A DNA stretch of 64,000 bases from Isoptericola sp. AK164 (lineage in GTDB: Bacteria; Actinomycetota; Actinomycetes; Actinomycetales; Cellulomonadaceae), in the NCBI RefSeq assembly GCF_029643425.1, contig NZ_CP119106.1:1240001-1304000 (forward strand), read 5' to 3'. A program made the position numbers and the translations under genes. Below, one piece after another: positions 1 through 64,000 of this stretch (its first letter is position 1; each line of letters opens with the position of its first letter). The notes beneath the pieces are model-generated. The model ran no database searches, was not told the origin of the DNA, and was given only the letters and a program-made list of their open reading frames with translations.

Positions 1-101
1 GTGAACGCCAGGTGCGTGGCGATCGCCTCGGATAGGGGCAGCGACCCGGACTGCGCGTCGGAGGAGAAGATCCAGGCGAGGGCCTCGGCGAAGAGCTCCA
101 T
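1..101 (-). CDS. ABC transporter permease, osmoprotectant type (partial)
   Basis: This is the N-terminal 33 residues of a protein that continues past the left edge. Its ATG (99-101) lies one base after the stop of the permease upstream, so it is the third gene of one importer operon. The visible sequence (MELFAEALAWIFSSD...) resembles the start of ProW/OpuC-type permeases, which often occur as two different permease genes next to one ATPase. Function rests mainly on gene order, because too little protein is present to show membrane segments or the EAA loop. Confidence 0.6.
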   Translation of the reverse strand, partial: MELFAEALAWIFSSDAQSGSLPLSEAIATHLAF

Positions 102-102
102 C

Positions 103-741
103 TCAGGCCCCCTTCCGGGTCCACGGCATCAGGACCCGCCCGGCGAGCACGAGCAGCCAGTCGACCAGCAGCGCGATGACGACGACGGCGACCACCCCGG
201 CGAGGATCTCGGGGACGATCTGGCGCTGGTAGCCGTTCGTGAACAGGTAGCCGAGGTTGTCGATCCCGATGAGGATCCCCACCGTGCACAGCGAGATCGT
301 CGACACGGCGGTCACCCGCAGCCCGGCCAGGACGACGGGTCCGGCCAGCGGCAGGTCCACCTGCCAGAACCGGCGCCACGTGCCGTACCCGACGGCGTCG
401 GCGGCCTGCCGCACCTGTGGTTCGACCGAGGCCAGGGCGTCGGCGACGAACCGCGTCATGATCGCCACGGCGTAGATCGTCAGCGCGATGATCAGGTTGA
501 CCTCGGACAGGAAGCTGATGCCGAGCAGCGGCGGCAGCAGCGCGAACAGCGCCAGCGACGGGATCGTGTAGAGCAGCCCGACGGCGGTGAGCACCAGGCC
601 CCGCGTCAGGCGGAAGCGGAACGCGAACCAGCCGGCCGGGATCGACAGCACCAGCCCCAGCACGATCGGCAGGGCGCTCTGGCGCAGGTGCTCGACGGTG
701 AGGCGACCGATGAGGTCGAGGTTCTCGACGACCCAGGTCAT
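103..741 (-). CDS. Glycine betaine/osmoprotectant-type ABC transporter permease
   Basis: This 212-residue integral membrane protein should form half of the channel of an importer for quaternary amines such as glycine betaine, carnitine or choline. About five to six hydrophobic segments are visible. A typical EAA-type cytoplasmic loop (residues about 107-140, with AADAVGYGTWRRFW) contacts the ATPase. The ATG overlaps the stop of the upstream ATPase gene (ATGA, 738-741), so the two are translationally coupled. The length suits OpuCB/OpuCD-like subunits. The actual substrate cannot be read from sequence, and no substrate-binding protein is visible in this window. Confidence 0.85.
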   Translation of the reverse strand: MTWVVENLDLIGRLTVEHLRQSALPIVLGLVLSIPAGWFAFRFRLTRGLVLTAVGLLYTIPSLALFALLPPLLGISFLSEVNLIIALTIYAVAIMTRFVADALASVEPQVRQAADAVGYGTWRRFWQVDLPLAGPVVLAGLRVTAVSTISLCTVGILIGIDNLGYLFTNGYQRQIVPEILAGVVAVVVIALLVDWLLVLAGRVLMPWTRKGA

Positions 742-1568
742 GCGGCGCCCTGACCGCCCTCGACGAGGCGGCCCTGGGTGCGTCCCGTGCCGTCCACGAG
801 CACGGTGCCGTGGCCCGTCTCCTTGGTGTGCAGCGCACGTGCGCCCCGCTCGGCGCCGATGAAGCTGGCGACGAAGTCGTCGGCCGGGTTCTCGATGATC
901 TCGCTCGGTGAGCCGATCTGGGCGACCTGGGCGCCGGTGGACAGGATGACGACCTGGTCGCCGAGCAGGAACGCCTCGTCGATGTCGTGGGTGACGAACA
1001 CGATCGTCTTGTGCAGCTGCTGCTGCAGGCGCAGCGTCTCGGTCTGCAGCTCGGAGCGCACGATCGGGTCGACGGCGCCGAACGGCTCGTCCATGAGCAG
1101 GATGTTCGGGTCGGCGGCCAGGGCGCGCGCCACCCCGACGCGCTGCTGCTGGCCGCCGGAGAGCTGGCTCGGGTAGCGGTCGGCCAGTCGGCGGTCCAGG
1201 CCGACGACGTCGAGCACCTCCAGGGCCTGCTGGCGCGCCTCGTTCTTGGGGGTGCCCTCCAGGCGCAGCACGGTGGCGACGTTGTCGACCACCCGGTGGT
1301 GGGGCAGGAGCCCGCCGTTCTGCAGCACGTAGCCGATGCTGCGGCGCAGCCGCACGGGGTCGCGGTCGGCGATGGACTCGCCGTCGATCTCGATGGTGCC
1401 GGACGTCGGCTCCACCATGCGGTTGATCATGCGCAGCAGCGTGGTCTTGCCGCTGCCGGACGAGCCGACCAGCACCGTGGTGGTGTGCGCCGGCACGACC
1501 AGGGAGAAGTCGGCCACGGCGTCGGTGCCGTCGGGGTAGGTCTTGGTGACCGACCGGAACTCGATCAT
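738..1568 (-). CDS. Osmoprotectant-type ABC transporter ATP-binding protein
   Basis: This 276-residue ATPase drives the adjoining permeases. Walker A is GSSGSGKTT (residues 35-43), followed by the Q-loop in YVLQNGGLLPH, the signature LSGGQQQRVGVARA and Walker B ILLMDEPFGAVD. These are characteristic of the ProV/OpuCA/OpuBA group. Unlike ProV or OpuCA it ends in a short glycine-rich tail without a CBS-domain pair, so ionic-strength sensing through CBS domains is unlikely. The ATG at 1568 was chosen because MIEFRSVTKTY is the normal family N-terminus. The open frame continues further upstream but looks non-coding there. Confidence 0.9.
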   Translation of the reverse strand: MIEFRSVTKTYPDGTDAVADFSLVVPAHTTTVLVGSSGSGKTTLLRMINRMVEPTSGTIEIDGESIADRDPVRLRRSIGYVLQNGGLLPHHRVVDNVATVLRLEGTPKNEARQQALEVLDVVGLDRRLADRYPSQLSGGQQQRVGVARALAADPNILLMDEPFGAVDPIVRSELQTETLRLQQQLHKTIVFVTHDIDEAFLLGDQVVILSTGAQVAQIGSPSEIIENPADDFVASFIGAERGARALHTKETGHGTVLVDGTGRTQGRLVEGGQGAA

Positions 1569-1666
1569 CGGTTCTGCTCGCCTCCGGGCGTTCGGTGGGG
1601 TCCGAGGCCCCAGCCGATCACACCTGCGCCCGGTGTGCGAGCGAGAACGGCGCTGGCCGGGCGCGC

Positions 1667-2143
1667 TCAGTCCACCAGGTCGGCGCCGAGGAGCGTCTCG
1701 TTCTGCTGCGGGTCCCCGTCCGGCGACGGCTCGGTGAGGTACTGCTCCCACGCGGTCCCGGTCGGGACGAGTCCCTGGGCGGCGACCCAGTCGAAGAGGT
1801 GCTCGTAGGCGGGGGCGATCCGGTCGTACGCGCCGCGCACGAGCATCGTGGCCGCGCGGCCGGCCGGCCGGGTCTCGCCGGTGACCTCGCCGTCGTCGGT
1901 GAAGCGCTCGGCGACCGGGACGGCGACCGACAGGTCGAGGGTCTCGGTCGGCATGCCGTGGCTGATGCCCATCGGCGGGGCCACGGGTTCGAGACCGGCC
2001 CGCCCGAGCGCGGCGAAGATCAGCGGGAACGCCCGGTCGTACAGTGCGGGGACGTCGGCGAGCGCCACGGTCTCGCGGACCACGGCCAGGTGCTGCTCAC
2101 CGTGGGTCTCGATCGTGGGGTCGGCGAACGACGGTGCGGACAT
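1667..2143 (-). CDS. GyrI-like small-molecule-binding domain protein
   Basis: This 158-residue cytoplasmic protein resembles the stand-alone GyrI/AraC effector-binding fold (SOUL-like), which binds small hydrophobic ligands. The family pattern is visible: an early ETVALADVPALYDRAFPLIFAAL helix, the AVPVAERF strand, and a late GLVPTGTAWEQYLTEPSPDGDPQQNET segment, which in relatives lines the ligand site. There is no DNA-binding helix-turn-helix, so it is not a complete AraC or MerR regulator. It stands alone between the ABC operon and tRNA-His. The ligand is unknown. Confidence 0.75.
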   Translation of the reverse strand: MSAPSFADPTIETHGEQHLAVVRETVALADVPALYDRAFPLIFAALGRAGLEPVAPPMGISHGMPTETLDLSVAVPVAERFTDDGEVTGETRPAGRAATMLVRGAYDRIAPAYEHLFDWVAAQGLVPTGTAWEQYLTEPSPDGDPQQNETLLGADLVD

Positions 2144-2217
2144 GATCGGGCTCCCTCGCGTCGGTGCGTCGGGACGATCGTAGCCAGGAGCGCCGGGCGC
2201 GCGCTCGCGCGGACGAC

Positions 2218-2249
2218 GACGGCCCCGACGCCTGGGCGTCGGGGCCGTC
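2218..2249 (-). terminator. Intrinsic terminator downstream of tRNA-His
   Basis: A nearly perfect 15-bp inverted repeat (GACGGCCCCGACGCC and its complement) with a 2-nt centre lies just past the 3' end of tRNA-His in its direction of transcription. No long T-run follows, as is common in high-GC actinobacteria. Confidence 0.7.
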
Positions 2250-2256
2250 TCGATGG

Positions 2257-2330
2257 GGTGGCTAACCGGGCTTGAACCGGCGACCTCCTGGACCACAACC
2301 AGGCGCTCTACCGACTGAGCTATAGCCACC
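2257..2330 (-). tRNA. tRNA-His (anticodon GTG)
   Basis: The 74-nt gene folds as a cloverleaf with an eight-base-pair acceptor (GGTGGCTA/TAGCCACC). This includes the extra G-1:C73 pair diagnostic of tRNA-His. The anticodon loop reads TTGTGGT, and the T-arm is GCCGGTTCAAGCCCGGT. CCA is not encoded. A TACACT -10-like box lies about 37 bp upstream (2367-2372 on the opposite strand). Confidence 0.97.
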
Positions 2331-2389
2331 ATGACTGCTACGCACGGAGCGTTGCGGCCGTCGAAAAGTGTACATGGTCTGCGGCGAGA

Positions 2390-3028
2390 TCAGGACACCG
2401 TGCTGGACTTCGTGACCGAGGTCTCCTTGATCCGGGCCGAGACCTCGCGGGCTGTCTTGGTGTCGGGGCCGGGCTGGGGCACGAACAGCGCCTCGCGGTA
2501 GTAGCGCAGCTCGTCGATCGACTCCAGGATGTCCGCCAGGGCCCGGTGGCCGCCGTCCTTGGGCGGGGAGGCGAAGTAGACGCGCGGGTACCAGCGCCGG
2601 GCGAGCTCCTTGACGGAGGACACGTCGACGATCCGGTAGTGCAGGTGGCCGACGAGCTCGGGCATGTCCCGGTCGAGGAACATCTTGTCGGTCCCCACGG
2701 AGTTGCCGGCGAGCGGCGCCTTGCGGGCCTCGGGCACGTGCTCGCGGATGTAGGCGAGCACGCGGGCCTCGGCGTCGGCCAGCGTGGTGCCGCCGTCGAG
2801 CTCGGTGATCAGCCCGGACGTGGTGTGCATCTCGCGCACGAAGTCGTTCATCTGCTCCAGGGCCTCGGCGGGCGGGCGGATGACGACGTCGACGCCGTCC
2901 CCGAGCACGTTGAGCTCGGAGTCGGTGACCACGGCGGCCACCTCGACCAGGGCGTCGGCCCGGGTGTCGAGGCCGGTCATCTCGCAGTCGATCCACACGA
3001 TGCGGTCGTTCGGGTTGCTCGGGCTCAC
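2390..3028 (-). CDS. orn: Oligoribonuclease
   Basis: This 212-residue 3'-5' exoribonuclease degrades di- to pentanucleotides and the linear cyclic-di-GMP product pGpG, finishing RNA turnover. It is a DEDDh exonuclease. [12 protein letters not shown] supplies the first Asp and Glu (D14, E16), [17 protein letters not shown] the third acidic site, and the [17 protein letters not shown] motif the catalytic His and final Asp. The GTG start at 3028 gives [17 protein letters not shown], the usual length for the family. Upstream in-frame sequence is low-complexity and was left out. It sits directly upstream of tRNA-His. Confidence 0.95.
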
Positions 3029-3170
3029 GGGGACCACCCTACGGTCCGCCGCCGACGGCCGGCGCGCCCCGCACGGACGAGCGCCCCGGGTGCCTGGCCT
3101 CCGCGGGGAGGTCGGGCGCCCGGGGCGCTCGGGGACGGGGGCGGGGCGGCCGTGGTGCGGCCGACCCCTG

Positions 3171-3368
3171 TCATGCGGGTCGTCCGACGAGGGGCCGTTC
3201 GACGCGCAGCCGCCGCAGGAAGCGGTGGACACGGCGCCGCGCCCTGCTCACGGACAGCCGGGCGGCCGGGGACCGCCGTTGTCGGCGTGCCCGGCGGGCG
3301 CGCTCGGCGTCCTCCAGGCGTTCGGTGTGGATCGCACGCGCGACGGCGTGCATCTCGATCGGGTGCAT
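3171..3368 (-). CDS. Small basic hypothetical protein
   Basis: A 65-residue, strongly arginine-rich protein with a clear ribosome-binding site (GAAGGAC about 7 nt before the ATG). It begins [29 protein letters not shown] and ends in a second basic stretch ([18 protein letters not shown]). It is probably helical and could bind nucleic acid or membranes, but no family was recognised. It lies alone between orn and tRNA-Arg. Expression is supported only by the ribosome-binding site and the compact frame. Confidence 0.55.
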
Positions 3369-3614
3369 CGTGCTGTCCTTCGTGACGTGGGTCGATCGGC
3401 CCGGGCCAGTGGGCCACCCGTGCGTCCGGCGGGTGCCGGACGACGTCACCGCGGTGTGGTTCGAGCATGCCGCGCCGACCACCATGGATGCACGGTCTTT
3501 TCCTCGGTTCGACGAGGGGTGCGGCCGGGGAGGAGGTCGACTCCTGCCCCGTGCTCTGCACGAGCCCTGAGCGTCGGGCCCTGATACGTCGGGCCCCGGC
3601 TACGGCGTGGTGTG

Positions 3615-3688
3615 CGCCCCCGGCAGGATTCGAACCCGCGACCTAGTCATTAGAAGTGACCCGCTCTGTCCAGCTGAGCTACGGAGGC
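3615..3688 (-). tRNA. tRNA-Arg (anticodon TCT)
   Basis: The cloverleaf has acceptor GCCTCCG/CGGGGGC (one G-T pair), D-arm GTAGCTCAGCTGGACAGAGC, anticodon loop CTTCTAA with TCT, and T-arm GCGGGTTCGAATCCTGC. It reads AGA/AGG codons, which are rare in this genome. A TAAACT -10-like box lies upstream at about 3699-3704. A PD-(D/E)XK endonuclease gene starts 63 bp away in the opposite direction. Confidence 0.96.
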
Positions 3689-3750
3689 AAGCGAGGCGAG
3701 TTTAACCGAGAGCGCAGACAGATGGAATACGTGTCCACTAGTCTCGAGGG

Positions 3751-4182
3751 ATGGCACAGCACCACACAAAGGACAAAGGAGACCTCGGCGTCGCCAAGGC
3801 GCACGCCGACGTCGTCGGCCAGGGCTTCATAGTGCTCTTCCCTGCGACGGAGCACGCACCCTTCGATCTCGTCGCATATGCGGACGGCGCGTTCCATCGG
3901 CTTCAAGTGAAGTACCGCTCGGCACGCTTGGGCGCCATCACGGTCCACTTCCGGTCGGTCTGGAACGATCGACAAGGCACCCATGCGAAGCCGGCGGACA
4001 AGGCCGCGGTCGACATCGTGTGCATCTACTGTCCCGAGACTGATGAGTGCTACTACATCCGGCCGAGCGATCATGGCGCGTCGGTCACCCTGAGGATCGA
4101 GCCGAGCAGGAACGGTCAGCGGTCGAGAGTGCTCGATGCCGCCGGGTTCCGCAGCCTGGCCACCCGTGTCGGCCTCCGCTGA
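3751..4182 (+). CDS. PD-(D/E)XK endonuclease, group I intron-associated type
   Basis: A 143-residue protein resembling the small PD-(D/E)XK nucleases first described with group I introns (I-Ssp6803I type, Pfam PDDEXK_5). The helix GDLGVAKAHADVVGQGFIV precedes the catalytic strand: FDLVAYADGAFHRLQVKYRS carries Asp at about 39 and the Q-x-K motif at 52-54. The gene uses codons such as ATA, AAA, ACA and GGA that neighbours avoid, and its GC is visibly lower, suggesting recent acquisition. It starts 63 bp from tRNA-Arg, divergently, and no intron is visible in that tRNA. A TAGTCT box 6 bp before the ATG suggests a leaderless transcript. It could be a free-standing homing or defence nuclease. The target is unknown. 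Confidence 0.7.
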   Translation: MAQHHTKDKGDLGVAKAHADVVGQGFIVLFPATEHAPFDLVAYADGAFHRLQVKYRSARLGAITVHFRSVWNDRQGTHAKPADKAAVDIVCIYCPETDECYYIRPSDHGASVTLRIEPSRNGQRSRVLDAAGFRSLATRVGLR

Positions 4183-4269
4183 TCCCTTCGACTTCAGTCT
4201 CGCACCCTACGCACGGGGGACCCGCCCGGTACGGTCGAGGGGACCCGCTCCCGTCGCGAGAGGACCGTC

Positions 4270-4590
4270 ATGGCCAGCAGCGAGCTCCGGCTCCAGGTCG
4301 ACCTGCCCACCGAGCACGAGACGGGGGTGCCCGCCGACTTCGCCTCGGTGTGGCACACGTCGGCGTCGTTCGTCCTCGACTTCGTCGCGGCGAAGTCCCC
4401 GGCCAAGGCCGCCGTCGACAAGGCCACCGGCGCCGAGACCGGCGGGCGGGTCATGCCGGCCCGGGTCGTGTCCCGCGTGCGCATCCCGCCCCAGCAGGTC
4501 TTCGAGCTGGCGCGCGCCCTGACCCAGCAGCTCGACGCCTGGGAGCGGGAGACCGGCCACAAGGCCGACGGCTCCGGCACGGGGGACTGA
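4270..4590 (+). CDS. DUF3467 domain protein
   Basis: A 106-residue cytoplasmic protein with the DUF3467 pattern: an N-terminal strand (RLQVDLPTEHE), then VPADFASVWHTSASFVLDFVAA, a VVSRVRIPPQQVFELARALTQQLDAWE core and a short polar tail. Function is unknown in all members. They are small, usually single-copy proteins. The ATG at 4270 follows GAGAGGACCGTC, a usable ribosome-binding site. GC and codon use return to the local norm here, unlike the endonuclease just upstream. Confidence 0.8.
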   Translation: MASSELRLQVDLPTEHETGVPADFASVWHTSASFVLDFVAAKSPAKAAVDKATGAETGGRVMPARVVSRVRIPPQQVFELARALTQQLDAWERETGHKADGSGTGD

Positions 4591-4672
4591 ACCCGCCCGT
4601 GCGCAGGGTCGAAACCCTCGGCGGTCGGCGCGCGCGTTTGGCACCGACCGTCCGGCACGCCAGGATGTTCGC

Positions 4673-6328
4673 GTGACTACCTCCATGCGTACGGGCCGGC
4701 TCCTCGGTGGGCGGTCCGACGTCGATGCGGACACGGAGATCGGTCTCACCGTCTACGACGTCGCCAAGGACCTCCGACGTGACGTCGCGGCGGTGCGGCT
4801 GCCGATGCCCATCGACGGAGCCGCCGAGGCGGAGGGCTCCCGCGACCGGCTGCTCGCCCAGCTCGACGAGCACCTGCTGCCCCGCCTGGCCGAGCTGAGC
4901 TCGCCGGCGATCGTCGTCGTCGCGGGATCCACCGGTGCGGGCAAGTCGACGCTGTACAACTCCCTGCTGGGCGAGGAGGTCTCCGCCGCCGGCGTGCTGC
5001 GCCCCACGACCCGTGAGCCCGTGCTCGCCTTCAACCCGGCCGACGCCGACGTCATCGCCGAGGGCCCGGTCACCGAGCTGTCCCGCGTCGTGCACCACGC
5101 GGGCGTGCCCCGGGGCACGGCGCTGCTGGACGCTCCAGACCTCGACTCGTTCGTCCAGGAGAACCGCTCCACCGCGCAGCAGCTGCTCGAAGCGGCCGAC
5201 CTGTGGCTCTTCGTCACCACCGCCTCGCGCTACGGCGACGCCCTGCCCTGGCAGGCCCTGGCGCGAGCGACCGAGCGCGGGGCGTCGGTCGCGATGGTGC
5301 TCAACCGGGTCCCGCACGAGGATCTCGTGACCATCCGCGGTGACCTGATGGGTCGCCTGCGCTCGCACGGCATGGTCGACACGCCGTTGTTCGTGGTGCC
5401 CGACGTCGGCCCGCACGAGGGTCTGCTGGACGACAAGCCCGTCGCGCAGGTCAAGCGCTGGCTGACCATGCTCGCCGGCCCCGAGCGGTCCCGCGCCGTC
5501 GTGGTGCGCACCCTCAAGGGCTCCCTGAACGCGCTGCCCGGCTGGGTGACCTCCCTGGCCGACGCCGTCGAGGCCCAGGCGGGTGCCGCCACCGTCCTGC
5601 GACGGGCGGTGGAGGCCGAGGTGCCGGCCGCAGAGCAGCTCGCCCGCGACGCGGTGGGCGCCGGGGTCGTGGCCGGTGCCGCCGTCGAGGCGCGCTGGCG
5701 GGAGCTGTCCGGCACGGCCAAGATCGAGCGCCTCCGGTTCCGCGGCGACCAGGTGCGCAGCTCGCGCCGGGCCGGTCGCGCCCGCTCCGCCGCGCTCGAG
5801 GTCCTGCGCGCGGACGTCCGCGAGGGCGCCGCGCACACGCTGACCGCGTCCGGGGCCCGGGTCGCGGACCGGCTGCGGGCGGTTCTCGACGGACCGTCCG
5901 CCCCTCCCGGCGGGTCGTCGGTGCTGCCCGACCCCGACGACCGTGCCGCCGACCGCGAGACGGCCGTGCCGGCCACCGTGACCGCCTGGGCCGACGCCGC
6001 GGACGAGCGGCTCGCCGCTCTCCTCGCCGAGGACGCCCCGGGGCCGGTCACCGCGGCCGTGCGGGCCTTCGGCGACCGGGGGCTGGCCACGCTGGTGCTC
6101 GCCGCCGCGGCCGGCAGCGACGACGCGCGCCGGCTGCTGGACCGGGTGCTCGGCGACGCCCTCGACGAGCAGGTCGCCGCCCTGCGCGACGACCTCGCCG
6201 ACCGGGCCGCCGCCGTCGTCGACCGCGAGGTCGACGCCGTCCTGGACGCCCTCGACTCACCCGACCTGACCGACGACGCGGCCACGGCGCTGCGGTTGCG
6301 GCTCGCCGAGCTGAGGAGACTGACATGA
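4673..6328 (+). CDS. Dynamin-like GTPase, pair 1, first partner
   Basis: This 551-residue protein carries an N-terminal GTPase of the dynamin-like/YfjP group. The P-loop is GSTGAGKST (residues 85-93), switch I includes RPTTREP (about 110-116) and G3 is DAPDLDS. G4 is weak (LNRVP instead of NKxD). The C-terminal half is mainly Ala/Arg/Glu-rich helices, as expected for a stalk. Only a faint hydrophobic patch is present, so membrane binding may depend on its partner. It starts with GTG and ends in an ATGA overlap with the next GTPase. It is paralogous to the gene at 10363-12387. By analogy with Streptomyces DynA/DynB the pair may act at membranes or septa; this is inference. Confidence 0.8.
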   Translation: MTTSMRTGRLLGGRSDVDADTEIGLTVYDVAKDLRRDVAAVRLPMPIDGAAEAEGSRDRLLAQLDEHLLPRLAELSSPAIVVVAGSTGAGKSTLYNSLLGEEVSAAGVLRPTTREPVLAFNPADADVIAEGPVTELSRVVHHAGVPRGTALLDAPDLDSFVQENRSTAQQLLEAADLWLFVTTASRYGDALPWQALARATERGASVAMVLNRVPHEDLVTIRGDLMGRLRSHGMVDTPLFVVPDVGPHEGLLDDKPVAQVKRWLTMLAGPERSRAVVVRTLKGSLNALPGWVTSLADAVEAQAGAATVLRRAVEAEVPAAEQLARDAVGAGVVAGAAVEARWRELSGTAKIERLRFRGDQVRSSRRAGRARSAALEVLRADVREGAAHTLTASGARVADRLRAVLDGPSAPPGGSSVLPDPDDRAADRETAVPATVTAWADAADERLAALLAEDAPGPVTAAVRAFGDRGLATLVLAAAAGSDDARRLLDRVLGDALDEQVAALRDDLADRAAAVVDREVDAVLDALDSPDLTDDAATALRLRLAELRRLT

Positions 6329-7908
6329 ACGCCTCGCACGACGCGACCCTGCGGGCGCGCACCGAGGACCTCGCCGAGGCGCTCGCCCTGGCCGGGCCGC
6401 GCCTGGACTCCGTGACCGCCCAGCGCGTGCAGACCGCCGTCGACGGGGTGCGCCAGCGTCTCGCCCTCGGGGTCGACCACACGGTCGTGGCGCTCGCGGG
6501 AGGCACCGGCTCGGGCAAGTCGAGCCTGTTCAACAAGATCTCCCGGCTCTCCTTCGCGGACGTCGGGGTCAAGCGTCCGACGACGGCGCGGGTGACGGCC
6601 TGCTCCTGGTCCGACGCCGCGGAACCGCTGCTCGACTGGATCGGCGTCGACCGGGAACGGCGCATCACCCACTCCGAGGTCCTCGAGGGCGACGGCGCCG
6701 GGGCGATGGCGGGGCTCGTGCTGCTCGACCTGCCGGACCACGACTCGGTCGAGCCGGCCCACCGTGAGGTCGTGGACCGGGTGCTGCCCCTGGTCGACCT
6801 GCTCGTGTGGGTCGTGGACCCCCAGAAGTACGCCGACGACGCCCTGCACTCCGGCTACCTGCGTGACCAGGTCGGGTCGGAGTCCTCGATGGTGGTCGTC
6901 CTCAACCAGGTCGACACCGTGCCGGACACCCAGCGCGAGAACCTCGTGGAGGACCTGGAACGGCTGCTCGCCGACGACGGGCTCCACGACGTGCTCGTCC
7001 AGCCGGTCTCGACCCGGACCGGCGTGGGCGTGGCCCGCGTGCGCGAGGTGCTCGAGGAGGCCTGCGCGCGGCGCTCGGTCGCGGCCGGACGGGCGGCCGC
7101 CGAGCTCGACGCCGCCGGCAAGGCCCTCCTGACGCAGACGCCCGCGGACGTGCCGTGGCAGCTCGACGCCGCCGTCGACCGTGAGCTGGAGCCGGTGGTG
7201 GGCGCGACCGGGCTGGACGCCGTCGCCAACCAGGTCGGCGCCGGGGTGCGCAACGGCTACGGCATGCCCGAGCTGCCGGTGCCCGACCGGGACACGATCG
7301 CCCTGGCCCGGGCGCGCTGGCTGACCCGCGCCGGGGCCTCGCTGCGCCCGGGGTGGCAGCGCTCGCTCGCGGAGTCCGCCGCCAGCGCCGACCAGTTGCG
7401 TGCCGCGGTGACGACGGCGCTGCGCGGCGTCGACCTGGACGTGAGCGGACCCCGGCACTCGCGGGCGCTGCGGCGCACGGCCTGGGTCTGCCTGGCCCTC
7501 GGCGTGGTGCTCGGGGTGGTCGGCGGGCTCGCCCTCGGCGACGTGATCGGGATCGCGGACCCGTGGGGTCCGGTCCTGGCCGTCGCCGGCGGGGTGCTGC
7601 TGGTCGCCGCCGTGGTGCTGGCCGTGGTGCGGGTGGTGCTGCGGCGCCGCCGTGCGGCGCGGCGGCGCGAGGAGGTGCGCACCCAGGGCCGCCGGGCGAT
7701 CCGCGAGGTGCTGGTGACACGGCTGGGCGAGCCCACCCAGCGGGTGCTCGTCGAGCACCGCCAGGTGCGCGACTACGCGCTGTCTGCTCGGGAGCTGCCG
7801 TCGGCGGCGCCGCTGACCGGCAGCGTGCGGCTACCCACAGGTGACGAGCTCGCCACGTCGTCCACAGCCCGGGACGAGAGCGGAGCCCGTACCGACGCGA
7901 CCGCGTGA
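6325..7908 (+). CDS. Dynamin-like GTPase, pair 1, second partner (two membrane segments)
   Basis: This 527-residue GTPase has P-loop GGTGSGKSS (59-67), RPTTARVTA as G2, DLPDHDS as G3 and NQVD as G4, so unlike its partner it has a complete nucleotide site. Near residues 390-435 there are two adjacent hydrophobic segments, then a basic RRRRAARRR stretch, consistent with a membrane hairpin anchor. Its start codon overlaps the stop of the first partner, indicating coupled synthesis and probably a heteromeric complex. It is paralogous to the gene at 12384-14060, with identical G3 and NQVD motifs. Confidence 0.82.
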   Translation: MNASHDATLRARTEDLAEALALAGPRLDSVTAQRVQTAVDGVRQRLALGVDHTVVALAGGTGSGKSSLFNKISRLSFADVGVKRPTTARVTACSWSDAAEPLLDWIGVDRERRITHSEVLEGDGAGAMAGLVLLDLPDHDSVEPAHREVVDRVLPLVDLLVWVVDPQKYADDALHSGYLRDQVGSESSMVVVLNQVDTVPDTQRENLVEDLERLLADDGLHDVLVQPVSTRTGVGVARVREVLEEACARRSVAAGRAAAELDAAGKALLTQTPADVPWQLDAAVDRELEPVVGATGLDAVANQVGAGVRNGYGMPELPVPDRDTIALARARWLTRAGASLRPGWQRSLAESAASADQLRAAVTTALRGVDLDVSGPRHSRALRRTAWVCLALGVVLGVVGGLALGDVIGIADPWGPVLAVAGGVLLVAAVVLAVVRVVLRRRRAARRREEVRTQGRRAIREVLVTRLGEPTQRVLVEHRQVRDYALSARELPSAAPLTGSVRLPTGDELATSSTARDESGARTDATA

Positions 7909-7961
7909 GGCTGGGTCCGACGGTCGGCACCGCGCCGGCCCGAGGATCCCAGGAGGACGCG

Positions 7962-8519
7962 ATGAGCGACGCGAGGACGACCGTGACCGGCTACGTCGGC
8001 ACCACCCCGGTGCTGCACCTGTCGGCCAACCAGGTGCCGTGGACGAGCTTCCGGGTGGGCAGCACCCGCCGCTTCCGGGACGCGGCGACGGGGGAGTGGC
8101 GCGACGGCCGGACCACGTGGTTCACCGTCAAGGCGTTCCGCGGCGCGGCCCGGACGATCTGCGAGTCCCTCACCCAGGGCCAGCCCGTGGTCGTCACGGG
8201 CCGTGCCTCGACCGAGGAGTGGGTCGACAAGGAGGGGCGCGACCGGTTCGCGCTGATCGTCGACGCCGACGCCGTCGGCCCCGACGCGACGCGCGGGCTG
8301 ACGCGGTTCACCAAGGTGGTCCACGACGACGCCCCCGCCGAGCGGCCGACGCAGGGCTCGGCGTCGACGCCCGACCCGTGGGGCCTGCCGCCGGCACCCC
8401 GCGGTGACGGAGGAGCGACCGCGGACGCCGGCACGCCGGACGGCGAGGACGACGTCGGGGACCCGCTCGTGGGGTCCGACGACCAGACCGAGCCCGCCGA
8501 CGAGCCCGCCGTCGCGTAG
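7962..8519 (+). CDS. ssb: Single-stranded DNA-binding protein (OB-fold), tip-less paralogue
   Basis: A 185-residue protein with an N-terminal SSB OB-fold (TTVTGYVGTTPVL, WTSFRVGSTRRFRD, TTWFTVKAFRGAARTICESLTQGQPVVVTGR) and a disordered acidic/proline-rich C-terminal half. It ends in ADEPAVA. The canonical acidic tip with terminal Phe (DDDIPF type), which recruits replication and repair proteins, is missing. It is therefore probably a second, specialised SSB rather than the replicative one. AGGAGGA about 5 nt before the ATG is a strong ribosome-binding site. It lies between GTPase pair 1 and ettA. Confidence 0.85.
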   Translation: MSDARTTVTGYVGTTPVLHLSANQVPWTSFRVGSTRRFRDAATGEWRDGRTTWFTVKAFRGAARTICESLTQGQPVVVTGRASTEEWVDKEGRDRFALIVDADAVGPDATRGLTRFTKVVHDDAPAERPTQGSASTPDPWGLPPAPRGDGGATADAGTPDGEDDVGDPLVGSDDQTEPADEPAVA

Positions 8520-8534
8520 GCTGGGTCACCGGCC

Positions 8535-8555
8535 GCACGCCGCGAGGCGGCGTGC
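8535..8555 (+). terminator. Hairpin after ssb
   Basis: GCACGCCGC, a 3-nt loop and its exact complement lie 16 bp after the ssb stop and 48 bp before the ettA start. It is short but GC-only, and no T-run follows. Confidence 0.5.
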
Positions 8556-8602
8556 CTGCCGGAACCCCTGACGAAGCGCGATCGAACGGTGGAAGCGAGC
8601 CA

Positions 8603-10285
<1,683 letters not shown>

Positions 10286-10290
10286 GGTCT

Positions 10291-10323
10291 CCGACCCCGC
10301 CGGCGACACGTCGGCGGGGTCGG
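10291..10323 (+). terminator. Intrinsic terminator of ettA
   Basis: A perfect 12-bp stem (CCGACCCCGCCG and complement) with a 9-nt loop lies 6 bp after the ettA stop. Confidence 0.75.
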
Positions 10324-10362
10324 ATCCCTGCTGAGACCGCCCCCGGTGGGCAGACTGGGCAC

Positions 10363-12387
10363 ATGACCTCCACCGGCACCCCGGACGACGCCGACCACGC
10401 CGTCTCGCCGAGCGCCGCCGCCCTCACCACGGACGCGGCCACGGCCGTGCTCGTCGACGCCCTGGAGTCGCTGCGCGCCCGGCTCGGTGCGCTGCGCCTG
10501 CCGCTCGACGTCCCCGGAGCCACCCACTTCCGCGAGGACCTCGCCCGCGCGACCGCCCAGCTCGACGACTACCTGCTGCCCCGGCTGCGCGCCGAGCGCG
10601 CACCCCTGCTCGTCGTCGTCGGCGGGTCCACGGGCGCGGGCAAGTCGACCCTCGTCAACTCCCTGCTCGGCGAGCAGGTCACCAGCCCGGGCGTGCTGCG
10701 CCCCACCACCCGCTCGCCCGTGCTCGTCCACCATCCCCTCGACGCGCGCTGGTTCGGCGCCGAACGCGTGCTGCCCGGGCTGGCCCGGGTCGCGACCCAC
10801 GGTGACGTGTCCGGTCCGTCCTCGGGGCGTGACGACGACGGCCGCCCCACCCGCACGCTGCGTCTGGTGCACAGCGCCAACCTGCCGCAGGGCCTCGCGC
10901 TGCTGGACGCGCCCGACGTCGACTCCGTCGAGGAGGCCAACCGCGAGCTCGCCGGCCAGCTGCTCGGCGCCGCGGACCTGTGGCTCTTCGTCACCACGGC
11001 CGCCCGCTACGCCGACGCCGTGCCCTGGGAGCTGCTCACCACCGCCGCGTCGCGCCGGGCCCAGGTCGCCCTCGTCCTGGACCGGGTCGACCCGGGGGCC
11101 GAGGAGGTCGCCGGCGACCTGCGTCGCCTCATGACCGAGCACGGGCTGGCCGACGCCGCCCTCTTCGTCGTGCCGGAGACGGGCGGGGCGGGGGACGAGC
11201 GCATGATCGACGGCCTGCTGCCCGAGTCCGCCGTCGGCGAGCTCGCCACCTGGCTGTCCGGCGTCGGCGGGGACCCCGACTCCCGGGCCCGCGTCATCAC
11301 GGCCACCCGCGACGGCGTGGTCGACGACCTCGTCCGTCGCACGCAGGCGCTGGCCGACGCCGCCGACGCCCAGCAGGCCGCCGACGCGCGGCTGCGCGGC
11401 GCCGTCGAGCGCCACCACGCCGAGGCGCTGCGCCAGGTGGAGGCGGCGACCTCCGACGGTGCCCTGCTGCGGGGGGAGGTGCTGGCCCGGTGGCAGGACT
11501 TCATCGGCACCGGGGAGTTCTTCCGCTCGCTGGAGGCCGGCGTCGGCAAGGTGCGCGACGCCGTCGGCCGGTTCTTCCGCGGCCGGCCGAAGGAGGCGCC
11601 GCAGGTCGAGCAGGCCATCGCCCACGGGCTGGAGTCCGTCGTCCTGGACGGGGCCGAGCAGGCGGCCGAGCGCACCTACGCCGACTGGCGCGACGACGTC
11701 GCCGGCTCCACCCTCCTGGACGGGCTCGAGCTGTCCCGCACCGCCCCGAACCTGCGCGCAGAGGTCGCCGAGGCCATCCGTGGCTGGCAGGGCGACGTCC
11801 TGGCCCTCGTGCGCGAGCAGGGCGAGGGCCGCCGCGGGACCGCCCGCGCCCTGTCCTTCGGCGTCAACGCGCTCGGCGTGAGCCTCATGGTGGTCGTCTT
11901 CGCCTCCACCGCCGGCCTGACCGGCCTCGAGATCGGCATCGCCGGCGGCACCGCCGTGGCCGCGCAGAAGATCCTCGAGGCCGTGTTCGGCGACGACGCG
12001 GTACGCCGCCTGGCGGCCCAGGCCAAGGAGCGGCTGACCGCGCGCGTGGAGACGGTGCTGCGGGGGCAGTCGGCCCGCTACACCGCCCAGCTCGACGCGC
12101 TGGGTGCCGACCGGGCCGACGGCGAACGCCTGCGGGAGTCCGCGCGCGAGGTCGCCGACGCCGCACGCACCGAGCGGACCGGCCGGGAACGGCCCGCCGA
12201 CGGGCTCACGCGGCCGTGGAGCGGCGGTCTGCTGCGCGGCGCCGGCACCTTCCGACCGCCCACCGGCCCCGACGGCGTGCCCCGCGTGGCGGGCTCCCTC
12301 GCCGGGCGGGACACCGAGACCCCCGCACCCGACGAGCCGCCCCGGCCCCGCCTCTGGCAGCGGTGGCGACGGAAGGACCGCCCATGA
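10363..12387 (+). CDS. Dynamin-like GTPase, pair 2, first partner
   Basis: This 674-residue GTPase has P-loop GGSTGAGKST (87-96), a RPTTRSP switch I, DAPDVDS as G3 and LDRVDPG at the G4 position. It aligns closely with the protein at 4673-6328 over the GTPase domain, including the preceding LDEHLLPRL/LDDYLLPRL helix. It is about 120 residues longer and, near residues 500-550, has a clear hydrophobic pair (ALGVSLMVVVFASTAGLTG, then a Gly/Ala-rich segment) that could enter a membrane. The tail is proline/arginine-rich. It ends in an ATGA overlap with its partner. Confidence 0.83.
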   Translation: MTSTGTPDDADHAVSPSAAALTTDAATAVLVDALESLRARLGALRLPLDVPGATHFREDLARATAQLDDYLLPRLRAERAPLLVVVGGSTGAGKSTLVNSLLGEQVTSPGVLRPTTRSPVLVHHPLDARWFGAERVLPGLARVATHGDVSGPSSGRDDDGRPTRTLRLVHSANLPQGLALLDAPDVDSVEEANRELAGQLLGAADLWLFVTTAARYADAVPWELLTTAASRRAQVALVLDRVDPGAEEVAGDLRRLMTEHGLADAALFVVPETGGAGDERMIDGLLPESAVGELATWLSGVGGDPDSRARVITATRDGVVDDLVRRTQALADAADAQQAADARLRGAVERHHAEALRQVEAATSDGALLRGEVLARWQDFIGTGEFFRSLEAGVGKVRDAVGRFFRGRPKEAPQVEQAIAHGLESVVLDGAEQAAERTYADWRDDVAGSTLLDGLELSRTAPNLRAEVAEAIRGWQGDVLALVREQGEGRRGTARALSFGVNALGVSLMVVVFASTAGLTGLEIGIAGGTAVAAQKILEAVFGDDAVRRLAAQAKERLTARVETVLRGQSARYTAQLDALGADRADGERLRESAREVADAARTERTGRERPADGLTRPWSGGLLRGAGTFRPPTGPDGVPRVAGSLAGRDTETPAPDEPPRPRLWQRWRRKDRP

Positions 12388-14060
12388 AGGCCCCCGACCT
12401 GGCGACCCGGACCGCGGCGCTGGAGCGCGCCGTCGAGGCCGGGCAGGGGCGGCTGGACCGCGAGCTGGTGGACTCCGCACGGGGCGTGGTGGAACGCACC
12501 CGCGAACGCGGGGGACTGAGCGCCGAGCACACCGTCGCGGCGCTCGCCGGAGCGACGGGATCGGGCAAGTCCAGCGTGCTCAACGCCGTCGCCGACGCCG
12601 ACCTGGCGGTGCCCGGCGTGCAGCGCCCGACGACGGCGCACGCCCTCGCGGCGGTGTGGGGCGAGGGTGCGGACGAGCTGCTCGACTGGCTGGACGTGCC
12701 GCGCCGTCACGAGATGGAACCCGTCGCGGGGCAGGCCCCGCCGTCGGGCGTGCTGCGCCGCAGCCGGCCGGCGGGGATCTCGACCGGCCTGGTGCTGCTC
12801 GACCTGCCCGACCACGACTCGGTCGTGGTCGAGCACCGGGTGCGCGCCGAGCGGCTCGTGGAGCGGGCCGACCTGCTGGTGTGGGTCGTCGACCCGCAGA
12901 AGTACGCGGACGCGGCGCTGCACGAGCGGTACCTGCGCCCCCTGGCGGGCCGCGCCGAGGTCGTGGTCGTCGCGCTGAACCAGGTCGACCGGCTGTCCGC
13001 GGCCGAGACCGACGCCGTGCTCGCCGACCTGCGTCGGCTCGTGGCCGACGACGGCCTCGCCGGCGCCCGGGTCCTGGGCGTCTCGGCCCGCACCGGTCAG
13101 GGGGTCGACGAGCTGCGCGGTCTGCTGGCCGAGGCGGCACGGCGCCGCGAAGCGGCCGCCGCGCGGCTGACCGGGGACCTGCAGGCGGTCGGTCGCCGGG
13201 TCGCCGCTGCCGGCGGGCAGGCGCCGCCCGCCCGGGCCGCGGACCGCGCGCAGGGTGCGCTGGTGGACGCCCTGGAGGACGCGGCCGGAGCGACGACGGT
13301 CGTCGAGGCGGTGCGCTCGGCGGCACGGCGGGACGCGCGGATCGCCACCGGGTGGCCCGTGACCCGCTGGATCGCCCGGGCCCGCAAGGACCCGCTGCGT
13401 CGCCTCGGGCTGCGGCGGGACGACCTGCGGGTGCCGGCCGACCGGCCCGACCTGGCGCGGACGTCCTTGCCGCAGACCCGCCCGAGCGTGCGCGCCGCGA
13501 CGGCCACCGCAGTGCGCTCCTACGTGGACCAGGTCACGGCCGGCGCCCCCGACGCGTGGGTGCTGGCCGCACGGGACCGCGGGACGACGGCGATCGAGCG
13601 GCTCCCGGACGCCCTGGACCAGGCCGTCGCGGGCACGCGGCTGGAGGCCGAGCGGCGGCCGGTGTGGTGGCGGGTGGTCGGCGTGCTGCAGTGGCTGCTG
13701 CTCGCCGCCGCCGTCGTGGGACTGCTCTGGCTCGGCGTCTCGGCGGTGCTGTTGTACTTCCAGCTGCCGCCCCTGCTGATGCCCGTGGTGACGGTGGACC
13801 TCACGGCCCGGGGCGGGGGGACCTTCGACGTCCCCTGGCCGACGGTGCTGGCCCTGGGCGGGATCCTCGCCGGTCTGCTGCTGGCGCTGGTGTCACGGGG
13901 GGCGGCGGCGATCGGTGCCCGACGGCGGGCCGGACGCGTCCGCCGTCGGCTGCGGGCCTCGGTGAGCGAGGTCGCCGAGGTCGAGGTGCGCCGGCCGGTC
14001 GCCGCGGAGATGGAGGCGCTGGCGACCTGCCGGGAGGCGGCGGCCGTCGCCGCGGCCTGA
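12384..14060 (+). CDS. Dynamin-like GTPase, pair 2, second partner (two membrane segments)
   Basis: This 558-residue GTPase has P-loop GATGSGKSS (56-64), RPTTAHALA as G2, DLPDHDS as G3 and NQVD as G4. Like its paralogue at 6325-7908 it ends in two transmembrane segments (about 425-455 and 470-500) around a short exposed loop, then a basic RRRAGRVRRRLR stretch. The start overlaps the first partner's stop. The order (long first partner, then membrane-anchored NQVD partner) repeats pair 1, so the two-gene module appears to have been duplicated as a unit. Confidence 0.84.
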   Translation: MKAPDLATRTAALERAVEAGQGRLDRELVDSARGVVERTRERGGLSAEHTVAALAGATGSGKSSVLNAVADADLAVPGVQRPTTAHALAAVWGEGADELLDWLDVPRRHEMEPVAGQAPPSGVLRRSRPAGISTGLVLLDLPDHDSVVVEHRVRAERLVERADLLVWVVDPQKYADAALHERYLRPLAGRAEVVVVALNQVDRLSAAETDAVLADLRRLVADDGLAGARVLGVSARTGQGVDELRGLLAEAARRREAAAARLTGDLQAVGRRVAAAGGQAPPARAADRAQGALVDALEDAAGATTVVEAVRSAARRDARIATGWPVTRWIARARKDPLRRLGLRRDDLRVPADRPDLARTSLPQTRPSVRAATATAVRSYVDQVTAGAPDAWVLAARDRGTTAIERLPDALDQAVAGTRLEAERRPVWWRVVGVLQWLLLAAAVVGLLWLGVSAVLLYFQLPPLLMPVVTVDLTARGGGTFDVPWPTVLALGGILAGLLLALVSRGAAAIGARRRAGRVRRRLRASVSEVAEVEVRRPVAAEMEALATCREAAAVAAA

Positions 14061-14100
14061 GGTCCGCGACGGCGTGCGTCGTCGTGCGACGATGCCGACC

Positions 14101-14598
14101 ATGACTCGTCTGCACGTGCCCGTCTCGCTGCGCTGGTCCGACCTGGACGCCTACCAGCACGTCAACAACGTCGCGATGTTCCGCCTGCTGGAGGACGCCC
14201 GCATCACCGCGTTCTGGCAGCACCCCGAGTCGGAGGACCCCTGGCCGACGGCGATCCTGGACACGGGTCCGCACGCCACCTCGCACACGCTCGTGGCTGG
14301 TCAGCAGATCGAGTACCTGCGTCCGCTCGGCTTCTCCCGCGACCCCGTGCGCGTGGAGATGTGGATCGGGTCGATCGGGGGCGCGTCCCTGGAGGTCTGC
14401 TACGAGGTGTACGACGGCGCCCAGGGCGGTTTCCCGCGGACCGGCCCGGCGTCCGGGCGGGAGCCGTACACCCGGGCCGTGACGACGATCGTGGTGATCG
14501 ACGCCGCCTCGGGTCGTCCGCGCCGGATCTCGCCCGAGGAGCGTGCCGTGTTCGCACGGTTCGCGGAGGACCCGATCGCGTTCCGCCGGCGTCGCTGA
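14101..14598 (+). CDS. Acyl-CoA thioesterase, hotdog fold (4HBT type)
   Basis: This 165-residue single hotdog-domain protein probably hydrolyses acyl-CoA thioesters. The 4HBT active-site pattern is visible near the start: RWSDLDAYQHVNNVAMFRLLEDAR, where the Asp of WSDLDAYQHVNN is the usual catalytic acid. The IEYLRPLGF strand and the late TTIVVIDAASGRPRRIS strand also fit. Substrate chain length cannot be inferred. It is preceded by the GTPase pair and followed by a convergent SDR gene across a long palindrome. Confidence 0.88.
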   Translation: MTRLHVPVSLRWSDLDAYQHVNNVAMFRLLEDARITAFWQHPESEDPWPTAILDTGPHATSHTLVAGQQIEYLRPLGFSRDPVRVEMWIGSIGGASLEVCYEVYDGAQGGFPRTGPASGREPYTRAVTTIVVIDAASGRPRRISPEERAVFARFAEDPIAFRRRR

Positions 14599-14619
14599 TC
14601 TCCGCGCGCCCCACCCGAT

Positions 14620-14681
14620 GCTGTGGGCGTGAAATCTGCAGCTCGGAGTCGCCCCCGAGCTGCAGATTTCACGCCCACAGC
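14620..14681. repeat. Dispersed palindromic element, copy 1
   Basis: A perfect 27-bp inverted repeat with an 8-nt loop lies between the 3' ends of two convergent genes. Each arm carries the core GTGGGCGTGAAATCTGCAG, also present in the palindrome at 29454-29513. The inner part of the stem (CTCGG here) differs from the other copy but still pairs perfectly. It probably serves as a bidirectional terminator and may be a REP-like mobile palindrome. Confidence 0.85.
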
Positions 14682-14703
14682 GGGGCTCGGGGTGGGGCAG
14701 GGC

Positions 14704-16344
14704 TCAGGAGCCGGCGTCGGCGGCCCGGCTCTCGGCGGCTTGGTGCCGGCTCTCCTGCTGGTCGCCCGCGCGCGCCTCGGCGGCGCGCGCGACGTTGCGC
14801 TGCATGCCGCCGAACACGATCCCGTGGAACGGGGCGACGGACCACCAGTACGCCTGGCCGAGCAGGCCGTGGGGGTAGAACAGCGCCCGCTGGGCGAAGT
14901 AGGTGCGCTGCGGCCCGCTGGCGTCGGCGGGCTCCGGCCCCGGGTCGTCCGCGTCGGTGACCTCCTCCGCCGACTCGTCCACCCGCAGCTCCAGCCAGGC
15001 CAGCCCCGGCAGGCGCATCTCCGCCCGCAGCAGCAGGCGCCGGCCCGGCTCCAGGGCCTCGACCCGCCAGAAGTCGAGCGCGTCGTCGACCCGCAGCCGG
15101 TGCTCGTCCCGCCGGCCGCGGCGCAGTCCCGGCCCGCCGACGATGCGGTCCATCAGGCCCCGCAGCCGCCACGCCAGCGACCACGAGTACCAGCCGTCCT
15201 GGCCGCCGATCTCCTCGATCATCTGCCACAGCACGTCGCGCGGGGCGTGCACGACCGTGCGCCGCTCGTCGACGTAGAGCGACCCGCCGGCCCAGTCGGG
15301 GTCCGTGGGCAGCGGGTCCGACGGCGCCCCCGGCACCGAGGCCGAGGTCCAGCGGGTCGTCACCTCGCCGTCGTGGATACGGGTCAGCGCCAGCTCGATC
15401 GCCCGGGTCACGTCCACGCGTCCCTCGGGCGGGTCGGGCACGAGCTCGCGGATGTCGTCCTCCAGGCACACGACCTCGTGCTGCAGCGACTCGACCAGCG
15501 GGCGGGCGATCCCGGACGGGACGGGCGTCACCACCCCCACCCAGTGGCTGGACAGCCGCGGCGTCAGCACCGGCACCCCGACGATGAGTCGCCGGGGCAG
15601 GCCCGCGACCCGGGCGTAGCGCTGCATCATGTCGCGGTAGGTGACGATCTCCGGGCCGCCGATGTCGAACCCGCGCGAGACGTCCGGCGGCATCGCGGCC
15701 GCGCCGACCAGGTAGCGCAGCACGTCGCGGATCGCGATCGGCTGGATGCGGTTGTCCACCCACCGCGGTGTGGTCATCGCGGGCAGCCGCTCGGTCAGGT
15801 AGCGCATCATCTCGAACGACGCCGAGCCCGAGCCGAGGATGACCGCCGCTCGCAGCACCGTCGTCGGCACGCCCGAGGCGAGCAGGATCTCCTCGACCTC
15901 CTTGCGCGAGGACAGGTGCGGCGACAGCTCGCCCTCGGGGACGTCGGGATACAGGCCGCCGAGGTAGACGATGCGCCCCACGCCAGCCTCCCGCGCCGCG
16001 CGGGCGAACGTCAGCGCGTTGCGCCGGTCGCGCACCTCGAAGGTGCGACCCGTGCCGAGCGAGTGCACCAGGTAGTAGGCGACGTCGGCGCCCCGCAGAG
16101 CCTCGCGGGTGGCGTCCAGGTCGGAGACGTCGGCGCGGACCGCCTCGACGTCGCCGGCCCACCGGCGCCCCGCGAGACGGTCGGGGTTCCGCGTCAGCGC
16201 ACGCACGGTGTAGCCGGCCGCGAGCAGCTCGGGGACGAGCCGGCCACCCACGTAACCGGTCACGCCGGTCACCGCGACGGTGGCCGGGGTGTCGGTGGGC
16301 ACCGAGGCGGTCACAGGGTCCGGGGCGGGAGAGTCGGTCGACAT
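14704..16344 (-). CDS. SDR-family NAD(P)-binding protein with C-terminal DUF2867
   Basis: This 546-residue two-domain protein has an atypical SDR Rossmann domain at its N-terminus (VAVTGVTGYVGGRLVPELLAAG, residues about 24-45; YYLVHSLGTG; RIVYLGGLYPD). The C-terminal domain is DUF2867, a START/polyketide-cyclase-like fold (GGQDGWYSWSLAWRLRGLMDRIVGGPGLRRGRR). Bacterial relatives are annotated NmrA- or YbjT-like. The catalytic YxxxK is not evident, so it may be a binding or sensor protein. The ATG at 16344 was preferred to one 11 codons upstream, which would overlap the flanking region. The substrate is unknown. Confidence 0.82.
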   Translation of the reverse strand: MSTDSPAPDPVTASVPTDTPATVAVTGVTGYVGGRLVPELLAAGYTVRALTRNPDRLAGRRWAGDVEAVRADVSDLDATREALRGADVAYYLVHSLGTGRTFEVRDRRNALTFARAAREAGVGRIVYLGGLYPDVPEGELSPHLSSRKEVEEILLASGVPTTVLRAAVILGSGSASFEMMRYLTERLPAMTTPRWVDNRIQPIAIRDVLRYLVGAAAMPPDVSRGFDIGGPEIVTYRDMMQRYARVAGLPRRLIVGVPVLTPRLSSHWVGVVTPVPSGIARPLVESLQHEVVCLEDDIRELVPDPPEGRVDVTRAIELALTRIHDGEVTTRWTSASVPGAPSDPLPTDPDWAGGSLYVDERRTVVHAPRDVLWQMIEEIGGQDGWYSWSLAWRLRGLMDRIVGGPGLRRGRRDEHRLRVDDALDFWRVEALEPGRRLLLRAEMRLPGLAWLELRVDESAEEVTDADDPGPEPADASGPQRTYFAQRALFYPHGLLGQAYWWSVAPFHGIVFGGMQRNVARAAEARAGDQQESRHQAAESRAADAGS

Positions 16345-16401
16345 CCCGTCAGTCTGCCGCCGGAACGGCGCGAGCACAGTCTGAACGGGCCCCGCCGCAG
16401 G

Positions 16402-17298
16402 TCAGGCGGGCAGCCGGACCATGCCCTCCTGGGCGATGGTCGCCACCAGCGCGCCCTCGCGGTCGTACACCCGGGCCAGCCCCAGGCCGCGGCCGCCCTG
16501 GGCTCCCGGCGACTCCTGGACGTACAGCAGCCACTCGTCGGCCCTGGCGTCCCGGTGGAACCACATGGCGTGGTCCAGCGAGGCCATCGGTACCGCGCCG
16601 CCGACGTCCAGCCAGGACTTGCCGGCCCCGCGCAGGATCGGCTCCAGCATGACCTGGTCGCAGCTGTACGCCAGGAGCGCGCGGTGCAGCAGCAGGTCGT
16701 CGGACTCGATCGCGTGCCGCGCGCGCATCCACACCATCTGCTGCGGGCGGGGCTCGTCCGCCGGGCCCACGTAGAGCGAGCCGCCCACGTGCGCCAGCTC
16801 GAACGCCGACCCGTCGGCCCAGTAGCGGGCCGCCGGGTGGTCGATCCCGCGCAGGGCCTCGAAGGCCGAGGTCACCTCCTCCGGCGCCGGGACGCCGTCG
16901 GGCATCGGGACGTGCGTCTCGTAGCCGGGCTGGTCGACCTGGAACGACGCCGTCAGCGACAGGATCGGACGACCCGCCTGGATCGCGTGCGTACGGCGCG
17001 CGCTGAAGGAGCGGCCGTCGCGCAGCCGTTCGACGGCGAAGTCGATCGGGGAGTCCAGGGACCCCTCGCGCAGGAAGTAGGCGTGCAGGGAGTGCGGGAG
17101 CCGGTCGTCCTCGACGGTGCGGCCGCACGCCAGCAGGGCCTGGGCCAGCACCTGCCCGCCGTAGACCCGGCGGGCCGGGCCGGGCACGGAGTCGCCGCGC
17201 CAGACGTCGTCCTCGCCGCGGGGTCCCCAGCCCTCGATCTCGTGCAGGTCGAGGGCGGCCAGCAGCCGGTCCAGGGGGCCGTCGGGGGCGTCGCTCAC
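16402..17298 (-). CDS. tesB: Acyl-CoA thioesterase II
   Basis: This 298-residue double-hotdog thioesterase cleaves medium- to long-chain acyl-CoA in the cytoplasm. Family signatures include RVYGGQVLAQALLACGRTV, LHAYFLREGSLDSPIDFAVERLRDGRSFSARR, and in the second domain LAYSCDQVMLEPILR and SLDHAMWFHRDARADEWLLY. The Asp of SLDHAMWFH and the downstream Gln/Thr are the usual catalytic set. It starts with GTG at 17298. The 3' end of the upstream hemoglobin gene and a tandemly duplicated spacer precede it. Confidence 0.93.
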   Translation of the reverse strand: MSDAPDGPLDRLLAALDLHEIEGWGPRGEDDVWRGDSVPGPARRVYGGQVLAQALLACGRTVEDDRLPHSLHAYFLREGSLDSPIDFAVERLRDGRSFSARRTHAIQAGRPILSLTASFQVDQPGYETHVPMPDGVPAPEEVTSAFEALRGIDHPAARYWADGSAFELAHVGGSLYVGPADEPRPQQMVWMRARHAIESDDLLLHRALLAYSCDQVMLEPILRGAGKSWLDVGGAVPMASLDHAMWFHRDARADEWLLYVQESPGAQGGRGLGLARVYDREGALVATIAQEGMVRLPA

Positions 17299-17307
17299 GC
17301 TCGTCTC

Positions 17308-17467
17308 ATTCCTCGGGTCGTCGGGTCGGGATGCTGCTGTGCTCGGTGCGGGACGGGTCCTCGTGCCTCGGCCCCACCCTCACCTCGCTCCGCATCATTC
17401 CTGGTGCTGTCGGGTCGGGATGTTGCTGCGGGCGAGACCTCGTTCCTCGGCCGCCGCCCTCCGCATC
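17308..17467. repeat. Two imperfect tandem units next to the hemoglobin gene
   Basis: Two units of about 89 and 71 bp each begin ATTCCT, carry GTCGGGTCGGGATGYTGCTG and a CCTCG..CCTCGGCC block, and end CTCCGCATC. A third ATTCCTCG lies in the last codons of the hemoglobin gene. The copies differ by small indels and substitutions. They look like a duplicated gene end and spacer, with no coding capacity recognised. Confidence 0.7.
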
Positions 17468-17849
17468 ATTCCTCGAAGGTGTTGATCATGCTGAAGGCCG
17501 CGCGCTCGAGGTAGTCCCAGAGCTGGGACTCGTGGGCGGGCGGCAGGTCCAGGGAGTCGACGGCGGTGCGCATGTGCGCCAGCCAGCGATCCCGGGCGTC
17601 GGGGTTGACCTTGAACGGCGCGTGCCGCATCCGCAGCCGCGGGTGCCCGCGCTGCTGGCTGTACGTCGTCGGACCGCCCCAGTACTGCTCGAGGAAGAGC
17701 GTCAGGCGTTCCTTCGCCGGTCCGAGGTCCTCCTCGGGGTACATCGGGCGCAGGACCTCGTCGGTGGCCACGCCCTCGTAGAACACGTCCACGAGGCGCA
17801 CGAACGTCTCGTGGCCGCCGACGTCGTCGTAAAAGGTGGGGGTCGTCAC
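17466..17849 (-). CDS. glbO: Group II truncated hemoglobin
   Basis: This 127-residue 2-on-2 heme protein of the GlbO group is linked to oxygen or nitric-oxide chemistry. Diagnostic features are [65 protein letters not shown] (the proximal His is in RMRHAPF), the GlbO-type Trp region ([15 protein letters not shown]) and [15 protein letters not shown]. The GTG at 17849 has GGGAAG 8 nt upstream, while a GTG two codons earlier would sit inside that ribosome-binding site. It could be cotranscribed with tesB across the repeated spacer. Confidence 0.94.
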
Positions 17850-17974
17850 CGGCACATCTTCCCAGACGCACGCTCGGGCGTCCGTGGCGGAAGTCACCGC
17901 CCGCTCGTGCGAGGGGTTAGGCTGGTCACGGAACTGCAACGGCGCAATCCGACGACATCTTGGGGAGAGACCGA

Positions 17975-18214
17975 ATGAGCAAGGCGGAGAACATCCTCGC
18001 AGCACTGGGCGGGACCGCGAACGTGGTCGAGCTGGAGCCGTGCATCACGCGGCTGCGCGTCCAGGTGTCGGATCCCGAGCAGGTCGACGAGCCCGCCCTC
18101 AAGGAGTCCGGCGCCTTCGGCGTCGTACGGTCCGGACGCATCATCCAGGTCATCGTCGGCCCCGAGGCCGACAACCTGGCCGCCGAGCTCGACGGCCGGC
18201 TCACCTCGGCCTGA
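17975..18214 (+). CDS. Stand-alone PTS EIIB domain, glucose/N-acetylglucosamine type
   Basis: This 79-residue EIIB domain has the phosphorylation cysteine at position 23 in [12 protein letters not shown], followed by the family [27 protein letters not shown]. It would carry phosphate from EIIA to a sugar. No EIIC permease, EIIA, HPr or EI gene lies nearby, so it must work with a permease encoded elsewhere or as a phosphorylation-state sensor. GGGGAGAG sits just before the ATG at 17975. Confidence 0.9.
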
Positions 18215-18235
18215 CGACCTCGTCGCGGGGCGACG

Positions 18236-18270
18236 AGCCCGGGGCCGACGCCGCAGCGACGCCCCGGGCT
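18236..18270. terminator. Bidirectional terminator between EIIB and mscS
   Basis: A 10-bp perfect stem (AGCCCGGGGC and complement) encloses a 15-nt loop, located between the stops of two convergent genes. Confidence 0.6.
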
Positions 18271-18290
18271 GCCCGCACCGCGCGGGCTTC

Positions 18291-19325
18291 TCAGGCCTGC
18301 TCGGGGACCTCGACACGCTCCGAACGCACCGCACCGACCTGGCGCAGCTCGTCCTGCGCCGCCCGCAGCAGTGCGCGGGAGACGTTCCACTGGATGCCCG
18401 GACGCGTCTGGGCCATGATCGTGAACGACATCGAGAAGTCCGACACCGCGTCCACGCCGTTGCGCACCGCCGGCGGCTCGAGGAACTCCTGACCGAACTC
18501 CTCGCTGCGGGCCACGGCGTCGCAGGCCCGGCCCAGCGCCGCCCGGACCACGTCGACGTCGGCGTCGACCGGGACGTGCACCTCGGCCAGCGCGCGCGAC
18601 CAGCGCTGGGTCCGGTTGCCGGCCCGCAGGATCTCGCCGTTGCGCACCCACCACAGCGTGCCGTCCAGGGCCCGCACCTTGGTCGTTCGCAGCTGGACCT
18701 CCTCGACCTCGCCCTCCGCGCCGGAGCCGAGGTCGACCCAGTCGCCGACGCCGTACTGGTCCTCGATGAGGATGAAGATGCCGGAGATGAAGTCGCGCAC
18801 CAGCGACTGCGCGCCGAAGCCCAGCGCGATGCCGGCCACACCGGCCGACGCCAGCAGCGGCCCGACGGGCTGGCCCACGGCGGACAGCACGCTGAGCACC
18901 ACCATGACGCCGACGACGATGTTCGCCGTGGAGGTCAGCACCGAACCGACGGTCCGGGCACGCTGGGCGCGTCGCTCGGAGGCCAGCGGGTTGGCCACGG
19001 CCATCGCGTCCTCGACGAGCGGCGTCCTGCCGAACCAGGCCTTCCACCCCTTGCGCTCGGCGGGGACGGCCTTGCTGCCCCCGAGGGCGATGCGCTCGGC
19101 GACGTGGGAGATCACGCGGCGCAGCGCCACGAGGACGACGATCCCGAAGAGCAGGATCACGAGGATCTGCAGCGGCCAGCCGGTGAACCACTCCCAGAAC
19201 GTGTTCCCGGCGTCGGCGGCCACGTCCCCCGCGTTCTCCAGCACCCCCTCGGAGGTGCTCGGCTCGGGGGCGGGGTCGGTGTCGAACGGCAGGGGCAGGC
19301 TGAAGATCACGGGTTCATCACGCAC
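18291..19325 (-). CDS. mscS: Small-conductance mechanosensitive channel (MscS family)
   Basis: This roughly 344-residue membrane channel releases solutes on hypo-osmotic shock. The hallmark pore helix and beta domain are present: GPLLASAGVAGIALGFGAQSLVRDFISGIFILIEDQYGVGDWVDLG, then EVEEVQLRTTKVRALDGTLWWVRNGEI. Two earlier hydrophobic segments (WPLQILVILLFGIVVLVALRRVI and ANIVVGVMVVLSVLSAVG) complete a three-helix topology. The start is uncertain: GTG at 19325 or 19310 both give a plausible short cytoplasmic N-terminus. Farther upstream the frame overlaps the divergent malQ promoter. Confidence 0.9.
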   Translation of the reverse strand: MRDEPVIFSLPLPFDTDPAPEPSTSEGVLENAGDVAADAGNTFWEWFTGWPLQILVILLFGIVVLVALRRVISHVAERIALGGSKAVPAERKGWKAWFGRTPLVEDAMAVANPLASERRAQRARTVGSVLTSTANIVVGVMVVLSVLSAVGQPVGPLLASAGVAGIALGFGAQSLVRDFISGIFILIEDQYGVGDWVDLGSGAEGEVEEVQLRTTKVRALDGTLWWVRNGEILRAGNRTQRWSRALAEVHVPVDADVDVVRAALGRACDAVARSEEFGQEFLEPPAVRNGVDAVSDFSMSFTIMAQTRPGIQWNVSRALLRAAQDELRQVGAVRSERVEVPEQA

Positions 19326-19438
19326 GCGGGCCACGTTATCGTCCCGGACCCGGCGAACGCCCGGGCGGTCCGCACCGAACCGCTCGCCGTCGGCGTGCGG
19401 TGCCTGCCTCGACGTGCTGATAGTGGCAGGATCGTCGT

Positions 19439-21613
19439 GTGAGCCTTGACGACCAGACATCGGCCGTGCCCGACGACGGTGCGCCCACCGAGCTGCGTGA
19501 GCTGGCGGCGGCGCACGGTGTGCTCACCGAGTACCACCGGTTCGGAGGGGGGATCGCGCACGTCTCCGACGCCACCCTCGTCGCCGTCCTGACCGCCCTC
19601 GGCGTGGCGGCGACGACCCGGCAGGAGGTCTCCCAGAGTCTGCGCCGCGCACGGGACGACGAGTGGCGCACCGTCCTGCCACCGACCGTGGTCGCCCGCC
19701 AGGGCGACGCCCGTGACCTGCCGGTCCACGTCAGCGACGGAGCGTCCGTGCACGTGTGGGTGGAGCTGGACGGCGCCGAGCCCGAGGCACGTCCGCACGA
19801 GCTCCGCCGTCGTCGCGACCTGGAGCAGCGCGACGTGTTCGTCACGCCGCGGGAGGTCGACGGCCGCACGGTCGGGCGCGCGACCTTCGCCGTGCCGGAC
19901 GACCTGCCGCTGGGCTGGCACACCCTGCACGCGCTGACCGAGGGCCAGGAGTGGTCGACCACCCTCGTGGTCACCCCGGCGCGTCTCGAGCTGGGCGACG
20001 ACATCGAGCGCGACCAGGTCTGGGGGGTCCTCGCCCAGCTGTACTCCGTCCGCTCGCGGACGTCGTGGGGCATGGGGGACCTGGCGGACCTGGCCGACCT
20101 CGCCTGGCTGACGGCCCACCAGGCCGGTGCCGACTTCGTGGCGGTGAACCCGCTGTCCGCGGCCGAGCCCACCGTGCCGATGACGCCGTCGCCGTACCTG
20201 CCCACGTCGCGGCGTTTCGGCAACCCGATCTACGTCCGGGTCGAGGACATCCTCGAGACGGCCTACCTCTCCGCCGCGGACCGGTCGCTCGTCGAGTGGG
20301 CCGCCGACCCGGTGCGCGACCTGGACACGGACGCCGGGGCGCTGGACCGGGACGCGGTCTGGGAGGCGAAGAAGGCCGCGCTGGAGGTCGTCCACACCGC
20401 GCCGCGTCGCGCCGCCCGGCAGGCGGCCTACGAGGCCTTCGTCGAGTCCCAGGGGCAGGGCCTGCAGGACTTCGCGACCTGGTGCGCCCTCACCGAGGAG
20501 CTGGGCGGCGCGCCCAGGCCCGACGAGCTGCGCGACCCCTGGTCGCCGGCCGTGGCCGCCGCGCGCGAGCGGCTGGCCGAACGCGTCGACTTCTACTGCT
20601 GGTTGCAGTGGGTCTTCGACGAGCAGAAGCACGCCGCCCAGCGCACCGCCCTCGAGGCCGGCATGCGGGTCGGCATCATGCACGACCTCGCCGTGGGGGT
20701 GCACCCCGCCGGCGCCGACGTGTGGGCCCTGGGCGACGTGCTGGCGCACGGGGTCGGCGTCGGCGCCCCGCCCGACATGTACAACCAGCAGGGGCAGAAC
20801 TGGTCCCAGCCGCCGTGGAACCCGCGCACGCTCGCGCGCGCCGGCTACGGGCCGTACCGGGACATGCTGCGCACCGCGCTGCGGCACGCCGGCGCGCTGC
20901 GCGTCGACCACATCCTCGGCCTCTTCCGGCTGTTCTGGGTCCCGGACGGCATGCGCCCCACCGAGGGCACCTACGTGCGCTACGACCACGACGCGCTCAT
21001 CGGGATCCTGTGCCTGGAGGCCCAGCGCGCCGGTGCCGTCGTCATCGGCGAGGACCTCGGTGTCTTCGAGCCCTGGGTCCGCGACTACCTCGCCTCGCGC
21101 GGCGTGCTCGGCACGTCGGTCTTCTGGTTCGAGAAGTCCGACGGGCGGCCCCTGCCTCCCGAGGACTACCGGCACCTGACCTTCGCCACGGTGGGCACCC
21201 ACGACATGCCGCCGACGGCCGGCTACCTCGCCGGCGAGCACGTGGACCTGCGTGAACGGCTCGGGCTGCTCACCGAGGACGCCCAGGTGCTGCGGGCGCA
21301 GGCCCGCGCGGAGCGGGACGGCGCCGTGCTGGCCCTGTCCGAGAGGGGACTGGTCGGCGACTCGCCCTCGGAGCGCGAGGTGGTCGAGGGGCTGCACCGT
21401 TACCTGCGGCGCTCTCGGGCCGCTCTCGTCGGCGTCCAGCTCGTCGACGCGGTGGGGGAGCGGCGCTCGCAGAACCAGCCCGGCACCGACACCGAGTACC
21501 CGAACTGGAAGGTGCCGCTGGGCGACTCCGCGGGCAACATCGTCCTGGTCGAGGACCTGTTCGACAACGCGCGGCTGCGGTCGCTCTTCGCAGCCGTCGC
21601 CTCCGCCCGCTGA
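19439..21613 (+). CDS. malQ: 4-alpha-glucanotransferase (amylomaltase)
   Basis: This 724-residue GH77 enzyme transfers maltodextrin chains between acceptors in glycogen and maltose metabolism. The N-terminal 160 residues are the actinobacterial extra beta domains. The (beta/alpha)8 barrel follows, with the nucleophile Asp in LRVDHILGLFRLFWVP (about residue 487), the acid/base Glu in VIGEDLGVFEPWV (about 537) and the stabilising Asp in VGTHDMPPTAGYL (about 588). The active-site loop is NQQGQNWSQPPWNP. GTG start at 19439. It is monocistronic and ends at the 20-nt repeat array. Confidence 0.95.
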   Translation: MSLDDQTSAVPDDGAPTELRELAAAHGVLTEYHRFGGGIAHVSDATLVAVLTALGVAATTRQEVSQSLRRARDDEWRTVLPPTVVARQGDARDLPVHVSDGASVHVWVELDGAEPEARPHELRRRRDLEQRDVFVTPREVDGRTVGRATFAVPDDLPLGWHTLHALTEGQEWSTTLVVTPARLELGDDIERDQVWGVLAQLYSVRSRTSWGMGDLADLADLAWLTAHQAGADFVAVNPLSAAEPTVPMTPSPYLPTSRRFGNPIYVRVEDILETAYLSAADRSLVEWAADPVRDLDTDAGALDRDAVWEAKKAALEVVHTAPRRAARQAAYEAFVESQGQGLQDFATWCALTEELGGAPRPDELRDPWSPAVAAARERLAERVDFYCWLQWVFDEQKHAAQRTALEAGMRVGIMHDLAVGVHPAGADVWALGDVLAHGVGVGAPPDMYNQQGQNWSQPPWNPRTLARAGYGPYRDMLRTALRHAGALRVDHILGLFRLFWVPDGMRPTEGTYVRYDHDALIGILCLEAQRAGAVVIGEDLGVFEPWVRDYLASRGVLGTSVFWFEKSDGRPLPPEDYRHLTFATVGTHDMPPTAGYLAGEHVDLRERLGLLTEDAQVLRAQARAERDGAVLALSERGLVGDSPSEREVVEGLHRYLRRSRAALVGVQLVDAVGERRSQNQPGTDTEYPNWKVPLGDSAGNIVLVEDLFDNARLRSLFAAVASAR

Positions 21614-21648
21614 CGGCGCCGCGCGCTGACGCCGGGTCCAGCCCGCCG

Positions 21649-21897
21649 CGAGGTAGGCAACCCTCCGCCGAGGTAGGCAACCCTCCGTCGAGGTAGGCGA
21701 GTGTTGCGCGAGGTAGGCGAGAAAACGGCGAGGTAGGCAGATCCCCGGCGAGGTAGCACAGATCGCGTGCTACCTCGCCGGAAAGTTGCCTACCTCGCCG
21801 GAAGGTTGCCTACCCGGCCCGGAAGTTGCCTACCTGGCCCGGAAGTTGCCTACCTGGCCCGGAAGTTGCCTACCTGGCCGGGAATCTGCCTACCTCG
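21649..21897. repeat. Inverted array of 20-nt repeats with central hairpin
   Basis: Five direct units of exactly 20 nt beginning CGAGGTAGGC (21649-21748) lead into a central palindrome, GAGGTAGCAC...GTGCTACCTC (21750-21776). Six units of exactly 20 nt in the opposite orientation follow, such as CCCGGAAGTTGCCTACCTGG, repeated almost identically three times (21778-21897). The invariant part of each unit is GAGGTAGGC or its complement GCCTACCTC, while the other half varies. The array fills the whole space between convergent malQ and pepN and could fold into a very long hairpin or cruciform. The 20-nt unit shifts frame, so it is not coding. Confidence 0.92.
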
Positions 21898-21916
21898 CCG
21901 GGGCGGGCGGAGGAGC

Positions 21917-24487
21917 TCAGGCGGCGTCGACGGCCTGCGCCGCCAGCGCACGCTCGGTGCCGGCCAGCCCCTCGACCACCATGCGGCGCAGCGCCGCCGG
22001 GGCCTCGGGGTGTGCCTCGAGCCAGCCGCGCACCGTGTCCCGCAGCTCGACCGAGGCCAGCGGCGCCGGGTAGAGGCCCTCCACGAGCTCCTCGGCGATG
22101 TGGTAGCTGCGGTTCTCCCAGATCGGCAGCAGCGCGTCGACGTACCGCTGCGCGAACGGCTCGAGCACGCTGGGGTCGGTCACGTGCACGAACCCGGAGG
22201 CCGTGGCGCGGATGATCGCGTTCGGCGCGTCGGAGTCGTCCACGACCGAGGCGAACGCGCGCTCCTTGCCCGCGACCGACGGTGTGGTCGCCCGGGCACG
22301 GGCCGCCGCCTGGCGCCCGGTCGCCGTGTCGTCGGCCGCCTGCGCGGCGTCGATCTCGGAGGCGTCGGCCTCGCCGAGCAGCACCAGGCCCTGCAGCAGC
22401 TCCCAGCGCAGGTCGGTGTCGACGGTCAGGCCCTCGAGTGTGACCGACCCGTCGAGCAGGCCCCGCAGCGGGGCGACGTGGTCGGCGGTCGAGGCCAGCG
22501 CCGAGAAGTACTTCACGAGCTGCAGCTGCAGGTCGGAACCGGGGGCGGCGTCCTGGGCGAGCGTCCACAGCGTGTCGCCGACGCGCTGCAGCGTCTCGGC
22601 GCGCCGCGCCGGAGCCACGTAGGTCCGCGTGGCCAGCCCGAGCTGGGCCAGCGTGGTGCGCACCGTCGTCGACTCGGTCTCCGCGGCGATGTTGCCCAGC
22701 ACCAGGTCGACGTAGGACGACGCCGGGGTCTCGCCGTCGCGCACGGCGTCCCACACCGAGCTCCACACCAGGGAGCGGGCGAGCGGGTCCGCGATCCGCG
22801 AGAGGTTCTCGACGGCGAACGTCAGCGACGCCTCGTCCAGGCGGACCTTGGCGTAGGCGAGGTCGTCGTCGTTGATCAGCACGAGCGCGGGCCGGTCGAG
22901 CTCGATGAGCTCGGGGACCTCGGTCCGCTCGCCGTCGACGTCCACCTGGACGGACCGCGTGCGCACCACGTCGCCGGAGGTGTCGAAGTCGTAAAACCCG
23001 ATGCCGAGCCGGTGCGGACGGATCGTCGGGTAGTCCTCGTGCGCCGTCTGCTCGATGACGAACGCCGTGGTGCGGCCGTGGGAGTCCAGCTCGATCGCGG
23101 GGCGCAGCGTGTTGACGCCGGCGGTCTCCAGCCAGGCCTGCGACCAGGCGGACAGGTCGCGCCCGCTGGTGGCCTCGAGCTCGACCAGCAGGTCGCGCAG
23201 CTCGGTGTTGCCCCAGGCGTGCTTGCGGAAGTAGGCGGAGACGCCCGCGACGAACTCGTCACGACCCACCCAGGCCACGAGCTGCTTGAGCACCGAGGCG
23301 CCCTTGGCGTAGGTGATGCCGTCGAAGTTGACCTGGACGTCCTCCAGGTCGTTGATCGGCGCGACGATCGGGTGCGTGGAGGGGAGCTGGTCCTGGCGGT
23401 AGGCCCAGGTCTTCTCCATGGCGTTGAACGTCGTCCAGGCCGCCTTCCACTCGGTGGCCTCGGCCGTGGCGAGGGTGGAGACGTACTCGGCGAACGACTC
23501 GTTCAGCCACAGGTCGTTCCACCACTTCATCGTCACCAGGTCGCCGAACCACATGTGCGCCAGCTCGTGCAGGATCGTCACGACGCGGCGCTCGCGGATG
23601 GCGTCGGTGACCTGGGAGCGGAAGACGTAGGACTCGGTGAAGGTGACGCAGCCCGGGTTCTCCATCGCGCCCATGTTGTACTCGGGCACGAAGAGCTGGT
23701 CGTACTTGTCGAACGGGTACGGGACGTCGAACGTCGACTCGTAGAACCCAAAGCCCTGGCGCGTGGTCTCCATGATCGCGTCGGCGTCCAGGTGCTCGGA
23801 GAGCGAGGCGCGGCAGTACACGCCCAGCGGGATCACGCGGCCGTCCGACGAGGTGACCTCCCCGCGCTCGACGGCGTACGGCCCGGCGACGAGCGCCACG
23901 AGGTAGGTGGAGATGCGCGGGGTCGGCCCGAACTCCCAGCGGGCGGCCTCGACGTCGCCGTCGCTCGCGTGGGTGGCGGGCGTGGGCTCCGGCGTCGGCT
24001 GGTTGGCCACGACGTGCCACCGCGCGGGCGCGGTCACCGACAGCTGGAACGGCGCCTTGAGGTCGGGCTGCTCGAAGGTGGCGAAGACCCGGCGGGCGTC
24101 GGGCACCTCGAACTGGGTGTAGAGGTAGACCTCGTCGTCGACCGGGTCGACGAACCGGTGCAGCCCCTCGCCGGTGTTCATGTAGGCGCAGTCGGCCACG
24201 ACGCGCACCTCGTTGTCCGCGGCGAGGTCGTCCAGGGCGATCCGCGAGTCCGAGAACACCGTGCCGACGTCGAGCGATCGGCCGTTGAGCACGATCTCGT
24301 GCACGCGCGGGGCGACGAGGTCGAGGAACGTGCTCGCGCCCTCGGTCGCCGAGAACCGGATGACGGTGGTCGACGCGAACACCTCGGGCCCGGTGGTCAG
24401 GTCGAGGTCGATCGCGTAGGACTCGACGGCGGTGACGACGTCGGCGCGTGCGATCGCCTCGGCGCGGGTCAGGTTCTCTCCGGGCAC
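21917..24487 (-). CDS. pepN: Aminopeptidase N (M1 family)
   Basis: This 856-residue cytosolic zinc metallopeptidase removes N-terminal residues from peptides. The substrate N-terminus motif GAMEN is at about residue 270 (YNMGAMENPG). The zinc site is HELAH (about 305) with the third ligand Glu in LNESFAEY (about 328), and the M1 Tyr lies farther on. The C-terminal ERAP1-like helical domain is present. GTG at 24487 follows GAGGGAG by 5 nt and gives PGENLTRAEAIAR, the standard N-terminus. It is convergent with malQ. Confidence 0.96.
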   Translation of the reverse strand: MPGENLTRAEAIARADVVTAVESYAIDLDLTTGPEVFASTTVIRFSATEGASTFLDLVAPRVHEIVLNGRSLDVGTVFSDSRIALDDLAADNEVRVVADCAYMNTGEGLHRFVDPVDDEVYLYTQFEVPDARRVFATFEQPDLKAPFQLSVTAPARWHVVANQPTPEPTPATHASDGDVEAARWEFGPTPRISTYLVALVAGPYAVERGEVTSSDGRVIPLGVYCRASLSEHLDADAIMETTRQGFGFYESTFDVPYPFDKYDQLFVPEYNMGAMENPGCVTFTESYVFRSQVTDAIRERRVVTILHELAHMWFGDLVTMKWWNDLWLNESFAEYVSTLATAEATEWKAAWTTFNAMEKTWAYRQDQLPSTHPIVAPINDLEDVQVNFDGITYAKGASVLKQLVAWVGRDEFVAGVSAYFRKHAWGNTELRDLLVELEATSGRDLSAWSQAWLETAGVNTLRPAIELDSHGRTTAFVIEQTAHEDYPTIRPHRLGIGFYDFDTSGDVVRTRSVQVDVDGERTEVPELIELDRPALVLINDDDLAYAKVRLDEASLTFAVENLSRIADPLARSLVWSSVWDAVRDGETPASSYVDLVLGNIAAETESTTVRTTLAQLGLATRTYVAPARRAETLQRVGDTLWTLAQDAAPGSDLQLQLVKYFSALASTADHVAPLRGLLDGSVTLEGLTVDTDLRWELLQGLVLLGEADASEIDAAQAADDTATGRQAAARARATTPSVAGKERAFASVVDDSDAPNAIIRATASGFVHVTDPSVLEPFAQRYVDALLPIWENRSYHIAEELVEGLYPAPLASVELRDTVRGWLEAHPEAPAALRRMVVEGLAGTERALAAQAVDAA

Positions 24488-24696
24488 GGGTACTCCCTCG
24501 GACGGTTGTCGTGGCGGCGTGCCGCGAGGTCGTCGCGACACGCCGCCGATCATGCCACCTGAACCGCGCGCGGCCGAACGGATTCGTCCCGTTCGCCGGG
24601 CCTGGGGCGGCGAGGTTCGACCATCGACACACGATCGTGACATCCTGCTCGGTGCATGTGACGCGTCGGTACCGCCCGGCGCGGGAGGGAGACTCG

Positions 24697-25713
24697 ATGT
24701 CCGGCACGGTGCCGCCGCCCCCGCCGCCCGGCCCTGGACCGCAGGAGCCCGGTGGCGCCGCCTCGCCCGCCGCGGGCCCGCGCGGCGACGACGCCCGCCC
24801 GGCGTCGCCGCCGTCGTTCGCCCCGCGGGGTGCCTCGACGGGCGGGCCTGCGCCGTCCCCCGACGAGCAGCCGACCCAGCCGCACGCCCCGGTCCCGCCG
24901 GCGCCGTCGTCCCCGGCGACGAGCTCGCCTGCCCCGGCCCCCGTGCCCGCCGCGGCGCCCGCCCCGGCGCGGTCCGCGGCGTGGAACGCGACCGCGCCGG
25001 TGGCGGGTGCGCCCGCGCCCGCGGCGCAGCAGTACGGCTACACGCCGCAGCAGTACGCGTACCAGCAGCCCCCGGCAGCAGGGCCGGCCGCCGCCGGCGG
25101 CACCCCGCCGACCGGCACCACGCAGCAGCCGTCCGTCGGCGGTCGCGGCCGGCGACTCAGCGCGGGCTGGATCGCCTTCATCGTGCTCGACGTCGTCCTC
25201 GTGGTCGTCGTGGCGGTCCTGGCGTTCCGCGCGCTGGGCGGTCCGGACCCGTCCAGCACCCCGACGGGCGACCCCGAGGCCGTCGCCGGCCAGGACGCGC
25301 AGGAGGGTCAGGGCGACGGCGACGACGCCGGCGAACAGGAGGCCGAGGACGGGCCGGGCGAGCTCGTGACCGAGTTCGCCTCGCCGTCGCGCAACATCAC
25401 CTGCCAGGTCTACCCCGACCAGGTGACCTGCGGCCTGGCCGAGCTCAACCAGCAGCCGGCACCGGTCGAGGGCTGCGACGGCACGACCGGGTACGTCGTC
25501 ACCCTGTCCGGGGAGGGCGAGGTCGCGCTGCCCTGCGTGCCGCAGGGGGAGAAGCCGGGTCCGGCGGGCGACGGGCTGGACGAGCTGCCCTACGGCGAGT
25601 CCCGCACCGAGGGCGACTTCACCTGCACCAGCGAGACCGACGGCATGTACTGCCAGCACGACCCCACGGGCAACGGATTCTCGCTGGCCCGGGCCGGCGT
25701 CGGGACGTACTGA
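24697..25713 (+). CDS. Proline-rich membrane-anchored protein with extracellular Cys-rich domain (DUF6636-like)
   Basis: In this 338-residue protein the first ~150 residues are Pro/Ala-rich and disordered, with QYGYTPQQYAYQQP repeats. One transmembrane helix follows (WIAFIVLDVVLVVVVAVLAF), then an acidic linker and a C-terminal domain of about 110 residues. That domain has paired cysteines: SRNITCQVYPDQVTCG, EGCDGT, ALPCVP, and FTCTSETDGMYCQHDPTGNGF. The pattern matches actinobacterial surface domains resembling DUF6636, and topology predicts it outside the cell. Function is unknown. GGGAGGGAGA gives a strong ribosome-binding site. Confidence 0.78.
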   Translation: MSGTVPPPPPPGPGPQEPGGAASPAAGPRGDDARPASPPSFAPRGASTGGPAPSPDEQPTQPHAPVPPAPSSPATSSPAPAPVPAAAPAPARSAAWNATAPVAGAPAPAAQQYGYTPQQYAYQQPPAAGPAAAGGTPPTGTTQQPSVGGRGRRLSAGWIAFIVLDVVLVVVVAVLAFRALGGPDPSSTPTGDPEAVAGQDAQEGQGDGDDAGEQEAEDGPGELVTEFASPSRNITCQVYPDQVTCGLAELNQQPAPVEGCDGTTGYVVTLSGEGEVALPCVPQGEKPGPAGDGLDELPYGESRTEGDFTCTSETDGMYCQHDPTGNGFSLARAGVGTY

Positions 25714-25744
25714 GCCCGCACCGCCCGACGCCCGCACCGCCCGA

Positions 25745-25794
25745 CGACGACGGACGCCCCGGACCCTGCTGCGGGTCCGGGGCGTCCGTCGTCG
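25745..25794. terminator. Bidirectional terminator, 22-bp stem
   Basis: A perfect 22-bp stem with loop TGCTGC lies between the stops of convergent genes. Just before it (25714-25747) the sequence CCCGCACCGCCCGACG occurs twice in tandem. Confidence 0.8.
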
Positions 25795-25813
25795 GTGCGG
25801 CGCAGCCGCGGCG

Positions 25814-27826
25814 TCACCAGATGGTGACGCGCTCCTGCGGCGGCAGGTACAGCGCGTCGTCCGCCGCGACGTCGAAGGCACGGTAGAACTCGTCGACGTT
25901 GCGCACGACGCCGTTGCAGCGGAACTCGTTCGGCGAGTGCGGGTCCGTGGCCAGCCGGCGCTCCACCTCGGCGTCGCGTCCCTTGGCCTGCCACACCTGC
26001 GCCCACGACAGGAACACCCGCTGCAGACCGGTGTAGCCGTCGATGACCGGGGCGTCGTCGAGCGAGCTGCCGAGGGCGATGCGGTAGGCCTTGATGGCGA
26101 TGGACAGCCCGCCCAGGTCGCCGATGTTCTCGCCGATGGTCAGCGACCCGTTGACGGTCGGACCGTCCTCGCCGAGCTGGGCCGGGCGGAACGCGTCGTA
26201 CTGCGCGACGAGGTCCTTGGTGCGCTTCTCGAACTCGGTGCGGTCGGTCTCGGTCCACCAGTCCTCGAGCCGGCCGTCGCCGTCGTACTTCGAGCCCTGG
26301 TCGTCGAACCCGTGGCCGATCTCGTGCCCGATGACCGCGCCGATGCCGCCGTAGTTGACGGCGTCGTCGGCCTCGGGGTCGAAGAACGGCGGGTGCAGGA
26401 TCGCGGCGGGGAAGACGATCTCGTTCATCCCCGGGTTGAAGTAGGCATTGACGGTCTGCGGCGTCATGAACCACTCGTCGCGGTCCAGCGGCTTGCCGAT
26501 CTTGCCCAGCTCGTAGTCCTGCTCGAAGGCGTGCGCGCGCCGCACGTTGCCCACGACGTCGTCCGCGGACAGCTCCAGGCCGGTGTAGTCGCGCCACTTG
26601 GCGGGGTAGCCGACCTTCGGGGTGAACTTCTCGAGCTTGGCCAGCGCCCGATGCTTCGTCTCGGCGGTCATCCAGTCCAGGGCCTCGATCGACTCGCGGT
26701 ACGCGGCGATGAGGTGCTCGACCAGGACGTCCATGCGCTCCTTGTGCTCCGGCGGGAAGTGGCGGGCCACGTACTCCTGGCCGACCGCCTCGCCGAGGGC
26801 GCCCTGGACGAGGCTCACGCCGCGCTTCCAGCGCTCGCGCACCTGCTCGGCACCGGAGAGGACCTTGCCGTAGAAGTCGAAGTTCGCCTGGACGATCTCG
26901 TCGGACAGGTACGGCGCCCGGGCGGTGACGAGGTGGTAGGCCGCCCACAGCTGCCAGTCGAGCAGCGGGAGCGTCGACCACAGCTCGCCGAGGCCGGTGA
27001 CGAACGACGGCTCGCGCACCACCAGGGCGTCCATGGCCCCGGCGGGGGCGCCGAGAGCGTCCGCCCAGACCGCCCAGTCGAACCCGGGGGCGGCCTCGAC
27101 GAGCTCGGCGAAGGTCATGGGGTTGTAGGTCAGGGTCGCGTCCCGGTCGCGCACGACGTCCCAGTGGTGCGTCGCGAGCTGCGTCTCCAGGGCGACCACC
27201 CGCGCAGCGGCCTCCTCGGGGCCGACGCCCCAGTCCTCGGTGCCCACGCCGGCGATCGCGAGCATCCGCGCCACGTGCGGGGCGTAGGCGGCACGCACCG
27301 GCTCGTACTGCTCCTCGCGGTAGTACGCCTCGTCGGGCAGGCCGAGCCCGGCCTGGACCATGATCGTCACGTACCGCTCGGGGTCCTTGGCGTCGTTGTC
27401 GACGCCGAAGGCGACGGCGCCGCCGCCGCCGGTGCGCTGCAGGGCGCCCAGCACCCGGGTCAGCCCGGTCCGGTCCGCGGCGTCGCGGACCGCGGCGACC
27501 TCCTGGACGATCGGCGTGGTCCCGAGCTCCTCGACGCGCTCGGTGTCCATGAAGCTGGCGTACAGGGCGCCGATCTGCTGCTGCGCGCCGGTGGCGCCGC
27601 CCGCGCGCACGGCCTCGCCGGCGTCGGTGATGATGTCGCGCACCTGGTCCTCGGCCTGGTCGTGCAGCTCGCGGAACGCGCCGTCCATGGCGCGGTCGGC
27701 CGGGATCTCGTGCGTGGCGAGCCACCGCCCGTTGACGTGGCGGAACAGGTCGTCCTGGGGGCGGACGGACTCGTCGAGTGCTGCTGTGTCGATGCCGGAC
27801 CGCAGCCCGGTCGCGTCGGTCGTCAT
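25814..27826 (-). CDS. pepO: M13 family metallopeptidase (neprilysin/PepO-like)
   Basis: This 670-residue zinc endopeptidase of the M13 family has the zinc motif HEIGHGFDDQGSKYD (HExxH at about 500) with the third ligand in GENIGDLGG (about 562). The substrate-binding NAYFNPGMNEIVFPAAILHPPFF is upstream, and the C-terminal CNGVVRNVDEFYRAF with final W is also typical. No signal peptide or N-terminal transmembrane helix is visible, so like many actinobacterial PepO it should be cytosolic. ATG at 27826. The divergent rpiB starts 75 bp away. Confidence 0.95.
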   Translation of the reverse strand: MTTDATGLRSGIDTAALDESVRPQDDLFRHVNGRWLATHEIPADRAMDGAFRELHDQAEDQVRDIITDAGEAVRAGGATGAQQQIGALYASFMDTERVEELGTTPIVQEVAAVRDAADRTGLTRVLGALQRTGGGGAVAFGVDNDAKDPERYVTIMVQAGLGLPDEAYYREEQYEPVRAAYAPHVARMLAIAGVGTEDWGVGPEEAAARVVALETQLATHHWDVVRDRDATLTYNPMTFAELVEAAPGFDWAVWADALGAPAGAMDALVVREPSFVTGLGELWSTLPLLDWQLWAAYHLVTARAPYLSDEIVQANFDFYGKVLSGAEQVRERWKRGVSLVQGALGEAVGQEYVARHFPPEHKERMDVLVEHLIAAYRESIEALDWMTAETKHRALAKLEKFTPKVGYPAKWRDYTGLELSADDVVGNVRRAHAFEQDYELGKIGKPLDRDEWFMTPQTVNAYFNPGMNEIVFPAAILHPPFFDPEADDAVNYGGIGAVIGHEIGHGFDDQGSKYDGDGRLEDWWTETDRTEFEKRTKDLVAQYDAFRPAQLGEDGPTVNGSLTIGENIGDLGGLSIAIKAYRIALGSSLDDAPVIDGYTGLQRVFLSWAQVWQAKGRDAEVERRLATDPHSPNEFRCNGVVRNVDEFYRAFDVAADDALYLPPQERVTIW

Positions 27827-27901
27827 GAGCGCCACCCTACGCGGGCGCCCGTGCTGCGAGACACGTCGGCGCCCTCCGGCGCCGTAGGTCAGAATGGGCC
27901 C

Positions 27902-28363
27902 ATGCGTCTGCACATCGCCGCCGATCACGCCGGATACGAGCTCAAGTCCCACCTCGTCGAGCACCTGCGCGCCGCCGGGCACGACGTCGTCGACCACGGT
28001 GCGCACACCTACGACGCCCTGGACGACTACCCGTCGTTCTGCTTCTCCGCGGGCGAGGCCGTCGTGGCCGAGCCCGGGTCGCTCGGCATCGTCATCGGCG
28101 GGTCGGGCAACGGCGAGCAGATCGCCGCGAACAAGGTCACCGGTGTCCGCGCGGTGCTGGCCTGGTCGGCCGAGACGGCCCGGCTGGGTCGTCAGCACAA
28201 CGACGCCAACGTCATCGCCGTCGGCGGGCGCATGCACTCCCTGGAGGAGGCCACCGCTCTGGTGGAGGCGTTCGTGGCCGAGCCGTTCTCCGGCGACGCG
28301 CGCCACCAGCGCCGCATCGACCAGCTCGCCGCCTACGAGGCCGACCGGCCCACCGCCTCCTGA
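27902..28363 (+). CDS. rpiB: Ribose-5-phosphate isomerase B
   Basis: This 153-residue RpiB/LacAB-family enzyme interconverts ribose-5-phosphate and ribulose-5-phosphate. Motifs are HIAADHAGYELKSHL, GAHTYDALDDYPSFCF, the phosphate-binding GIVIGGSGNGEQIAANKV and HNDANVIAVGGR. In place of the usual catalytic Cys, the loop reads GGSGNGEQ, which fits the actinobacterial type that uses Glu. It is followed after one base by the DNA glycosylase gene, so they probably form an operon. Confidence 0.95.
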   Translation: MRLHIAADHAGYELKSHLVEHLRAAGHDVVDHGAHTYDALDDYPSFCFSAGEAVVAEPGSLGIVIGGSGNGEQIAANKVTGVRAVLAWSAETARLGRQHNDANVIAVGGRMHSLEEATALVEAFVAEPFSGDARHQRRIDQLAAYEADRPTAS

Positions 28364-28364
28364 C

Positions 28365-29444
28365 GTGCCCGAGGGGCACACGGTCCACCGCCTGGCCCGG
28401 ACCCTGGACCAGCTCTTCGCCGGCCGGCGGCTGGCGGTGAGCAGCCCGCAGGGGCGCTTCGCCGGTGGTGCCGCGGTGCTCGACGGCGCCACGTTCGTCG
28501 GGGCCGAGGCGTGGGGCAAGCAGCTGTTCTGCCGGTTCGCCGTGCCCGGCCCCGACGCCGGGACGCACGAGCGCTGGTTGCGGGTCCACCTGGGGCTCTA
28601 CGGCGCCTGGACCTTCGCGGGCGACGGCAGCGCCGACGTCGCGCACGCCATCGGGGCACCGCGCCGGCGGGTCGGGGAGCGCGAGACCACCCTGTCCTCG
28701 GAGCCGTCGGACCAGGCCACCGGCGGTCGCGACACGCGTCCCGCGGGTCCGGGGGAGTGGACCGCCCCGGAGCCGCGCGGTGCCGTGCGGGTCCGCCTTC
28801 TCGCTCCGCACGCCGTCGCCGACCTGACCGGCCCGACCGCCTGCGAGGTGCTCACCCCGGACGAGAAGGCCGCCGTCGAGGACCGCCTCGGTCCTGACCC
28901 GATCCGGCCCGACGGGGGCCACGGCTCGCTCGAGGCGGCCCGTGCGGCGTTCGTCGCCCGGGTGCGGTGCTCGCGGGTCACCGTCGGTCAGCAGCTCATG
29001 GACCAGGCCGTCGTCGCCGGCGTCGGCAACATCTACCGCGCCGAGGCGCTCTTCCGGGCCGGGCTGGACCCGCTGCGGCCGGGACGCGACGTGGCCGCGG
29101 CGGTCCTGGAGGAGATCTGGGACGACCTCGTGGCGCTCCTGCGCGACGGCGCCGCCTCCGGCCGCATCGTCACCACGCGCCCGGAGCACCGCGACGACGG
29201 CGGGGCAGTGGACGGCGGCGGCGCGACGGGTGACGAGCAGGCGCGGGCCGGAGCAGCGGGCACGGCCGCGGGCCGTCGTCGTACCCGGCAGAACACCGAC
29301 GGCGACCCGGACGCCGTGCCCGCCCACGAGGCGTTCTACGTCTACCACCGCGAGGGGCTGCCCTGCCGGGTGTGCGGCACGCCGGTGCTGCTCCGGGAGC
29401 TGGCGGGCCGCAACCTGTTCTGGTGCGGGGTCTGCCAGGCCTGA
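28365..29444 (+). CDS. Fpg/Nei family DNA glycosylase
   Basis: This 359-residue base-excision enzyme removes oxidised bases. After removal of the initiator residue the N-terminal Pro-Glu (PEGHTVHRLAR) is the catalytic pair of the Nei group. Other features are the helix-two-turn-helix MDQAVVAGVGNIYRAEALFRAGLDP and a C-terminal zinc finger (CRVCGTPVLLRELAGRNLFWCGVC). Two acidic, low-complexity insertions (about 100-125 and 280-315) make it longer than E. coli Nei. GTG start at 28365 follows the rpiB stop by one base. Nei versus Fpg specificity is inferred from the PEGH start. Confidence 0.93.
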   Translation: MPEGHTVHRLARTLDQLFAGRRLAVSSPQGRFAGGAAVLDGATFVGAEAWGKQLFCRFAVPGPDAGTHERWLRVHLGLYGAWTFAGDGSADVAHAIGAPRRRVGERETTLSSEPSDQATGGRDTRPAGPGEWTAPEPRGAVRVRLLAPHAVADLTGPTACEVLTPDEKAAVEDRLGPDPIRPDGGHGSLEAARAAFVARVRCSRVTVGQQLMDQAVVAGVGNIYRAEALFRAGLDPLRPGRDVAAAVLEEIWDDLVALLRDGAASGRIVTTRPEHRDDGGAVDGGGATGDEQARAGAAGTAAGRRRTRQNTDGDPDAVPAHEAFYVYHREGLPCRVCGTPVLLRELAGRNLFWCGVCQA

Positions 29445-29453
29445 CCTGGAGCT

Positions 29454-29513
29454 TTGTGGGCGTGAAATCTGCAGCCCTGAACCGGTTCAGGGCTGCAGAT
29501 TTCACGCCCACAA
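29454..29513. repeat. Dispersed palindromic element, copy 2
   Basis: A perfect 60-bp palindrome (two 30-nt arms, no spacer) between the stops of convergent genes. The outer part of each arm, including GTGGGCGTGAAATCTGCAG, is identical to the element at 14620-14681. The inner CCCTGAACC differs but remains perfectly self-complementary. It probably acts as a bidirectional terminator. Confidence 0.85.
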
Positions 29514-29535
29514 CGCGACACGGGGCGGGCCGGGG

Positions 29536-30843
29536 TCAGAACACCCAGCTGCAGACCGGCGCGACGGGCCAGCCGAAGGCGGTCGACGCCCGCGCGAGCG
29601 CGCCCGGGGCACGCTCCGTGACCATCCCGGCGCCCCCGAGCTCGGACAGCGACGTCCCGCCGAGGTACGCGGCGCCGAGCTCGCGCACGTCCAGCGCCAG
29701 GTCGGCGTCGGCGGCCGCGACGTCCGAGCGCTCGCAGATCGCCTCGCCGAACGCGGACGCCCGCAACCGCCAGACGCCGTCGTTCTCGCCCAGGCGGGTG
29801 TCCGTCACGGCCAGCGTGACGTCGACGTCGGCGGCGTACTGCCGGCCGGCCAGCGCCGTGGGCACGTCGACGAGGCGGACCCAGACGTTGTCGGCGACCC
29901 GCAGGTCGGCGCTGCGGCGGTCGACGAGCAGGCCGAGCAGCGGGTCGTCCGGGGCGAGGATGAACGGCCTGGTCTCGTTCATCAGGTCCAGGTCCACCAG
30001 CACGCCCCACAGGGCGCGGGACGCCGCGGCGTCGAGCGCGACGGCCTCGCCGACGTTCACCGTGCCCCGCGGTCCCGTGACGTCCCAGTCCAGCTTGCGG
30101 CGCAGCAGGGCGTATCCACGCGGCTCGCCGGCACGCTCGACGACCACGATCCGGCGCGTCTCGAACCCCTGACGGAACGCGGCCGCGTCGTGCCAGCGGT
30201 GAGCCTGCAGCTCGGGGGTCTCGGGGCTCGCCCAGCCCGGGCGGTTCACCCCGAGCCCGGCCGCGTCGCGCCCGGCGGCACGGTGGACGGCGGCGACGAG
30301 GTCCCCGTGGTGCTCCCGGTCGGCGTGCTCGACGCGGACCGTGTGCTCGGACGCGCCGGGCACGTCCCGCAGCGCCGCTCCCCGCGGGAGGGTGACGCGG
30401 ACGTCGTCGGCGGCGCGCCCGTACCCGAACCGTCCGTAGATCGCGTACTCGGCGGCGTACAGCGCCGACAACGGCTCGCCCCGCTCGCGGCACCGGGCCA
30501 GGTGCAGGTCGAGCATCGCGCTCGCCAGGCCGCGGCGCCGGTACTGGGGGTGGACCCCGACCCAGGTCAGCCCCGCGGTCGGCAGCGTGCCGCCCGGGAC
30601 CGGGAAGTGCGTGAACGGGTAGGAGGCGTGCATCGCCACCAGAGGCGATCCGCCCGGTGAGCCGCCGTCGGCCTCGACGCCGACGGCACGGTCCCAGCTG
30701 AGCGGCGAGGGCATCTTCGCGATCTCCTCGGGTTCCACGGGGACGGGGAACGCCCAGGAGTCGAGGTCGATCACGGCGCGGTCGTCGTCGGCGGTCAGCC
30801 GGCGGAACCGGTAGCCGGCAGGCAGCGGGGAGTCGAGGGTCAT
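29536..30843 (-). CDS. Eis-like GNAT N-acetyltransferase
   Basis: This 435-residue protein has the three-part Eis layout: an N-terminal GNAT domain, a second degenerate GNAT domain and a C-terminal sterol-carrier-like domain ending in a free C-terminal Phe (APVCSWVF). Visible motifs are GLTWVGVHPQYRRRGLASAMLDLHL (acetyl-CoA site) and LSALYAAEYAIYGRFGYG. The terminal carboxylate acts as general base in characterised Eis proteins, and it is conserved here. Eis enzymes acetylate amines on several positions, including aminoglycosides. Resistance in this organism is not implied by sequence alone. Confidence 0.9.
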   Translation of the reverse strand: MTLDSPLPAGYRFRRLTADDDRAVIDLDSWAFPVPVEPEEIAKMPSPLSWDRAVGVEADGGSPGGSPLVAMHASYPFTHFPVPGGTLPTAGLTWVGVHPQYRRRGLASAMLDLHLARCRERGEPLSALYAAEYAIYGRFGYGRAADDVRVTLPRGAALRDVPGASEHTVRVEHADREHHGDLVAAVHRAAGRDAAGLGVNRPGWASPETPELQAHRWHDAAAFRQGFETRRIVVVERAGEPRGYALLRRKLDWDVTGPRGTVNVGEAVALDAAASRALWGVLVDLDLMNETRPFILAPDDPLLGLLVDRRSADLRVADNVWVRLVDVPTALAGRQYAADVDVTLAVTDTRLGENDGVWRLRASAFGEAICERSDVAAADADLALDVRELGAAYLGGTSLSELGGAGMVTERAPGALARASTAFGWPVAPVCSWVF

Positions 30844-30929
30844 GCCTCGATCCTGCTGCCCGGGCCGCGGGCGTGCCACCGAAATTCGTGGTGCTCCCGC
30901 CCCGTCACCGGTGATGCCACGATGTGGTC

Positions 30930-31256
30930 ATGGACCCCACGCCCATCCCGCCCGCCGAGGAGTACCTCGCGGAGGTGCTGACGGTCGTCGAGCGCGTCCC
31001 CGCCGGCCGGGCGACGACGTACGGACTGGTGGCCGAGGCGGTCGCCGACGTGCTCGGGCGGGGCGGCCCGCGCCAAGTCGGGCAGGTGATGGCGCGGGCC
31101 GGCTCGGGGGTCGCCTGGTGGCGGATCGTCAACGCCGCCGGGTCGCCGCCGGCGCACCACCTCGACGCGGCGCTGACCGAGCTGCGGGCCGAGGGGTGCC
31201 CGCTGACGCGCGACGGACGCCGCGTCGACCTGCGGCGCGCCGTCTGGCTGCCCTGA
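30930..31256 (+). CDS. Alkyltransferase-like (ATL) protein
   Basis: This 108-residue MGMT-fold DNA-binding protein lacks the alkyl-acceptor cysteine. Where repair methyltransferases have PCHR, this has AWWRIVNA (Trp in place of Cys). It keeps the DNA-binding helix (VPAGRATTYGLVAEAVADVLG) and the following GGPRQVGQVMARAG. Such proteins recognise O6-alkylguanine and pass it to nucleotide excision repair. The ATG at 30930 was chosen, and GTG at 30924 is equally possible. Confidence 0.88.
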   Translation: MDPTPIPPAEEYLAEVLTVVERVPAGRATTYGLVAEAVADVLGRGGPRQVGQVMARAGSGVAWWRIVNAAGSPPAHHLDAALTELRAEGCPLTRDGRRVDLRRAVWLP

Positions 31257-31283
31257 GCCGGTCCCCGTGCCGCCGTCGTCCGC

Positions 31284-32324
31284 TCAGCCGAGCAGCGCCG
31301 CGACCGACGCCGGGTCGCCCTGGGCGAGCAGCGTCGTCAGGGCCGTGTCCTCCCAGCGTCCGAGGTCGGCGCGCACCTTCGCGGCCGGGCCGACCAGCGC
31401 GATCTCCTCGACCAGCTCGGTCGGGACCGCGCGGGCCGCGTCCTGGGGGCGGCCGTCCAGGTAGAGGCGCTGCACCTCGTCGGTGACGGCGGCGAACCCC
31501 AGCCGGTCGAGCGAGTCCTTGTGGAAGTTCGAGCCCTTGGCGCCCATGCCGCCGACGTACAGCGCGACGTGGGGACGCACCAGGTCGGCGGCGGACTCGA
31601 CGTCGTCGCGCACCACCACCGGGACCATCGCGGCGACCTCGAAGTCCCCGACGGCCGAGCGCTCCTCGGCACGCCGTGCGAACCCCTCGGCGAGCTGCTC
31701 ACGGTGCCCGGCGTCCGCGCTGGGCGCGTAGAAGCCGGCCATCCAGCCGTCGGCGATCTCCGCCGCCAGCGCCACGTTCTTCGGGCCCTGCGCGGCCAGC
31801 ACGATGGGGATCTCGGCGCGCAGGGGGTGGACCGTCGGCTTCAGGGACTTGCCCAGGCCGGTCGCCCCCGGGGTGTCCGCGCCGACCGGCAGGGTGAAGA
31901 ACTCGCCGTCGTAGGCCACGGGGCGCTCGCGGGCGATCACCTGGCGCACGATGTCGACGTACTCGCGGGTGCGGGCCAGGGGGCGGCGATAGGGCTGGCC
32001 GTACCAGCCCTCGACGACCTGCGGTCCCGAGGCGCCGAGCCCGAGCACGAACCGGCCGCCGGAGAGGTGGTCGAGCGTGATCGCCTGCATGGCGGTCGCC
32101 GTCGGCGTGCGGGCGGCCATCTGCGCGATGCCGGTCCCGAGCCGCAGGCGCGAGGTGTGCGAGCCCCACCAGGCCAGGGGCGTGAAGGCGTCCGACCCGT
32201 AGGCCTCGGCGGTCCAGACCGAGTCGAGCCCGGCGGCCTCGCCCTGCTGCAGCGCCTCGACGATGCCGGTCGGCGGCTTGCGGGACCAGTAGCCGGTCTG
32301 GATGCCGATGCGCAGGGTGGTCAT
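31284..32324 (-). CDS. LLM-class F420-dependent oxidoreductase
   Basis: This 346-residue luciferase-like TIM barrel belongs to the F420-using branch (TGYWSRKPPTGIVEALQQGEAAGLDSVWTAEAYGSDAFTPLAW, LRLGTGIAQMAARTP, LSGGRFVLGLGASGPQVVEGWYG). The family transfers hydride between reduced F420 and small molecules. The substrate is not recognisable. The genome also carries an Fgd-like enzyme and cofE (55842-57670), so the cofactor is presumably made. It starts ATG at 32324, with AGGAGCTCC as ribosome-binding site. Confidence 0.9.
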   Translation of the reverse strand: MTTLRIGIQTGYWSRKPPTGIVEALQQGEAAGLDSVWTAEAYGSDAFTPLAWWGSHTSRLRLGTGIAQMAARTPTATAMQAITLDHLSGGRFVLGLGASGPQVVEGWYGQPYRRPLARTREYVDIVRQVIARERPVAYDGEFFTLPVGADTPGATGLGKSLKPTVHPLRAEIPIVLAAQGPKNVALAAEIADGWMAGFYAPSADAGHREQLAEGFARRAEERSAVGDFEVAAMVPVVVRDDVESAADLVRPHVALYVGGMGAKGSNFHKDSLDRLGFAAVTDEVQRLYLDGRPQDAARAVPTELVEEIALVGPAAKVRADLGRWEDTALTTLLAQGDPASVAALLG

Positions 32325-32424
32325 GGAGCTCCTCGTCGAGTCGGGTTACCCAGGACGTCGGGTCTCGGGTACCTGTCACTCTAACCGAGGTGCGGTGTGC
32401 GGCGTCGCCTCCGATCCTGGGGGT

Positions 32425-32814
32425 ATGGCCACGTACGACGACGTCGCGCAGCTCGCCCTCGCGCTCCCGAGGACCGCCGAGGCCACCTCGCACGGGTGGC
32501 GCACCTGGAAGGTGGAGGGCCGCCAGTTCGTCTGGGAGCGGCCGTTCCGGCAGGCCGACCTGCGCCGGTTCGGCGACGACCCGGTGCCCGCCGGGCCGAT
32601 CCTCGCGGCCGCCGTGGACGACCTCGACGAGAAGGACGCGGTGCTCGCCGCGCACCCGGAGTCGCACTTCACCATCGCCCACTTCGACGGGTACGCGGCG
32701 GTGCTGGTCCGGCTCGAGGCGGTGGACGACGGCGTCCTGGCCGAGACCGTGGAGGACGCGTGGGCGGCCCGGGCGCCGTACTCGCTGGTCGCCCGGCACC
32801 GCCCGTCGCGGTGA
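32425..32814 (+). CDS. MmcQ/YjbR family protein
   Basis: This 129-residue CyaY-like fold protein shows ATYDDVAQLALALPRTAEATSHGWRTWKVEGRQFVWERP near the start and VLAAHPESHFTIAHFDGYAAVLVRLEAV in the second half. The family is small, single-domain and of unsettled function, with DNA-binding activity suggested for some members. ATG at 32425, without a strong ribosome-binding site. It is convergent with the DUF1648 gene, with only 3 bp between the stops. Confidence 0.85.
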   Translation: MATYDDVAQLALALPRTAEATSHGWRTWKVEGRQFVWERPFRQADLRRFGDDPVPAGPILAAAVDDLDEKDAVLAAHPESHFTIAHFDGYAAVLVRLEAVDDGVLAETVEDAWAARAPYSLVARHRPSR

Positions 32815-32817
32815 CCG

Positions 32818-33828
32818 TCAGCCGGGGGTGCGGTCCGCGCGCGCCCGGTCGGCCATCGTGTTGAGCAGGGCCGCGGCGCTCGCGGCGTCGTCCACCGTGA
32901 CCACGAGGCCGCGCCCTCCGGTGCGCTCCACCAGCACGGCCTCGCCCGACCGCAGCACGACCCCGACGCGGCCCTTGTCGAAGCCGACGCGCCAGCCCCA
33001 GCCGCCGAAGTCCCCGAGCGGGCTGACCCGGGTCACCGAGGCTTCCACGACCTCGTCGGCCGGGACGTGGGTCCCGGGCCAACCCAGCACCGACCGCACG
33101 GTGAAGCCGGTCGCGTCGACCCGTACCCGGAAGGCGAACATCGCGGCGAACAGCACGGCCAGCAGCGCGGGGACCAGCAGTGTCGCCCAGAGCTGGGCGA
33201 CGACGGCGAGCAGCGTCGTGGCGACGACGGCCCCGATCCCCAGCACGAGGGCCGCACCGCCCCGGGCGGTTCCCATCCAGACGGCACGCTCGCTGTCCGT
33301 CAGCGTCGTCCGGGGGGCGTCGGCCGCGACGGGGCGCTCGGCCGGCAGGGCCGGGTCGCCCGGGACGAGCGCCGCGGCGCCCACGGCGGGGAGCAGCGGG
33401 GCGAGCAGGACCACGGCCAGGGCCCATCCGGGCAGCTCTGCGGCCTGCGGTGTGTCCAGGCCGCGCTGGAGACCGGCGGTGACCAGCAGGAGGGCGGCGC
33501 CCAGGCCGCCGGACCAGACGGCGGCACCGGCCGCCGTCCGCCGGGTGGAGGCGCTGGAGCCCCAGGCCAGGCCGACGACGGCGAAGAGGGCCAGCAGGCC
33601 GACGGTCGTGGCCACCGCGGTCGCCACCAGGCCCGTGACCGTCATGGAGGCGTCCGGGGTGCCGCCGGGCCCCCAGTGCGTGGCGACCTCGTCGGGCAGG
33701 TCGCCACGCCAGCCCCACACGGTCGCGGCAGCGCCGAGGGTGAGGGCCAGTCCGGCGAGGGAGGACCACAGGGTCGAGCGGCGGGCGCGCCGACGCCAGG
33801 CCGGTGTCGGGTCGGGGTGGGTGGTCAT
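32818..33828 (-). CDS. DUF1648 multi-pass membrane protein
   Basis: This 336-residue protein has about six hydrophobic segments. DUF1648 is visible at its N-terminus (LPDEVATHWGPGGTPDASMTVTGLVATAVATTVGLLALFAVVGLAW). Its last 110 residues look like a soluble PH-like beta domain (FRVRVDATGFTVRSVLGWPGTHVPADEVVEASVTRVSPLGDFGGWGWRV). Similar proteins occur next to YtrA-type GntR regulators, as here, where the start overlaps the regulator's stop (ATGA). The role in envelope sensing is unknown. Confidence 0.82.
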   Translation of the reverse strand: MTTHPDPTPAWRRRARRSTLWSSLAGLALTLGAAATVWGWRGDLPDEVATHWGPGGTPDASMTVTGLVATAVATTVGLLALFAVVGLAWGSSASTRRTAAGAAVWSGGLGAALLLVTAGLQRGLDTPQAAELPGWALAVVLLAPLLPAVGAAALVPGDPALPAERPVAADAPRTTLTDSERAVWMGTARGGAALVLGIGAVVATTLLAVVAQLWATLLVPALLAVLFAAMFAFRVRVDATGFTVRSVLGWPGTHVPADEVVEASVTRVSPLGDFGGWGWRVGFDKGRVGVVLRSGEAVLVERTGGRGLVVTVDDAASAAALLNTMADRARADRTPG

Positions 33829-34181
33829 CGCTTGAGCTCTTCCTGGAGGAGGGTGGTGGTGGCTTCGGGGGAGAGGCGCGCCTCGCGGGCCGCTGCGACG
33901 AAGGTGCGCAGCGCCTCTTCGACGGCGGTCAGGTCCGTGGCGGCGGCCCCGGTGATCACGGCGCCGCGCGAGCGCCGCAGGTCGACGAGACCCTCGTCCC
34001 GCAGCTGCTGGTAGGCGCGCAGGACCGTGTGCACGTTGAGGTCCAGCGAGGTCGCGAGCTCGCGTGCCGCGGGCAGGCGGTCGCCGGGGGAGAGGTCGCC
34101 GCGGGCGACGGCGAGGTGCGCCTGCGCGACGAGCTGCGCGTACAGCGGCTCGTCGCTCCCGGCGTCGATGGTCCAGAGCAT
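33825..34181 (-). CDS. GntR-family transcriptional regulator, YtrA type
   Basis: This 118-residue regulator has an N-terminal winged helix (YAQLVAQAHLAVARGDLSPGDRLPAARELATSLDLNVHTVLRAYQQLRDEGLVDLRRSRGAVI) and a short C-terminal helical dimerisation tail. Small YtrA-type members lack a ligand-binding domain and usually repress a linked membrane protein or ABC operon. It overlaps the DUF1648 gene downstream, its probable regulatory target and partner. An inverted repeat sits 13 bp before its start codon. Confidence 0.9.
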   Translation of the reverse strand: MLWTIDAGSDEPLYAQLVAQAHLAVARGDLSPGDRLPAARELATSLDLNVHTVLRAYQQLRDEGLVDLRRSRGAVITGAAATDLTAVEEALRTFVAAAREARLSPEATTTLLQEELKR

Positions 34182-34193
34182 GCCGACACAGTA

Positions 34194-34215
34194 CTAGTTC
34201 TATGACAACTAGAAC
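34194..34215. promoter_or_regulatory. Putative GntR operator
   Basis: CTAGTTCTATGACAACTAG is a 6-bp inverted repeat (CTAGTT/AACTAG) interlaced with a second one (GTTCTA/TAGAAC). It is AT-rich against a GC-rich background and lies 13-34 bp upstream of the GntR start. The position fits autoregulation. Confidence 0.6.
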
Positions 34216-34311
34216 AAGGTCGGGAGAACTCTGTCCGGTGCGGCACGGTCGTGGAGGAGGTGTGTTGTCCTCGGAGAACCGGTGAGGGCGGGACCGGTGA
34301 GAAGAAGTGGC

Positions 34312-34331
34312 GCGGTGCCCCATTGCACCGC
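34312..34331 (-). terminator. Possible terminator of cysE
   Basis: A 7-bp stem GCGGTGC/GCACCGC with a 6-nt loop lies 60 bp past the cysE stop. It is weak. Confidence 0.35.
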
Positions 34332-34391
34332 ACCACGTCCCTTCCTAGTGGCCTGCGCCACAGTGGTTCAAGGCCTGTTGCCGAATCGCAA

Positions 34392-35024
34392 TCAGATGAC
34401 GTACTCGATGAGCTGCGACGGGTCCTCGATCGTGCGCGGCGTGCTGCGGGACCTGCCGTTCGAGGTCGGGTCCGGCGGCTGCGCGGCGGGCACCTTGTTC
34501 TTCGCCGGCACGCCGACGGCGACCGCGCCGTTCGGCACGTCCTTGGTCACGACGGCGTTCGCGCCGATCTTGGCGTCGTCGCCGATCCACAGCGGTCCGA
34601 GCACCTTGGCCCCGGAACCGACCATCACGCGGTCGCCCAGGGTGGGGTGCCGCTTGCCGGGGTTCATGGTGCGCCCGCCCAGGGTGACGCCGTGGAAGAG
34701 CAGGCAGTCGTCGCCGACCTCGGCCGTGGCGCCGATGACCAGGCCCATGCCGTGGTCGATGAACAGCCGGCGCCCGATCCGGGCCGCCGGGTGGATCTCG
34801 ACGCCGGTGAACAGCCGCGAGGCCAGGGACAGCATCCGTGCGGGCATGCGCAGCAGGGGTGACTGCCACATCGCGTGGGCGAGGCGGTAGTGCCACACGG
34901 CATGGACGCCGGGGTAGGTCAGGACGACCGACAGCAGCGAGTCCGCCGCCGGGTCCTGGGCGCGCGCGACCTCCGCGTCCTCGCGGAGGAGACGGAGGAA
35001 CGCGCGCGCCGGGGAGTCCGCCAT
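34392..35024 (-). CDS. cysE: Serine O-acetyltransferase
   Basis: This 210-residue enzyme acetylates L-serine with acetyl-CoA, making O-acetylserine for CysK. The N-terminal helical region (VHAVWHYRLAHAMWQSPLLRMPARMLSLASRLFTG) is followed by a left-handed beta helix of hexapeptide repeats (EIHPAARIGRRLFIDHGMGLVIGATAEVGDDCLLFHGVTLGG). The catalytic His is in IDHGMG, and the C-terminus ends YVI, the Ile that docks into CysK in the cysteine synthase complex. It lies 4 bp downstream of cysK, so expression shares the same leader. Confidence 0.97.
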   Translation of the reverse strand: MADSPARAFLRLLREDAEVARAQDPAADSLLSVVLTYPGVHAVWHYRLAHAMWQSPLLRMPARMLSLASRLFTGVEIHPAARIGRRLFIDHGMGLVIGATAEVGDDCLLFHGVTLGGRTMNPGKRHPTLGDRVMVGSGAKVLGPLWIGDDAKIGANAVVTKDVPNGAVAVGVPAKNKVPAAQPPDPTSNGRSRSTPRTIEDPSQLIEYVI

Positions 35025-35028
35025 GCGA

Positions 35029-35964
35029 TCAGTCCAGCAGGTCCGAGAACAGCACGGTGGACAGGTAGCGCTCGCCGAAGCTCGGGATGATCACGACGAT
35101 CGTCTTGCCGGCGTTCTCCGGGCGCTTCGCGACCTGGGCCGCGGCGTTCAGAGCGGCGCCGGAGGAGATGCCCACGAGCAGGCCCTCCTCGCGAGCGGCG
35201 CGCCGCGCCCACTCGACGGCGGTCTCCGCGTTGACGTCGATGACCTCGTCGTAGATCTCGGTGTCGAGGATCTCCGGGACGAAGTTCGCGCCGATGCCCT
35301 GGATCTTGTGGGGTCCGGGGGCACCGCCGTTGAGGATGGGCGACTCCTCCGGCTCGACGGCGACGATCTGGACCTCGGGCTTGCGCTCCTTGAGGACCTG
35401 GCCGACGCCGGTGATGGTGCCGCCGGTACCGATGCCCGCCACGACGATGTCGACCTCGCCGTCGGTGTCGGCCCAGATCTCCTCGGCCGTCGTCTCGCGG
35501 TGGATCTTCGGGTTGGCCTCGTTGGCGAACTGGCGGGCCAGGATCGCCCCGGGACGCTCGGCGGCGATCTTCTCGGCGGCCGCGACGGCCCCCTTCATGC
35601 CCTCCGAGCCCGGGGTCAGGACCAGCTCGGCGCCGTAGGCGCGCAGCAGCGCGCGGCGCTCCTTGGACATCGTCTCGGGCATCGCGAGCACGACGTGGTA
35701 GCCGCGAGCGGCACCGACGAAGGCGAGGGCGATGCCGGTGTTGCCGGAGGTGCCCTCGACGATGGTCCCGCCGGGCTTCAGCTCGCCGGAGGCCTCGGCG
35801 GCGTCGATGATCGAGACGCCGATGCGGTCCTTGACCGAGCTGGCCGGGTTGTAGAACTCGAGCTTGGCGGCGACGGTCGCCTCCGAGCCCTCGGTGAGAC
35901 GGTTGATCCGCACCAGCGGCGTCCGGCCGATGAGCTGCGTCGCGTCGTCGTAGATGGTGGCCAT
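35029..35964 (-). CDS. cysK: Cysteine synthase A
   Basis: This 311-residue PLP enzyme makes cysteine from O-acetylserine and sulfide. The Schiff-base lysine is in [12 protein letters not shown], the substrate loop in [13 protein letters not shown], the phosphate-binding glycine loop in [13 protein letters not shown], and the C-terminal PLP contact in [18 protein letters not shown] precedes the ATG at 35964. It is the first structural gene after a cysteine-rich leader peptide and is followed by cysE. Confidence 0.97.
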
Positions 35965-36078
35965 GAGTGAGAGTTCCTTCGTGTCGGGGTGATGCGGTGG
36001 TCTGGTCCCGGCGCGCCGACGGCAGGCGATCGTCGTCGGCCGGGGCGTCCGGGCGGGGTGCAGGGGGCAGTGGTCCGT

Positions 36079-36130
36079 GAGCGTCGCGCGGTCGCCACGA
36101 CCCGCGGGGTCAGGCGTGAGGCGGACGCTC
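36079..36130 (-). promoter_or_regulatory. Leader stem starting at the stop codon of the Cys leader peptide
   Basis: On the transcript, GAGCGTC (first base inside the leader stop codon TAG) can pair with GACGCTC 38 nt later. A second GC hairpin (GCCGACG/CGTCGGC, 36015-36040) lies closer to cysK. A ribosome stalled on the Cys codons would leave the first stem free, whereas one at the stop codon would cover it. This could couple leader translation to cysK expression. No T-run is present, so Rho-dependent termination or start-site masking is more likely than an intrinsic terminator. Confidence 0.45.
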
Positions 36131-36237
36131 TACCGACAGCAGCAGACCGCGGGGCAGGCGCACATCGGCCGGCGCACGAGGGGCGCGGCAGCGAAGGTGT
36201 CGGGGCCGGAGACGTGGGAGGGTGCGATGGTCGTCAT
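36130..36237 (-). CDS. Cysteine-rich leader peptide upstream of cysK-cysE
   Basis: A 35-codon ORF whose last ten residues are CACPAVCCCR: five cysteines, three consecutive, directly before the TAG stop. It has its own strong ribosome-binding site (GGGAGGGAC, 5-6 nt before the ATG at 36237) and a good sigma70-type promoter upstream. The cysK start is 165 nt after its stop. This is the layout of cysteine-responsive attenuators described in mycobacteria and other actinobacteria, in which slow decoding of Cys codons changes expression of downstream sulfur genes. The rest of the peptide (MTTIAPSHVSGPDTF...) shows no domain. Confidence 0.8.
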   Translation of the reverse strand: MTTIAPSHVSGPDTFAAAPLVRRPMCACPAVCCCR

Positions 36238-36312
36238 CGTGCGTCCCTCCCAGGTGCGCGGGCGCTCTGTGGCGCGTTGTTCTCCGGCGGGTCTCGGACG
36301 TCCCGCACGACG

Positions 36313-36341
36313 AGCCTAGCCACACCCGCTCCGATCGACAA
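36313..36341 (-). promoter_or_regulatory. Promoter of the cys leader-cysK-cysE operon
   Basis: Reading leftward, TTGTCG (36336-36341) and TAGGCT (36313-36318) are separated by exactly 17 bp, a good actinobacterial sigma70 match. The leader peptide ATG follows about 70 nt downstream of the expected [15 protein letters not shown]. Confidence 0.7.
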
Positions 36342-36426
36342 GATCACGCTCACATATCGAGAGGATCGATGAGTCGTGCGCCGTCGCGCCGCCCATCGAC
36401 GCGGCCCGTCGGCGCCGCTGTTCAAC

Positions 36427-36468
36427 GACGAACGGCCCCGGTCATCAGCATGACCGGGGCCGTTCGTC
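36427..36468 (-). terminator. Intrinsic terminator of tRNA-Gly
   Basis: A perfect 19-bp stem with loop CAGC begins 12 bp beyond the 3' end of tRNA-Gly in its direction of transcription. Confidence 0.8.
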
Positions 36469-36479
36469 GCGCTCGGGCG

Positions 36480-36550
36480 AGCGGGCGACGGGAATCGAAC
36501 CCGCGTAATCAGTTTGGAAGACTGAGGCTCTACCATTGAGCTACGCCCGC
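36480..36550 (-). tRNA. tRNA-Gly (anticodon TCC)
   Basis: 71 nt; acceptor GCGGGCG/CGCCCGC, D-arm GTAGCTCAATGGTAGAGC, anticodon loop CTTCCAA, T-arm GCGGGTTCGATTCCCGT, discriminator T as usual for Gly. CCA is not encoded. A TAGGCT -10-like box lies about 50 bp upstream (36601-36606 on the opposite strand). Confidence 0.96.
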
Positions 36551-36714
36551 ACCGGTCCGGCAGCGGCTCGATGACGAGCTGCCCCGCGGACGGCGGCGCC
36601 AGCCTAGCAAAGCCCCACCGGTGCCCGTGCACGGCACGCAGCCGTCCGGTGCACCGACGTCGCGCACTACACTTGCCCACCGGACCCGCCGTCCTCCGGG
36701 GCGGACGGGTACCC

Positions 36715-36790
<76 letters not shown>

Positions 36791-36795
36791 GTCGG

Positions 36796-36844
36796 GACGA
36801 CGGGCCGTCGACCTGCCGCCGTGCAGCGTCGGCGGCCCGTCGTC
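36796..36844 (+). terminator. Terminator of tRNA-Pro
   Basis: Arms GACGACGGGCCG and its perfect complement enclose a 25-nt loop that itself can fold (CCGCC/GGCGG). It starts 8 bp after the tRNA. Confidence 0.65.
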
Positions 36845-36986
36845 GTTCCGCGCGCCGGGTGTCCGGCGCGCTCGCGGGAGTGCCCTGTGCGAGGCTGGCC
36901 GCGACAGCGAGGAGCACGGTGTGACCGCAGCGGACGACGTCAGGCACCCGCGGGCCCCGCGCCGTCGGACGGTACCCACGCGTCGG

Positions 36987-38114
36987 TCAGCCGCCCGGGC
37001 GCGAGGGGCTCAGCGACGCGCGGACCAGCTCGCCCTTGGCCGCCCACGGCATCCGCGCGAACATCCCCCACATGGCGCCCGCCAGCCCGCCTGCGCCCGC
37101 GTCGCGGGAGAGGAGCGCCTGCCGACGGGGGGCCGGCAGGCGGCCGAAGCCCTCGAAGAGCTCCAGCGTGCCCGGCGTGCTCAGCCGCAGCAGCGCGCGC
37201 AGGCCGACCTCCCGGAGCCGCTCGGCGGCGTCCGTCGGATCGACCTCGTCCGGCCCGTCACCCTGCGCGAGAGCGTGCGCGAGGGCGTCGGCCCGGCGCA
37301 GGGAGTGCGCCACGGAGTAGCCGGTGATCCGGTGCCCGCCACGTCCCGCGGTGCCGACGGCCAGGACGCCCGGGGGCGGGGGAGCGTCGCGGCCGCGCAT
37401 GGGGATGCGCACGACCTCGCGGTCGAGAGGGTGGTCCACCGTGGCCGCGTCGACGCCGCGGGCCAGCAGGCGACGCCGGAGCCGCGCCCGCAGCTCGGCG
37501 ACGGGCAGCCCCGGCGCGGCGGCCAGGCACGTCTCCTCGAGCAGCATCCGCTCGCCGCCCACGGGGATCGCGTAGAGGAAGGTCGGGGTGGCGGTCGGTC
37601 GTTCCTGCTCCGACCAGTCGGTGCGCCAGTCCATCAGCAGGGACTCGGCGCCCTGGAGGGCCGGCGCGGCGGCCTCGGCCGGCACGACGATCCCGTAGGC
37701 GGTCTGCAGCGGCGCCGGGTCGTCGGCCCGCAAACCGCCGGGTCGCGCCCCGCGGGCGTCGACCACCACCCGGGCCTCGCGGCGGAGGGCGCCGACCTGC
37801 GCGTCGTCGAGGCGTCCGGTACGGACCTCGACGTCGTCCAGGGGCAGGGCGGCCTGCAGCGCGGCGTTGTCCAGGACCAGGTAGGCACGCTGCAGGGGGT
37901 GCACGCCGGTCGCCCGCAGCTCGGGGTTCTCGGCCCGTGCCCGCACGACGGAGGCGGGCAGGTCGCCCAGCTCGTCGGCCCAGAGACCGTAGGTCGGCGT
38001 CCACACCGCGTCGGGGCGCGGGTCGACCGCGACCACCGACAGTCCAGCGGCCACGCACCGCGCGGCGAGGGCACGCCCGGCCGGACCCAGCCCGACCACC
38101 GCGACGTCCGCCAT
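36987..38114 (-). CDS. crtY: Lycopene beta-cyclase, FAD-dependent
   Basis: This 375-residue CrtY-type cyclase closes beta-ionone rings on lycopene, giving beta-carotene. An N-terminal dinucleotide-binding fold is present (VAVVGLGPAGRALAARCVAAGLSVVAVDPRP), then WTPTYGLWADELGDLP. The catalytic-region motifs are FLYAIPVGGERMLLEETCLA and the FAD-closing GTAGRGGHRITGYSVAHSLRRADALAHAL. GGAGG precedes ATG 38114 by 5 nt. A GTG two codons earlier overlaps that site and was rejected. Proximity to crtU and crtT indicates that its beta-carotene feeds aromatic carotenoid synthesis. Confidence 0.92.
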   Translation of the reverse strand: MADVAVVGLGPAGRALAARCVAAGLSVVAVDPRPDAVWTPTYGLWADELGDLPASVVRARAENPELRATGVHPLQRAYLVLDNAALQAALPLDDVEVRTGRLDDAQVGALRREARVVVDARGARPGGLRADDPAPLQTAYGIVVPAEAAAPALQGAESLLMDWRTDWSEQERPTATPTFLYAIPVGGERMLLEETCLAAAPGLPVAELRARLRRRLLARGVDAATVDHPLDREVVRIPMRGRDAPPPPGVLAVGTAGRGGHRITGYSVAHSLRRADALAHALAQGDGPDEVDPTDAAERLREVGLRALLRLSTPGTLELFEGFGRLPAPRRQALLSRDAGAGGLAGAMWGMFARMPWAAKGELVRASLSPSRPGG

Positions 38115-38155
38115 GTCCACCTCCGGGCCACACCCTATGTCGACGGGAGACCGCC

Positions 38156-38566
38156 ATGCCCCACCCGCACCTGATCTGGCTGCGCAGCGCCGCGACCGTG
38201 CTCATCAGCTGCGTCATCGCGCAGGCCGGCTGGGCCTCGGCCTACCTCGGCGGAGAACCGGGGTACCTCGACCAGCACCGGGTGGGCGCCTGGGTCACCC
38301 TGGCGGTCGCCTGGCTGGCGGTCGTCGTCTACCTCGTGCTCCGGCGTTCCGCCGGTCGGGTCAACGTGGCGCTCGCCGTGGCGACGGCGGTGCTGGTGAC
38401 CGTGCAGTTCACCCTCGGTCGGCTCGGCGGGGACCTGCAGGCGCTGCACATCTTCACCGGCGTGCTGCTCGCGGTCCTCGTGACGGCCCTGACGTCGTGG
38501 ACCTACCGTCACCGGCTGCCGGAGGAGGCGGCGGGCAGCTCCAGCTCCAGCCCCCGCAGCGTGTAG
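38156..38566 (+). CDS. Four-helix membrane protein of unknown function
   Basis: A 136-residue protein with four hydrophobic segments: AATVLISCVIAQAGWASAYL, GAWVTLAVAWLAVVVYLVLRR, VNVALAVATAVLVTVQFTLG and LHIFTGVLLAVLVTALTSW. A short Ser-rich tail follows. The His in LQALHIFTG and the overall topology recall small heme-binding or DUF6220-like membrane proteins, but the assignment is weak. It lies between crtY and the P450 gene on the opposite strand. Its last 58 bp overlap the 3' end of the P450 gene. GGGAGA precedes the ATG. Confidence 0.7.
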   Translation: MPHPHLIWLRSAATVLISCVIAQAGWASAYLGGEPGYLDQHRVGAWVTLAVAWLAVVVYLVLRRSAGRVNVALAVATAVLVTVQFTLGRLGGDLQALHIFTGVLLAVLVTALTSWTYRHRLPEEAAGSSSSSPRSV

Positions 38567-39738
38567 CCCTCGATGAGGTCGTCCCAGCCCACCTCGGGCT
38601 CGGACACCAGGCGCGGCGAGCGTGCCAGGAGCCGGGTGAGCAGCACGTCGGTCTCCAGGATCGCCAGGGGCTGGCCGGGGCACTTGTGGGCGCCGTCGCC
38701 GAAGGTGAGGCCGGTGGCGTTGACGCCCCGCGGCAGGGACCGGCCGGGGCAGAGGTCCAGGCCGTCCTCGTCCAGCGCCCGGGGGTCGGCGTTGGCGGAC
38801 CGGACGCTCACGTCGACCAGGTCGCCGGCCTCGATCGTCCAGGCGCCGTCGCCGTCGGTGATGCTGATCGGCTCCTGCGCGCGTCGGTACAGGTGCCCGA
38901 CGACCGGCTCCAGCCGGATGATCTCGTGCAGGATCGCGAAGCGCTCCTCCTGGCCGGCGACGACGTAGCGCTCGCGCAGGGCGTCGTCGCGCAGCAGGTG
39001 CCAGGCGGCCATCGTGACGAACTCGCGCGTGGTCACCATGCCCGCCGTGCCGTACGTGACGCACTCGACCAGGATGTCGACGTCGGTGTAGCCCTCGTCG
39101 ACCAGGTGGCTGATGATGTCCTCGCGGCGCTCCGTGCGACGCGCCCGGATCGCCGGGCGCACGTCCGCGAGGTAGAAGCGCGCGACCGGCAGGAGACCGT
39201 TGACGGCCGCCCGCATCCACTGGCGTCGCGTGCGGCCCAGGTCGCGGCGGGTGATGTCGAAGGGCGGCTGGCGGAAGAAGCTCACCAGCCGGCGCGACAT
39301 CCGCGGCACGGACGACTCGGTCAGCCCGACCGCCTCCGCGGTGACCTCGACGGTGTAGTGCAGCGCGAGCTCGTCGAGCACCAGTCGGCCGCCGGGCGGG
39401 GTCCCGCCGAGCAGCCGGTCGGCGCACTCCTCCATCTGCGCGGTGTAGCGCTCGGCCACGACCACGGGCGCGAAGAAGCGGGCGACCTTGCGGCGCTGCT
39501 CGTCGTGCTGCGGACCGTCGGAGATGAGGATCGGGTGGTGCTTGAGCCGCTGGGGGATGGCCTCGGCGGTGAAGCCGGCCTGCGTCGTGGCGTGGCGCGC
39601 ACGCAGCACCTGCCGCGCCGCCTCCAGCGACCGGATGCGCCACACGGTGCTGACCCCGCGGCCGCCGTCGGCCCCCTGCCGCTCGACGCGAGGCGTGCTC
39701 GGCTCGCCCGGGCGCACCGCCCGCCGTCGGCCCGTCAT
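38509..39738 (-). CDS. Cytochrome P450 in carotenoid cluster
   Basis: This 409-residue soluble P450 has the heme-thiolate motif FGDGAHKCPGQPLAI (Cys at about 350), K-helix EIIRLEP, and an I-helix with TAGMVTTRE. The start overlaps the stop of crtU (ATGA), so it is the third gene of crtT-crtU-P450. Because crtU makes aromatic end rings, this enzyme probably hydroxylates them, yielding phenolic carotenoids like the 3,3'-dihydroxyisorenieratene of Brevibacterium. That role is inferred from context. Redox partners are not encoded nearby. Confidence 0.9.
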   Translation of the reverse strand: MTGRRRAVRPGEPSTPRVERQGADGGRGVSTVWRIRSLEAARQVLRARHATTQAGFTAEAIPQRLKHHPILISDGPQHDEQRRKVARFFAPVVVAERYTAQMEECADRLLGGTPPGGRLVLDELALHYTVEVTAEAVGLTESSVPRMSRRLVSFFRQPPFDITRRDLGRTRRQWMRAAVNGLLPVARFYLADVRPAIRARRTERREDIISHLVDEGYTDVDILVECVTYGTAGMVTTREFVTMAAWHLLRDDALRERYVVAGQEERFAILHEIIRLEPVVGHLYRRAQEPISITDGDGAWTIEAGDLVDVSVRSANADPRALDEDGLDLCPGRSLPRGVNATGLTFGDGAHKCPGQPLAILETDVLLTRLLARSPRLVSEPEVGWDDLIEGYTLRGLELELPAASSGSR

Positions 39739-41384
39739 CGCCGCCCGACGGGCAGGCGGTCCCGCACGGTCCGCGCGGTCCGGGCCACGGCTGCTCCCGC
39801 CGCCGACAGGTCCGGCCGACGCCGGAGCACACCCTGCAGCGGGACGGTCCAGACGTCCTCGCCCCGCACGTCCCAGCCCTGCAGCAGGTGGTTGGCGGCG
39901 AGCACGCCGGTCACCGCGGCGCGCTCCATGAGGGCGATCGGCCAGTCGACCCGGAGCCCGTCGCCCGCCAGGGCCAGGCCCGGGTACGGGGTGTCGACGG
40001 TGAGCCGGTCGCGCCACGGGCCGGTGCCGACCAGCCCGCAGTCGTCCTCGACGAGGAGCTCGGAGTGGACCGCCTGCAGCCCGCGGGTCTCGGGGTAGAC
40101 CTCGTGCAGGGCGTCCAGCAGCCGTGTGCGCAGACGCGAGGTGTCGAGCCCGCGCGGCCCGTCGCCGGCCAGGTCGGGGTCCCGCTCGGGGTCGACGGCG
40201 TAGCCGTGCAGTTCCACGACGGAGCCGCCGTGCGCGAGCGCCCAGTCGGCCGCTCCCTGCTCGAACCGTTCCAGGACGGTGACGTTGTCGAGCAGGTCGT
40301 AGCCGGACGTGCCCAGGAACGCCTCCCGCTCCGGGGCGACCGGGCCGTCGAGCCACAGCCGCAGCACGGCGAAGGGCGGGGCGTTGCGCCCGGCGGCGAC
40401 CCGCCGGTGCCACTGCTGCCGCTCCGCGGGGTCGAGACCGTCGTCCGCCTGGTCGGCGAGCGGCGCGAGCAGGCCGCGTGCCGCCCGGGGGTCGGTGGCC
40501 ACCACGACGGCGTCCGCGGTGAGGTCCCCGGACGAGGTGCCCACGTGCCAGGTCCCGTCCGCGGCCCGGGTGAGCGACTCGGCCCGCGTACCGGTGCGCA
40601 CGTCGACGCCCAGCCCGCCCAGGTAGCGGCCCAGCGGGGCCCACAGCGCGGTGTCGTAGTCGTCGTCGGGGACGTCGAAGAGCAGGCCCTCCGAGGACCC
40701 GGCGAAGTAGGTGTGGAACATGCCGACCAGCTCGCCGGCCCCGAAGTCGGTGGGGTGGGCGAAGAAGGACCGGGCGAACACCTCCAGGGCGAGGTGCCGC
40801 GCGCCCTCGGGGAAGCGCAGGCGGTCGAGGAAGTCCTGGGCGGACTCGCCGTCGTAGCGCTCGTGGCTCGCGGGGTAGGAGACCGAGACGAGCTCGACGG
40901 CGCTCGGCAGGTGCACCTTGGTCAGCGCGGTGATCGGGAAGGTGGGGCTGCGCACGACGAACGCCGCGAGGTTGACCGGCGGGGTCAGCGGCAGCGCCGC
41001 GAAGCTGTCGGTGAGGCCGTCGCCGCGACGCAGGGGGTAGTCGGGGACGGGCACCAGGTGGGCCAGCGTCGGGTCGGCGCGGCGCAGCAGCGCCCGCAGC
41101 GTGTAGTACTGCCGGAAGAAGGCGTGGAAGCCGCGGCTCATGGTGCGGCCGTCCTCGTCGGCGCCGTCGACCGGCCACGCGCGGACCCGGCCGCCGAGCT
41201 GGTCGCAGGCCTCGAGCACCGTCACCCGTACGCCCCGCTCGGCCAGGATCGCCGCCGCGGCCAGGCCGGCGATGCCGCCGCCGACGACGACCACGTGCTG
41301 GTCGTCGCTGACGCGCTCGGCGCCGGGCGCTGCCGGGTGGAGGACGGCGGCGACGTCGCGGCCGGGCGGGACGGGTCGGCTCAT
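39735..41384 (-). CDS. crtU: CrtU-type carotene desaturase/methyl-migrating enzyme (isorenieratene synthase)
   Basis: This 549-residue flavin amine-oxidase-like protein converts beta-ionone rings of beta-carotene to aromatic phi rings by desaturation and methyl shift. It has the N-terminal FAD fold VVVVGGGIAGLAAAAILAERGVRVTVLEACDQLGGRV and the CrtU-typical GFHAFFRQYYTLRALLRRADP, SPTFPITALTKVHL and a C-terminal TPYPGLALAGDGLRVDWPIALMERAAVTG. The GFHAFFRQYY signature separates it from CrtI desaturases. There is no Rieske domain. It overlaps crtT upstream and the P450 downstream, so the three are probably cotranslated. Confidence 0.9.
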   Translation of the reverse strand: MSRPVPPGRDVAAVLHPAAPGAERVSDDQHVVVVGGGIAGLAAAAILAERGVRVTVLEACDQLGGRVRAWPVDGADEDGRTMSRGFHAFFRQYYTLRALLRRADPTLAHLVPVPDYPLRRGDGLTDSFAALPLTPPVNLAAFVVRSPTFPITALTKVHLPSAVELVSVSYPASHERYDGESAQDFLDRLRFPEGARHLALEVFARSFFAHPTDFGAGELVGMFHTYFAGSSEGLLFDVPDDDYDTALWAPLGRYLGGLGVDVRTGTRAESLTRAADGTWHVGTSSGDLTADAVVVATDPRAARGLLAPLADQADDGLDPAERQQWHRRVAAGRNAPPFAVLRLWLDGPVAPEREAFLGTSGYDLLDNVTVLERFEQGAADWALAHGGSVVELHGYAVDPERDPDLAGDGPRGLDTSRLRTRLLDALHEVYPETRGLQAVHSELLVEDDCGLVGTGPWRDRLTVDTPYPGLALAGDGLRVDWPIALMERAAVTGVLAANHLLQGWDVRGEDVWTVPLQGVLRRRPDLSAAGAAVARTARTVRDRLPVGRR

Positions 41385-42166
41385 GCGGGGTCCTTCTCGG
41401 GTCGGCGGGCCAGGACGGTGTGCAGGATGCCCCGCTGCCAGCCCGTGCCGGTGTGCCAGCGGATGTCGGTGAGCCCGGCCCGCTCGAGGCGTGCCTGGAG
41501 CTGGGCGGTGCTGTCGTTGTCGACGACGCTGCGCCACAGGTAGCGGTAGATCGCCGGGTTGCCGCGCACGAGGAAGGACAGGGGCATGACGACGCCCCAG
41601 CAGACGACGGTCCAGACGGCCGAGGCGACCCGGTCGTGCTTGACGTGGTAGTCCTGCAGCGCCACCCAGCCGCCGGGCTGCACCTGGTCGTGGATGGCGG
41701 TGACGACGTCGTCGCGCTGCTCCTCGGGGACGTTGCGCAGCAGGTAGGCGGCGAAGGCCCCGTCGGCGTCCCGCCCCACGTGGTCGCGCGCCACCTCGGG
41801 CAGGGACTGGGCGAAGGCCTGCACGAACCGGACGCCGTCCGGCCAGGTCTTGGCCCGGGCGCGGCTCAGCATCCCGGCGGAGGCGTCCAGCCCGACGACG
41901 CGGGTCCTGTCGCCGGCCGCGTCGACCAGGGCCCGCGTGGACAGCCCGGAGCCGCACCCCAGGTCCCACAGCACGAACGGCTCGTCGTCGGAGCGGCGCG
42001 GCAGCAGGGAGACCAGCGCGCGTGCCGCTGTGCTCAAGGCCTGGTGGTAGCCCGGGTTGAGCCGGGTCAGCAGGTCGTAGCGGTCCGCGGCGCGGTCGAA
42101 CTCGTCGGAGAGCTGCGCTCCCCGCGTCTCGACAGGACCCACGACGGCGGGGCGTTTGCGTAGCAC
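41381..42166 (-). CDS. crtT: SAM-dependent methyltransferase, CrtT-like
   Basis: This 261-residue class I methyltransferase has motif I LWDLGCGSGLSTRALVDAAG, the acidic motif VVGLDASAGMLSRARAK, and VQPGGWVALQDY in the motif III region. A hydrophobic patch (AVWTVVCWGVVMPLSFLV) may attach it to membranes. In Streptomyces aromatic-carotenoid clusters a similar methyltransferase-like gene (crtT) adjoins crtU and crtY, and its exact role is uncertain. GTG start at 42166. It is the first gene of crtT-crtU-P450. Confidence 0.82.
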   Translation of the reverse strand: MLRKRPAVVGPVETRGAQLSDEFDRAADRYDLLTRLNPGYHQALSTAARALVSLLPRRSDDEPFVLWDLGCGSGLSTRALVDAAGDRTRVVGLDASAGMLSRARAKTWPDGVRFVQAFAQSLPEVARDHVGRDADGAFAAYLLRNVPEEQRDDVVTAIHDQVQPGGWVALQDYHVKHDRVASAVWTVVCWGVVMPLSFLVRGNPAIYRYLWRSVVDNDSTAQLQARLERAGLTDIRWHTGTGWQRGILHTVLARRPEKDPA

Positions 42167-42243
42167 GTGCTCACCCTACGATGCCGGTGTGACGTTCTTC
42201 TCGGTGCCACCCGGGGCTGGTGCCGAAGACGTCGGCGATCCGG

Positions 42244-42597
42244 TCAGACGACGAGGACGAGCACCAGGCCGCCGAGGGCGAGCAGGCTCGTGCCGGCGCA
42301 CATCGCCACGATCCGGCGGCCGTGCCGCAGCCGGGGGACCTCTCGACGCAGGTGGACGTCCGTGTGCCGGGCGTGGCTGCGGGCGAACCACCAGCCGGGC
42401 GCGGTGAGGAGCAGCGCGACGGCGGCCGCCAGCAGCAGGGCACGGGCGCTCCGGGCCGCGGGCAGCACCTGGACGGCCACCAGGCAGGCCGCCGTGAACG
42501 ACAGCAGCGTGCGCCGCCAGGCCAGCGCGGTGCGCTCGGCCCACAGCCCGGGGGCGCCCGCGTCGGTCGGTCCGTGACCGGAGGGCGGGCCGGTCAT
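42244..42597 (-). CDS. DUF202 membrane protein (short paralogue)
   Basis: This 117-residue protein carries the DUF202 signature LWAERTALAWRRTLLSFTAACLVAVQVLP. Three hydrophobic segments cover the rest, separated by a positively charged loop (FARSHARHTDVHLRREVPRLRHGRR). Its start overlaps the stop of a second DUF202 gene upstream, a common tandem arrangement. Function is unknown. Confidence 0.85.
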   Translation of the reverse strand: MTGPPSGHGPTDAGAPGLWAERTALAWRRTLLSFTAACLVAVQVLPAARSARALLLAAAVALLLTAPGWWFARSHARHTDVHLRREVPRLRHGRRIVAMCAGTSLLALGGLVLVLVV

Positions 42598-42989
42598 CGC
42601 AGCAGCAGCGCCAGCAGCAGCAGCACCCCGACGGTCGTCATCGTCGCCACGAGCACGAACCCCGTGATCGCACCCGGCAGCGCGGCGTCCTCCCGCATCG
42701 CCCGCTCGGTGCGGGCCCACTCGACGGCCGCCACGACGGGGACGGTCGCCCCGGCCAGCAGCAGGACCACCGCCGAGGCGAGCCGCAGGTGGGGTTCCAT
42801 CGGCAGGTCGAGCGCCTCCAGGGCCGTCCCGCCGGCGATCAGGCCCAGGGAGGTGCGGATCCAGGCCAGGACGGTCCGCTCGTTGGCCAGCGAGAAGCGC
42901 GGGTCGGGCTCGCGGCCCCGGGAGTAGACCCAGCGCGGGAAGCGTTCGGGGCGCGGTCGCGGCTCGCTGGTCGTGTCCCCGGGCGGCAT
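42594..42989 (-). CDS. YidH-like DUF202 membrane protein
   Basis: This 131-residue protein has the DUF202 motif RFSLANERTVLAWIRTSLGLIAGGTALEAL, preceded by the YidH-type RWVYSRGREPDPRF segment and followed by two more transmembrane helices. GAAGGGAACC precedes ATG 42989, the better of two in-frame starts (the other is at 43034). It overlaps the shorter DUF202 gene by ATGA, so the two are probably a membrane complex. The biochemical role is unknown. Confidence 0.87.
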   Translation of the reverse strand: MPPGDTTSEPRPRPERFPRWVYSRGREPDPRFSLANERTVLAWIRTSLGLIAGGTALEALDLPMEPHLRLASAVVLLLAGATVPVVAAVEWARTERAMREDAALPGAITGFVLVATMTTVGVLLLLALLLR

Positions 42990-43143
42990 GCGGTTCCCTT
43001 CGCGGTCGCGGTCCGACGGCCTCTCGTCGATCATCCTGGCACCGACGCCGGGAGGCGGCGCGACGAGCGGGCGCGGCTCGGCGCGCGGCCCGCGCACGGC
43101 GCACCTAGGTTGGACCCGCCGTCGCCCCGCCCGAAGGAACCGG

Positions 43144-44184
43144 ATGACCTCCTCCGTCGACCCGTCGCCCGCCGAGACCACCGCCCCGTCGGCCGACCCG
43201 CGCGTCGCGCGACCGCCCGAGCCCGGCGGCGAGAGCGCCACGACGGTGGTCGTCGCCTTCGTCGCCAACGGGCTCGTCGCCGTCGCCAAGTCGGCGGCCG
43301 CCCTGCTCACCGGGTCGGCGTCGATGCTGGCCGAGGCCGTGCACTCGTGGGCCGACACGGGCAACGAGGTGTTCCTGCTCGTGGCGTCGAAGCGGTCGCG
43401 CCGGCCCGCCGACCGCGGGCACCCGGTCGGGTACGGGCGCGAGGCGTACGTCTGGTCGATGTTCGCCGCCATCGGCCTCTTCGCCGTCGGGGCGGGCGTC
43501 TCGATCACGCACGGTGTCCAGGAGCTCCTCGACCCGGAGCCGGCCGAGGACCTCGGCATCGCCTACGCCGTGCTCGCCCTGGCCTTCGTCCTCGAGGGGG
43601 TGTCGTTCCTCCAGGCCGTGCGCCAGGTCCGGTCCGAGGCCCGCCGGACGCGTCAGGACCCGTTCGAGCACGTGCTGCAGACCTCCGACCCGACGCTGCG
43701 CGCGGTCGTCGCCGAGGACGCGGCGGCGCTGGTCGGCCTGGTCATCGCGTTCGCGGGCGTGCTGGCCCACCAGCTCACGGGGTCGGCGGTGCCGGACGCG
43801 ATCGGGTCGATCGCCATCGGCGTGCTGCTGGCCGTCGTCTCGCTCGTGCTCGTGGACCGCAACCGGCGCTTCCTGGTGGGCGAGGAGGTGCGTCCCGCCG
43901 TCCGGGACGCGGTCCTGGCCCGGCTGCTGGCGCTGCCGACGGTGGACCGGGTGACCTACCTGCGGATCGAGTACGTGGGTCCCCGGCGGCTGTACCTGGT
44001 GGCCAGCGTCGACCTGGCGGGGGAGGAGCGCGAGACCGCCGTCGCGCGACGGCTGGACGAGCTCGAGCGTGCCGCGACCGGTCACCCCCGCGTCGCGGGA
44101 GCCGTGTTCACGGTGTCCACGCCGGAGGAGTCGTCCCTGGTCCCGGCGGTGGACGACCGGAACGACCTGTCCGCCGACCGGTAG
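43144..44184 (+). CDS. Cation diffusion facilitator family transporter
   Basis: This 346-residue divalent-metal exporter has about six transmembrane helices. The first metal site is in MLAEAVHSWADTGNEVFLLV (HxxxD), and the second in VVAEDAAALVGLVIAFAG, where the usual His is Glu. A cytoplasmic C-terminal domain follows (VRDAVLARLLALPTVDRVTYLRIEYVGPRRLYLVASVDLAG). The HSWADTGNE pattern places it with the ZnT9-like branch. The metal is unclear; Zn, Mn, Co or Fe are possible. GAAGGAACC precedes the ATG. Confidence 0.92.
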   Translation: MTSSVDPSPAETTAPSADPRVARPPEPGGESATTVVVAFVANGLVAVAKSAAALLTGSASMLAEAVHSWADTGNEVFLLVASKRSRRPADRGHPVGYGREAYVWSMFAAIGLFAVGAGVSITHGVQELLDPEPAEDLGIAYAVLALAFVLEGVSFLQAVRQVRSEARRTRQDPFEHVLQTSDPTLRAVVAEDAAALVGLVIAFAGVLAHQLTGSAVPDAIGSIAIGVLLAVVSLVLVDRNRRFLVGEEVRPAVRDAVLARLLALPTVDRVTYLRIEYVGPRRLYLVASVDLAGEERETAVARRLDELERAATGHPRVAGAVFTVSTPEESSLVPAVDDRNDLSADR

Positions 44185-44194
44185 GCTCGAGAGC

Positions 44195-44725
44195 GTGACG
44201 GACTCGAACGACCCCTACGCCGCCCCGGGCGGCGAGCACCCGCAGCAGCACCCGACGCAGCCGGTGCCGCCGGCCTCGTCGGCCACGCCGCCGACCCCGC
44301 CGTCCGCGCCGGGCGACCCGTACGGACCGGCGGCCCCGCCGGCGGGCTACGCCGCCGGTCCGCCGCCGTCCTCGGTGCCGCAGGGCTCGGGTGCCGCGTA
44401 TCCGTCGTCCGCCGGAGCCTGGCCGGCCGCGCCGCAGCCGGGTCCGCCGTACGGCGCCTGGCCGTACCCGGTGCGGCGGACCAACGGCCTGGCGGTGGCC
44501 TCGCTGGTGCTGGGCATCCTCTGGCTCTACTGGGTCGGGAGCGTCCTGGCCCTGATCTTCGGGTACGTGGCGCTGAGCCAGATCAAGAAGGCCCCGGCCT
44601 CCGCCCCGCAGGACGGTCGTGGGCTGGCGATCGCCGGGGTCGTGCTCGGGTGGGTCGGGGCGGCGACGCTCGCGCTGATGATCTTCTTCCTCGCCGTGGT
44701 GTCTTCGGCGCCCGTCGGCTACTGA
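44195..44725 (+). CDS. DUF4190 membrane protein with proline-rich N-terminus
   Basis: In this 176-residue protein the first 95 residues are Pro/Gly/Ala-rich and disordered. The DUF4190 module follows: NGLAVASLVLGILWLYWVGSVLALIFGYVALSQIKK, then GRGLAIAGVVLGWVGAATLALMIFFLAVV, forming two transmembrane hairpins. Proteins of this kind are common in actinobacteria and of unknown function. GTG start at 44195, 10 bp after the CDF transporter stop, suggesting one transcript. Confidence 0.88.
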   Translation: MTDSNDPYAAPGGEHPQQHPTQPVPPASSATPPTPPSAPGDPYGPAAPPAGYAAGPPPSSVPQGSGAAYPSSAGAWPAAPQPGPPYGAWPYPVRRTNGLAVASLVLGILWLYWVGSVLALIFGYVALSQIKKAPASAPQDGRGLAIAGVVLGWVGAATLALMIFFLAVVSSAPVGY

Positions 44726-44795
44726 GCGCCCACCGGACCCGGCGAGAAGGACCTGCGCGCTGCAGCACGGCTTGCCGGGCTGGCAAACTCGTCCC

Positions 44796-45383
44796 GTGGT
44801 GGACGACCTGGGCACGGCGCTCGACTCGGTGGGGCCGCGGCTGCGCAGGCTGCGCCAGGACCGCGGGGCGACCCTCGCGGCGGTCTCCGAGCGCACCGGC
44901 ATCTCGATCAGCACGCTCTCGCGCCTGGAGTCCGGCGCGCGCCGGCCCTCGCTGGAGCTGCTGCTTCCCCTGGCCCGCGAGCACGGCGTGACGCTCGACG
45001 ACCTGGTCGACGCCCCGACCACCGGCGACCCGCGCGTGCACCTCAAGCCCGAGACCGCCGACGGCGTGACCGCCATCGCGCTCACGCCGGGTGCCCCCGA
45101 CGTGGCGGCCTACAAGATGATCTTCACCGCCGACGCCCGGCCCGACGGGCCCGACCCGCGCACGCACGAGGGGTACGAGTGGCTCTACGTGCTCGCGGGC
45201 CGACTGCGCCTCGTGCTCGGCCACCACGACGTCGAGATGGGCCCGGGGGAGGCCGCCGAGTTCGACACCCGGGTGCCGCACTGGTTCGGACCCGTCGGTG
45301 ACGAGGCCGTCGAGCTGCTCAGTCTCTTCGGCCCGCAGGGGCAGCGCATCCACACGCGCGTGCGACCCCGGTCGTCCCGGTAG
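44796..45383 (+). CDS. XRE-family regulator with C-terminal cupin domain
   Basis: This 195-residue DNA-binding regulator has an N-terminal helix-turn-helix (LRRLRQDRGATLAAVSERTGISISTLSRLESGARRPSLELLLPLAREHGVTLDDLVD) and a C-terminal cupin (HEGYEWLYVLAGRLRLVLGHHDVEMGPGEAAEFDTRVPHWF). The cupin keeps the family metal or ligand pocket (HEGYEW...PHWF). Such XRE-cupin proteins sense small metabolites. The target is unknown, and no obvious operator was seen. The start is GTG 44796 or the adjacent GTG 44799. Confidence 0.9.
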   Translation: MVDDLGTALDSVGPRLRRLRQDRGATLAAVSERTGISISTLSRLESGARRPSLELLLPLAREHGVTLDDLVDAPTTGDPRVHLKPETADGVTAIALTPGAPDVAAYKMIFTADARPDGPDPRTHEGYEWLYVLAGRLRLVLGHHDVEMGPGEAAEFDTRVPHWFGPVGDEAVELLSLFGPQGQRIHTRVRPRSSR

Positions 45384-45473
45384 GCGCCGTCACCCGGCCG
45401 GCGCACCGGCGGGGTGTCGGCGCCGTGGCGTTCGCCACCGGAGGGCCGGTGCCCGGCGCTCCGTCACGTGGCG

Positions 45474-45479
45474 TATGAT
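45474..45479 (+). promoter_or_regulatory. -10 box upstream of trigger factor
   Basis: TATGAT matches the -10 consensus closely in an otherwise GC-rich spacer, 135 bp before the tig start. No convincing -35 is at 17 bp. The 231-bp region between the XRE-cupin gene and tig holds nothing else recognised. Confidence 0.45.
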
Positions 45480-45614
45480 CGATGGGTTGCCCGTGCGCCC
45501 GTCGTGCGGACGCCGGGCGACAGGCATCGCAAGCATCCCGCGCCGCACCATCCCGCGCCGGCCCGCTCCGGCAAGACGCGCGCGCACGCACCCGACACGT
45601 TGGAGACCATCGAA

Positions 45615-47048
45615 GTGAAGAGCGCCGTCGAGACCCTGGAGCCCACCAAGGTCAAGCTGACCGTCGAGGTGGAGTACGACGAGCTCAAGCCGAGCATCGA
45701 CCACGCCTACAAGCACATCGCGGAGCAGGTGAACATCCCCGGCTTCCGCAAGGGCAAGGTCCCCCCGCGCATCATCGACCAGCGCATCGGCTGGGGTGCC
45801 GTCATCGAGCACGCCGTGAACGAGGGCCTGTCCGGCTTCTACCGCGACGCCGTGAGCGCCGAGGAGCTGCGCCCGCTGGGCCAGCCCGAGGTCGAGGTCA
45901 CCGGCATCCCGGAGAAGGCCGGCGAGGGCCGGCTGGAGTTCGTCGCGCAGGTCGAGGTCCGCCCGGAGCTCGAGCTGCCCGAGCTGTCCGCCATCGAGCT
46001 CACCGTGGAGTCCACCGAGGTCTCCGACGAGGACGTCGCCGAGCGTCTCGACTCGCTGCGCGAGCGGTTCGGCACCCTCGTGGGCGTCGACCGCCCGGCC
46101 GTCGAGGGCGACTACGTCGTCATCGACCTCAAGGCCATGGTCGGCGAGGACGAGGTCGACTCCGTCTCCGGCGTCTCCTACCAGATCGGTGCTGGCAACA
46201 TGCTCGAGGGTCTGGACGAGGCGCTGACCGGTCTGTCCGCGGACGAGACCACCACCTTCACCACCAACCTCGCCGGTGGCGAGCACGAGGGCGCCGAGGC
46301 GACGGTCACGGTGACCGCCACCTCCGTCAAGGAGCGCGAGCTGCCCGAGGCGGACGACGACTTCGCCCAGATGGCCTCGGAGTTCGACACCCTCGAGGAG
46401 CTCAAGGCCGACCTGCGCCAGCAGGTCGCCTCCTCCAAGTCCTCCGACCAGGCCGTCGCCGCGCGCGACGCCCTGCTGGAGAAGCTGCTCGAGGCCGTCG
46501 AGGTGCCGGTGCCGTCCGGCGTCGTCGAGGCCGAGGTGCACCGCCACCTCGAGCAGGAGGGTCGTCTCGAGGACGACGAGCACCGCACCGAGGTCACCGC
46601 GGACGCCACCAAGGCGATCACGAACCAGATCCTGCTGGACACCCTCGCCGAGAAGCTCGAGGTGCAGGTCGGCCAGGGCGAGCTCATCGAGTACCTGGTC
46701 CAGGCCTCCCAGCAGTACGGCATGGAGCCGCAGCAGTTCATCCAGACCCTCGACCAGTCCGGCCAGATCCCGGCCATGGTCGGCGAGGTCGCGCGGTCCA
46801 AGGCGCTCGCCGTGGCCCTGCGCGACATCGAGGTCAAGGACGCCGACGGCAACGTCGTCGACCTGACCGAGTTCATCGGGTCCGAGGAGGACGACGAGGC
46901 CGCGGCCGCCGCCACCGAGGCCGCGCAGTCGGAGATCGCCGACGCCGAGTCCGGCGAGTCGGCCGAGTCCGGCGAGTCGGCCGAGTCGGCGGACACCCCG
47001 GACTCCGCGGAGTCCGGCGACTCCGCCGAGGAGACCGGCAAGGCCTGA
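45615..47048 (+). CDS. tig: Trigger factor
   Basis: This 477-residue ribosome-associated chaperone holds nascent chains and has prolyl isomerase activity. The ribosome-docking signature GFRKGKVP is at 43-50. The FKBP domain spans about 150-245 (VEGDYVVIDLKAMVGEDEVD...GAGNMLEGLDEALTGLSADE), and the helical C-terminal domain follows. An acidic low-complexity tail repeats ESAES/ESGES units, as in other actinobacterial trigger factors. GTG 45615 gives MKSAVETLEPTKVKL, the family N-terminus. It is immediately upstream of clpP1-clpP2, a conserved order linking folding and proteolysis. Confidence 0.97.
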   Translation: MKSAVETLEPTKVKLTVEVEYDELKPSIDHAYKHIAEQVNIPGFRKGKVPPRIIDQRIGWGAVIEHAVNEGLSGFYRDAVSAEELRPLGQPEVEVTGIPEKAGEGRLEFVAQVEVRPELELPELSAIELTVESTEVSDEDVAERLDSLRERFGTLVGVDRPAVEGDYVVIDLKAMVGEDEVDSVSGVSYQIGAGNMLEGLDEALTGLSADETTTFTTNLAGGEHEGAEATVTVTATSVKERELPEADDDFAQMASEFDTLEELKADLRQQVASSKSSDQAVAARDALLEKLLEAVEVPVPSGVVEAEVHRHLEQEGRLEDDEHRTEVTADATKAITNQILLDTLAEKLEVQVGQGELIEYLVQASQQYGMEPQQFIQTLDQSGQIPAMVGEVARSKALAVALRDIEVKDADGNVVDLTEFIGSEEDDEAAAAATEAAQSEIADAESGESAESGESAESADTPDSAESGDSAEETGKA

Positions 47049-47065
47049 CGCCACCGCGCCGCACG

Positions 47066-47109
47066 ACGACGGCCCGCATCCTCCACCCGGAGGGTGCGGG
47101 CCGTCGTCG
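47066..47109 (+). terminator. Intrinsic terminator of tig
   Basis: A 20-bp stem (one G-T pair) with loop ACCC begins 18 bp after the tig stop and separates tig from the clpP transcript. Confidence 0.8.
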
Positions 47110-47132
47110 TCCCCGGCGACGTGCCGCTGTGC

Positions 47133-47143
47133 GCCTGCAGCGA
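47133..47143. promoter_or_regulatory. Possible ClgR-type operator upstream of clpP1
   Basis: CGCCTGCAGCG, within TGTGCGCCTGCAGCGAAAC, fits the CGC-N5-GCG core of sites bound by ClgR, the activator of clpP operons in actinobacteria. It mismatches that consensus at the central A and at flanking positions. It lies about 77 bp before the clpP1 start. Confidence 0.35.
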
Positions 47144-47219
47144 AACAGGGCGCTCCGGGGACTCGGCGGGCACGCCCTGCACGTTAGGGTCGAGCGACAG
47201 CGAAGCGAAGGAGACGGAC

Positions 47220-47858
47220 GTGAACGACCTGCTGCAGATGGGCTCAGCGGCACCTGAGGCCCGCGCCGACGGCCCGGGCTTCGGCCTCAACGACTCCATC
47301 TACAACCGGCTCCTCAAGGAGCGCATCATCTGGCTGGGCTCGGAGGTGCGCGACGACAACGCGAACGCCATCTGCGCCCAGATGATGCTGCTCGCGGCGG
47401 AGGACCCGGACAAGGACATCTACCTCTACATCAACTCCCCGGGCGGCTCGATCACGGCCGGCATGGCGATCTACGACACCATGCAGTTCATCCAGCCGGA
47501 CGTCGCCACGGTCGCGATGGGCATGGCCGCCTCGATGGGGCAGTTCCTGCTGTCCTCGGGCGCCAAGGGCAAGCGCTACATCACCCCGCACGCGCGGGTC
47601 CTGATGCACCAGCCCTCCGGTGGCGTCGGCGGCACGGCCACCGACGTCCGCATCGGCGCCCAGCTCATCATGCACATGAAGAAGGTGCTCGCGGAGCTCA
47701 CGGCCGAGCAGACCGGCCAGCCGCTCGAGAAGATCCTCAAGGACAACGACCGCGACAGCTGGTTCACGGCGGACGAGGCCCTCGAGTACGGCTTCGTCGA
47801 CCGGGTCGTCGCCAACGCTGCCTCGGTGTCCGGGGGCGGCGGCACGACCGCCAGCTGA
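47220..47858 (+). CDS. clpP1: ATP-dependent Clp protease proteolytic subunit 1
   Basis: This 212-residue serine protease subunit of the ClpP1P2 barrel has catalytic Ser105 (GMAASMGQF), His130 (LMHQPSGG) and Asp179 (NDRDSWFTA). The GTG at 47220 follows GAAGGAGAC, a strong ribosome-binding site. A short N-terminal extension before [20 protein letters not shown] is probably removed. It is 49 bp upstream of clpP2 and in the same orientation. Actinobacteria need both subunits for an active mixed tetradecamer. Confidence 0.96.
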
Positions 47859-47907
47859 CCCCACCCGGTCGATCGAGACCCCTGACGACTTCCCACCGAG
47901 GAGAACC

Positions 47908-48621
47908 ATGAGCCACTCCGCCGAGTACCAGTTCGCGATGCGGGCCGAGCGTCTCGCCGGCGACGCCGCCCGCCCGGGCGGGATCGCGCTGCCGCACGGC
48001 GCCCCGTCGTCGCGCTACGTGCTCCCGCAGTTCGAGGAGCGCACGCCCTACGGCTTCAAGCGCCAGGACCCGTACACGAAGCTGTTCGAGGACCGCATCA
48101 TCTTCATGGGCGTCCAGGTCGACGACGCGTCGGCCGACGACATCATGGCCCAGCTGCTCGTCCTGGAGTCCCAGGACCCCGACCGCGACGTGATGATCTA
48201 CATCAACTCCCCGGGCGGGTCGTTCACCGCGATGACCGCGCTCTACGACACGATGCAGTTCATCAAGCCGCAGATCCAGACGGTCTGCCTCGGGCAGGCG
48301 GCCTCGGCCGCGTCCGTGCTGCTGGCCGCGGGTGAGCCCGGCAAGCGCCTGGCGCTGCCGAACGCCCGCGTGCTGATCCACCAGCCGGCGATGGAGGGCG
48401 GCGGCTACGCCCAGGCCTCCGACATCGAGATCCACGCCAACGAGCTCATCCGCATGCGCGAGTGGCTCGAGGAGACGCTGGCCCGGCACACCGGCAAGGA
48501 CGTCGAGGAGATCCGCGACGACATCGAGCGCGACAAGATCCTCACGGCCGCCGAGGCCAAGGACTACGGCCTGGTCGACCAGGTGCTCGAGTCCCGCAAG
48601 CCGGGTCAGATCCGGGCCTGA
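47908..48621 (+). CDS. clpP2: ATP-dependent Clp protease proteolytic subunit 2
   Basis: This 237-residue second ClpP has Ser133 in [12 protein letters not shown], His158 in [11 protein letters not shown] and Asp in [11 protein letters not shown]. It has a longer N-terminal propeptide (about 40 residues) before the first strand. CACCGAGGAGAACC is its ribosome-binding site. It is cotranscribed with clpP1 and followed by a strong hairpin before clpX. Confidence 0.96.
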
Positions 48622-48651
48622 GAGCCCCGGGACCACCGGTGACGACATCGC

Positions 48652-48695
48652 GCGCGACCCGGGTGCCGACCACGAGGTCGGCACCCGGGTCGCGC
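48652..48695 (+). terminator. Terminator between clpP2 and clpX
   Basis: A perfect 20-bp stem with loop ACGA lies 30 bp after clpP2 and 83 bp before clpX. Confidence 0.8.
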
Positions 48696-48777
48696 CACAC
48701 CGGGCCGTCTCTGCTGACAACGGGGCCGGTGTGGTGTGGAATGGTCGAAGGACGCGCACGAGACAAGGAGGCCCGCG

Positions 48778-50043
48778 GTGGCTCGAATCGGTGACGGTGC
48801 AGACCTGCTCAAGTGCTCCTTCTGCGGGAAGTCGCAGAAGCAGGTCAAGAAGCTGATCGCTGGGCCCGGCGTATACATCTGCGACGAGTGCATCGACCTG
48901 TGCAACGAGATCATCGAGGAAGAGCTCGGTGAGACGACGGAGCTGGGGCTGACCGAGCTGCCCAAGCCGCGGGAGATCTTCGACTTCCTCGAGCAGTACG
49001 TCATCGGTCAGGACCCCGCGAAGCGCGCGCTCGCCGTCGCGGTCTACAACCACTACAAGCGGGTCCAGGCGCCCCCGCCGGCCAAGGACGACGAGGACTC
49101 GGTGGAGATCGCCAAGTCCAACATCCTGCTCATCGGGCCCACCGGGACCGGCAAGACCTACCTGGCGCAGACGCTGGCCAAGATGCTCAACGTCCCGTTC
49201 GCCATCGCCGACGCGACGGCGCTGACGGAGGCCGGCTACGTGGGCGAGGACGTCGAGAACATCCTGCTCAAGCTGATCCAGGCCGCGGACTACGACGTCA
49301 AGAAGGCCGAGACGGGCATCATCTACATCGACGAGATCGACAAGGTGGCCCGCAAGGCCGAGAACCCGTCGATCACGCGCGACGTCTCCGGCGAGGGCGT
49401 CCAGCAGGCCCTGCTGAAGATCATCGAGGGCACCAGCGCGTCGGTGCCGCCGCAGGGCGGGCGCAAGCACCCGCACCAGGAGTTCATCCAGATCGACACC
49501 TCGAACGTGCTGTTCGTGGTCGCCGGGGCGTTCGCCGGGCTGGACGACATCATCGCCTCCCGCGCCCGCCAGCGCGGCATCGGCTTCTCCGCCCCGATGG
49601 AGTCCACCGCCGACGTCGACCTCTTCTCCGAGGTGCGCCCCGAGGACCTGCACAAGTTCGGCCTCATCCCCGAGTTCATCGGCCGTCTGCCCGTCATCGC
49701 CTCCGTCTCGCCGCTGGACCGCGACGCGCTCGTGCGCATCCTCACCGAGCCGCGCAACGCCCTGGTCAAGCAGTACCAGCGGATGTTCGAGATCGACGGC
49801 GTGCGCCTGGAGTTCGCCGACGACGCGGTCGAGGCGATCGCCGAGCAGGCGCTGCTGCGGGGGACCGGTGCCCGCGGGCTGCGGGCCATCATGGAGGAGG
49901 TCCTGCAGCAGGTGATGTTCGACGTGCCGAGCCGTGACGACGTCGAAGGCGTGGTCATCACCCGCGAGGTCGTCGAGGAGAACGTCAACCCGACGATCGT
50001 GCCGCGGTCCTCGGGACCGGTGCGCAACCGCAAGTCCGCCTGA
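48778..50043 (+). CDS. clpX: ATP-dependent Clp protease ATP-binding subunit ClpX
   Basis: This 421-residue AAA+ unfoldase feeds substrates to ClpP. The N-terminal zinc-binding domain has four Cys (13, 16, 35, 38). Walker A is GPTGTGKT (about 120-127), Walker [10 protein letters not shown], the pore loop [10 protein letters not shown], and the RKH pore element GGRKHPH. The IGF-type ClpP-docking loop is [14 protein letters not shown] at 48778 has AAGGAGG 6 nt upstream. An earlier in-frame ATG lacks one. Confidence 0.97.
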
Positions 50044-50149
50044 CGTCCCGCCCGGCCCGACGACGGGTGCGCCGACCTGGTGTGGTCGGCGGACGGCCAC
50101 ATGGCGGGCGGGCGCCCGTCGCGCGCGTGGCGACCGTAGGATCGTGGGC

Positions 50150-50527
50150 ATGGCTGAGCCCTTCGACGAAGCACCCGTGCCCGAGACCGGTCGGGCGCTG
50201 CCGACCGAGATCCTCGGGCTGCGCAGCACGATCGACAACATCGACGCCGCGCTGGTGCACCTGCTGGCCGAGCGGTTCCGCGCCACGCAGCGCGTGGGCG
50301 AGCTGAAGGCGACCGAGGGCCTGCCGCCGGCGGACCCCCAGCGAGACCGCCAGCAGATCGACCGGCTCAAGGCCATCGCCTCCGGTGCCGGGCTGGACCC
50401 CGAGTTCGCCGAGCAGTTCCGCCACTTCATCGTCTCCGAGGTCATCCGCCGTCACGAGCGGATCGCCGCCGAGCACGCCGCCGCCGGACGGGCCGAGGAC
50501 GTGCCCCCGCTGGACACCTACAGTTGA
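50150..50527 (+). CDS. Chorismate mutase, AroQ type
   Basis: This 125-residue all-helical enzyme converts chorismate to prephenate for Phe/Tyr synthesis. The AroQ pattern is visible: [50 protein letters not shown], with Arg, Lys and Asp residues that form the active site. The [19 protein letters not shown] helix follows. It is monofunctional, without a DAHP-synthase or prephenate dehydratase domain. The ATG at 50150 has only a weak ribosome-binding site. Confidence 0.9.
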
Positions 50528-50695
50528 AGGGGTTCCGGCTTCTGAGCCGCTGACACGGTCCGCACCGGTGGTCCCGGCCACCGGGCGGCGCCGCGTCCTC
50601 CGAGGTCGCGCGACCCTGTGCCCAGCGGGGATGCGCCGACCGGCGATCCGTCGCACGCTGGAGTCTCACAGCCGACGGACGCGAGGGAGATCTGC

Positions 50696-51937
50696 ATGAA
50701 GATCGATTGGCTCAAGCCCTTGGTCGGACACCCCGGCCCGTTCGCGACGGTCTACCTGGACGCGACGCGATCGGTCGAGGCCGGCGACAAGGATGTGGCG
50801 AACCGGTGGCGTTCCGTGCGCCGCTCGCTCGCCAAGCAGGGCGCCACGGACACCGTTCTGAGCGACCTGGACGCCTCCGTGGACCGCCCGACGTGGGTGC
50901 ACGGCCCGCACGGCCGAGTGCTCATCGCCGACGACGAGGGGGTGCTGGTCGACCGGGTCCTGCGCGAGCCGCCGCCGGTGATGGCGGGGGTCTGGCACCG
51001 CGTCCCGAGCCTGCTGCAGGCGGCACGGTCGGCCGACGAGGAGGTCGACGCGCTCTGCGTGGCCATCGACCGCTCCGGGGCCGACTTCTTCGCGGTGGGC
51101 TCCGACGGGCGTCCCGTCGGCGAGAAGGAGACCTTCGAGGGGCCGGACGACGAGATCTCCAAGACGTCCAGCACGTCGACCAAGCGGTCGGTGATCGAGT
51201 CGCGCGCCGAGGACTCGTGGCACCGCAACGCCGAGGCGGTGGCCGGCGAGATCGACCGGCGCGTGGCCGAACGCCGCCCGGAGATCGTGCTGATCACCGG
51301 CGACGTGCGGGCCGTGCACATGGTGCGGGACGCGCTCGGTCAGCAGGCCGCCCAGGTCACCGTGGAGGTGCCGGGCGGGGGTCGCGACGACGGCGTCCAC
51401 GTGGGCCCCTTCGCGGAGTCCGTCGCGGACGCTCTCGACTCGTTCCGCGAACGCCGTCGCGAGCAGGTCCTGGCAGAGCTGCGCGAGGGGCTCGGCCGCG
51501 AGGCGGGAGCGGTGACCAGCATCGGTGACGTCGCCCAGGTCCTGGCGCGCGGCCAGGTCAAGCAGCTGGTGCTCTCCGAGGAGCTGGCCGACGACGCGGC
51601 CCGTGCCCTGCACGCCTGGGTCGACGGCTCGGTCGAGGAGCCCGGGCTGGGCGGTCTGCTCAACGGCTTCCAGCTGTTCGTCGGGCCCGACCCGATGCAC
51701 ATCGCCGCCTCGCGGGCCGAGCTCGAGGGCGTCGGCGAGTTCGAGGAGCTGCCGGCCGCGACCGCGCTGCTGCGTGCCGCCATCGGGCAGGACGCCGGGC
51801 TCGTCTTCGCCCCGGAGGGCTCGGTCGAGCTCCGGGACGGTGTCGGGGCCACGCTGCGCTGGCACGACGGCGGGACACCGCACGAGTCGGCCGCCACCAT
51901 GAGCGGCGACGACGGTCGTGTCTCGGCGGCTCACTAG
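50696..51937 (+). CDS. BaeRF family protein (Vms1/Rv2629-like)
   Basis: This 413-residue cytoplasmic protein resembles Rv2629 and other actinobacterial Vms1/release-factor-like (BaeRF) proteins, proposed to act on stalled peptidyl-tRNA. It starts LKPLVGHPGPFATVYLDATRSVE, typical of the family. The middle domain (DALCVAIDRSGADFFAVGSDG) and the C-terminal eRF1 domain 3-like region (VKQLVLSEELADDAARALHAWVDG) follow. The canonical GGQ of release factors is not seen. GAGGGAGATCTGC precedes the ATG. Function in this organism is inference. Confidence 0.8.
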   Translation: MKIDWLKPLVGHPGPFATVYLDATRSVEAGDKDVANRWRSVRRSLAKQGATDTVLSDLDASVDRPTWVHGPHGRVLIADDEGVLVDRVLREPPPVMAGVWHRVPSLLQAARSADEEVDALCVAIDRSGADFFAVGSDGRPVGEKETFEGPDDEISKTSSTSTKRSVIESRAEDSWHRNAEAVAGEIDRRVAERRPEIVLITGDVRAVHMVRDALGQQAAQVTVEVPGGGRDDGVHVGPFAESVADALDSFRERRREQVLAELREGLGREAGAVTSIGDVAQVLARGQVKQLVLSEELADDAARALHAWVDGSVEEPGLGGLLNGFQLFVGPDPMHIAASRAELEGVGEFEELPAATALLRAAIGQDAGLVFAPEGSVELRDGVGATLRWHDGGTPHESAATMSGDDGRVSAAH

Positions 51938-51953
51938 GACGACGCACGAGAAA

Positions 51954-52025
51954 GGCGACGGGGAGGGTCGCGGCACGATCGTCCATCGCGAAGTACGCGA
52001 TCGTGCCGCGACCCTCCCTGTCGCC
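51954..52025. terminator. Bidirectional terminator, 28-bp arms
   Basis: Two 28-nt arms with one mismatch enclose a 16-nt loop between convergent BaeRF and valS genes. It is one of the longest stems in the window after the repeat array. Confidence 0.78.
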
Positions 52026-52039
52026 GGGTCGGGGCGGTG

Positions 52040-54817
52040 TCAGCCGCGCGGCTTCTTGGCCGGCGGCTCACCCAGCTCGTGCTCGACGACGACGATCCCG
52101 CCCTGGACGTCGGGGTCGCCCTGGCCGTCGGTCGCCTCGACGAGCTCCAGGGGGCCGGTGACGCGGCCCGCGCCGCGCAGGTCCACCATGGCGGACTCGA
52201 CGCCCGGCAGCAGGTGCGCCGGGACCGCGACGGTGCCGGACAGGACCGGGGTCTTCATGGAGACCTTGGCGGCCGACTTCAGCTTGCGCAGCGCCGCCAG
52301 GGCGTGGCCGGCCGCGGTGAGGCCGGTCGGGTCGACGTCGGCGGACGCGTCCCGCAGCGGCTGCGCCGTCGGCCACGGGGCCCGGTGGACGGACCCGGTG
52401 CGCCACCAGGACCAGACCTCCTCGGTGGCGAACGGGATGAACGGGGCCAGCAGCCGCAGCATCGCGTCCAGGGCGATCGCCAGGGCGGTGCGGGCCGAGA
52501 GCGTCGCGGCCGAGACCTCGCCGTCGCCGCCGTAGGCGCGGTCCTTGACGAGCTCGAGGTAGTCGTCGCAGAACGCCCAGAAGTAGGACTCGGTGATCTC
52601 CAGGGCGCGCGTGTGGTCGTACGACTCGAGCGCGGCGGTCGCCTGGTCGACGACGTCGGCCAGCCCGGCCAGCATGGCGCGGTCCAGGTCGACGGTGACG
52701 GCGGCGGGGTCGAGCACGATCTCGCCGGCGCCGGACTCGGGGTCCACGCCGAAGGTCAGGGCGAACTTGGAGGCGTTGAGGACCTTGATCGCCAGCCGGC
52801 GACCGATCTTCATCTGGCCGACCTCGAAAGCCGCGTCCGTGCCCAGGCGGGCCGCTGCCGCCCAGTAGCGCACGGCGTCGGACCCGTGCTCGGTGAGCAG
52901 GTCCATCGGCGTGACGACGTTGCCCTTGGACTTGGACATCTTCTTGCGGTCGGGGTCGAGGATCCAGCCGCTGATGGCCGCGTTCTTCCACGGCAGCACG
53001 CCGCACTCCAGGTGCGAGCGCACCACGGAGGAGAACAGCCAGGTGCGGATGATGTCCTGGCCCTGCGGACGCAGGTCCATGGGGTAGACGCGGTCGAACA
53101 GGTCGGCGTCGCGCTCCCAGCCGGAGACGATCAGGGGGCTCAGCGACGACGTCGCCCAGGTGTCCATGACGTCGTTGTCGCCGACGAACCCGCCGGGCTC
53201 GCCGCGCTGGTCCTCGGTGTAGCCCGCGGGCGCCTGCGACGTCGGGTCCACGGGCAGCTCGGCCTCGGACGGCGTGATGAGGCGGTCGTAGTCCACCTCG
53301 CCGTGCTCGTCGAGCCCGTACCAGACCGGCACGGCCACGCCGAAGAACCGCTGACGGGAGATGAGCCAGTCGCCGTTGAGGCCGTTGACCCAGTTCTCGT
53401 AGCGCACCCGCATGAAGTCGGGGTGGAAGTCGAGCTCCTTGCCGCGCGCGAGCAGCTCGGCCTTCAGGTCGCGCTGCTCCCAGGCGCGGCCCCCGTTGCG
53501 GATGTACCACTGGCGGGAGGTGACGATCTCGAGGGGCTTGTCGCCCTTCTCGTAGAAGTTCGTCATGCGCTGGGTGGGCGAGGGCTCGCCGTCCAGGTCA
53601 CCGGACTCGCGCAGCGCGTCGACGACGGCGGTGCGGGCGCTGAACGCGGTCTTGCCGGCGAGGCCCTCGGCGTACAGGTCGGCGCCGGGGCCGCCCGCGA
53701 TCCACTCGGGGGTCTCGCGGGTCAGGCGGCCGTCGCGGCCGATGACGGAGCGCGTGGGCAGCTGCAGCTCGCGCCACCACTGCACGTCGGTGAGGTCGCC
53801 GAAGGTGCAGCACATGGCGATGCCGGCGCCCTTGTCCATGGCGGCGGCGTGGTGGGCGAGCACCGGCACCTCGACGCCGAACAGGGGCGAGGTCACGGTG
53901 GTGCCGAACAGGTGCTGGTAGCGCTCGTCGTCCGGGTGGGCGATGAGGGCCACGACGGACGGCACGAGCTCGGGCCGCGTGGTCTCGATGTACACCGGCT
54001 CACCGGTCGCGCCGTCACCGGCGCGGTGGAACGCGACGCGGTGGTAGTGGCCGGGGTACTCGCGGGCCTCGAGCTCGGCCTGGGCGACGGCCGTCTGGAA
54101 GGTGACGTCCCACAGTCCCGGGGCTTCGGCCTGGTAGGCCTCGCCGCGCTGCAGGTTGCGCAGGAACGCCCGCTGCGAGGCGGCGCGCGAGGTGGCGTCG
54201 ATGGTCTGGTACGTCTGCGACCAGTCCACGGACAGCCCGAGCCGGCGCCACAGCTCCTCGAACTGGCGCTCGTCGTCGGCGGTCAGCTCCTCGCACAGCT
54301 CGATGAAGTTGCGGCGGCTGATCGGCACCTGGTCGCCGGGCTTGACCTTCTTGCCTTCGGTGCCCTGGTGCGGGGGAACGAAGTCCGGGTCGTAGGGCAG
54401 CGACGGGTCGCAGCGCACGCCGTAGTAGTTCTGCACGCGACGCTCGGTGGGCAGGCCGTTGTCGTCCCAGCCCATCGGGTAGAAGACTTCCTTGCCGCGC
54501 ATGCGCTGGAAGCGCGCGACGACGTCGGTGTGGGTGTAGCTGAACACGTGGCCCACGTGCAGCGAGCCGGAGACGGTCGGCGGCGGGGTGTCGATGGAGT
54601 AGACCTGCTCGCGCGTGGCGGAGCGGTCGAAGGCGAACGTGCGCTCGGCGGCCCAGCGCTCGTCGAACTTCTCCTCCAGGCCGTCGGTGCTGACCCTGTC
54701 CGGTACCTCCCGGACCACCGCGCGCACGACGTCGTCGGCTACGGGGCCGGACGCGGAGGTCGCTGCGGAGGTCTGCTCGGGCGCGGTCGGCGCCCCGGGG
54801 TTCGGGAAGTCGCTCAT
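52040..54817 (-). CDS. valS: Valyl-tRNA synthetase
   Basis: This 925-residue class I synthetase has HIGH motif HVGH (87-90) and KMSKSKGN (about 626). The editing CP1 domain begins near GEPVYIETTRPELVPSVVALI. The anticodon-binding domain includes FALTFGVDPESGAGEIV and YFWAFCDDYLELVK. It has the family PPTVSGSLHVGH start. It ends after a short beta segment (VQGGIVVVEHELGEPPAKKPRG) and shows no C-terminal coiled-coil arm, which most bacterial ValS have. ATG at 54817. Confidence 0.96.
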   Translation of the reverse strand: MSDFPNPGAPTAPEQTSAATSASGPVADDVVRAVVREVPDRVSTDGLEEKFDERWAAERTFAFDRSATREQVYSIDTPPPTVSGSLHVGHVFSYTHTDVVARFQRMRGKEVFYPMGWDDNGLPTERRVQNYYGVRCDPSLPYDPDFVPPHQGTEGKKVKPGDQVPISRRNFIELCEELTADDERQFEELWRRLGLSVDWSQTYQTIDATSRAASQRAFLRNLQRGEAYQAEAPGLWDVTFQTAVAQAELEAREYPGHYHRVAFHRAGDGATGEPVYIETTRPELVPSVVALIAHPDDERYQHLFGTTVTSPLFGVEVPVLAHHAAAMDKGAGIAMCCTFGDLTDVQWWRELQLPTRSVIGRDGRLTRETPEWIAGGPGADLYAEGLAGKTAFSARTAVVDALRESGDLDGEPSPTQRMTNFYEKGDKPLEIVTSRQWYIRNGGRAWEQRDLKAELLARGKELDFHPDFMRVRYENWVNGLNGDWLISRQRFFGVAVPVWYGLDEHGEVDYDRLITPSEAELPVDPTSQAPAGYTEDQRGEPGGFVGDNDVMDTWATSSLSPLIVSGWERDADLFDRVYPMDLRPQGQDIIRTWLFSSVVRSHLECGVLPWKNAAISGWILDPDRKKMSKSKGNVVTPMDLLTEHGSDAVRYWAAAARLGTDAAFEVGQMKIGRRLAIKVLNASKFALTFGVDPESGAGEIVLDPAAVTVDLDRAMLAGLADVVDQATAALESYDHTRALEITESYFWAFCDDYLELVKDRAYGGDGEVSAATLSARTALAIALDAMLRLLAPFIPFATEEVWSWWRTGSVHRAPWPTAQPLRDASADVDPTGLTAAGHALAALRKLKSAAKVSMKTPVLSGTVAVPAHLLPGVESAMVDLRGAGRVTGPLELVEATDGQGDPDVQGGIVVVEHELGEPPAKKPRG

Positions 54818-54909
54818 GGTGCCTCATTGTCCCAGATCCCCCGGGAGGGGCGGACGCGCTTTCACCACGTGAACGTCCAGGCGGCCGGGCTGGCGCCACC
54901 GCAATTTCT

Positions 54910-54923
54910 CTGACTAGAGTCAG
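54910..54923. promoter_or_regulatory. Putative MarR operator
   Basis: CTGACTAGAGTCAG is a 6-bp inverted repeat with a 2-nt spacer ending 4 bp before the start codon of the MarR-GNAT gene. This position would allow autorepression. Confidence 0.55.
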
Positions 54924-54927
54924 CGAA

Positions 54928-55821
54928 ATGAGCGTGTCAGATCCTGTCGACGTCCTGCGCCGGTTCAACCGCGGCTACACCCAGCGGGTGGGTGCGCTGG
55001 AGGAGTCCTTCCTCGGGCTGGGGATGCCGCTCGGCACCGCCCGGCTGCTCTACGAGATCGGCGTCGAACCGGGCACGACCCGGTCGTTGCGCGCACGCCT
55101 CGGGCTCGACTCGGGGTACCTGAGCAGGCTGCTGCGCCGGCTGGAGGACGACGGTCTCGTCGCGCTCGGACCCGACCCGGTCGACCGGCGTCGGCGCCGC
55201 GTGGCCCTGACGGCCGCCGGCCGCCGGACCTGGGACGAGCTCGAGCGGCGCTCCGCCGAGCGTGCCCACCGCCTCGTCGACCCGCTCACCGAGCGTCAGC
55301 GCGCCCGGTTGTCCGCGGCGCTGGCCGAGGCCGACCTGCTCGTGCGCGCCGCCACCGTCGAGCTGGAGACGGTGGCGCCGACCGCGCCCCTCGCGCGGCG
55401 TGCCGTCGCCGCCTACCTCACCGAGGTCGGGACACGGATCGGGGGCGCGGGCACGTTCGACGTCGAGGCCGAGCTCGCCGCCGACGCCGGACGGCTCGCC
55501 CCGCCGCACGGCGCGTTCGTCGTCGCCACCTCCGCGGGCGCACCCGTCGCGTGCGGCGGGGTCCAGGCGCTCGCCGACGGCGGCGCGGAGATCAAGCGGA
55601 TGTGGGTCGACGACGCCTGGCGCGGCGCCGGGCTCGGGTCCCGGCTGCTGCGCCGACTGGAGGAGCTCGCGCGCGAGCTCGGGCACGCCGTCGTCCACCT
55701 CGACACGAACGCCGCGCTCACCGAGGCGATCGCGATGTACGAGCGGGCCGGCTACCGGCAGGTCGAGCGGTACAACGACAACCCGCACGCCACGCACTTC
55801 TTCGCGAAGGACCTCACCTGA
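54928..55821 (+). CDS. MarR-GNAT fusion regulator/acetyltransferase
   Basis: In this 297-residue two-domain protein, residues 1-140 form a MarR winged helix ([64 protein letters not shown]). Residues 185-297 form a GNAT acetyltransferase ([61 protein letters not shown]). Such fusions may couple ligand-dependent repression to acetylation. Substrate and regulon are unknown. ATG at 54928, with a palindromic operator just upstream. Confidence 0.93.
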
Positions 55822-55841
55822 GGGCGGCGTAGGGTCGGGAC

Positions 55842-56852
55842 ATGGCAGCTTCGAAGGACCTCACCGTCGGCTACGCCGCGATGCTCGAGCAGTTCCACCC
55901 GACCGACGTGGTCGACTACTCCGCCTACGCCGAGGAGCACGGCTTCGACGGCGTCATGGCCGCCGACCACTTCCAGCCGTGGGTCCCGCAGCAGGGGGAG
56001 GCCGCGTTCGTCTGGAACGTGCTGACCGCCCTGGGCGAGCGCACCCGCGGGGACCTCGGCCCCGGCGTGACGTGCCCCTCCTTCCGGTTCCACCCGGCGA
56101 TGGTGGCGCAGGCCTCGGCGACCCTCGCCGCGATGTACCCGGGCCGGCACTGGCTCGGCCTGGGCTCGGGCGAGGCGCTCAACGAGCACGTCACGGCCGG
56201 CTACTGGCCCGAGGCGCCGGAGCGCATCAACCGCATGTTCGAGGCCATCGACATCATCAAGAAGCTCTTCGCCTCCGGTGTCGACGGCAAGGACGTCAAG
56301 CACTCCGGGCAGTTCTACAAGATGGAGTCCACCCGGCTGTGGACCATGCCCGAGGTCCCGCCGGAGATCCTCGTGGCCACCGCCGGGCCGATCACGGCCA
56401 AGCGGGCCGGCAAGCACGCCGACGGCCTGATCACCGTCGGGGCGCCGCTGGAGAAGATCGAGATGCTGTTCGGACGGTTCGAGGCCGGCGTCAAGGAGTC
56501 CGGCCGGGACGCCTCGACGATGCCGAAGGTCCTGCAGGTGCACATGTCCTGGGCCGAGACCGACGAGGAGGCCATGGCCAACGCCATGACCGAGTGGCCG
56601 AACGGCGGCATGAAGTTCCCCAAGGCCGACATCCGCTCGCCGCACGACTTCGCCCAGATGGCCAAGCTCGTCCGCCCCGAGGACTTCTCCGGCCGGATGG
56701 TGGTCTCCGCGGATCCCGACAAGCACCGCGAGGCCATCCAGCAGTACGTCGACCTCGGCTTCGACCGCATCTACCTGCACAACGTGGGCCGGAACCAGAA
56801 GGAGTGGATCGAGGTCTTCGGCCGCGAGGTGCTGCCGAAGCTGGTCCGGTGA
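55842..56852 (+). CDS. F420-dependent dehydrogenase, G6PDH (Fgd) family
   Basis: This 336-residue LLM-fold enzyme resembles F420-dependent glucose-6-phosphate dehydrogenase, which reduces F420 for other enzymes. Family markers are [24 protein letters not shown] (the DHFQPW cofactor region), [37 protein letters not shown] and [25 protein letters not shown]. Substrate identity as glucose-6-phosphate is likely but not proven, since related enzymes use other substrates. It is followed by cofE in a GTGA overlap, tying the two into one F420 operon. Confidence 0.87.
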
Positions 56853-57670
56853 CGGCAGTCCTCGACGGCGCCCGCCTGACGCTGTGGGCGCCGGCCGGGC
56901 TGGGTGAGGTCCGTCCCGGCGACGACCTCGCGGCGCTGGTCGGCGACCTGCTCGCCCGTGACGCGGAGGGTTCCGGCGACCCGCTCGCCGAGGGCGACGT
57001 CGTCGTGGTGACCTCCAAGATCGTGTCCAAGGCCGAGGGCCGCGTCGTGCGCGCCACCGACCGCGAGCAGGCGATCACCGACGAGACCGTGCGGGTCGTG
57101 GCCACCCGGGAGCGGCCCGACGGGCTGCCGCCCCTGCGCATCGTGGAGAACCGGCTCGGCCTCGTGATGGCCGCGGCCGGGGTGGACGCCTCGAACACGC
57201 CGGACGGCACGGTGCTGCTGCTGCCCGAGGACCCGGACGCCTCGGCGCGGACGGTGCGGGCCGCGTTGCGGGACCGGTTCGGTCTCGACCGGCTCGCCGT
57301 CGTCGTCACCGACACCGCGGGCCGCCCGTGGCGCGACGGCGTGACCGACGTCGCGATCGGCGCCGCCGGGATGCGCGTGGTCGACGACCTGCGCGGCGGC
57401 GTGGACTCGCACGGGCGGCCGATCTCGGTCACGGTGACCGCGGTGGCCGACGAGATCGCCGCGGCCTCGGAGCTGGTGCGCGGCAAGGCCTCCGGCCGGG
57501 CCGTGGCGGTGGCGCGCGGGCTGTCCCGGTTCGTGCGCGGGGGGACCGGGCCGGACGGCGACGGCCCGGGTGCCCGGGTCCTGGTGCGGACGGGGCCCGA
57601 CGACCTGTTCCGCGAGGGCAGCGCGGAGGCCTACGCGCGGGGAGTCGCCGACGGTCGCGCGAACCGCTAG
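56849..57670 (+). CDS. cofE: Coenzyme F420-0:L-glutamate ligase
   Basis: This 273-residue enzyme adds gamma-linked glutamates to F420-0. CofE features are [92 protein letters not shown] and [25 protein letters not shown]. It is a single-domain CofE without the C-terminal nitroreductase-like domain of mycobacterial FbiB. GTG overlaps the stop of the Fgd-like gene. Other F420 synthesis genes (cofC, cofD, fbiC) are not in the window. Confidence 0.94.
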
Positions 57671-57678
57671 TCCTCGCG

Positions 57679-57736
57679 TCGGTCGTCCGGGACGCGTGCG
57701 GTCGGAGGACGGACCGAACTCGTCCCGGACGACCGA
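57679..57736. terminator. Bidirectional terminator between cofE and YbaK gene
   Basis: Perfect 16-bp arms (TCGGTCGTCCGGGACG and complement) enclose a 26-nt loop between convergent genes. Confidence 0.65.
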
Positions 57737-57758
57737 ACCCTCTGCGGAGGACCGGCGG

Positions 57759-58253
57759 TCAGTCCGGCGTGACCGGCGACGGCTGCCCGCCGGTGAGACG
57801 CACCAGCTCGTCGAAGGTCGTGGGGAACACCGTCCGGGCGTGCCCGGCGGCCGCCCAGACGACGTCGAGGTCGGCCAGGGCCGTGTCCACCACCGTGCGC
57901 ACCGGAGCGGGGTGCCCCACCGGCGCCACGCCGCCGATCACCTGTCCGGTGGCCTCCTTGACGACCTCCTTGGACGCGCGCCCGACCCGACCGCCGAGGC
58001 GGTCGCCGAGGAACGCGGTGTCCACGCGGTGCGCGCCGGAGGTCAGCACCAGCACCGGGGTGTCGTCGAGGGTGAAGACGAGCGAGTTGGCGATCGCGGC
58101 GACCTCGACGCCCAGGGCGTCGGCCGCCGCCGCGGCGGTGGTCACGGCGTCGTCGAACCAGCGGATCCCGTGCGCCGCGTCCGTGGCTCCGGCCTCGACC
58201 AGCGCGGCACGGACCTGCTCGACGGCGGGGTGTGAAGTCGTCGGGGAGCTCAT
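57759..58253 (-). CDS. YbaK/ProX-type aminoacyl-tRNA deacylase
   Basis: This 164-residue free-standing editing domain hydrolyses mischarged tRNA, for example Cys- or Ala-tRNA-Pro. The YbaK fold shows VAAIANSLVFTLDDTPVLVLTSGAHRVD, the conserved Lys in RASKEVVKEATGQVIGGVAPVGHP, and VWAAAGHARTVFPTTFDELVRLTGG. The GGVAPVGHP loop is characteristic of the family. Specificity cannot be read from sequence. It is divergent from the hydrolase at 58311. Confidence 0.93.
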   Translation of the reverse strand: MSSPTTSHPAVEQVRAALVEAGATDAAHGIRWFDDAVTTAAAAADALGVEVAAIANSLVFTLDDTPVLVLTSGAHRVDTAFLGDRLGGRVGRASKEVVKEATGQVIGGVAPVGHPAPVRTVVDTALADLDVVWAAAGHARTVFPTTFDELVRLTGGQPSPVTPD

Positions 58254-58310
58254 GGTGCTGCAATATAGCCGTGGCGACCGGGTCGATCACCCGGCGGGAA
58301 GGAGACGGAG

Positions 58311-59099
58311 ATGACCCACCACGTGACGAGCGTGGCCGGAGACCGGGTCGGGTTCGACCGCGACGGCGAGGGACCCGCGGTGGTGTTCGTCGCGGGGGCC
58401 GGCCCGTTCCGGGCGATCGACCCGGTGACGACCGAGACGGCCGTGCGCTGTGCGCAGCAGGGCCTGACCGCTGTCGTCTACGACCGGCTCGGGCGTGGTG
58501 ACAGCCCGGCCGAGGGTGTGCTCGACCTCGACCGCGAGCTGTCCGCCCTGCACGCCGTCATCGACGCCGCCGGTGCCCCGGCGGTGCTGGTCGGCCACTC
58601 CTCGGGGGCAGCGCTGGCCCTGTGCGCCGCGGACGCCGAGCTGCCGGTGTCCGGACTCGTGCTCTGGGAGGCACCGCTCGCGCGGTCCGCGGAGGACACC
58701 GTCGCGTGGATCACCGAGTTCGAGCAGCGACTGGACGCCGAGGACTACGTCGGCGCCCTCGAGCAGTACATGAAGGACATGCCGGCCGAGTGGCTGGAGG
58801 GGCTGCGCGCCTCGCCGGACTTCGAGCAGATCGCCCGCACGTCCATCAGCCAGCGTGCGGACGGCCAGGCCCTGGTGCGTGCCACCGACCTCATCGAGGC
58901 CGACCTGCTGCGTGAGCTGGCCGTCCCGGTCCTGGCGACCTACGGCACGAGCACCTTCGACGAGATGCCCGTCGCGGCGCGCCGCGTCGTCGGCGCCGTG
59001 ACCCGCGGCACCGAGCGCGAGATCGCCGGCGCCGACCACACCTGGGACGTCGGCGCGATGGCCGACCAGATCGTGCGGTTCGTGCGCGACGAGACCTGA
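58311..59099 (+). CDS. Alpha/beta-fold hydrolase
   Basis: This 262-residue alpha/beta hydrolase has the nucleophile elbow VGHSSGAAL, an oxyanion region in VVFVAGAGPFRA, a catalytic Asp near YGTSTFDEMP and a His in ADHTWDVG. It resembles small actinobacterial esterases or lipases without an N-terminal signal. GGAAGGAGACGG precedes the ATG. It is monocistronic, and the substrate is unknown. Confidence 0.9.
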   Translation: MTHHVTSVAGDRVGFDRDGEGPAVVFVAGAGPFRAIDPVTTETAVRCAQQGLTAVVYDRLGRGDSPAEGVLDLDRELSALHAVIDAAGAPAVLVGHSSGAALALCAADAELPVSGLVLWEAPLARSAEDTVAWITEFEQRLDAEDYVGALEQYMKDMPAEWLEGLRASPDFEQIARTSISQRADGQALVRATDLIEADLLRELAVPVLATYGTSTFDEMPVAARRVVGAVTRGTEREIAGADHTWDVGAMADQIVRFVRDET

Positions 59100-59116
59100 G
59101 CGCCCGCGAGCGGGCC

Positions 59117-59144
59117 GTCGGCCCCGGGACGCACCGGGGCCGAC
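59117..59144. terminator. Bidirectional terminator between hydrolase and AI-2E transporter
   Basis: An 11-bp stem GTCGGCCCCGG with loop GACGCA between the stops of convergent genes. Confidence 0.6.
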
Positions 59145-59156
59145 GATCCCGGTCGG

Positions 59157-60374
59157 TCAGCGACCGTGCTCGCCGGCCGGCTCGCCGTCGAGGCCGCCGT
59201 CCGCCGTCGGCTCCTCGTCGTGGTCGGCTTCCCGGCGGCCGACGGCGTCCCGGGCGTGCGAGTCCTCCTCGGCGGGCTCGACGTCGTCTCCCGACAGCCA
59301 CCGCAACCACGCGTTGCGCGGGTCGCCCTCCAGCAGCAGCGCCCGCACGAGCAGCGTCAGCGGGATGGACAGGATCGCGCCGAGCGGGCCGATGACGAAG
59401 GTCCAGAAGACGACCGAGACGAAGCTGAGCGTCAGCGACAGCGACACGGCGTCCGAGACGAACTTCGGCTGGACGAACACCTGCAGCACCACGTTGACCA
59501 CGCAGTAGACCGCGACCACCGCCAGCGCGAGCTGCCAGCCGCCGACGACGAAGGCCATGATGGCGGGCGGCACCAGGCCGAGGATGAACCCGATGTTCGG
59601 CACGAAGTTGGTGACGAACGCCAGGATCGCCCAGATGGCGGCGCCGGGGACGTTGAGCAGCCACAGCGCGACGCCGTCCACGACCGCCACGACGGCGCCG
59701 AACGAGGCGTTGACGACGTAGTACCGCCGCACCCCGCTGCTGAACCGGGTGGCGCGGTCGATGGCCCCCGCGCGCGAGACGCCGAAGTGCTGCGACGCCG
59801 TGGAGTAGCGACCCGCGTCGGCCGCCATGAACACGGCGTAGGCCAGGACGAAGAAGAACGCCGTGCCGATGCCCAGCGCGACCGAGCTGACGCCGCCCGC
59901 GAGCGCCAGGATGTTGGACGGCTGGAACCACCCCGTGACGGCCTCGGCGATCTGGGTGTCGAGACCCGCGGCGGCGAGCTGCCCCTGGATCTGCGCCACG
60001 GACTCGCTGAGCTGGGGGAGGAACTCCCGTACCAGCGCCGCGAACCGGAACCCGGACCAGACGAGCATGCCCACCAGGGCCGCCAGGATGAGGTAGGCGA
60101 CCAGGATGACGGTCGTGGTGGCCAGCCAGCTCGGCCATCCCCGCGCCAGCAGCGGGAACCGGACCGGGTGGCAGATGATCACGATGACGGCCGCCAGGAA
60201 CAGCGGTGCCAGCACCTCGGCCGCCGCGGCCATGCCCGCGAGCACCAGCACGCCGCAGGCCAGGGCGAGCAGGGTGCGCGCCGCCGGGGACAGCCCGGTC
60301 GTCCCGGGGGTCGGTGGGTGCGGATCGTGCGGGGGACGGGTGCTGCTGGCCTGGGTCGCGGGTGTCGACGTCAC
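59157..60374 (-). CDS. AI-2E family transporter (PerM-like)
   Basis: This 405-residue membrane protein has about eight hydrophobic segments and the family signature region IWAILAFVTNFVPNIGFILGLVPPAIMAFVVGGWQLAL, then FVQPKFVSDAVSLSLTLSFVSVVFWTFVIGPLGAILSIPLTLLVRALLL. Members export small molecules or act as Na+/H+ antiporters; the autoinducer-2 role is not general. The last 35 residues are acidic and cytoplasmic. GTG start at 60374. Confidence 0.92.
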   Translation of the reverse strand: MTSTPATQASSTRPPHDPHPPTPGTTGLSPAARTLLALACGVLVLAGMAAAAEVLAPLFLAAVIVIICHPVRFPLLARGWPSWLATTTVILVAYLILAALVGMLVWSGFRFAALVREFLPQLSESVAQIQGQLAAAGLDTQIAEAVTGWFQPSNILALAGGVSSVALGIGTAFFFVLAYAVFMAADAGRYSTASQHFGVSRAGAIDRATRFSSGVRRYYVVNASFGAVVAVVDGVALWLLNVPGAAIWAILAFVTNFVPNIGFILGLVPPAIMAFVVGGWQLALAVVAVYCVVNVVLQVFVQPKFVSDAVSLSLTLSFVSVVFWTFVIGPLGAILSIPLTLLVRALLLEGDPRNAWLRWLSGDDVEPAEEDSHARDAVGRREADHDEEPTADGGLDGEPAGEHGR

Positions 60375-60477
60375 GGGGCGACCCTAGCGGCGTGGGATGG
60401 CACTTCGCCCGTCAAGTCGCGGCCCGCGTGGTTATGCTGCGGTCAGAGGCTGCCCGACGACACAGGGACGGTGCGCG

Positions 60478-60924
60478 GTGCGTGGTGACGTGGTGCGGTA
60501 CGACGCGGTCAAGGGATACGCCTTCGTCGCGGCGGACGAGCTCGACGAGGACGTGTTCCTCCACGTGAACGACCTCGACTTCGACAAGTCGCTCCTGGCG
60601 GTCGGCACCGTCGTGGATTTCACCCACGAGATGGGCGAGCGGGGGCCGCGCGCGCTGAGCGCCTCGCTGATCTCCTCCCCGGTGGCCGAGGCGGTGCAGG
60701 CGGCGATGGGCGGCGGCCCGTCGCGCGAGCACGCCGCGCCGCCGTCGTCCGCGCCGGAGGGGCACCACGACGGCTACGCGGACGTGCTCTCGGCCGCCGA
60801 GCTGCGCACCGAGGTCACCGAGAAGCTGCTCGCGGCGGTCGGGGACCTCACCGCACGCCAGGTGCTGGCGGTGCGCACCGCCGTCGAGCAGGTCGCCCGG
60901 CGGCACGGCTGGCTGGACGCCTGA
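60478..60924 (+). CDS. Cold-shock-domain protein with helical C-terminal extension
   Basis: This 148-residue protein has an N-terminal cold-shock domain (VVRYDAVKGYAFVAADELDEDVFLHVNDLDF...TVVDFTHEMGERGPRALSAS). It diverges from CspA: the RNP1 motif KGFGFI reads KGYAFV. After a disordered proline-rich linker comes an alpha-helical C-terminal segment (ELRTEVTEKLLAAVGDLTARQVLAVRTAVEQVARRHGW) not found in classical Csp proteins. It probably binds RNA. GTG start at 60478, selected as the first codon in frame. Confidence 0.86.
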   Translation: MRGDVVRYDAVKGYAFVAADELDEDVFLHVNDLDFDKSLLAVGTVVDFTHEMGERGPRALSASLISSPVAEAVQAAMGGGPSREHAAPPSSAPEGHHDGYADVLSAAELRTEVTEKLLAAVGDLTARQVLAVRTAVEQVARRHGWLDA

Positions 60925-60933
60925 CGACGAGGG

Positions 60934-62091
60934 TCAGATCCACTTCTTCCAGCGGAAGACGGCGAACAGGCTGACGGAGACGCCGACCATGAGCACGAGC
61001 GCCACCGGGTAGCCCCAGGCCCAGTGCAGCTCGGGCATCACGTCGAAGTTCATGCCGTAGACCGTGCCGACGAGGGTCGGGGCGAACAGGATGGCCGCCC
61101 AGCCGGAGATCTTCTTGACCTCCTCGCCCTGCCTGATGGACACCTCGGTCAGGTGCGTCATCTCCTCGTTCTGCCGCTGGGCCACGAGGGTGGCGTTCAC
61201 CGTGAGGATGTCGCGCAGCGCGACACGGTAGGTCTCCACGGACTCGGCGACCTCGATGAGGTGGTCGGCGACGTCGCGCAGGTAGGCCTGGAGCTCGGAG
61301 TCGACGCCGTACTTCTCGGCGCCCTTGGCCAGGGACAGGCAGACGTTCTGCAGCGGGCGGACCGCGCGCTGGAAGTCGACGACCTCGCGGGACAGCTCGT
61401 AGATGCGCCGCGAGACGTGGGCGTCGCCGGAGAAGACCTCGCCCTCGATCTGGTCGATGTCGTAGTCCAGGCCGGAGACGACGGGTGCGTAGTCGTCCAC
61501 GACGCGGTCCATGATCGCGTACAGCGCGGCCTCGGGGCCGCGGGCGAGCATCTGCGGCGTCGACTCCAGCCGCGCGCGCACGGCGCTGAGGTCGGGGGAG
61601 TCCCCGTGCCGCACCGAGACCACGAAGTCGGGGCCGACGAACAGGTGGAGCTCGGAGAACTCCACCTCCTCGATCGAGTCCAGGTAGCGCGCGGCGTGCA
61701 GCACGACGAAGAGCGTCTCGCCGTAGCGCTCGATCTTGGGGCGCTGGTGCGCCTGGATCGCGTCCTCGATCGCCAGCGGGTGCAGGTCGAACTCGCGGGC
61801 CAGCGCGGCGAGCTCGTGCTCGTCCGGGCGCTCGAGGCCGATCCACGCCATGCCGCCGGGGGTGGAGCGCAGGGCACGGAAGGCGTCGGCGAGCCGCGTG
61901 AAGCTCGCGCTGCGGTGGCCCTCGTCGTCGTAGACGGCGGCGGCCACCATCGCCGAGCGCGGGCGGATCGGGGTGGGGGGCGTCGGCTCGTTCTCCGGGT
62001 ATCCCGGCGCCTGCTGCGTGCCGGGTCGACGCGGGCGCAGCGCGCCCAGCATCTGGCGGGTACGGACCGAACGGTTGGAGCTGAAGGCCAT
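60934..62091 (-). CDS. corA: CorA-type magnesium transporter
   Basis: This 385-residue divalent-cation channel has a large cytoplasmic N-terminal domain and two C-terminal transmembrane helices separated by the CorA signature GMN (TVYGMNFDVMPELHWAWGYP). It ends with a basic FRWKKWI, as in the family. ATG at 62091. A 13-codon proline-containing ORF and a long-range stem precede it in the leader, suggesting magnesium-responsive control. Confidence 0.95.
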   Translation of the reverse strand: MAFSSNRSVRTRQMLGALRPRRPGTQQAPGYPENEPTPPTPIRPRSAMVAAAVYDDEGHRSASFTRLADAFRALRSTPGGMAWIGLERPDEHELAALAREFDLHPLAIEDAIQAHQRPKIERYGETLFVVLHAARYLDSIEEVEFSELHLFVGPDFVVSVRHGDSPDLSAVRARLESTPQMLARGPEAALYAIMDRVVDDYAPVVSGLDYDIDQIEGEVFSGDAHVSRRIYELSREVVDFQRAVRPLQNVCLSLAKGAEKYGVDSELQAYLRDVADHLIEVAESVETYRVALRDILTVNATLVAQRQNEEMTHLTEVSIRQGEEVKKISGWAAILFAPTLVGTVYGMNFDVMPELHWAWGYPVALVLMVGVSVSLFAVFRWKKWI

Positions 62092-62137
62092 GAGGGGACT
62101 CCCAGGCGTGCAGGAACGGTGGTCTGCGTGCTGGATC

Positions 62138-62236
62138 CCGCGACTGACGACGAGTTCGTCCTGGCGGAGGTGCTCGGGGACAGCGGCATCACCCGCCCGA
62201 CGCTGGGCAGGTCGTGTGGAGCCGGGTCAGTCGCGG
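62138..62236 (-). promoter_or_regulatory. Long-range stem in the corA leader overlapping the uORF stop
   Basis: CCGCGACTGA, which includes the stop codon of the leader ORF (62227-62236), is perfectly complementary to TCAGTCGCGG 80 nt farther down the transcript (62138-62147). A ribosome finishing or abandoning the short ORF would decide whether this 10-bp helix forms. Mechanism inferred. Confidence 0.5.
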
Positions 62237-62268
62237 CTCGGACTACTGGGAGGCTCGCTGCGGGTCAT
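62227..62268 (-). CDS. Short leader ORF upstream of corA
   Basis: This ORF encodes MTRSEPPSSPSRD (13 residues). It has a near-perfect ribosome-binding site (AAGGAGG, 9 nt before ATG 62268), much stronger than that of corA. The peptide contains an acidic-Pro-Pro run (EPP). Acidic and proline codons near a start destabilise ribosomes at low magnesium in the leader peptides of Salmonella mgtA (mgtL) and related genes. It ends 135 nt before the corA start. Short length prevents a homology call. Confidence 0.6.
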   Translation of the reverse strand: MTRSEPPSSPSRD

Positions 62269-62326
62269 GCGCGGTACCTCCTTCGACGTCGGGCGGCGTT
62301 CCGGCCGCCGGCTGCTGGCCGGGGTC

Positions 62327-62332
62327 AGTCTA
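62327..62332 (-). promoter_or_regulatory. -10 box of the corA leader transcript
   Basis: TAGACT reading leftward, 59-64 bp before the leader ORF start. No good -35 was found. Confidence 0.4.
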
Positions 62333-62385
62333 CTCCGGCGCTGATCACGGCGCCCGGGAGCCGGGTCGTGGCCTGCGTCACCGAC

Positions 62386-63438
62386 TCAGCGGCGCGGGTC
62401 GCAGACCGTGATGCCCGCCGTGCTGCGCTCGCGCATCCGCGGCAGCAGGTCGGCCGCCGCCTCGAGGTCCACGACGCCGTCGAGGAGGTCCTGCGGACGC
62501 AGCGTCCCGTCGCCGACGAGCCCCATCATCGCCGGGTAGTCGGCCGCGGACATGCCGTGCGAGCCCAGCACGTCCAGCTCGAGCGCGATGACCCGGTCCA
62601 TCGCCACCGGCGGGCGGCCCTCGACGGCGGGCAGCAGGCCGACCTGCACGTGCCGGCCCCGGCGACGCAGCGCACCGATCGCCGTCGCGCAGGTGTCCGG
62701 CGAGCCGACGGCGTCGAGCGCGACGTGCGTGCCGCCGTCGGACAGGTCGTGGATCGCGGTGGTGACGTCGGTGCCGTCGGTGCCGTCGGTCAGGAGGGTG
62801 TGCTCGGCCCCGGCGCGGCGAGCGGCCTCCAGCGCGGCGGGGTCGCGGTCGACGGCGATCACCTGGGCCCCGCGGGCGGCCGCGACCATGACGGCGCTCA
62901 GGCCGACGCCGCCGGCCCCGACGACGGTGACCTGCTCACCGGCGCGCACGCGGGCGCGGTGCGCCACGGCGCGGAACGCGGTGGCGAAGCGGCAGCCGAG
63001 GGCCGCCGCGGTGGCGTCGGTGACGTCGTTGGGCACCGCGACGAGGTTGGTGTCCGCCGCGTGCAGGGCCACGAGCTCGGCCCAGGAGCCGTGGTGGGTG
63101 AACCCGGGCTGGGTCTGGTCGGGGCAGACCTGGGCGTCGCCCGCCCGGCACCACGCGCAGCGTCCGCAGCCGCAGACGAACGGCGTGGTGACGCGGTCGC
63201 CGACCCTCCACCGCCGCACGCCGGCGCCGACGGCGGCGACCGTGCCGGCCAGCTCGTGACCCGGCACGTGCGGAAACATGGTGATGTCGCCGTCGTGGCC
63301 GGCCCAGCCGTGCCAGTCGCTCAGGCACAGCCCCGTGGCGTGCACGCGCACCACCACGCCGCCGTCGGGCGCGACGGGCTCGGGCAGCTCACGGACGGTG
63401 ACGGGACCGCCGAAGGCGTCGTAGGCGACGGCGCGCAT
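62386..63438 (-). CDS. Zinc-dependent alcohol dehydrogenase
   Basis: This 350-residue medium-chain dehydrogenase has the catalytic zinc site Cys/His in TGLCLSDWHGWAGHDGD with PGHE. The structural-zinc cysteines are in CGCGRCAWCRAGDAQVC. NAD(P) binding is at VTVVGAGGVGLSAVMVAAARGAQVIAVDRD. It resembles alcohol dehydrogenases of the threonine/propanol type. The substrate is unknown. GAGGAGGTCTGAG precedes ATG 63438. Confidence 0.93.
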   Translation of the reverse strand: MRAVAYDAFGGPVTVRELPEPVAPDGGVVVRVHATGLCLSDWHGWAGHDGDITMFPHVPGHELAGTVAAVGAGVRRWRVGDRVTTPFVCGCGRCAWCRAGDAQVCPDQTQPGFTHHGSWAELVALHAADTNLVAVPNDVTDATAAALGCRFATAFRAVAHRARVRAGEQVTVVGAGGVGLSAVMVAAARGAQVIAVDRDPAALEAARRAGAEHTLLTDGTDGTDVTTAIHDLSDGGTHVALDAVGSPDTCATAIGALRRRGRHVQVGLLPAVEGRPPVAMDRVIALELDVLGSHGMSAADYPAMMGLVGDGTLRPQDLLDGVVDLEAAADLLPRMRERSTAGITVCDPRR

Positions 63439-63531
63439 CTCAGACCTCCTCGGCGATCTGGCGGATCCGGGCGACGGCAGGCATGTCGCGATGATCGCAC
63501 GCCGGGTCCGACGCCGGTGCGCGACCGGATC

Positions 63532-64000
63532 TCAGCGTGCGGCGGCCGCCGCGGGTGCCGGGGCGGGGCGCGCCGCCACGGCGCCGTGGCCCGCGACGTC
63601 GACGCCCGCGCGCACGACGCGGGCTGCGCCGTCGGACACCTCGACGGTCGAGACGGAGGCGTTCGGCAGCGCGGTGAGCCCGGACGGGTCGACGGTCCAC
63701 AGGTAGGCGGCGAGCGTCAGCCCGTGCCCGACGACGAGGACGCGCGCCGTGCTGGGCGCTGCCGCTCCGTGCGAGGCACCCGCGGGCGCCGTCGCGTGCT
63801 CGGCGAGGATGCGCCGGAAGGTGCCGCGGACCCGGTGCATGAAGTCGCCGCCGGACTCCCCGCCGCCGACGCCCGGGTGGGTCCCCGCGAGCATCGCGGG
63901 GACGAGCTCCGCCCACGGCACCTCGGCGTCGAGGATGTGCTCGGGCCGCCGTTCGAAGCTGCCGAACGACAGCTCGCGCAGGCCCTCGTCGATGCGCAGC
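63532..64000 (-). CDS. Histidine phosphatase family protein (5' end outside window)
   Basis: The C-terminal 155 residues of a phosphoglycerate-mutase-like phosphatase are present. The family motif ELSFGSFERRPEH, the GGGESGGDFMHRVRGTFRRIL helix and the second catalytic His in VLVVGHGLTLAAYLW are visible. The N-terminal RHG motif with the first His lies beyond the right edge. The tail is Pro/Ala-rich. The substrate is unknown. Confidence 0.88.
   Translation of the reverse strand, partial: LRIDEGLRELSFGSFERRPEHILDAEVPWAELVPAMLAGTHPGVGGGESGGDFMHRVRGTFRRILAEHATAPAGASHGAAAPSTARVLVVGHGLTLAAYLWTVDPSGLTALPNASVSTVEVSDGAARVVRAGVDVAGHGAVAARPAPAPAAAAAR

Follow-up and report, generated by a model that had tools for sequence, protein, structure and literature searches.

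Phased gene-end repeat arrays in Isoptericola with species-specific cores and, at two sites, an enclosed nuclease-like gene

RESULTS

An inverted array between malQ and pepN

The window, by which we mean the whole 64,000-nt stretch of DNA analyzed, covers positions 1,240,001 to 1,304,000 of contig NZ_CP119106.1 of Isoptericola sp. AK164, whose genome (3.58 Mb, one contig) is G000 in our comparisons. Within it, malQ and pepN are convergent, with the 3' end of malQ facing the forward arm and that of pepN the reverse arm of an inverted array of 20-nt repeats (Table 1). The gene identities given in the original prediction agree with profile matches above cut-off, and the inverted array that it described is real, having been both read directly and recovered by mechanical repeat finding. 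In its details, the array is larger and less uniform than first reported. Forward CGAGGTAG cores start at 21649, 21669, 21689, 21709, 21729, and 21749, and reverse CTACC cores start at 21770, 21790, 21810, 21830, 21850, 21870, and 21890; all 13 share one exact 20-nt grid, where eleven units (five plus six) had been counted. The core had also been called invariant. Exact GAGGTAGGC is found in 5 of the 6 forward and 2 of the 7 reverse units (7/13 overall), the reverse arm being spelled CTACCTCG three times, CTACCTGG three times, and CTACCCGG once, and only GGTAG/CTACC is common to all units. Three nearly identical copies are present as described, and so is the palindromic hinge, whose stem pairs 21745-21759 with 21767-21781 and is drawn from the innermost forward and reverse units. 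The array (21649-21898) occupies about 82% of the intergenic space at 21614-21916, which it had been said to fill entirely.

Table 1. Features of the malQ-pepN region, in window coordinates
Feature	Position	Strand	Basis
malQ (4-alpha-glucanotransferase)	19439..21613	+	ORF; TIGR00217, E 1.2e-89, above cut-off
Forward arm, six CGAGGTAG cores, exact 20-nt spacing	21649..21756	+	Direct reading and mechanical repeat finding
Hinge hairpin, 15-bp stem, 7-nt loop	21745..21781		Direct reading
Reverse arm, seven cores, exact 20-nt spacing	21770..21897	-	Direct reading and mechanical repeat finding
pepN (aminopeptidase N)	21917..24643	-	ORF; TIGR02412, 1050.9 bits, above cut-off

Predicted folds of the window array are very stable on both strands (z -12.6 and -13.7). 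No T-tract terminator was detected at 21450-22050, and the hinge hairpin has no T-run on either strand. Against Rfam, no family scored above gathering; the 11 matches, ten to microRNA models and one to a Bradyrhizobiaceae sRNA, all fell far below it.

The last forward unit (21749-21759) reads CGAGGTAG followed by CAC, not GC. In G000, 10 of 59 last units have this ending, compared with 0 of 199 other units; the unit that bears it is the one farthest from the gene, and the ending is present also in single arms that have no partner.

A genome-wide family with a conserved core

The malQ-pepN array is one of dozens at gene ends in the window's genome, where the pattern GAGGTAGGC-N11-GAGGTAGGC occurs 161 times (90 forward, 71 reverse) and the control pattern 0 times. 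We examined the G000 arrays among the matches listed up to 2.967 Mb, with comparison stretches from G017, G008, and G010, those of G008 and G010 having been drawn from listed four-unit matches and being biased to long arrays. Over 235 units in 57 arms of G000, positions 0-9 (CGAGGTAGGC) are 93-100% conserved, with the qualification that positions 0-3, 6, and 7 served for detection. The AAC that follows CGAGGTAGGC is 69-79% conserved, and the remainder of the unit is variable. The 10-mer itself is almost confined to arrays: the 285 kb of DNA fetched contained 212 copies in or near them and 5 isolated ones. Spacers within an arm of G000 have 56% identity, 16% of pairs being identical, and those at different loci have 45% identity. 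Identical spacers between loci are few, slightly above expectation (26 of 18,099 pairs versus about 5 in a column-shuffled null).

Phased binding sites and a structured RNA or cruciform had both been put forward for this layout. The former gains from a core common across loci, a fixed period of 20-22 nt, and species dialects, all of which are consistent with putative binding sites. The latter does not hold for the array as a whole. Complementarity of opposing spacers in G000 is 5.69 of 10 in innermost pairs (3/16 perfect), 4.20-5.12 in other opposing pairs, and 4.60 between loci, so that opposing spacers are at background, bar a few innermost pairs, and a long selected hairpin or cruciform was rejected. 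Nor do units have any excess of self-folding, the G000 mean of -3.56 kcal/mol lying 0.52 above that of mononucleotide shuffles. What does seem to matter is the hinge hairpin itself.

A plasmid or phage origin was likewise set aside, as blastn of one array (L009) gave no match in either collection. In G008, loci L154 and L159, which are beside different genes, share a whole array with its hairpin (84% over 348 nt), and four further loci (L189-L192) look alike by eye; the likeness may reflect dispersal of complete arrays.

A separate dispersed element, a 112-nt palindrome, was observed at L154:2796-2907, L140, L134, L147, L151, and G000 C1:1096208-1096319, among other places. Its outer stem covaries (16 of 37 pairs changed on both sides) and its inner block is almost invariant. 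It has 26 matches in the window's genome and is present in 18 of 81 family genomes (E 1e-4), and the one copy searched matched no Rfam family. By eye, 12 of 13 exact copies of its block lie in or beside arrays. We rejected it as a second part of the array system because it is present also in array-less genomes.

Arrays lie at the 3' ends of genes

Genes for the context counts came from our own GC-frame caller, which gave malQ identical to the ORF call and a later start for pepN. By this measure, the 110 array-bearing intergenic regions of four genomes comprise 51 convergent, 57 same-direction, and 2 divergent regions, both divergent ones in G010. Among regions of at least 60 nt in the same fetched DNA, arrays are present in 50 of 75 convergent, 56 of 181 same-direction, and 2 of 59 divergent regions (divergent 2/59 versus others 106/256, Fisher p 7e-10). 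That such arrays might recur elsewhere in the genome and in relatives, and at other convergent gene pairs in particular, had been raised with the original prediction; they do recur, at gene ends, and convergent pairs are enriched for them. Ten genes that follow arrays were scanned and are ordinary (ThiC, superoxide dismutase, PhoX, trehalase-like, NUDIX, and others), one being without a Pfam match.

In the GTAG genomes (G000, G017, and G008), the core usually has the orientation of the gene before it: adjacent arm pairs are oriented >< in 35 cases and <> in 0, and single arms in same-direction regions are sense in 22 cases and antisense in 5. Sense polarity of arms is not universal across dialects, as G010, which has the CGAGTCAG core, displays no clear polarity (>< 5, <> 4; single arms 9 sense, 5 antisense). 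A separate plain hairpin accompanies some sense arms, before the arm in 19 cases, after it in 20, and on both sides in 3, with none in 95 of 137. With plain hairpins split almost evenly between the two sides of the arm, transcription of the unit is not a requirement.

TAG occurs within GTAG and ATAG cores. For 22 of 102 sense arms in the GTAG genomes, the preceding gene uses the TAG of the first core as its stop codon, with examples at L009, L015, L016, L033, and others. Stop codons in all frames were rejected as the function of the units, because CGAGTCAG read forward contains no stop and units 21 nt apart all fall in one frame.

Core dialects among relatives

Arrays of this kind also lie at gene 3' ends in related genomes of the Isoptericola group, where the core is particular to the species and units repeat every 20-22 nt. 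When CGAGNNAG was required three times over at 20-nt spacing as a general pattern, 24 of 150 family genomes matched, G000 among them, and the own genus gave the strongest result; one other genome, G124, had 119 matches but also 22 control matches. At 21-23 nt, the pattern was matched in 24 of 150 family genomes, mainly in one other genus with CGAGGTAGAGCC.TGGTCGCG, and also in two genomes of the own genus, G005 and G011. Of 296 genomes sampled across the phylum, 13 besides the own had 1-4 matches, about the control level. In another genus (G162, G131; L169-L188), we noted 21-nt arrays in which the whole unit is conserved, and 5 of 24 regions are divergent by our gene caller, a less strict placement.

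Pairs of CGAGTCAG number 255 in G013, 201 in G010, and 60 in G002 and are absent from the 15 other genus genomes, and the GTAGGC pair pattern occurs in G000 and G017 only, among 58 genomes. G002 is the nearest of the 17 genus relatives of G000 (PepN 93%), and alongside its CGAGTCAG pairs, it has zero of the window's pattern. In the PepN tree, G002 is sister to G000 (support 100/99), G017 comes next, and G010 and G013 form a separate clade; it follows that close relatives have seen at least one change of the prevailing core. A genome need not keep strictly to a single dialect. In G004, the arms at pepN are CGAGATAG (about 22 nt), but all its matches listed are CGAGGTAG at 20 nt, and the pepN arms of G006 are ATAG, yet its one match listed elsewhere is CGAGGTAG.

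Array positions at orthologous gene ends outlast dialects. By reciprocal best hits, 10 of 24 array genes in G008, 5 of 31 in G010, and 9 of 27 in G017 are orthologous to one of 44 G000 array genes, for a chance expectation of about 0.3-0.4 over an assumed 3,300 genes. In the fetched DNA, reciprocal pairs without an array in the partner number 5 of 14 for G017, 4 of 9 for G010, and 0 of 10 for G008, and array-less genes whose partner has an array number 5 of 43 (G017 to G000), 2 of 20 (G010), and 1 of 26 (G008). The occurrence of different dialects at orthologous positions requires either in-place conversion or strong site preference.

Hairpin exchange at the pepN site

We looked up pepN in all 18 genus genomes irrespective of arrays. 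At least two phased same-strand cores follow it in 12 of them, as GTAG-type arrays in G000, G017, G001, G016, G007, and G015, TCAG arrays in G002 and G013, and ATAG arrays in G004, G005, G006, and G011. Each of the 6 genomes without a pepN array has one plain stem of 15-23 bp instead. Array cores supply the only strong hairpin (at least 12 bp) at 6 of the 12 array-bearing sites; five others have a separate plain hairpin, and one (G004) is without a strong hairpin. This swap of an array hairpin for a plain one supports a terminator role for the hinge, in that the innermost inverted pair can serve as a two-way terminator hairpin at which transcription would end. In a set of 80 named pepN loci, of which 3 were dropped and 77 scored, phased cores follow pepN in 8, versus 7 of 1205 control windows.

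A nuclease-like gene between inverted arms

In the ATAG genomes, the pepN array is adjoined not by malQ but by a gene for a protein of 306-324 aa. A profile search of the fetched DNA, most of which was chosen near arrays or pepN so that homologs elsewhere would be missed, found close homologs in 8 genomes, in all 8 between inverted arms (>>>gene<<<), and these cases represent two sites only. One is pepN >>> gene <<< malQ, with ATAG cores, in G004 (where the gene is split over two frames), G005, G006, G011, I. variabilis, and Puerhibacterium. The second, in G000 (L010) and G008 (L162), has GTAG arms and is flanked by a different convergent gene pair. Where DNA had been selected without regard to arrays (the window, the 80 named pepN loci, the six 20-kb stretches L235-L240, and L247), homologs were present at 5 named pepN loci, all enclosed, and at L240 (G017). 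The L240 gene (14001-15071) is a distant AbiEi-like/MTES_1575 paralog (E 1e-11) with no array within 600 nt. In the stretches covered, which for the CGAGTCAG dialect came from G010 and G013, the enclosed gene was not found in CGAGTCAG genomes or G017. Nine further genes located between arms or next to one are unremarkable. Because the same site holds the AbiEi-like gene elsewhere, the window array reads like a gene-less form.

The PADLOC AbiEi model, which has no stated cut-off, matched the enclosed proteins at L010 (1.7e-11) and L162 (8.2e-16). Pfam MTES_1575 matched L162 at 8.1e-7, below the Pfam cut-off, L010 had no Pfam match, and NCBIfam gave none of 3. The proteins share an EFDG..KY motif (EFDGDVKY in G000), which we take to be typical of REase-like folds. 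Weak but consistent, these similarities suggest an AbiEi-like N-terminal part and a REase-like C-terminal part of the MTES_1575/DUF559 type. An AlphaFold2 model from 4 sequences was too poor for use (pLDDT 43.7), and no solved relative turned up by sequence (best E 0.072). Y1 transposase (PF01797) was detected in 0 of 18 genus genomes, with matches in 5 of 14 control genomes. No title or abstract among the open-access papers listed describes these arrays or the enclosed gene, which is no proof of absence.

DISCUSSION

We tentatively read the arrays as a REPIN/RAYT-like family of gene-end repeats with a nuclease-like partner instead of a Y1 transposase, an account that we hold to be possible rather than probable. 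The window array would be the gene-less form of a dispersed gene-end element of Isoptericola and near relatives, built of arms of phased 20-22-bp units, often two inverted, around a center that is either a hairpin or the AbiEi-like gene with its putative REase-like C-terminal part. The units would be binding sites of the encoded protein, and co-evolution of protein and core could have produced the dialects. The protein might cut or process DNA at arrays and so cause them to multiply, spread, and be homogenized, in a manner similar to that proposed for RAYT transposases and REPIN/REP. Gene 3' ends would retain arrays because an array does no harm at such a position, and the innermost inverted pairs may act as two-way terminators, as the exchange of hairpins at pepN suggests. 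Against this reading stand the dialect mismatch between the pepN arms of G004 and its arrays listed elsewhere, the enclosed gene not being found in the CGAGTCAG genome and G017 stretches and having a two-site sample, the choice of most fetched DNA near arrays or pepN, the MTES_1575 match below the Pfam cut-off, the few identical spacers between loci (26/18,099, null about 5), and the need for in-place conversion or strong site preference where dialects differ at orthologous positions. Doubtful in our view is the bolder claim that this is a repeat system propagating itself without a transposase, with AbiEi-like/REase-like proteins recognizing arrays, building and spreading them, and dragging the cores along upon a change of specificity, to yield complete dialect switches in sister species.

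The phased units might also be lined by a DNA-bound protein, AbiEi-like repressor-type or other, that stops readthrough polymerase at gene ends in the manner of TTF-I on Sal boxes, with nothing moving. The location of arrays at gene ends and their near absence from divergent regions argue for such a boundary, as do the polarity of the GTAG genomes (22 sense to 5 antisense single arms; >< 35, <> 0), a period near two helical turns, and the position of plain hairpins relative to the arm. The CGAGTCAG genome G010, which has no clear polarity, fits poorly, and both the gene between arms and the whole-array copies in G008 would be left unexplained; we consider this account unlikely. That ordinary terminator hairpins were enlarged by tandem duplication of a stem half, with no trans factor, seems improbable. 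The very stable folds on both strands, the array cores that are the only strong hairpin at 6/12 pepN array sites, and the often identical within-arm spacers (16% of G000 pairs) speak for such growth, but it predicts locus-specific cores, and those of G000 are 93-100% uniform over 57 arms. Moreover, the sister genome differs in its whole set of cores, and opposing spacers are not complementary.

Equally hard to credit is an element acting at the RNA level, in which repeats in 3' untranslated regions would be sites for an RNA-binding protein or an RNA duplex that protects or processes mRNA ends. Such a role would suit the GTAG-dialect arms, which follow close after the stop codon in the sense direction and in 22/102 cases share its TAG. 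It is at odds with the plain hairpin that lies between stop codon and arm in 22 of the 42 sense arms having one, with the loss of polarity in G010, with a near-helical period, which would not be expected, and with the lack of any Rfam match above threshold. A self-recognition signal for transformation, comparable to the DNA uptake sequences (DUS) of Neisseriaceae with their biased uptake via a pilin receptor, is very improbable. In the available sections of PMC3630211, DUS are a short core with dialects among related species around a common inner core and inverted pairs at terminators, as here, but they occur in thousands of copies, many inside genes. Copies of CGAGGTAGGC, in contrast, stand in arrays with few isolated (212 versus 5 in 285 kb), and identity with DUS was rejected on these counts.

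If, as in our preferred REPIN/RAYT-like reading, the arrays have the nuclease-like protein as their partner, then REP-type repeats would have arisen with a second, unrelated enzyme type, and in actinobacteria, which go unmentioned in the available part of a REP survey (PMC3733652). The nuclease-like gene held between the two halves of the array at this site in six relatives suggests a partnership of repeat and enzyme that is little known. The switch of core between sister genomes (PepN 93%; GTAGGC versus TCAG pairs) renders co-evolution of motif and protein directly testable. For annotators, the arrays offer a gene-end marker and candidate two-way terminators of unusual build.

Among known repeats, the TAACTGA direct repeats of Beggiatoaceae, as far as the consulted part of PMC4679880 describes them, are a dispersed short tandem motif of unknown factor, with heptamers that lie mostly next to start codons. 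The present units, unlike these, are 20 nt long and lie at gene ends. Oriented repeated sites downstream of genes are also a feature of the TTF-I, or Sal box, arrays of rDNA, which the present arrays resemble in this respect; unlike those, they are bacterial, are spread over dozens of loci, enclose a nuclease-like gene, and have a factor that is putative. REP and REPIN elements are portrayed, in the sections available of PMC3116915 and PMC3733652, as dispersed extragenic repeats that are species specific and located at gene 3' ends and between convergent genes, forming hairpins by inverted pairing and flanking a partner gene, RAYT. Our unit, unlike theirs, is not palindromic and forms direct head-to-tail arrays with a 20-22-nt period, and the enclosed gene is AbiEi-like/REase-like; with no Y1 transposase in the 18 genus genomes and units that are not palindromic, we rejected membership among REP elements with RAYT. 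What the two have in common is a dispersed, species-specific sequence, an extragenic location mostly 3' of genes (108 of 110 array regions convergent or same-direction), a layout of repeat, hairpin, and repeat, and a repeat-flanked gene (8/8 genomes with a close homolog), here of another family.
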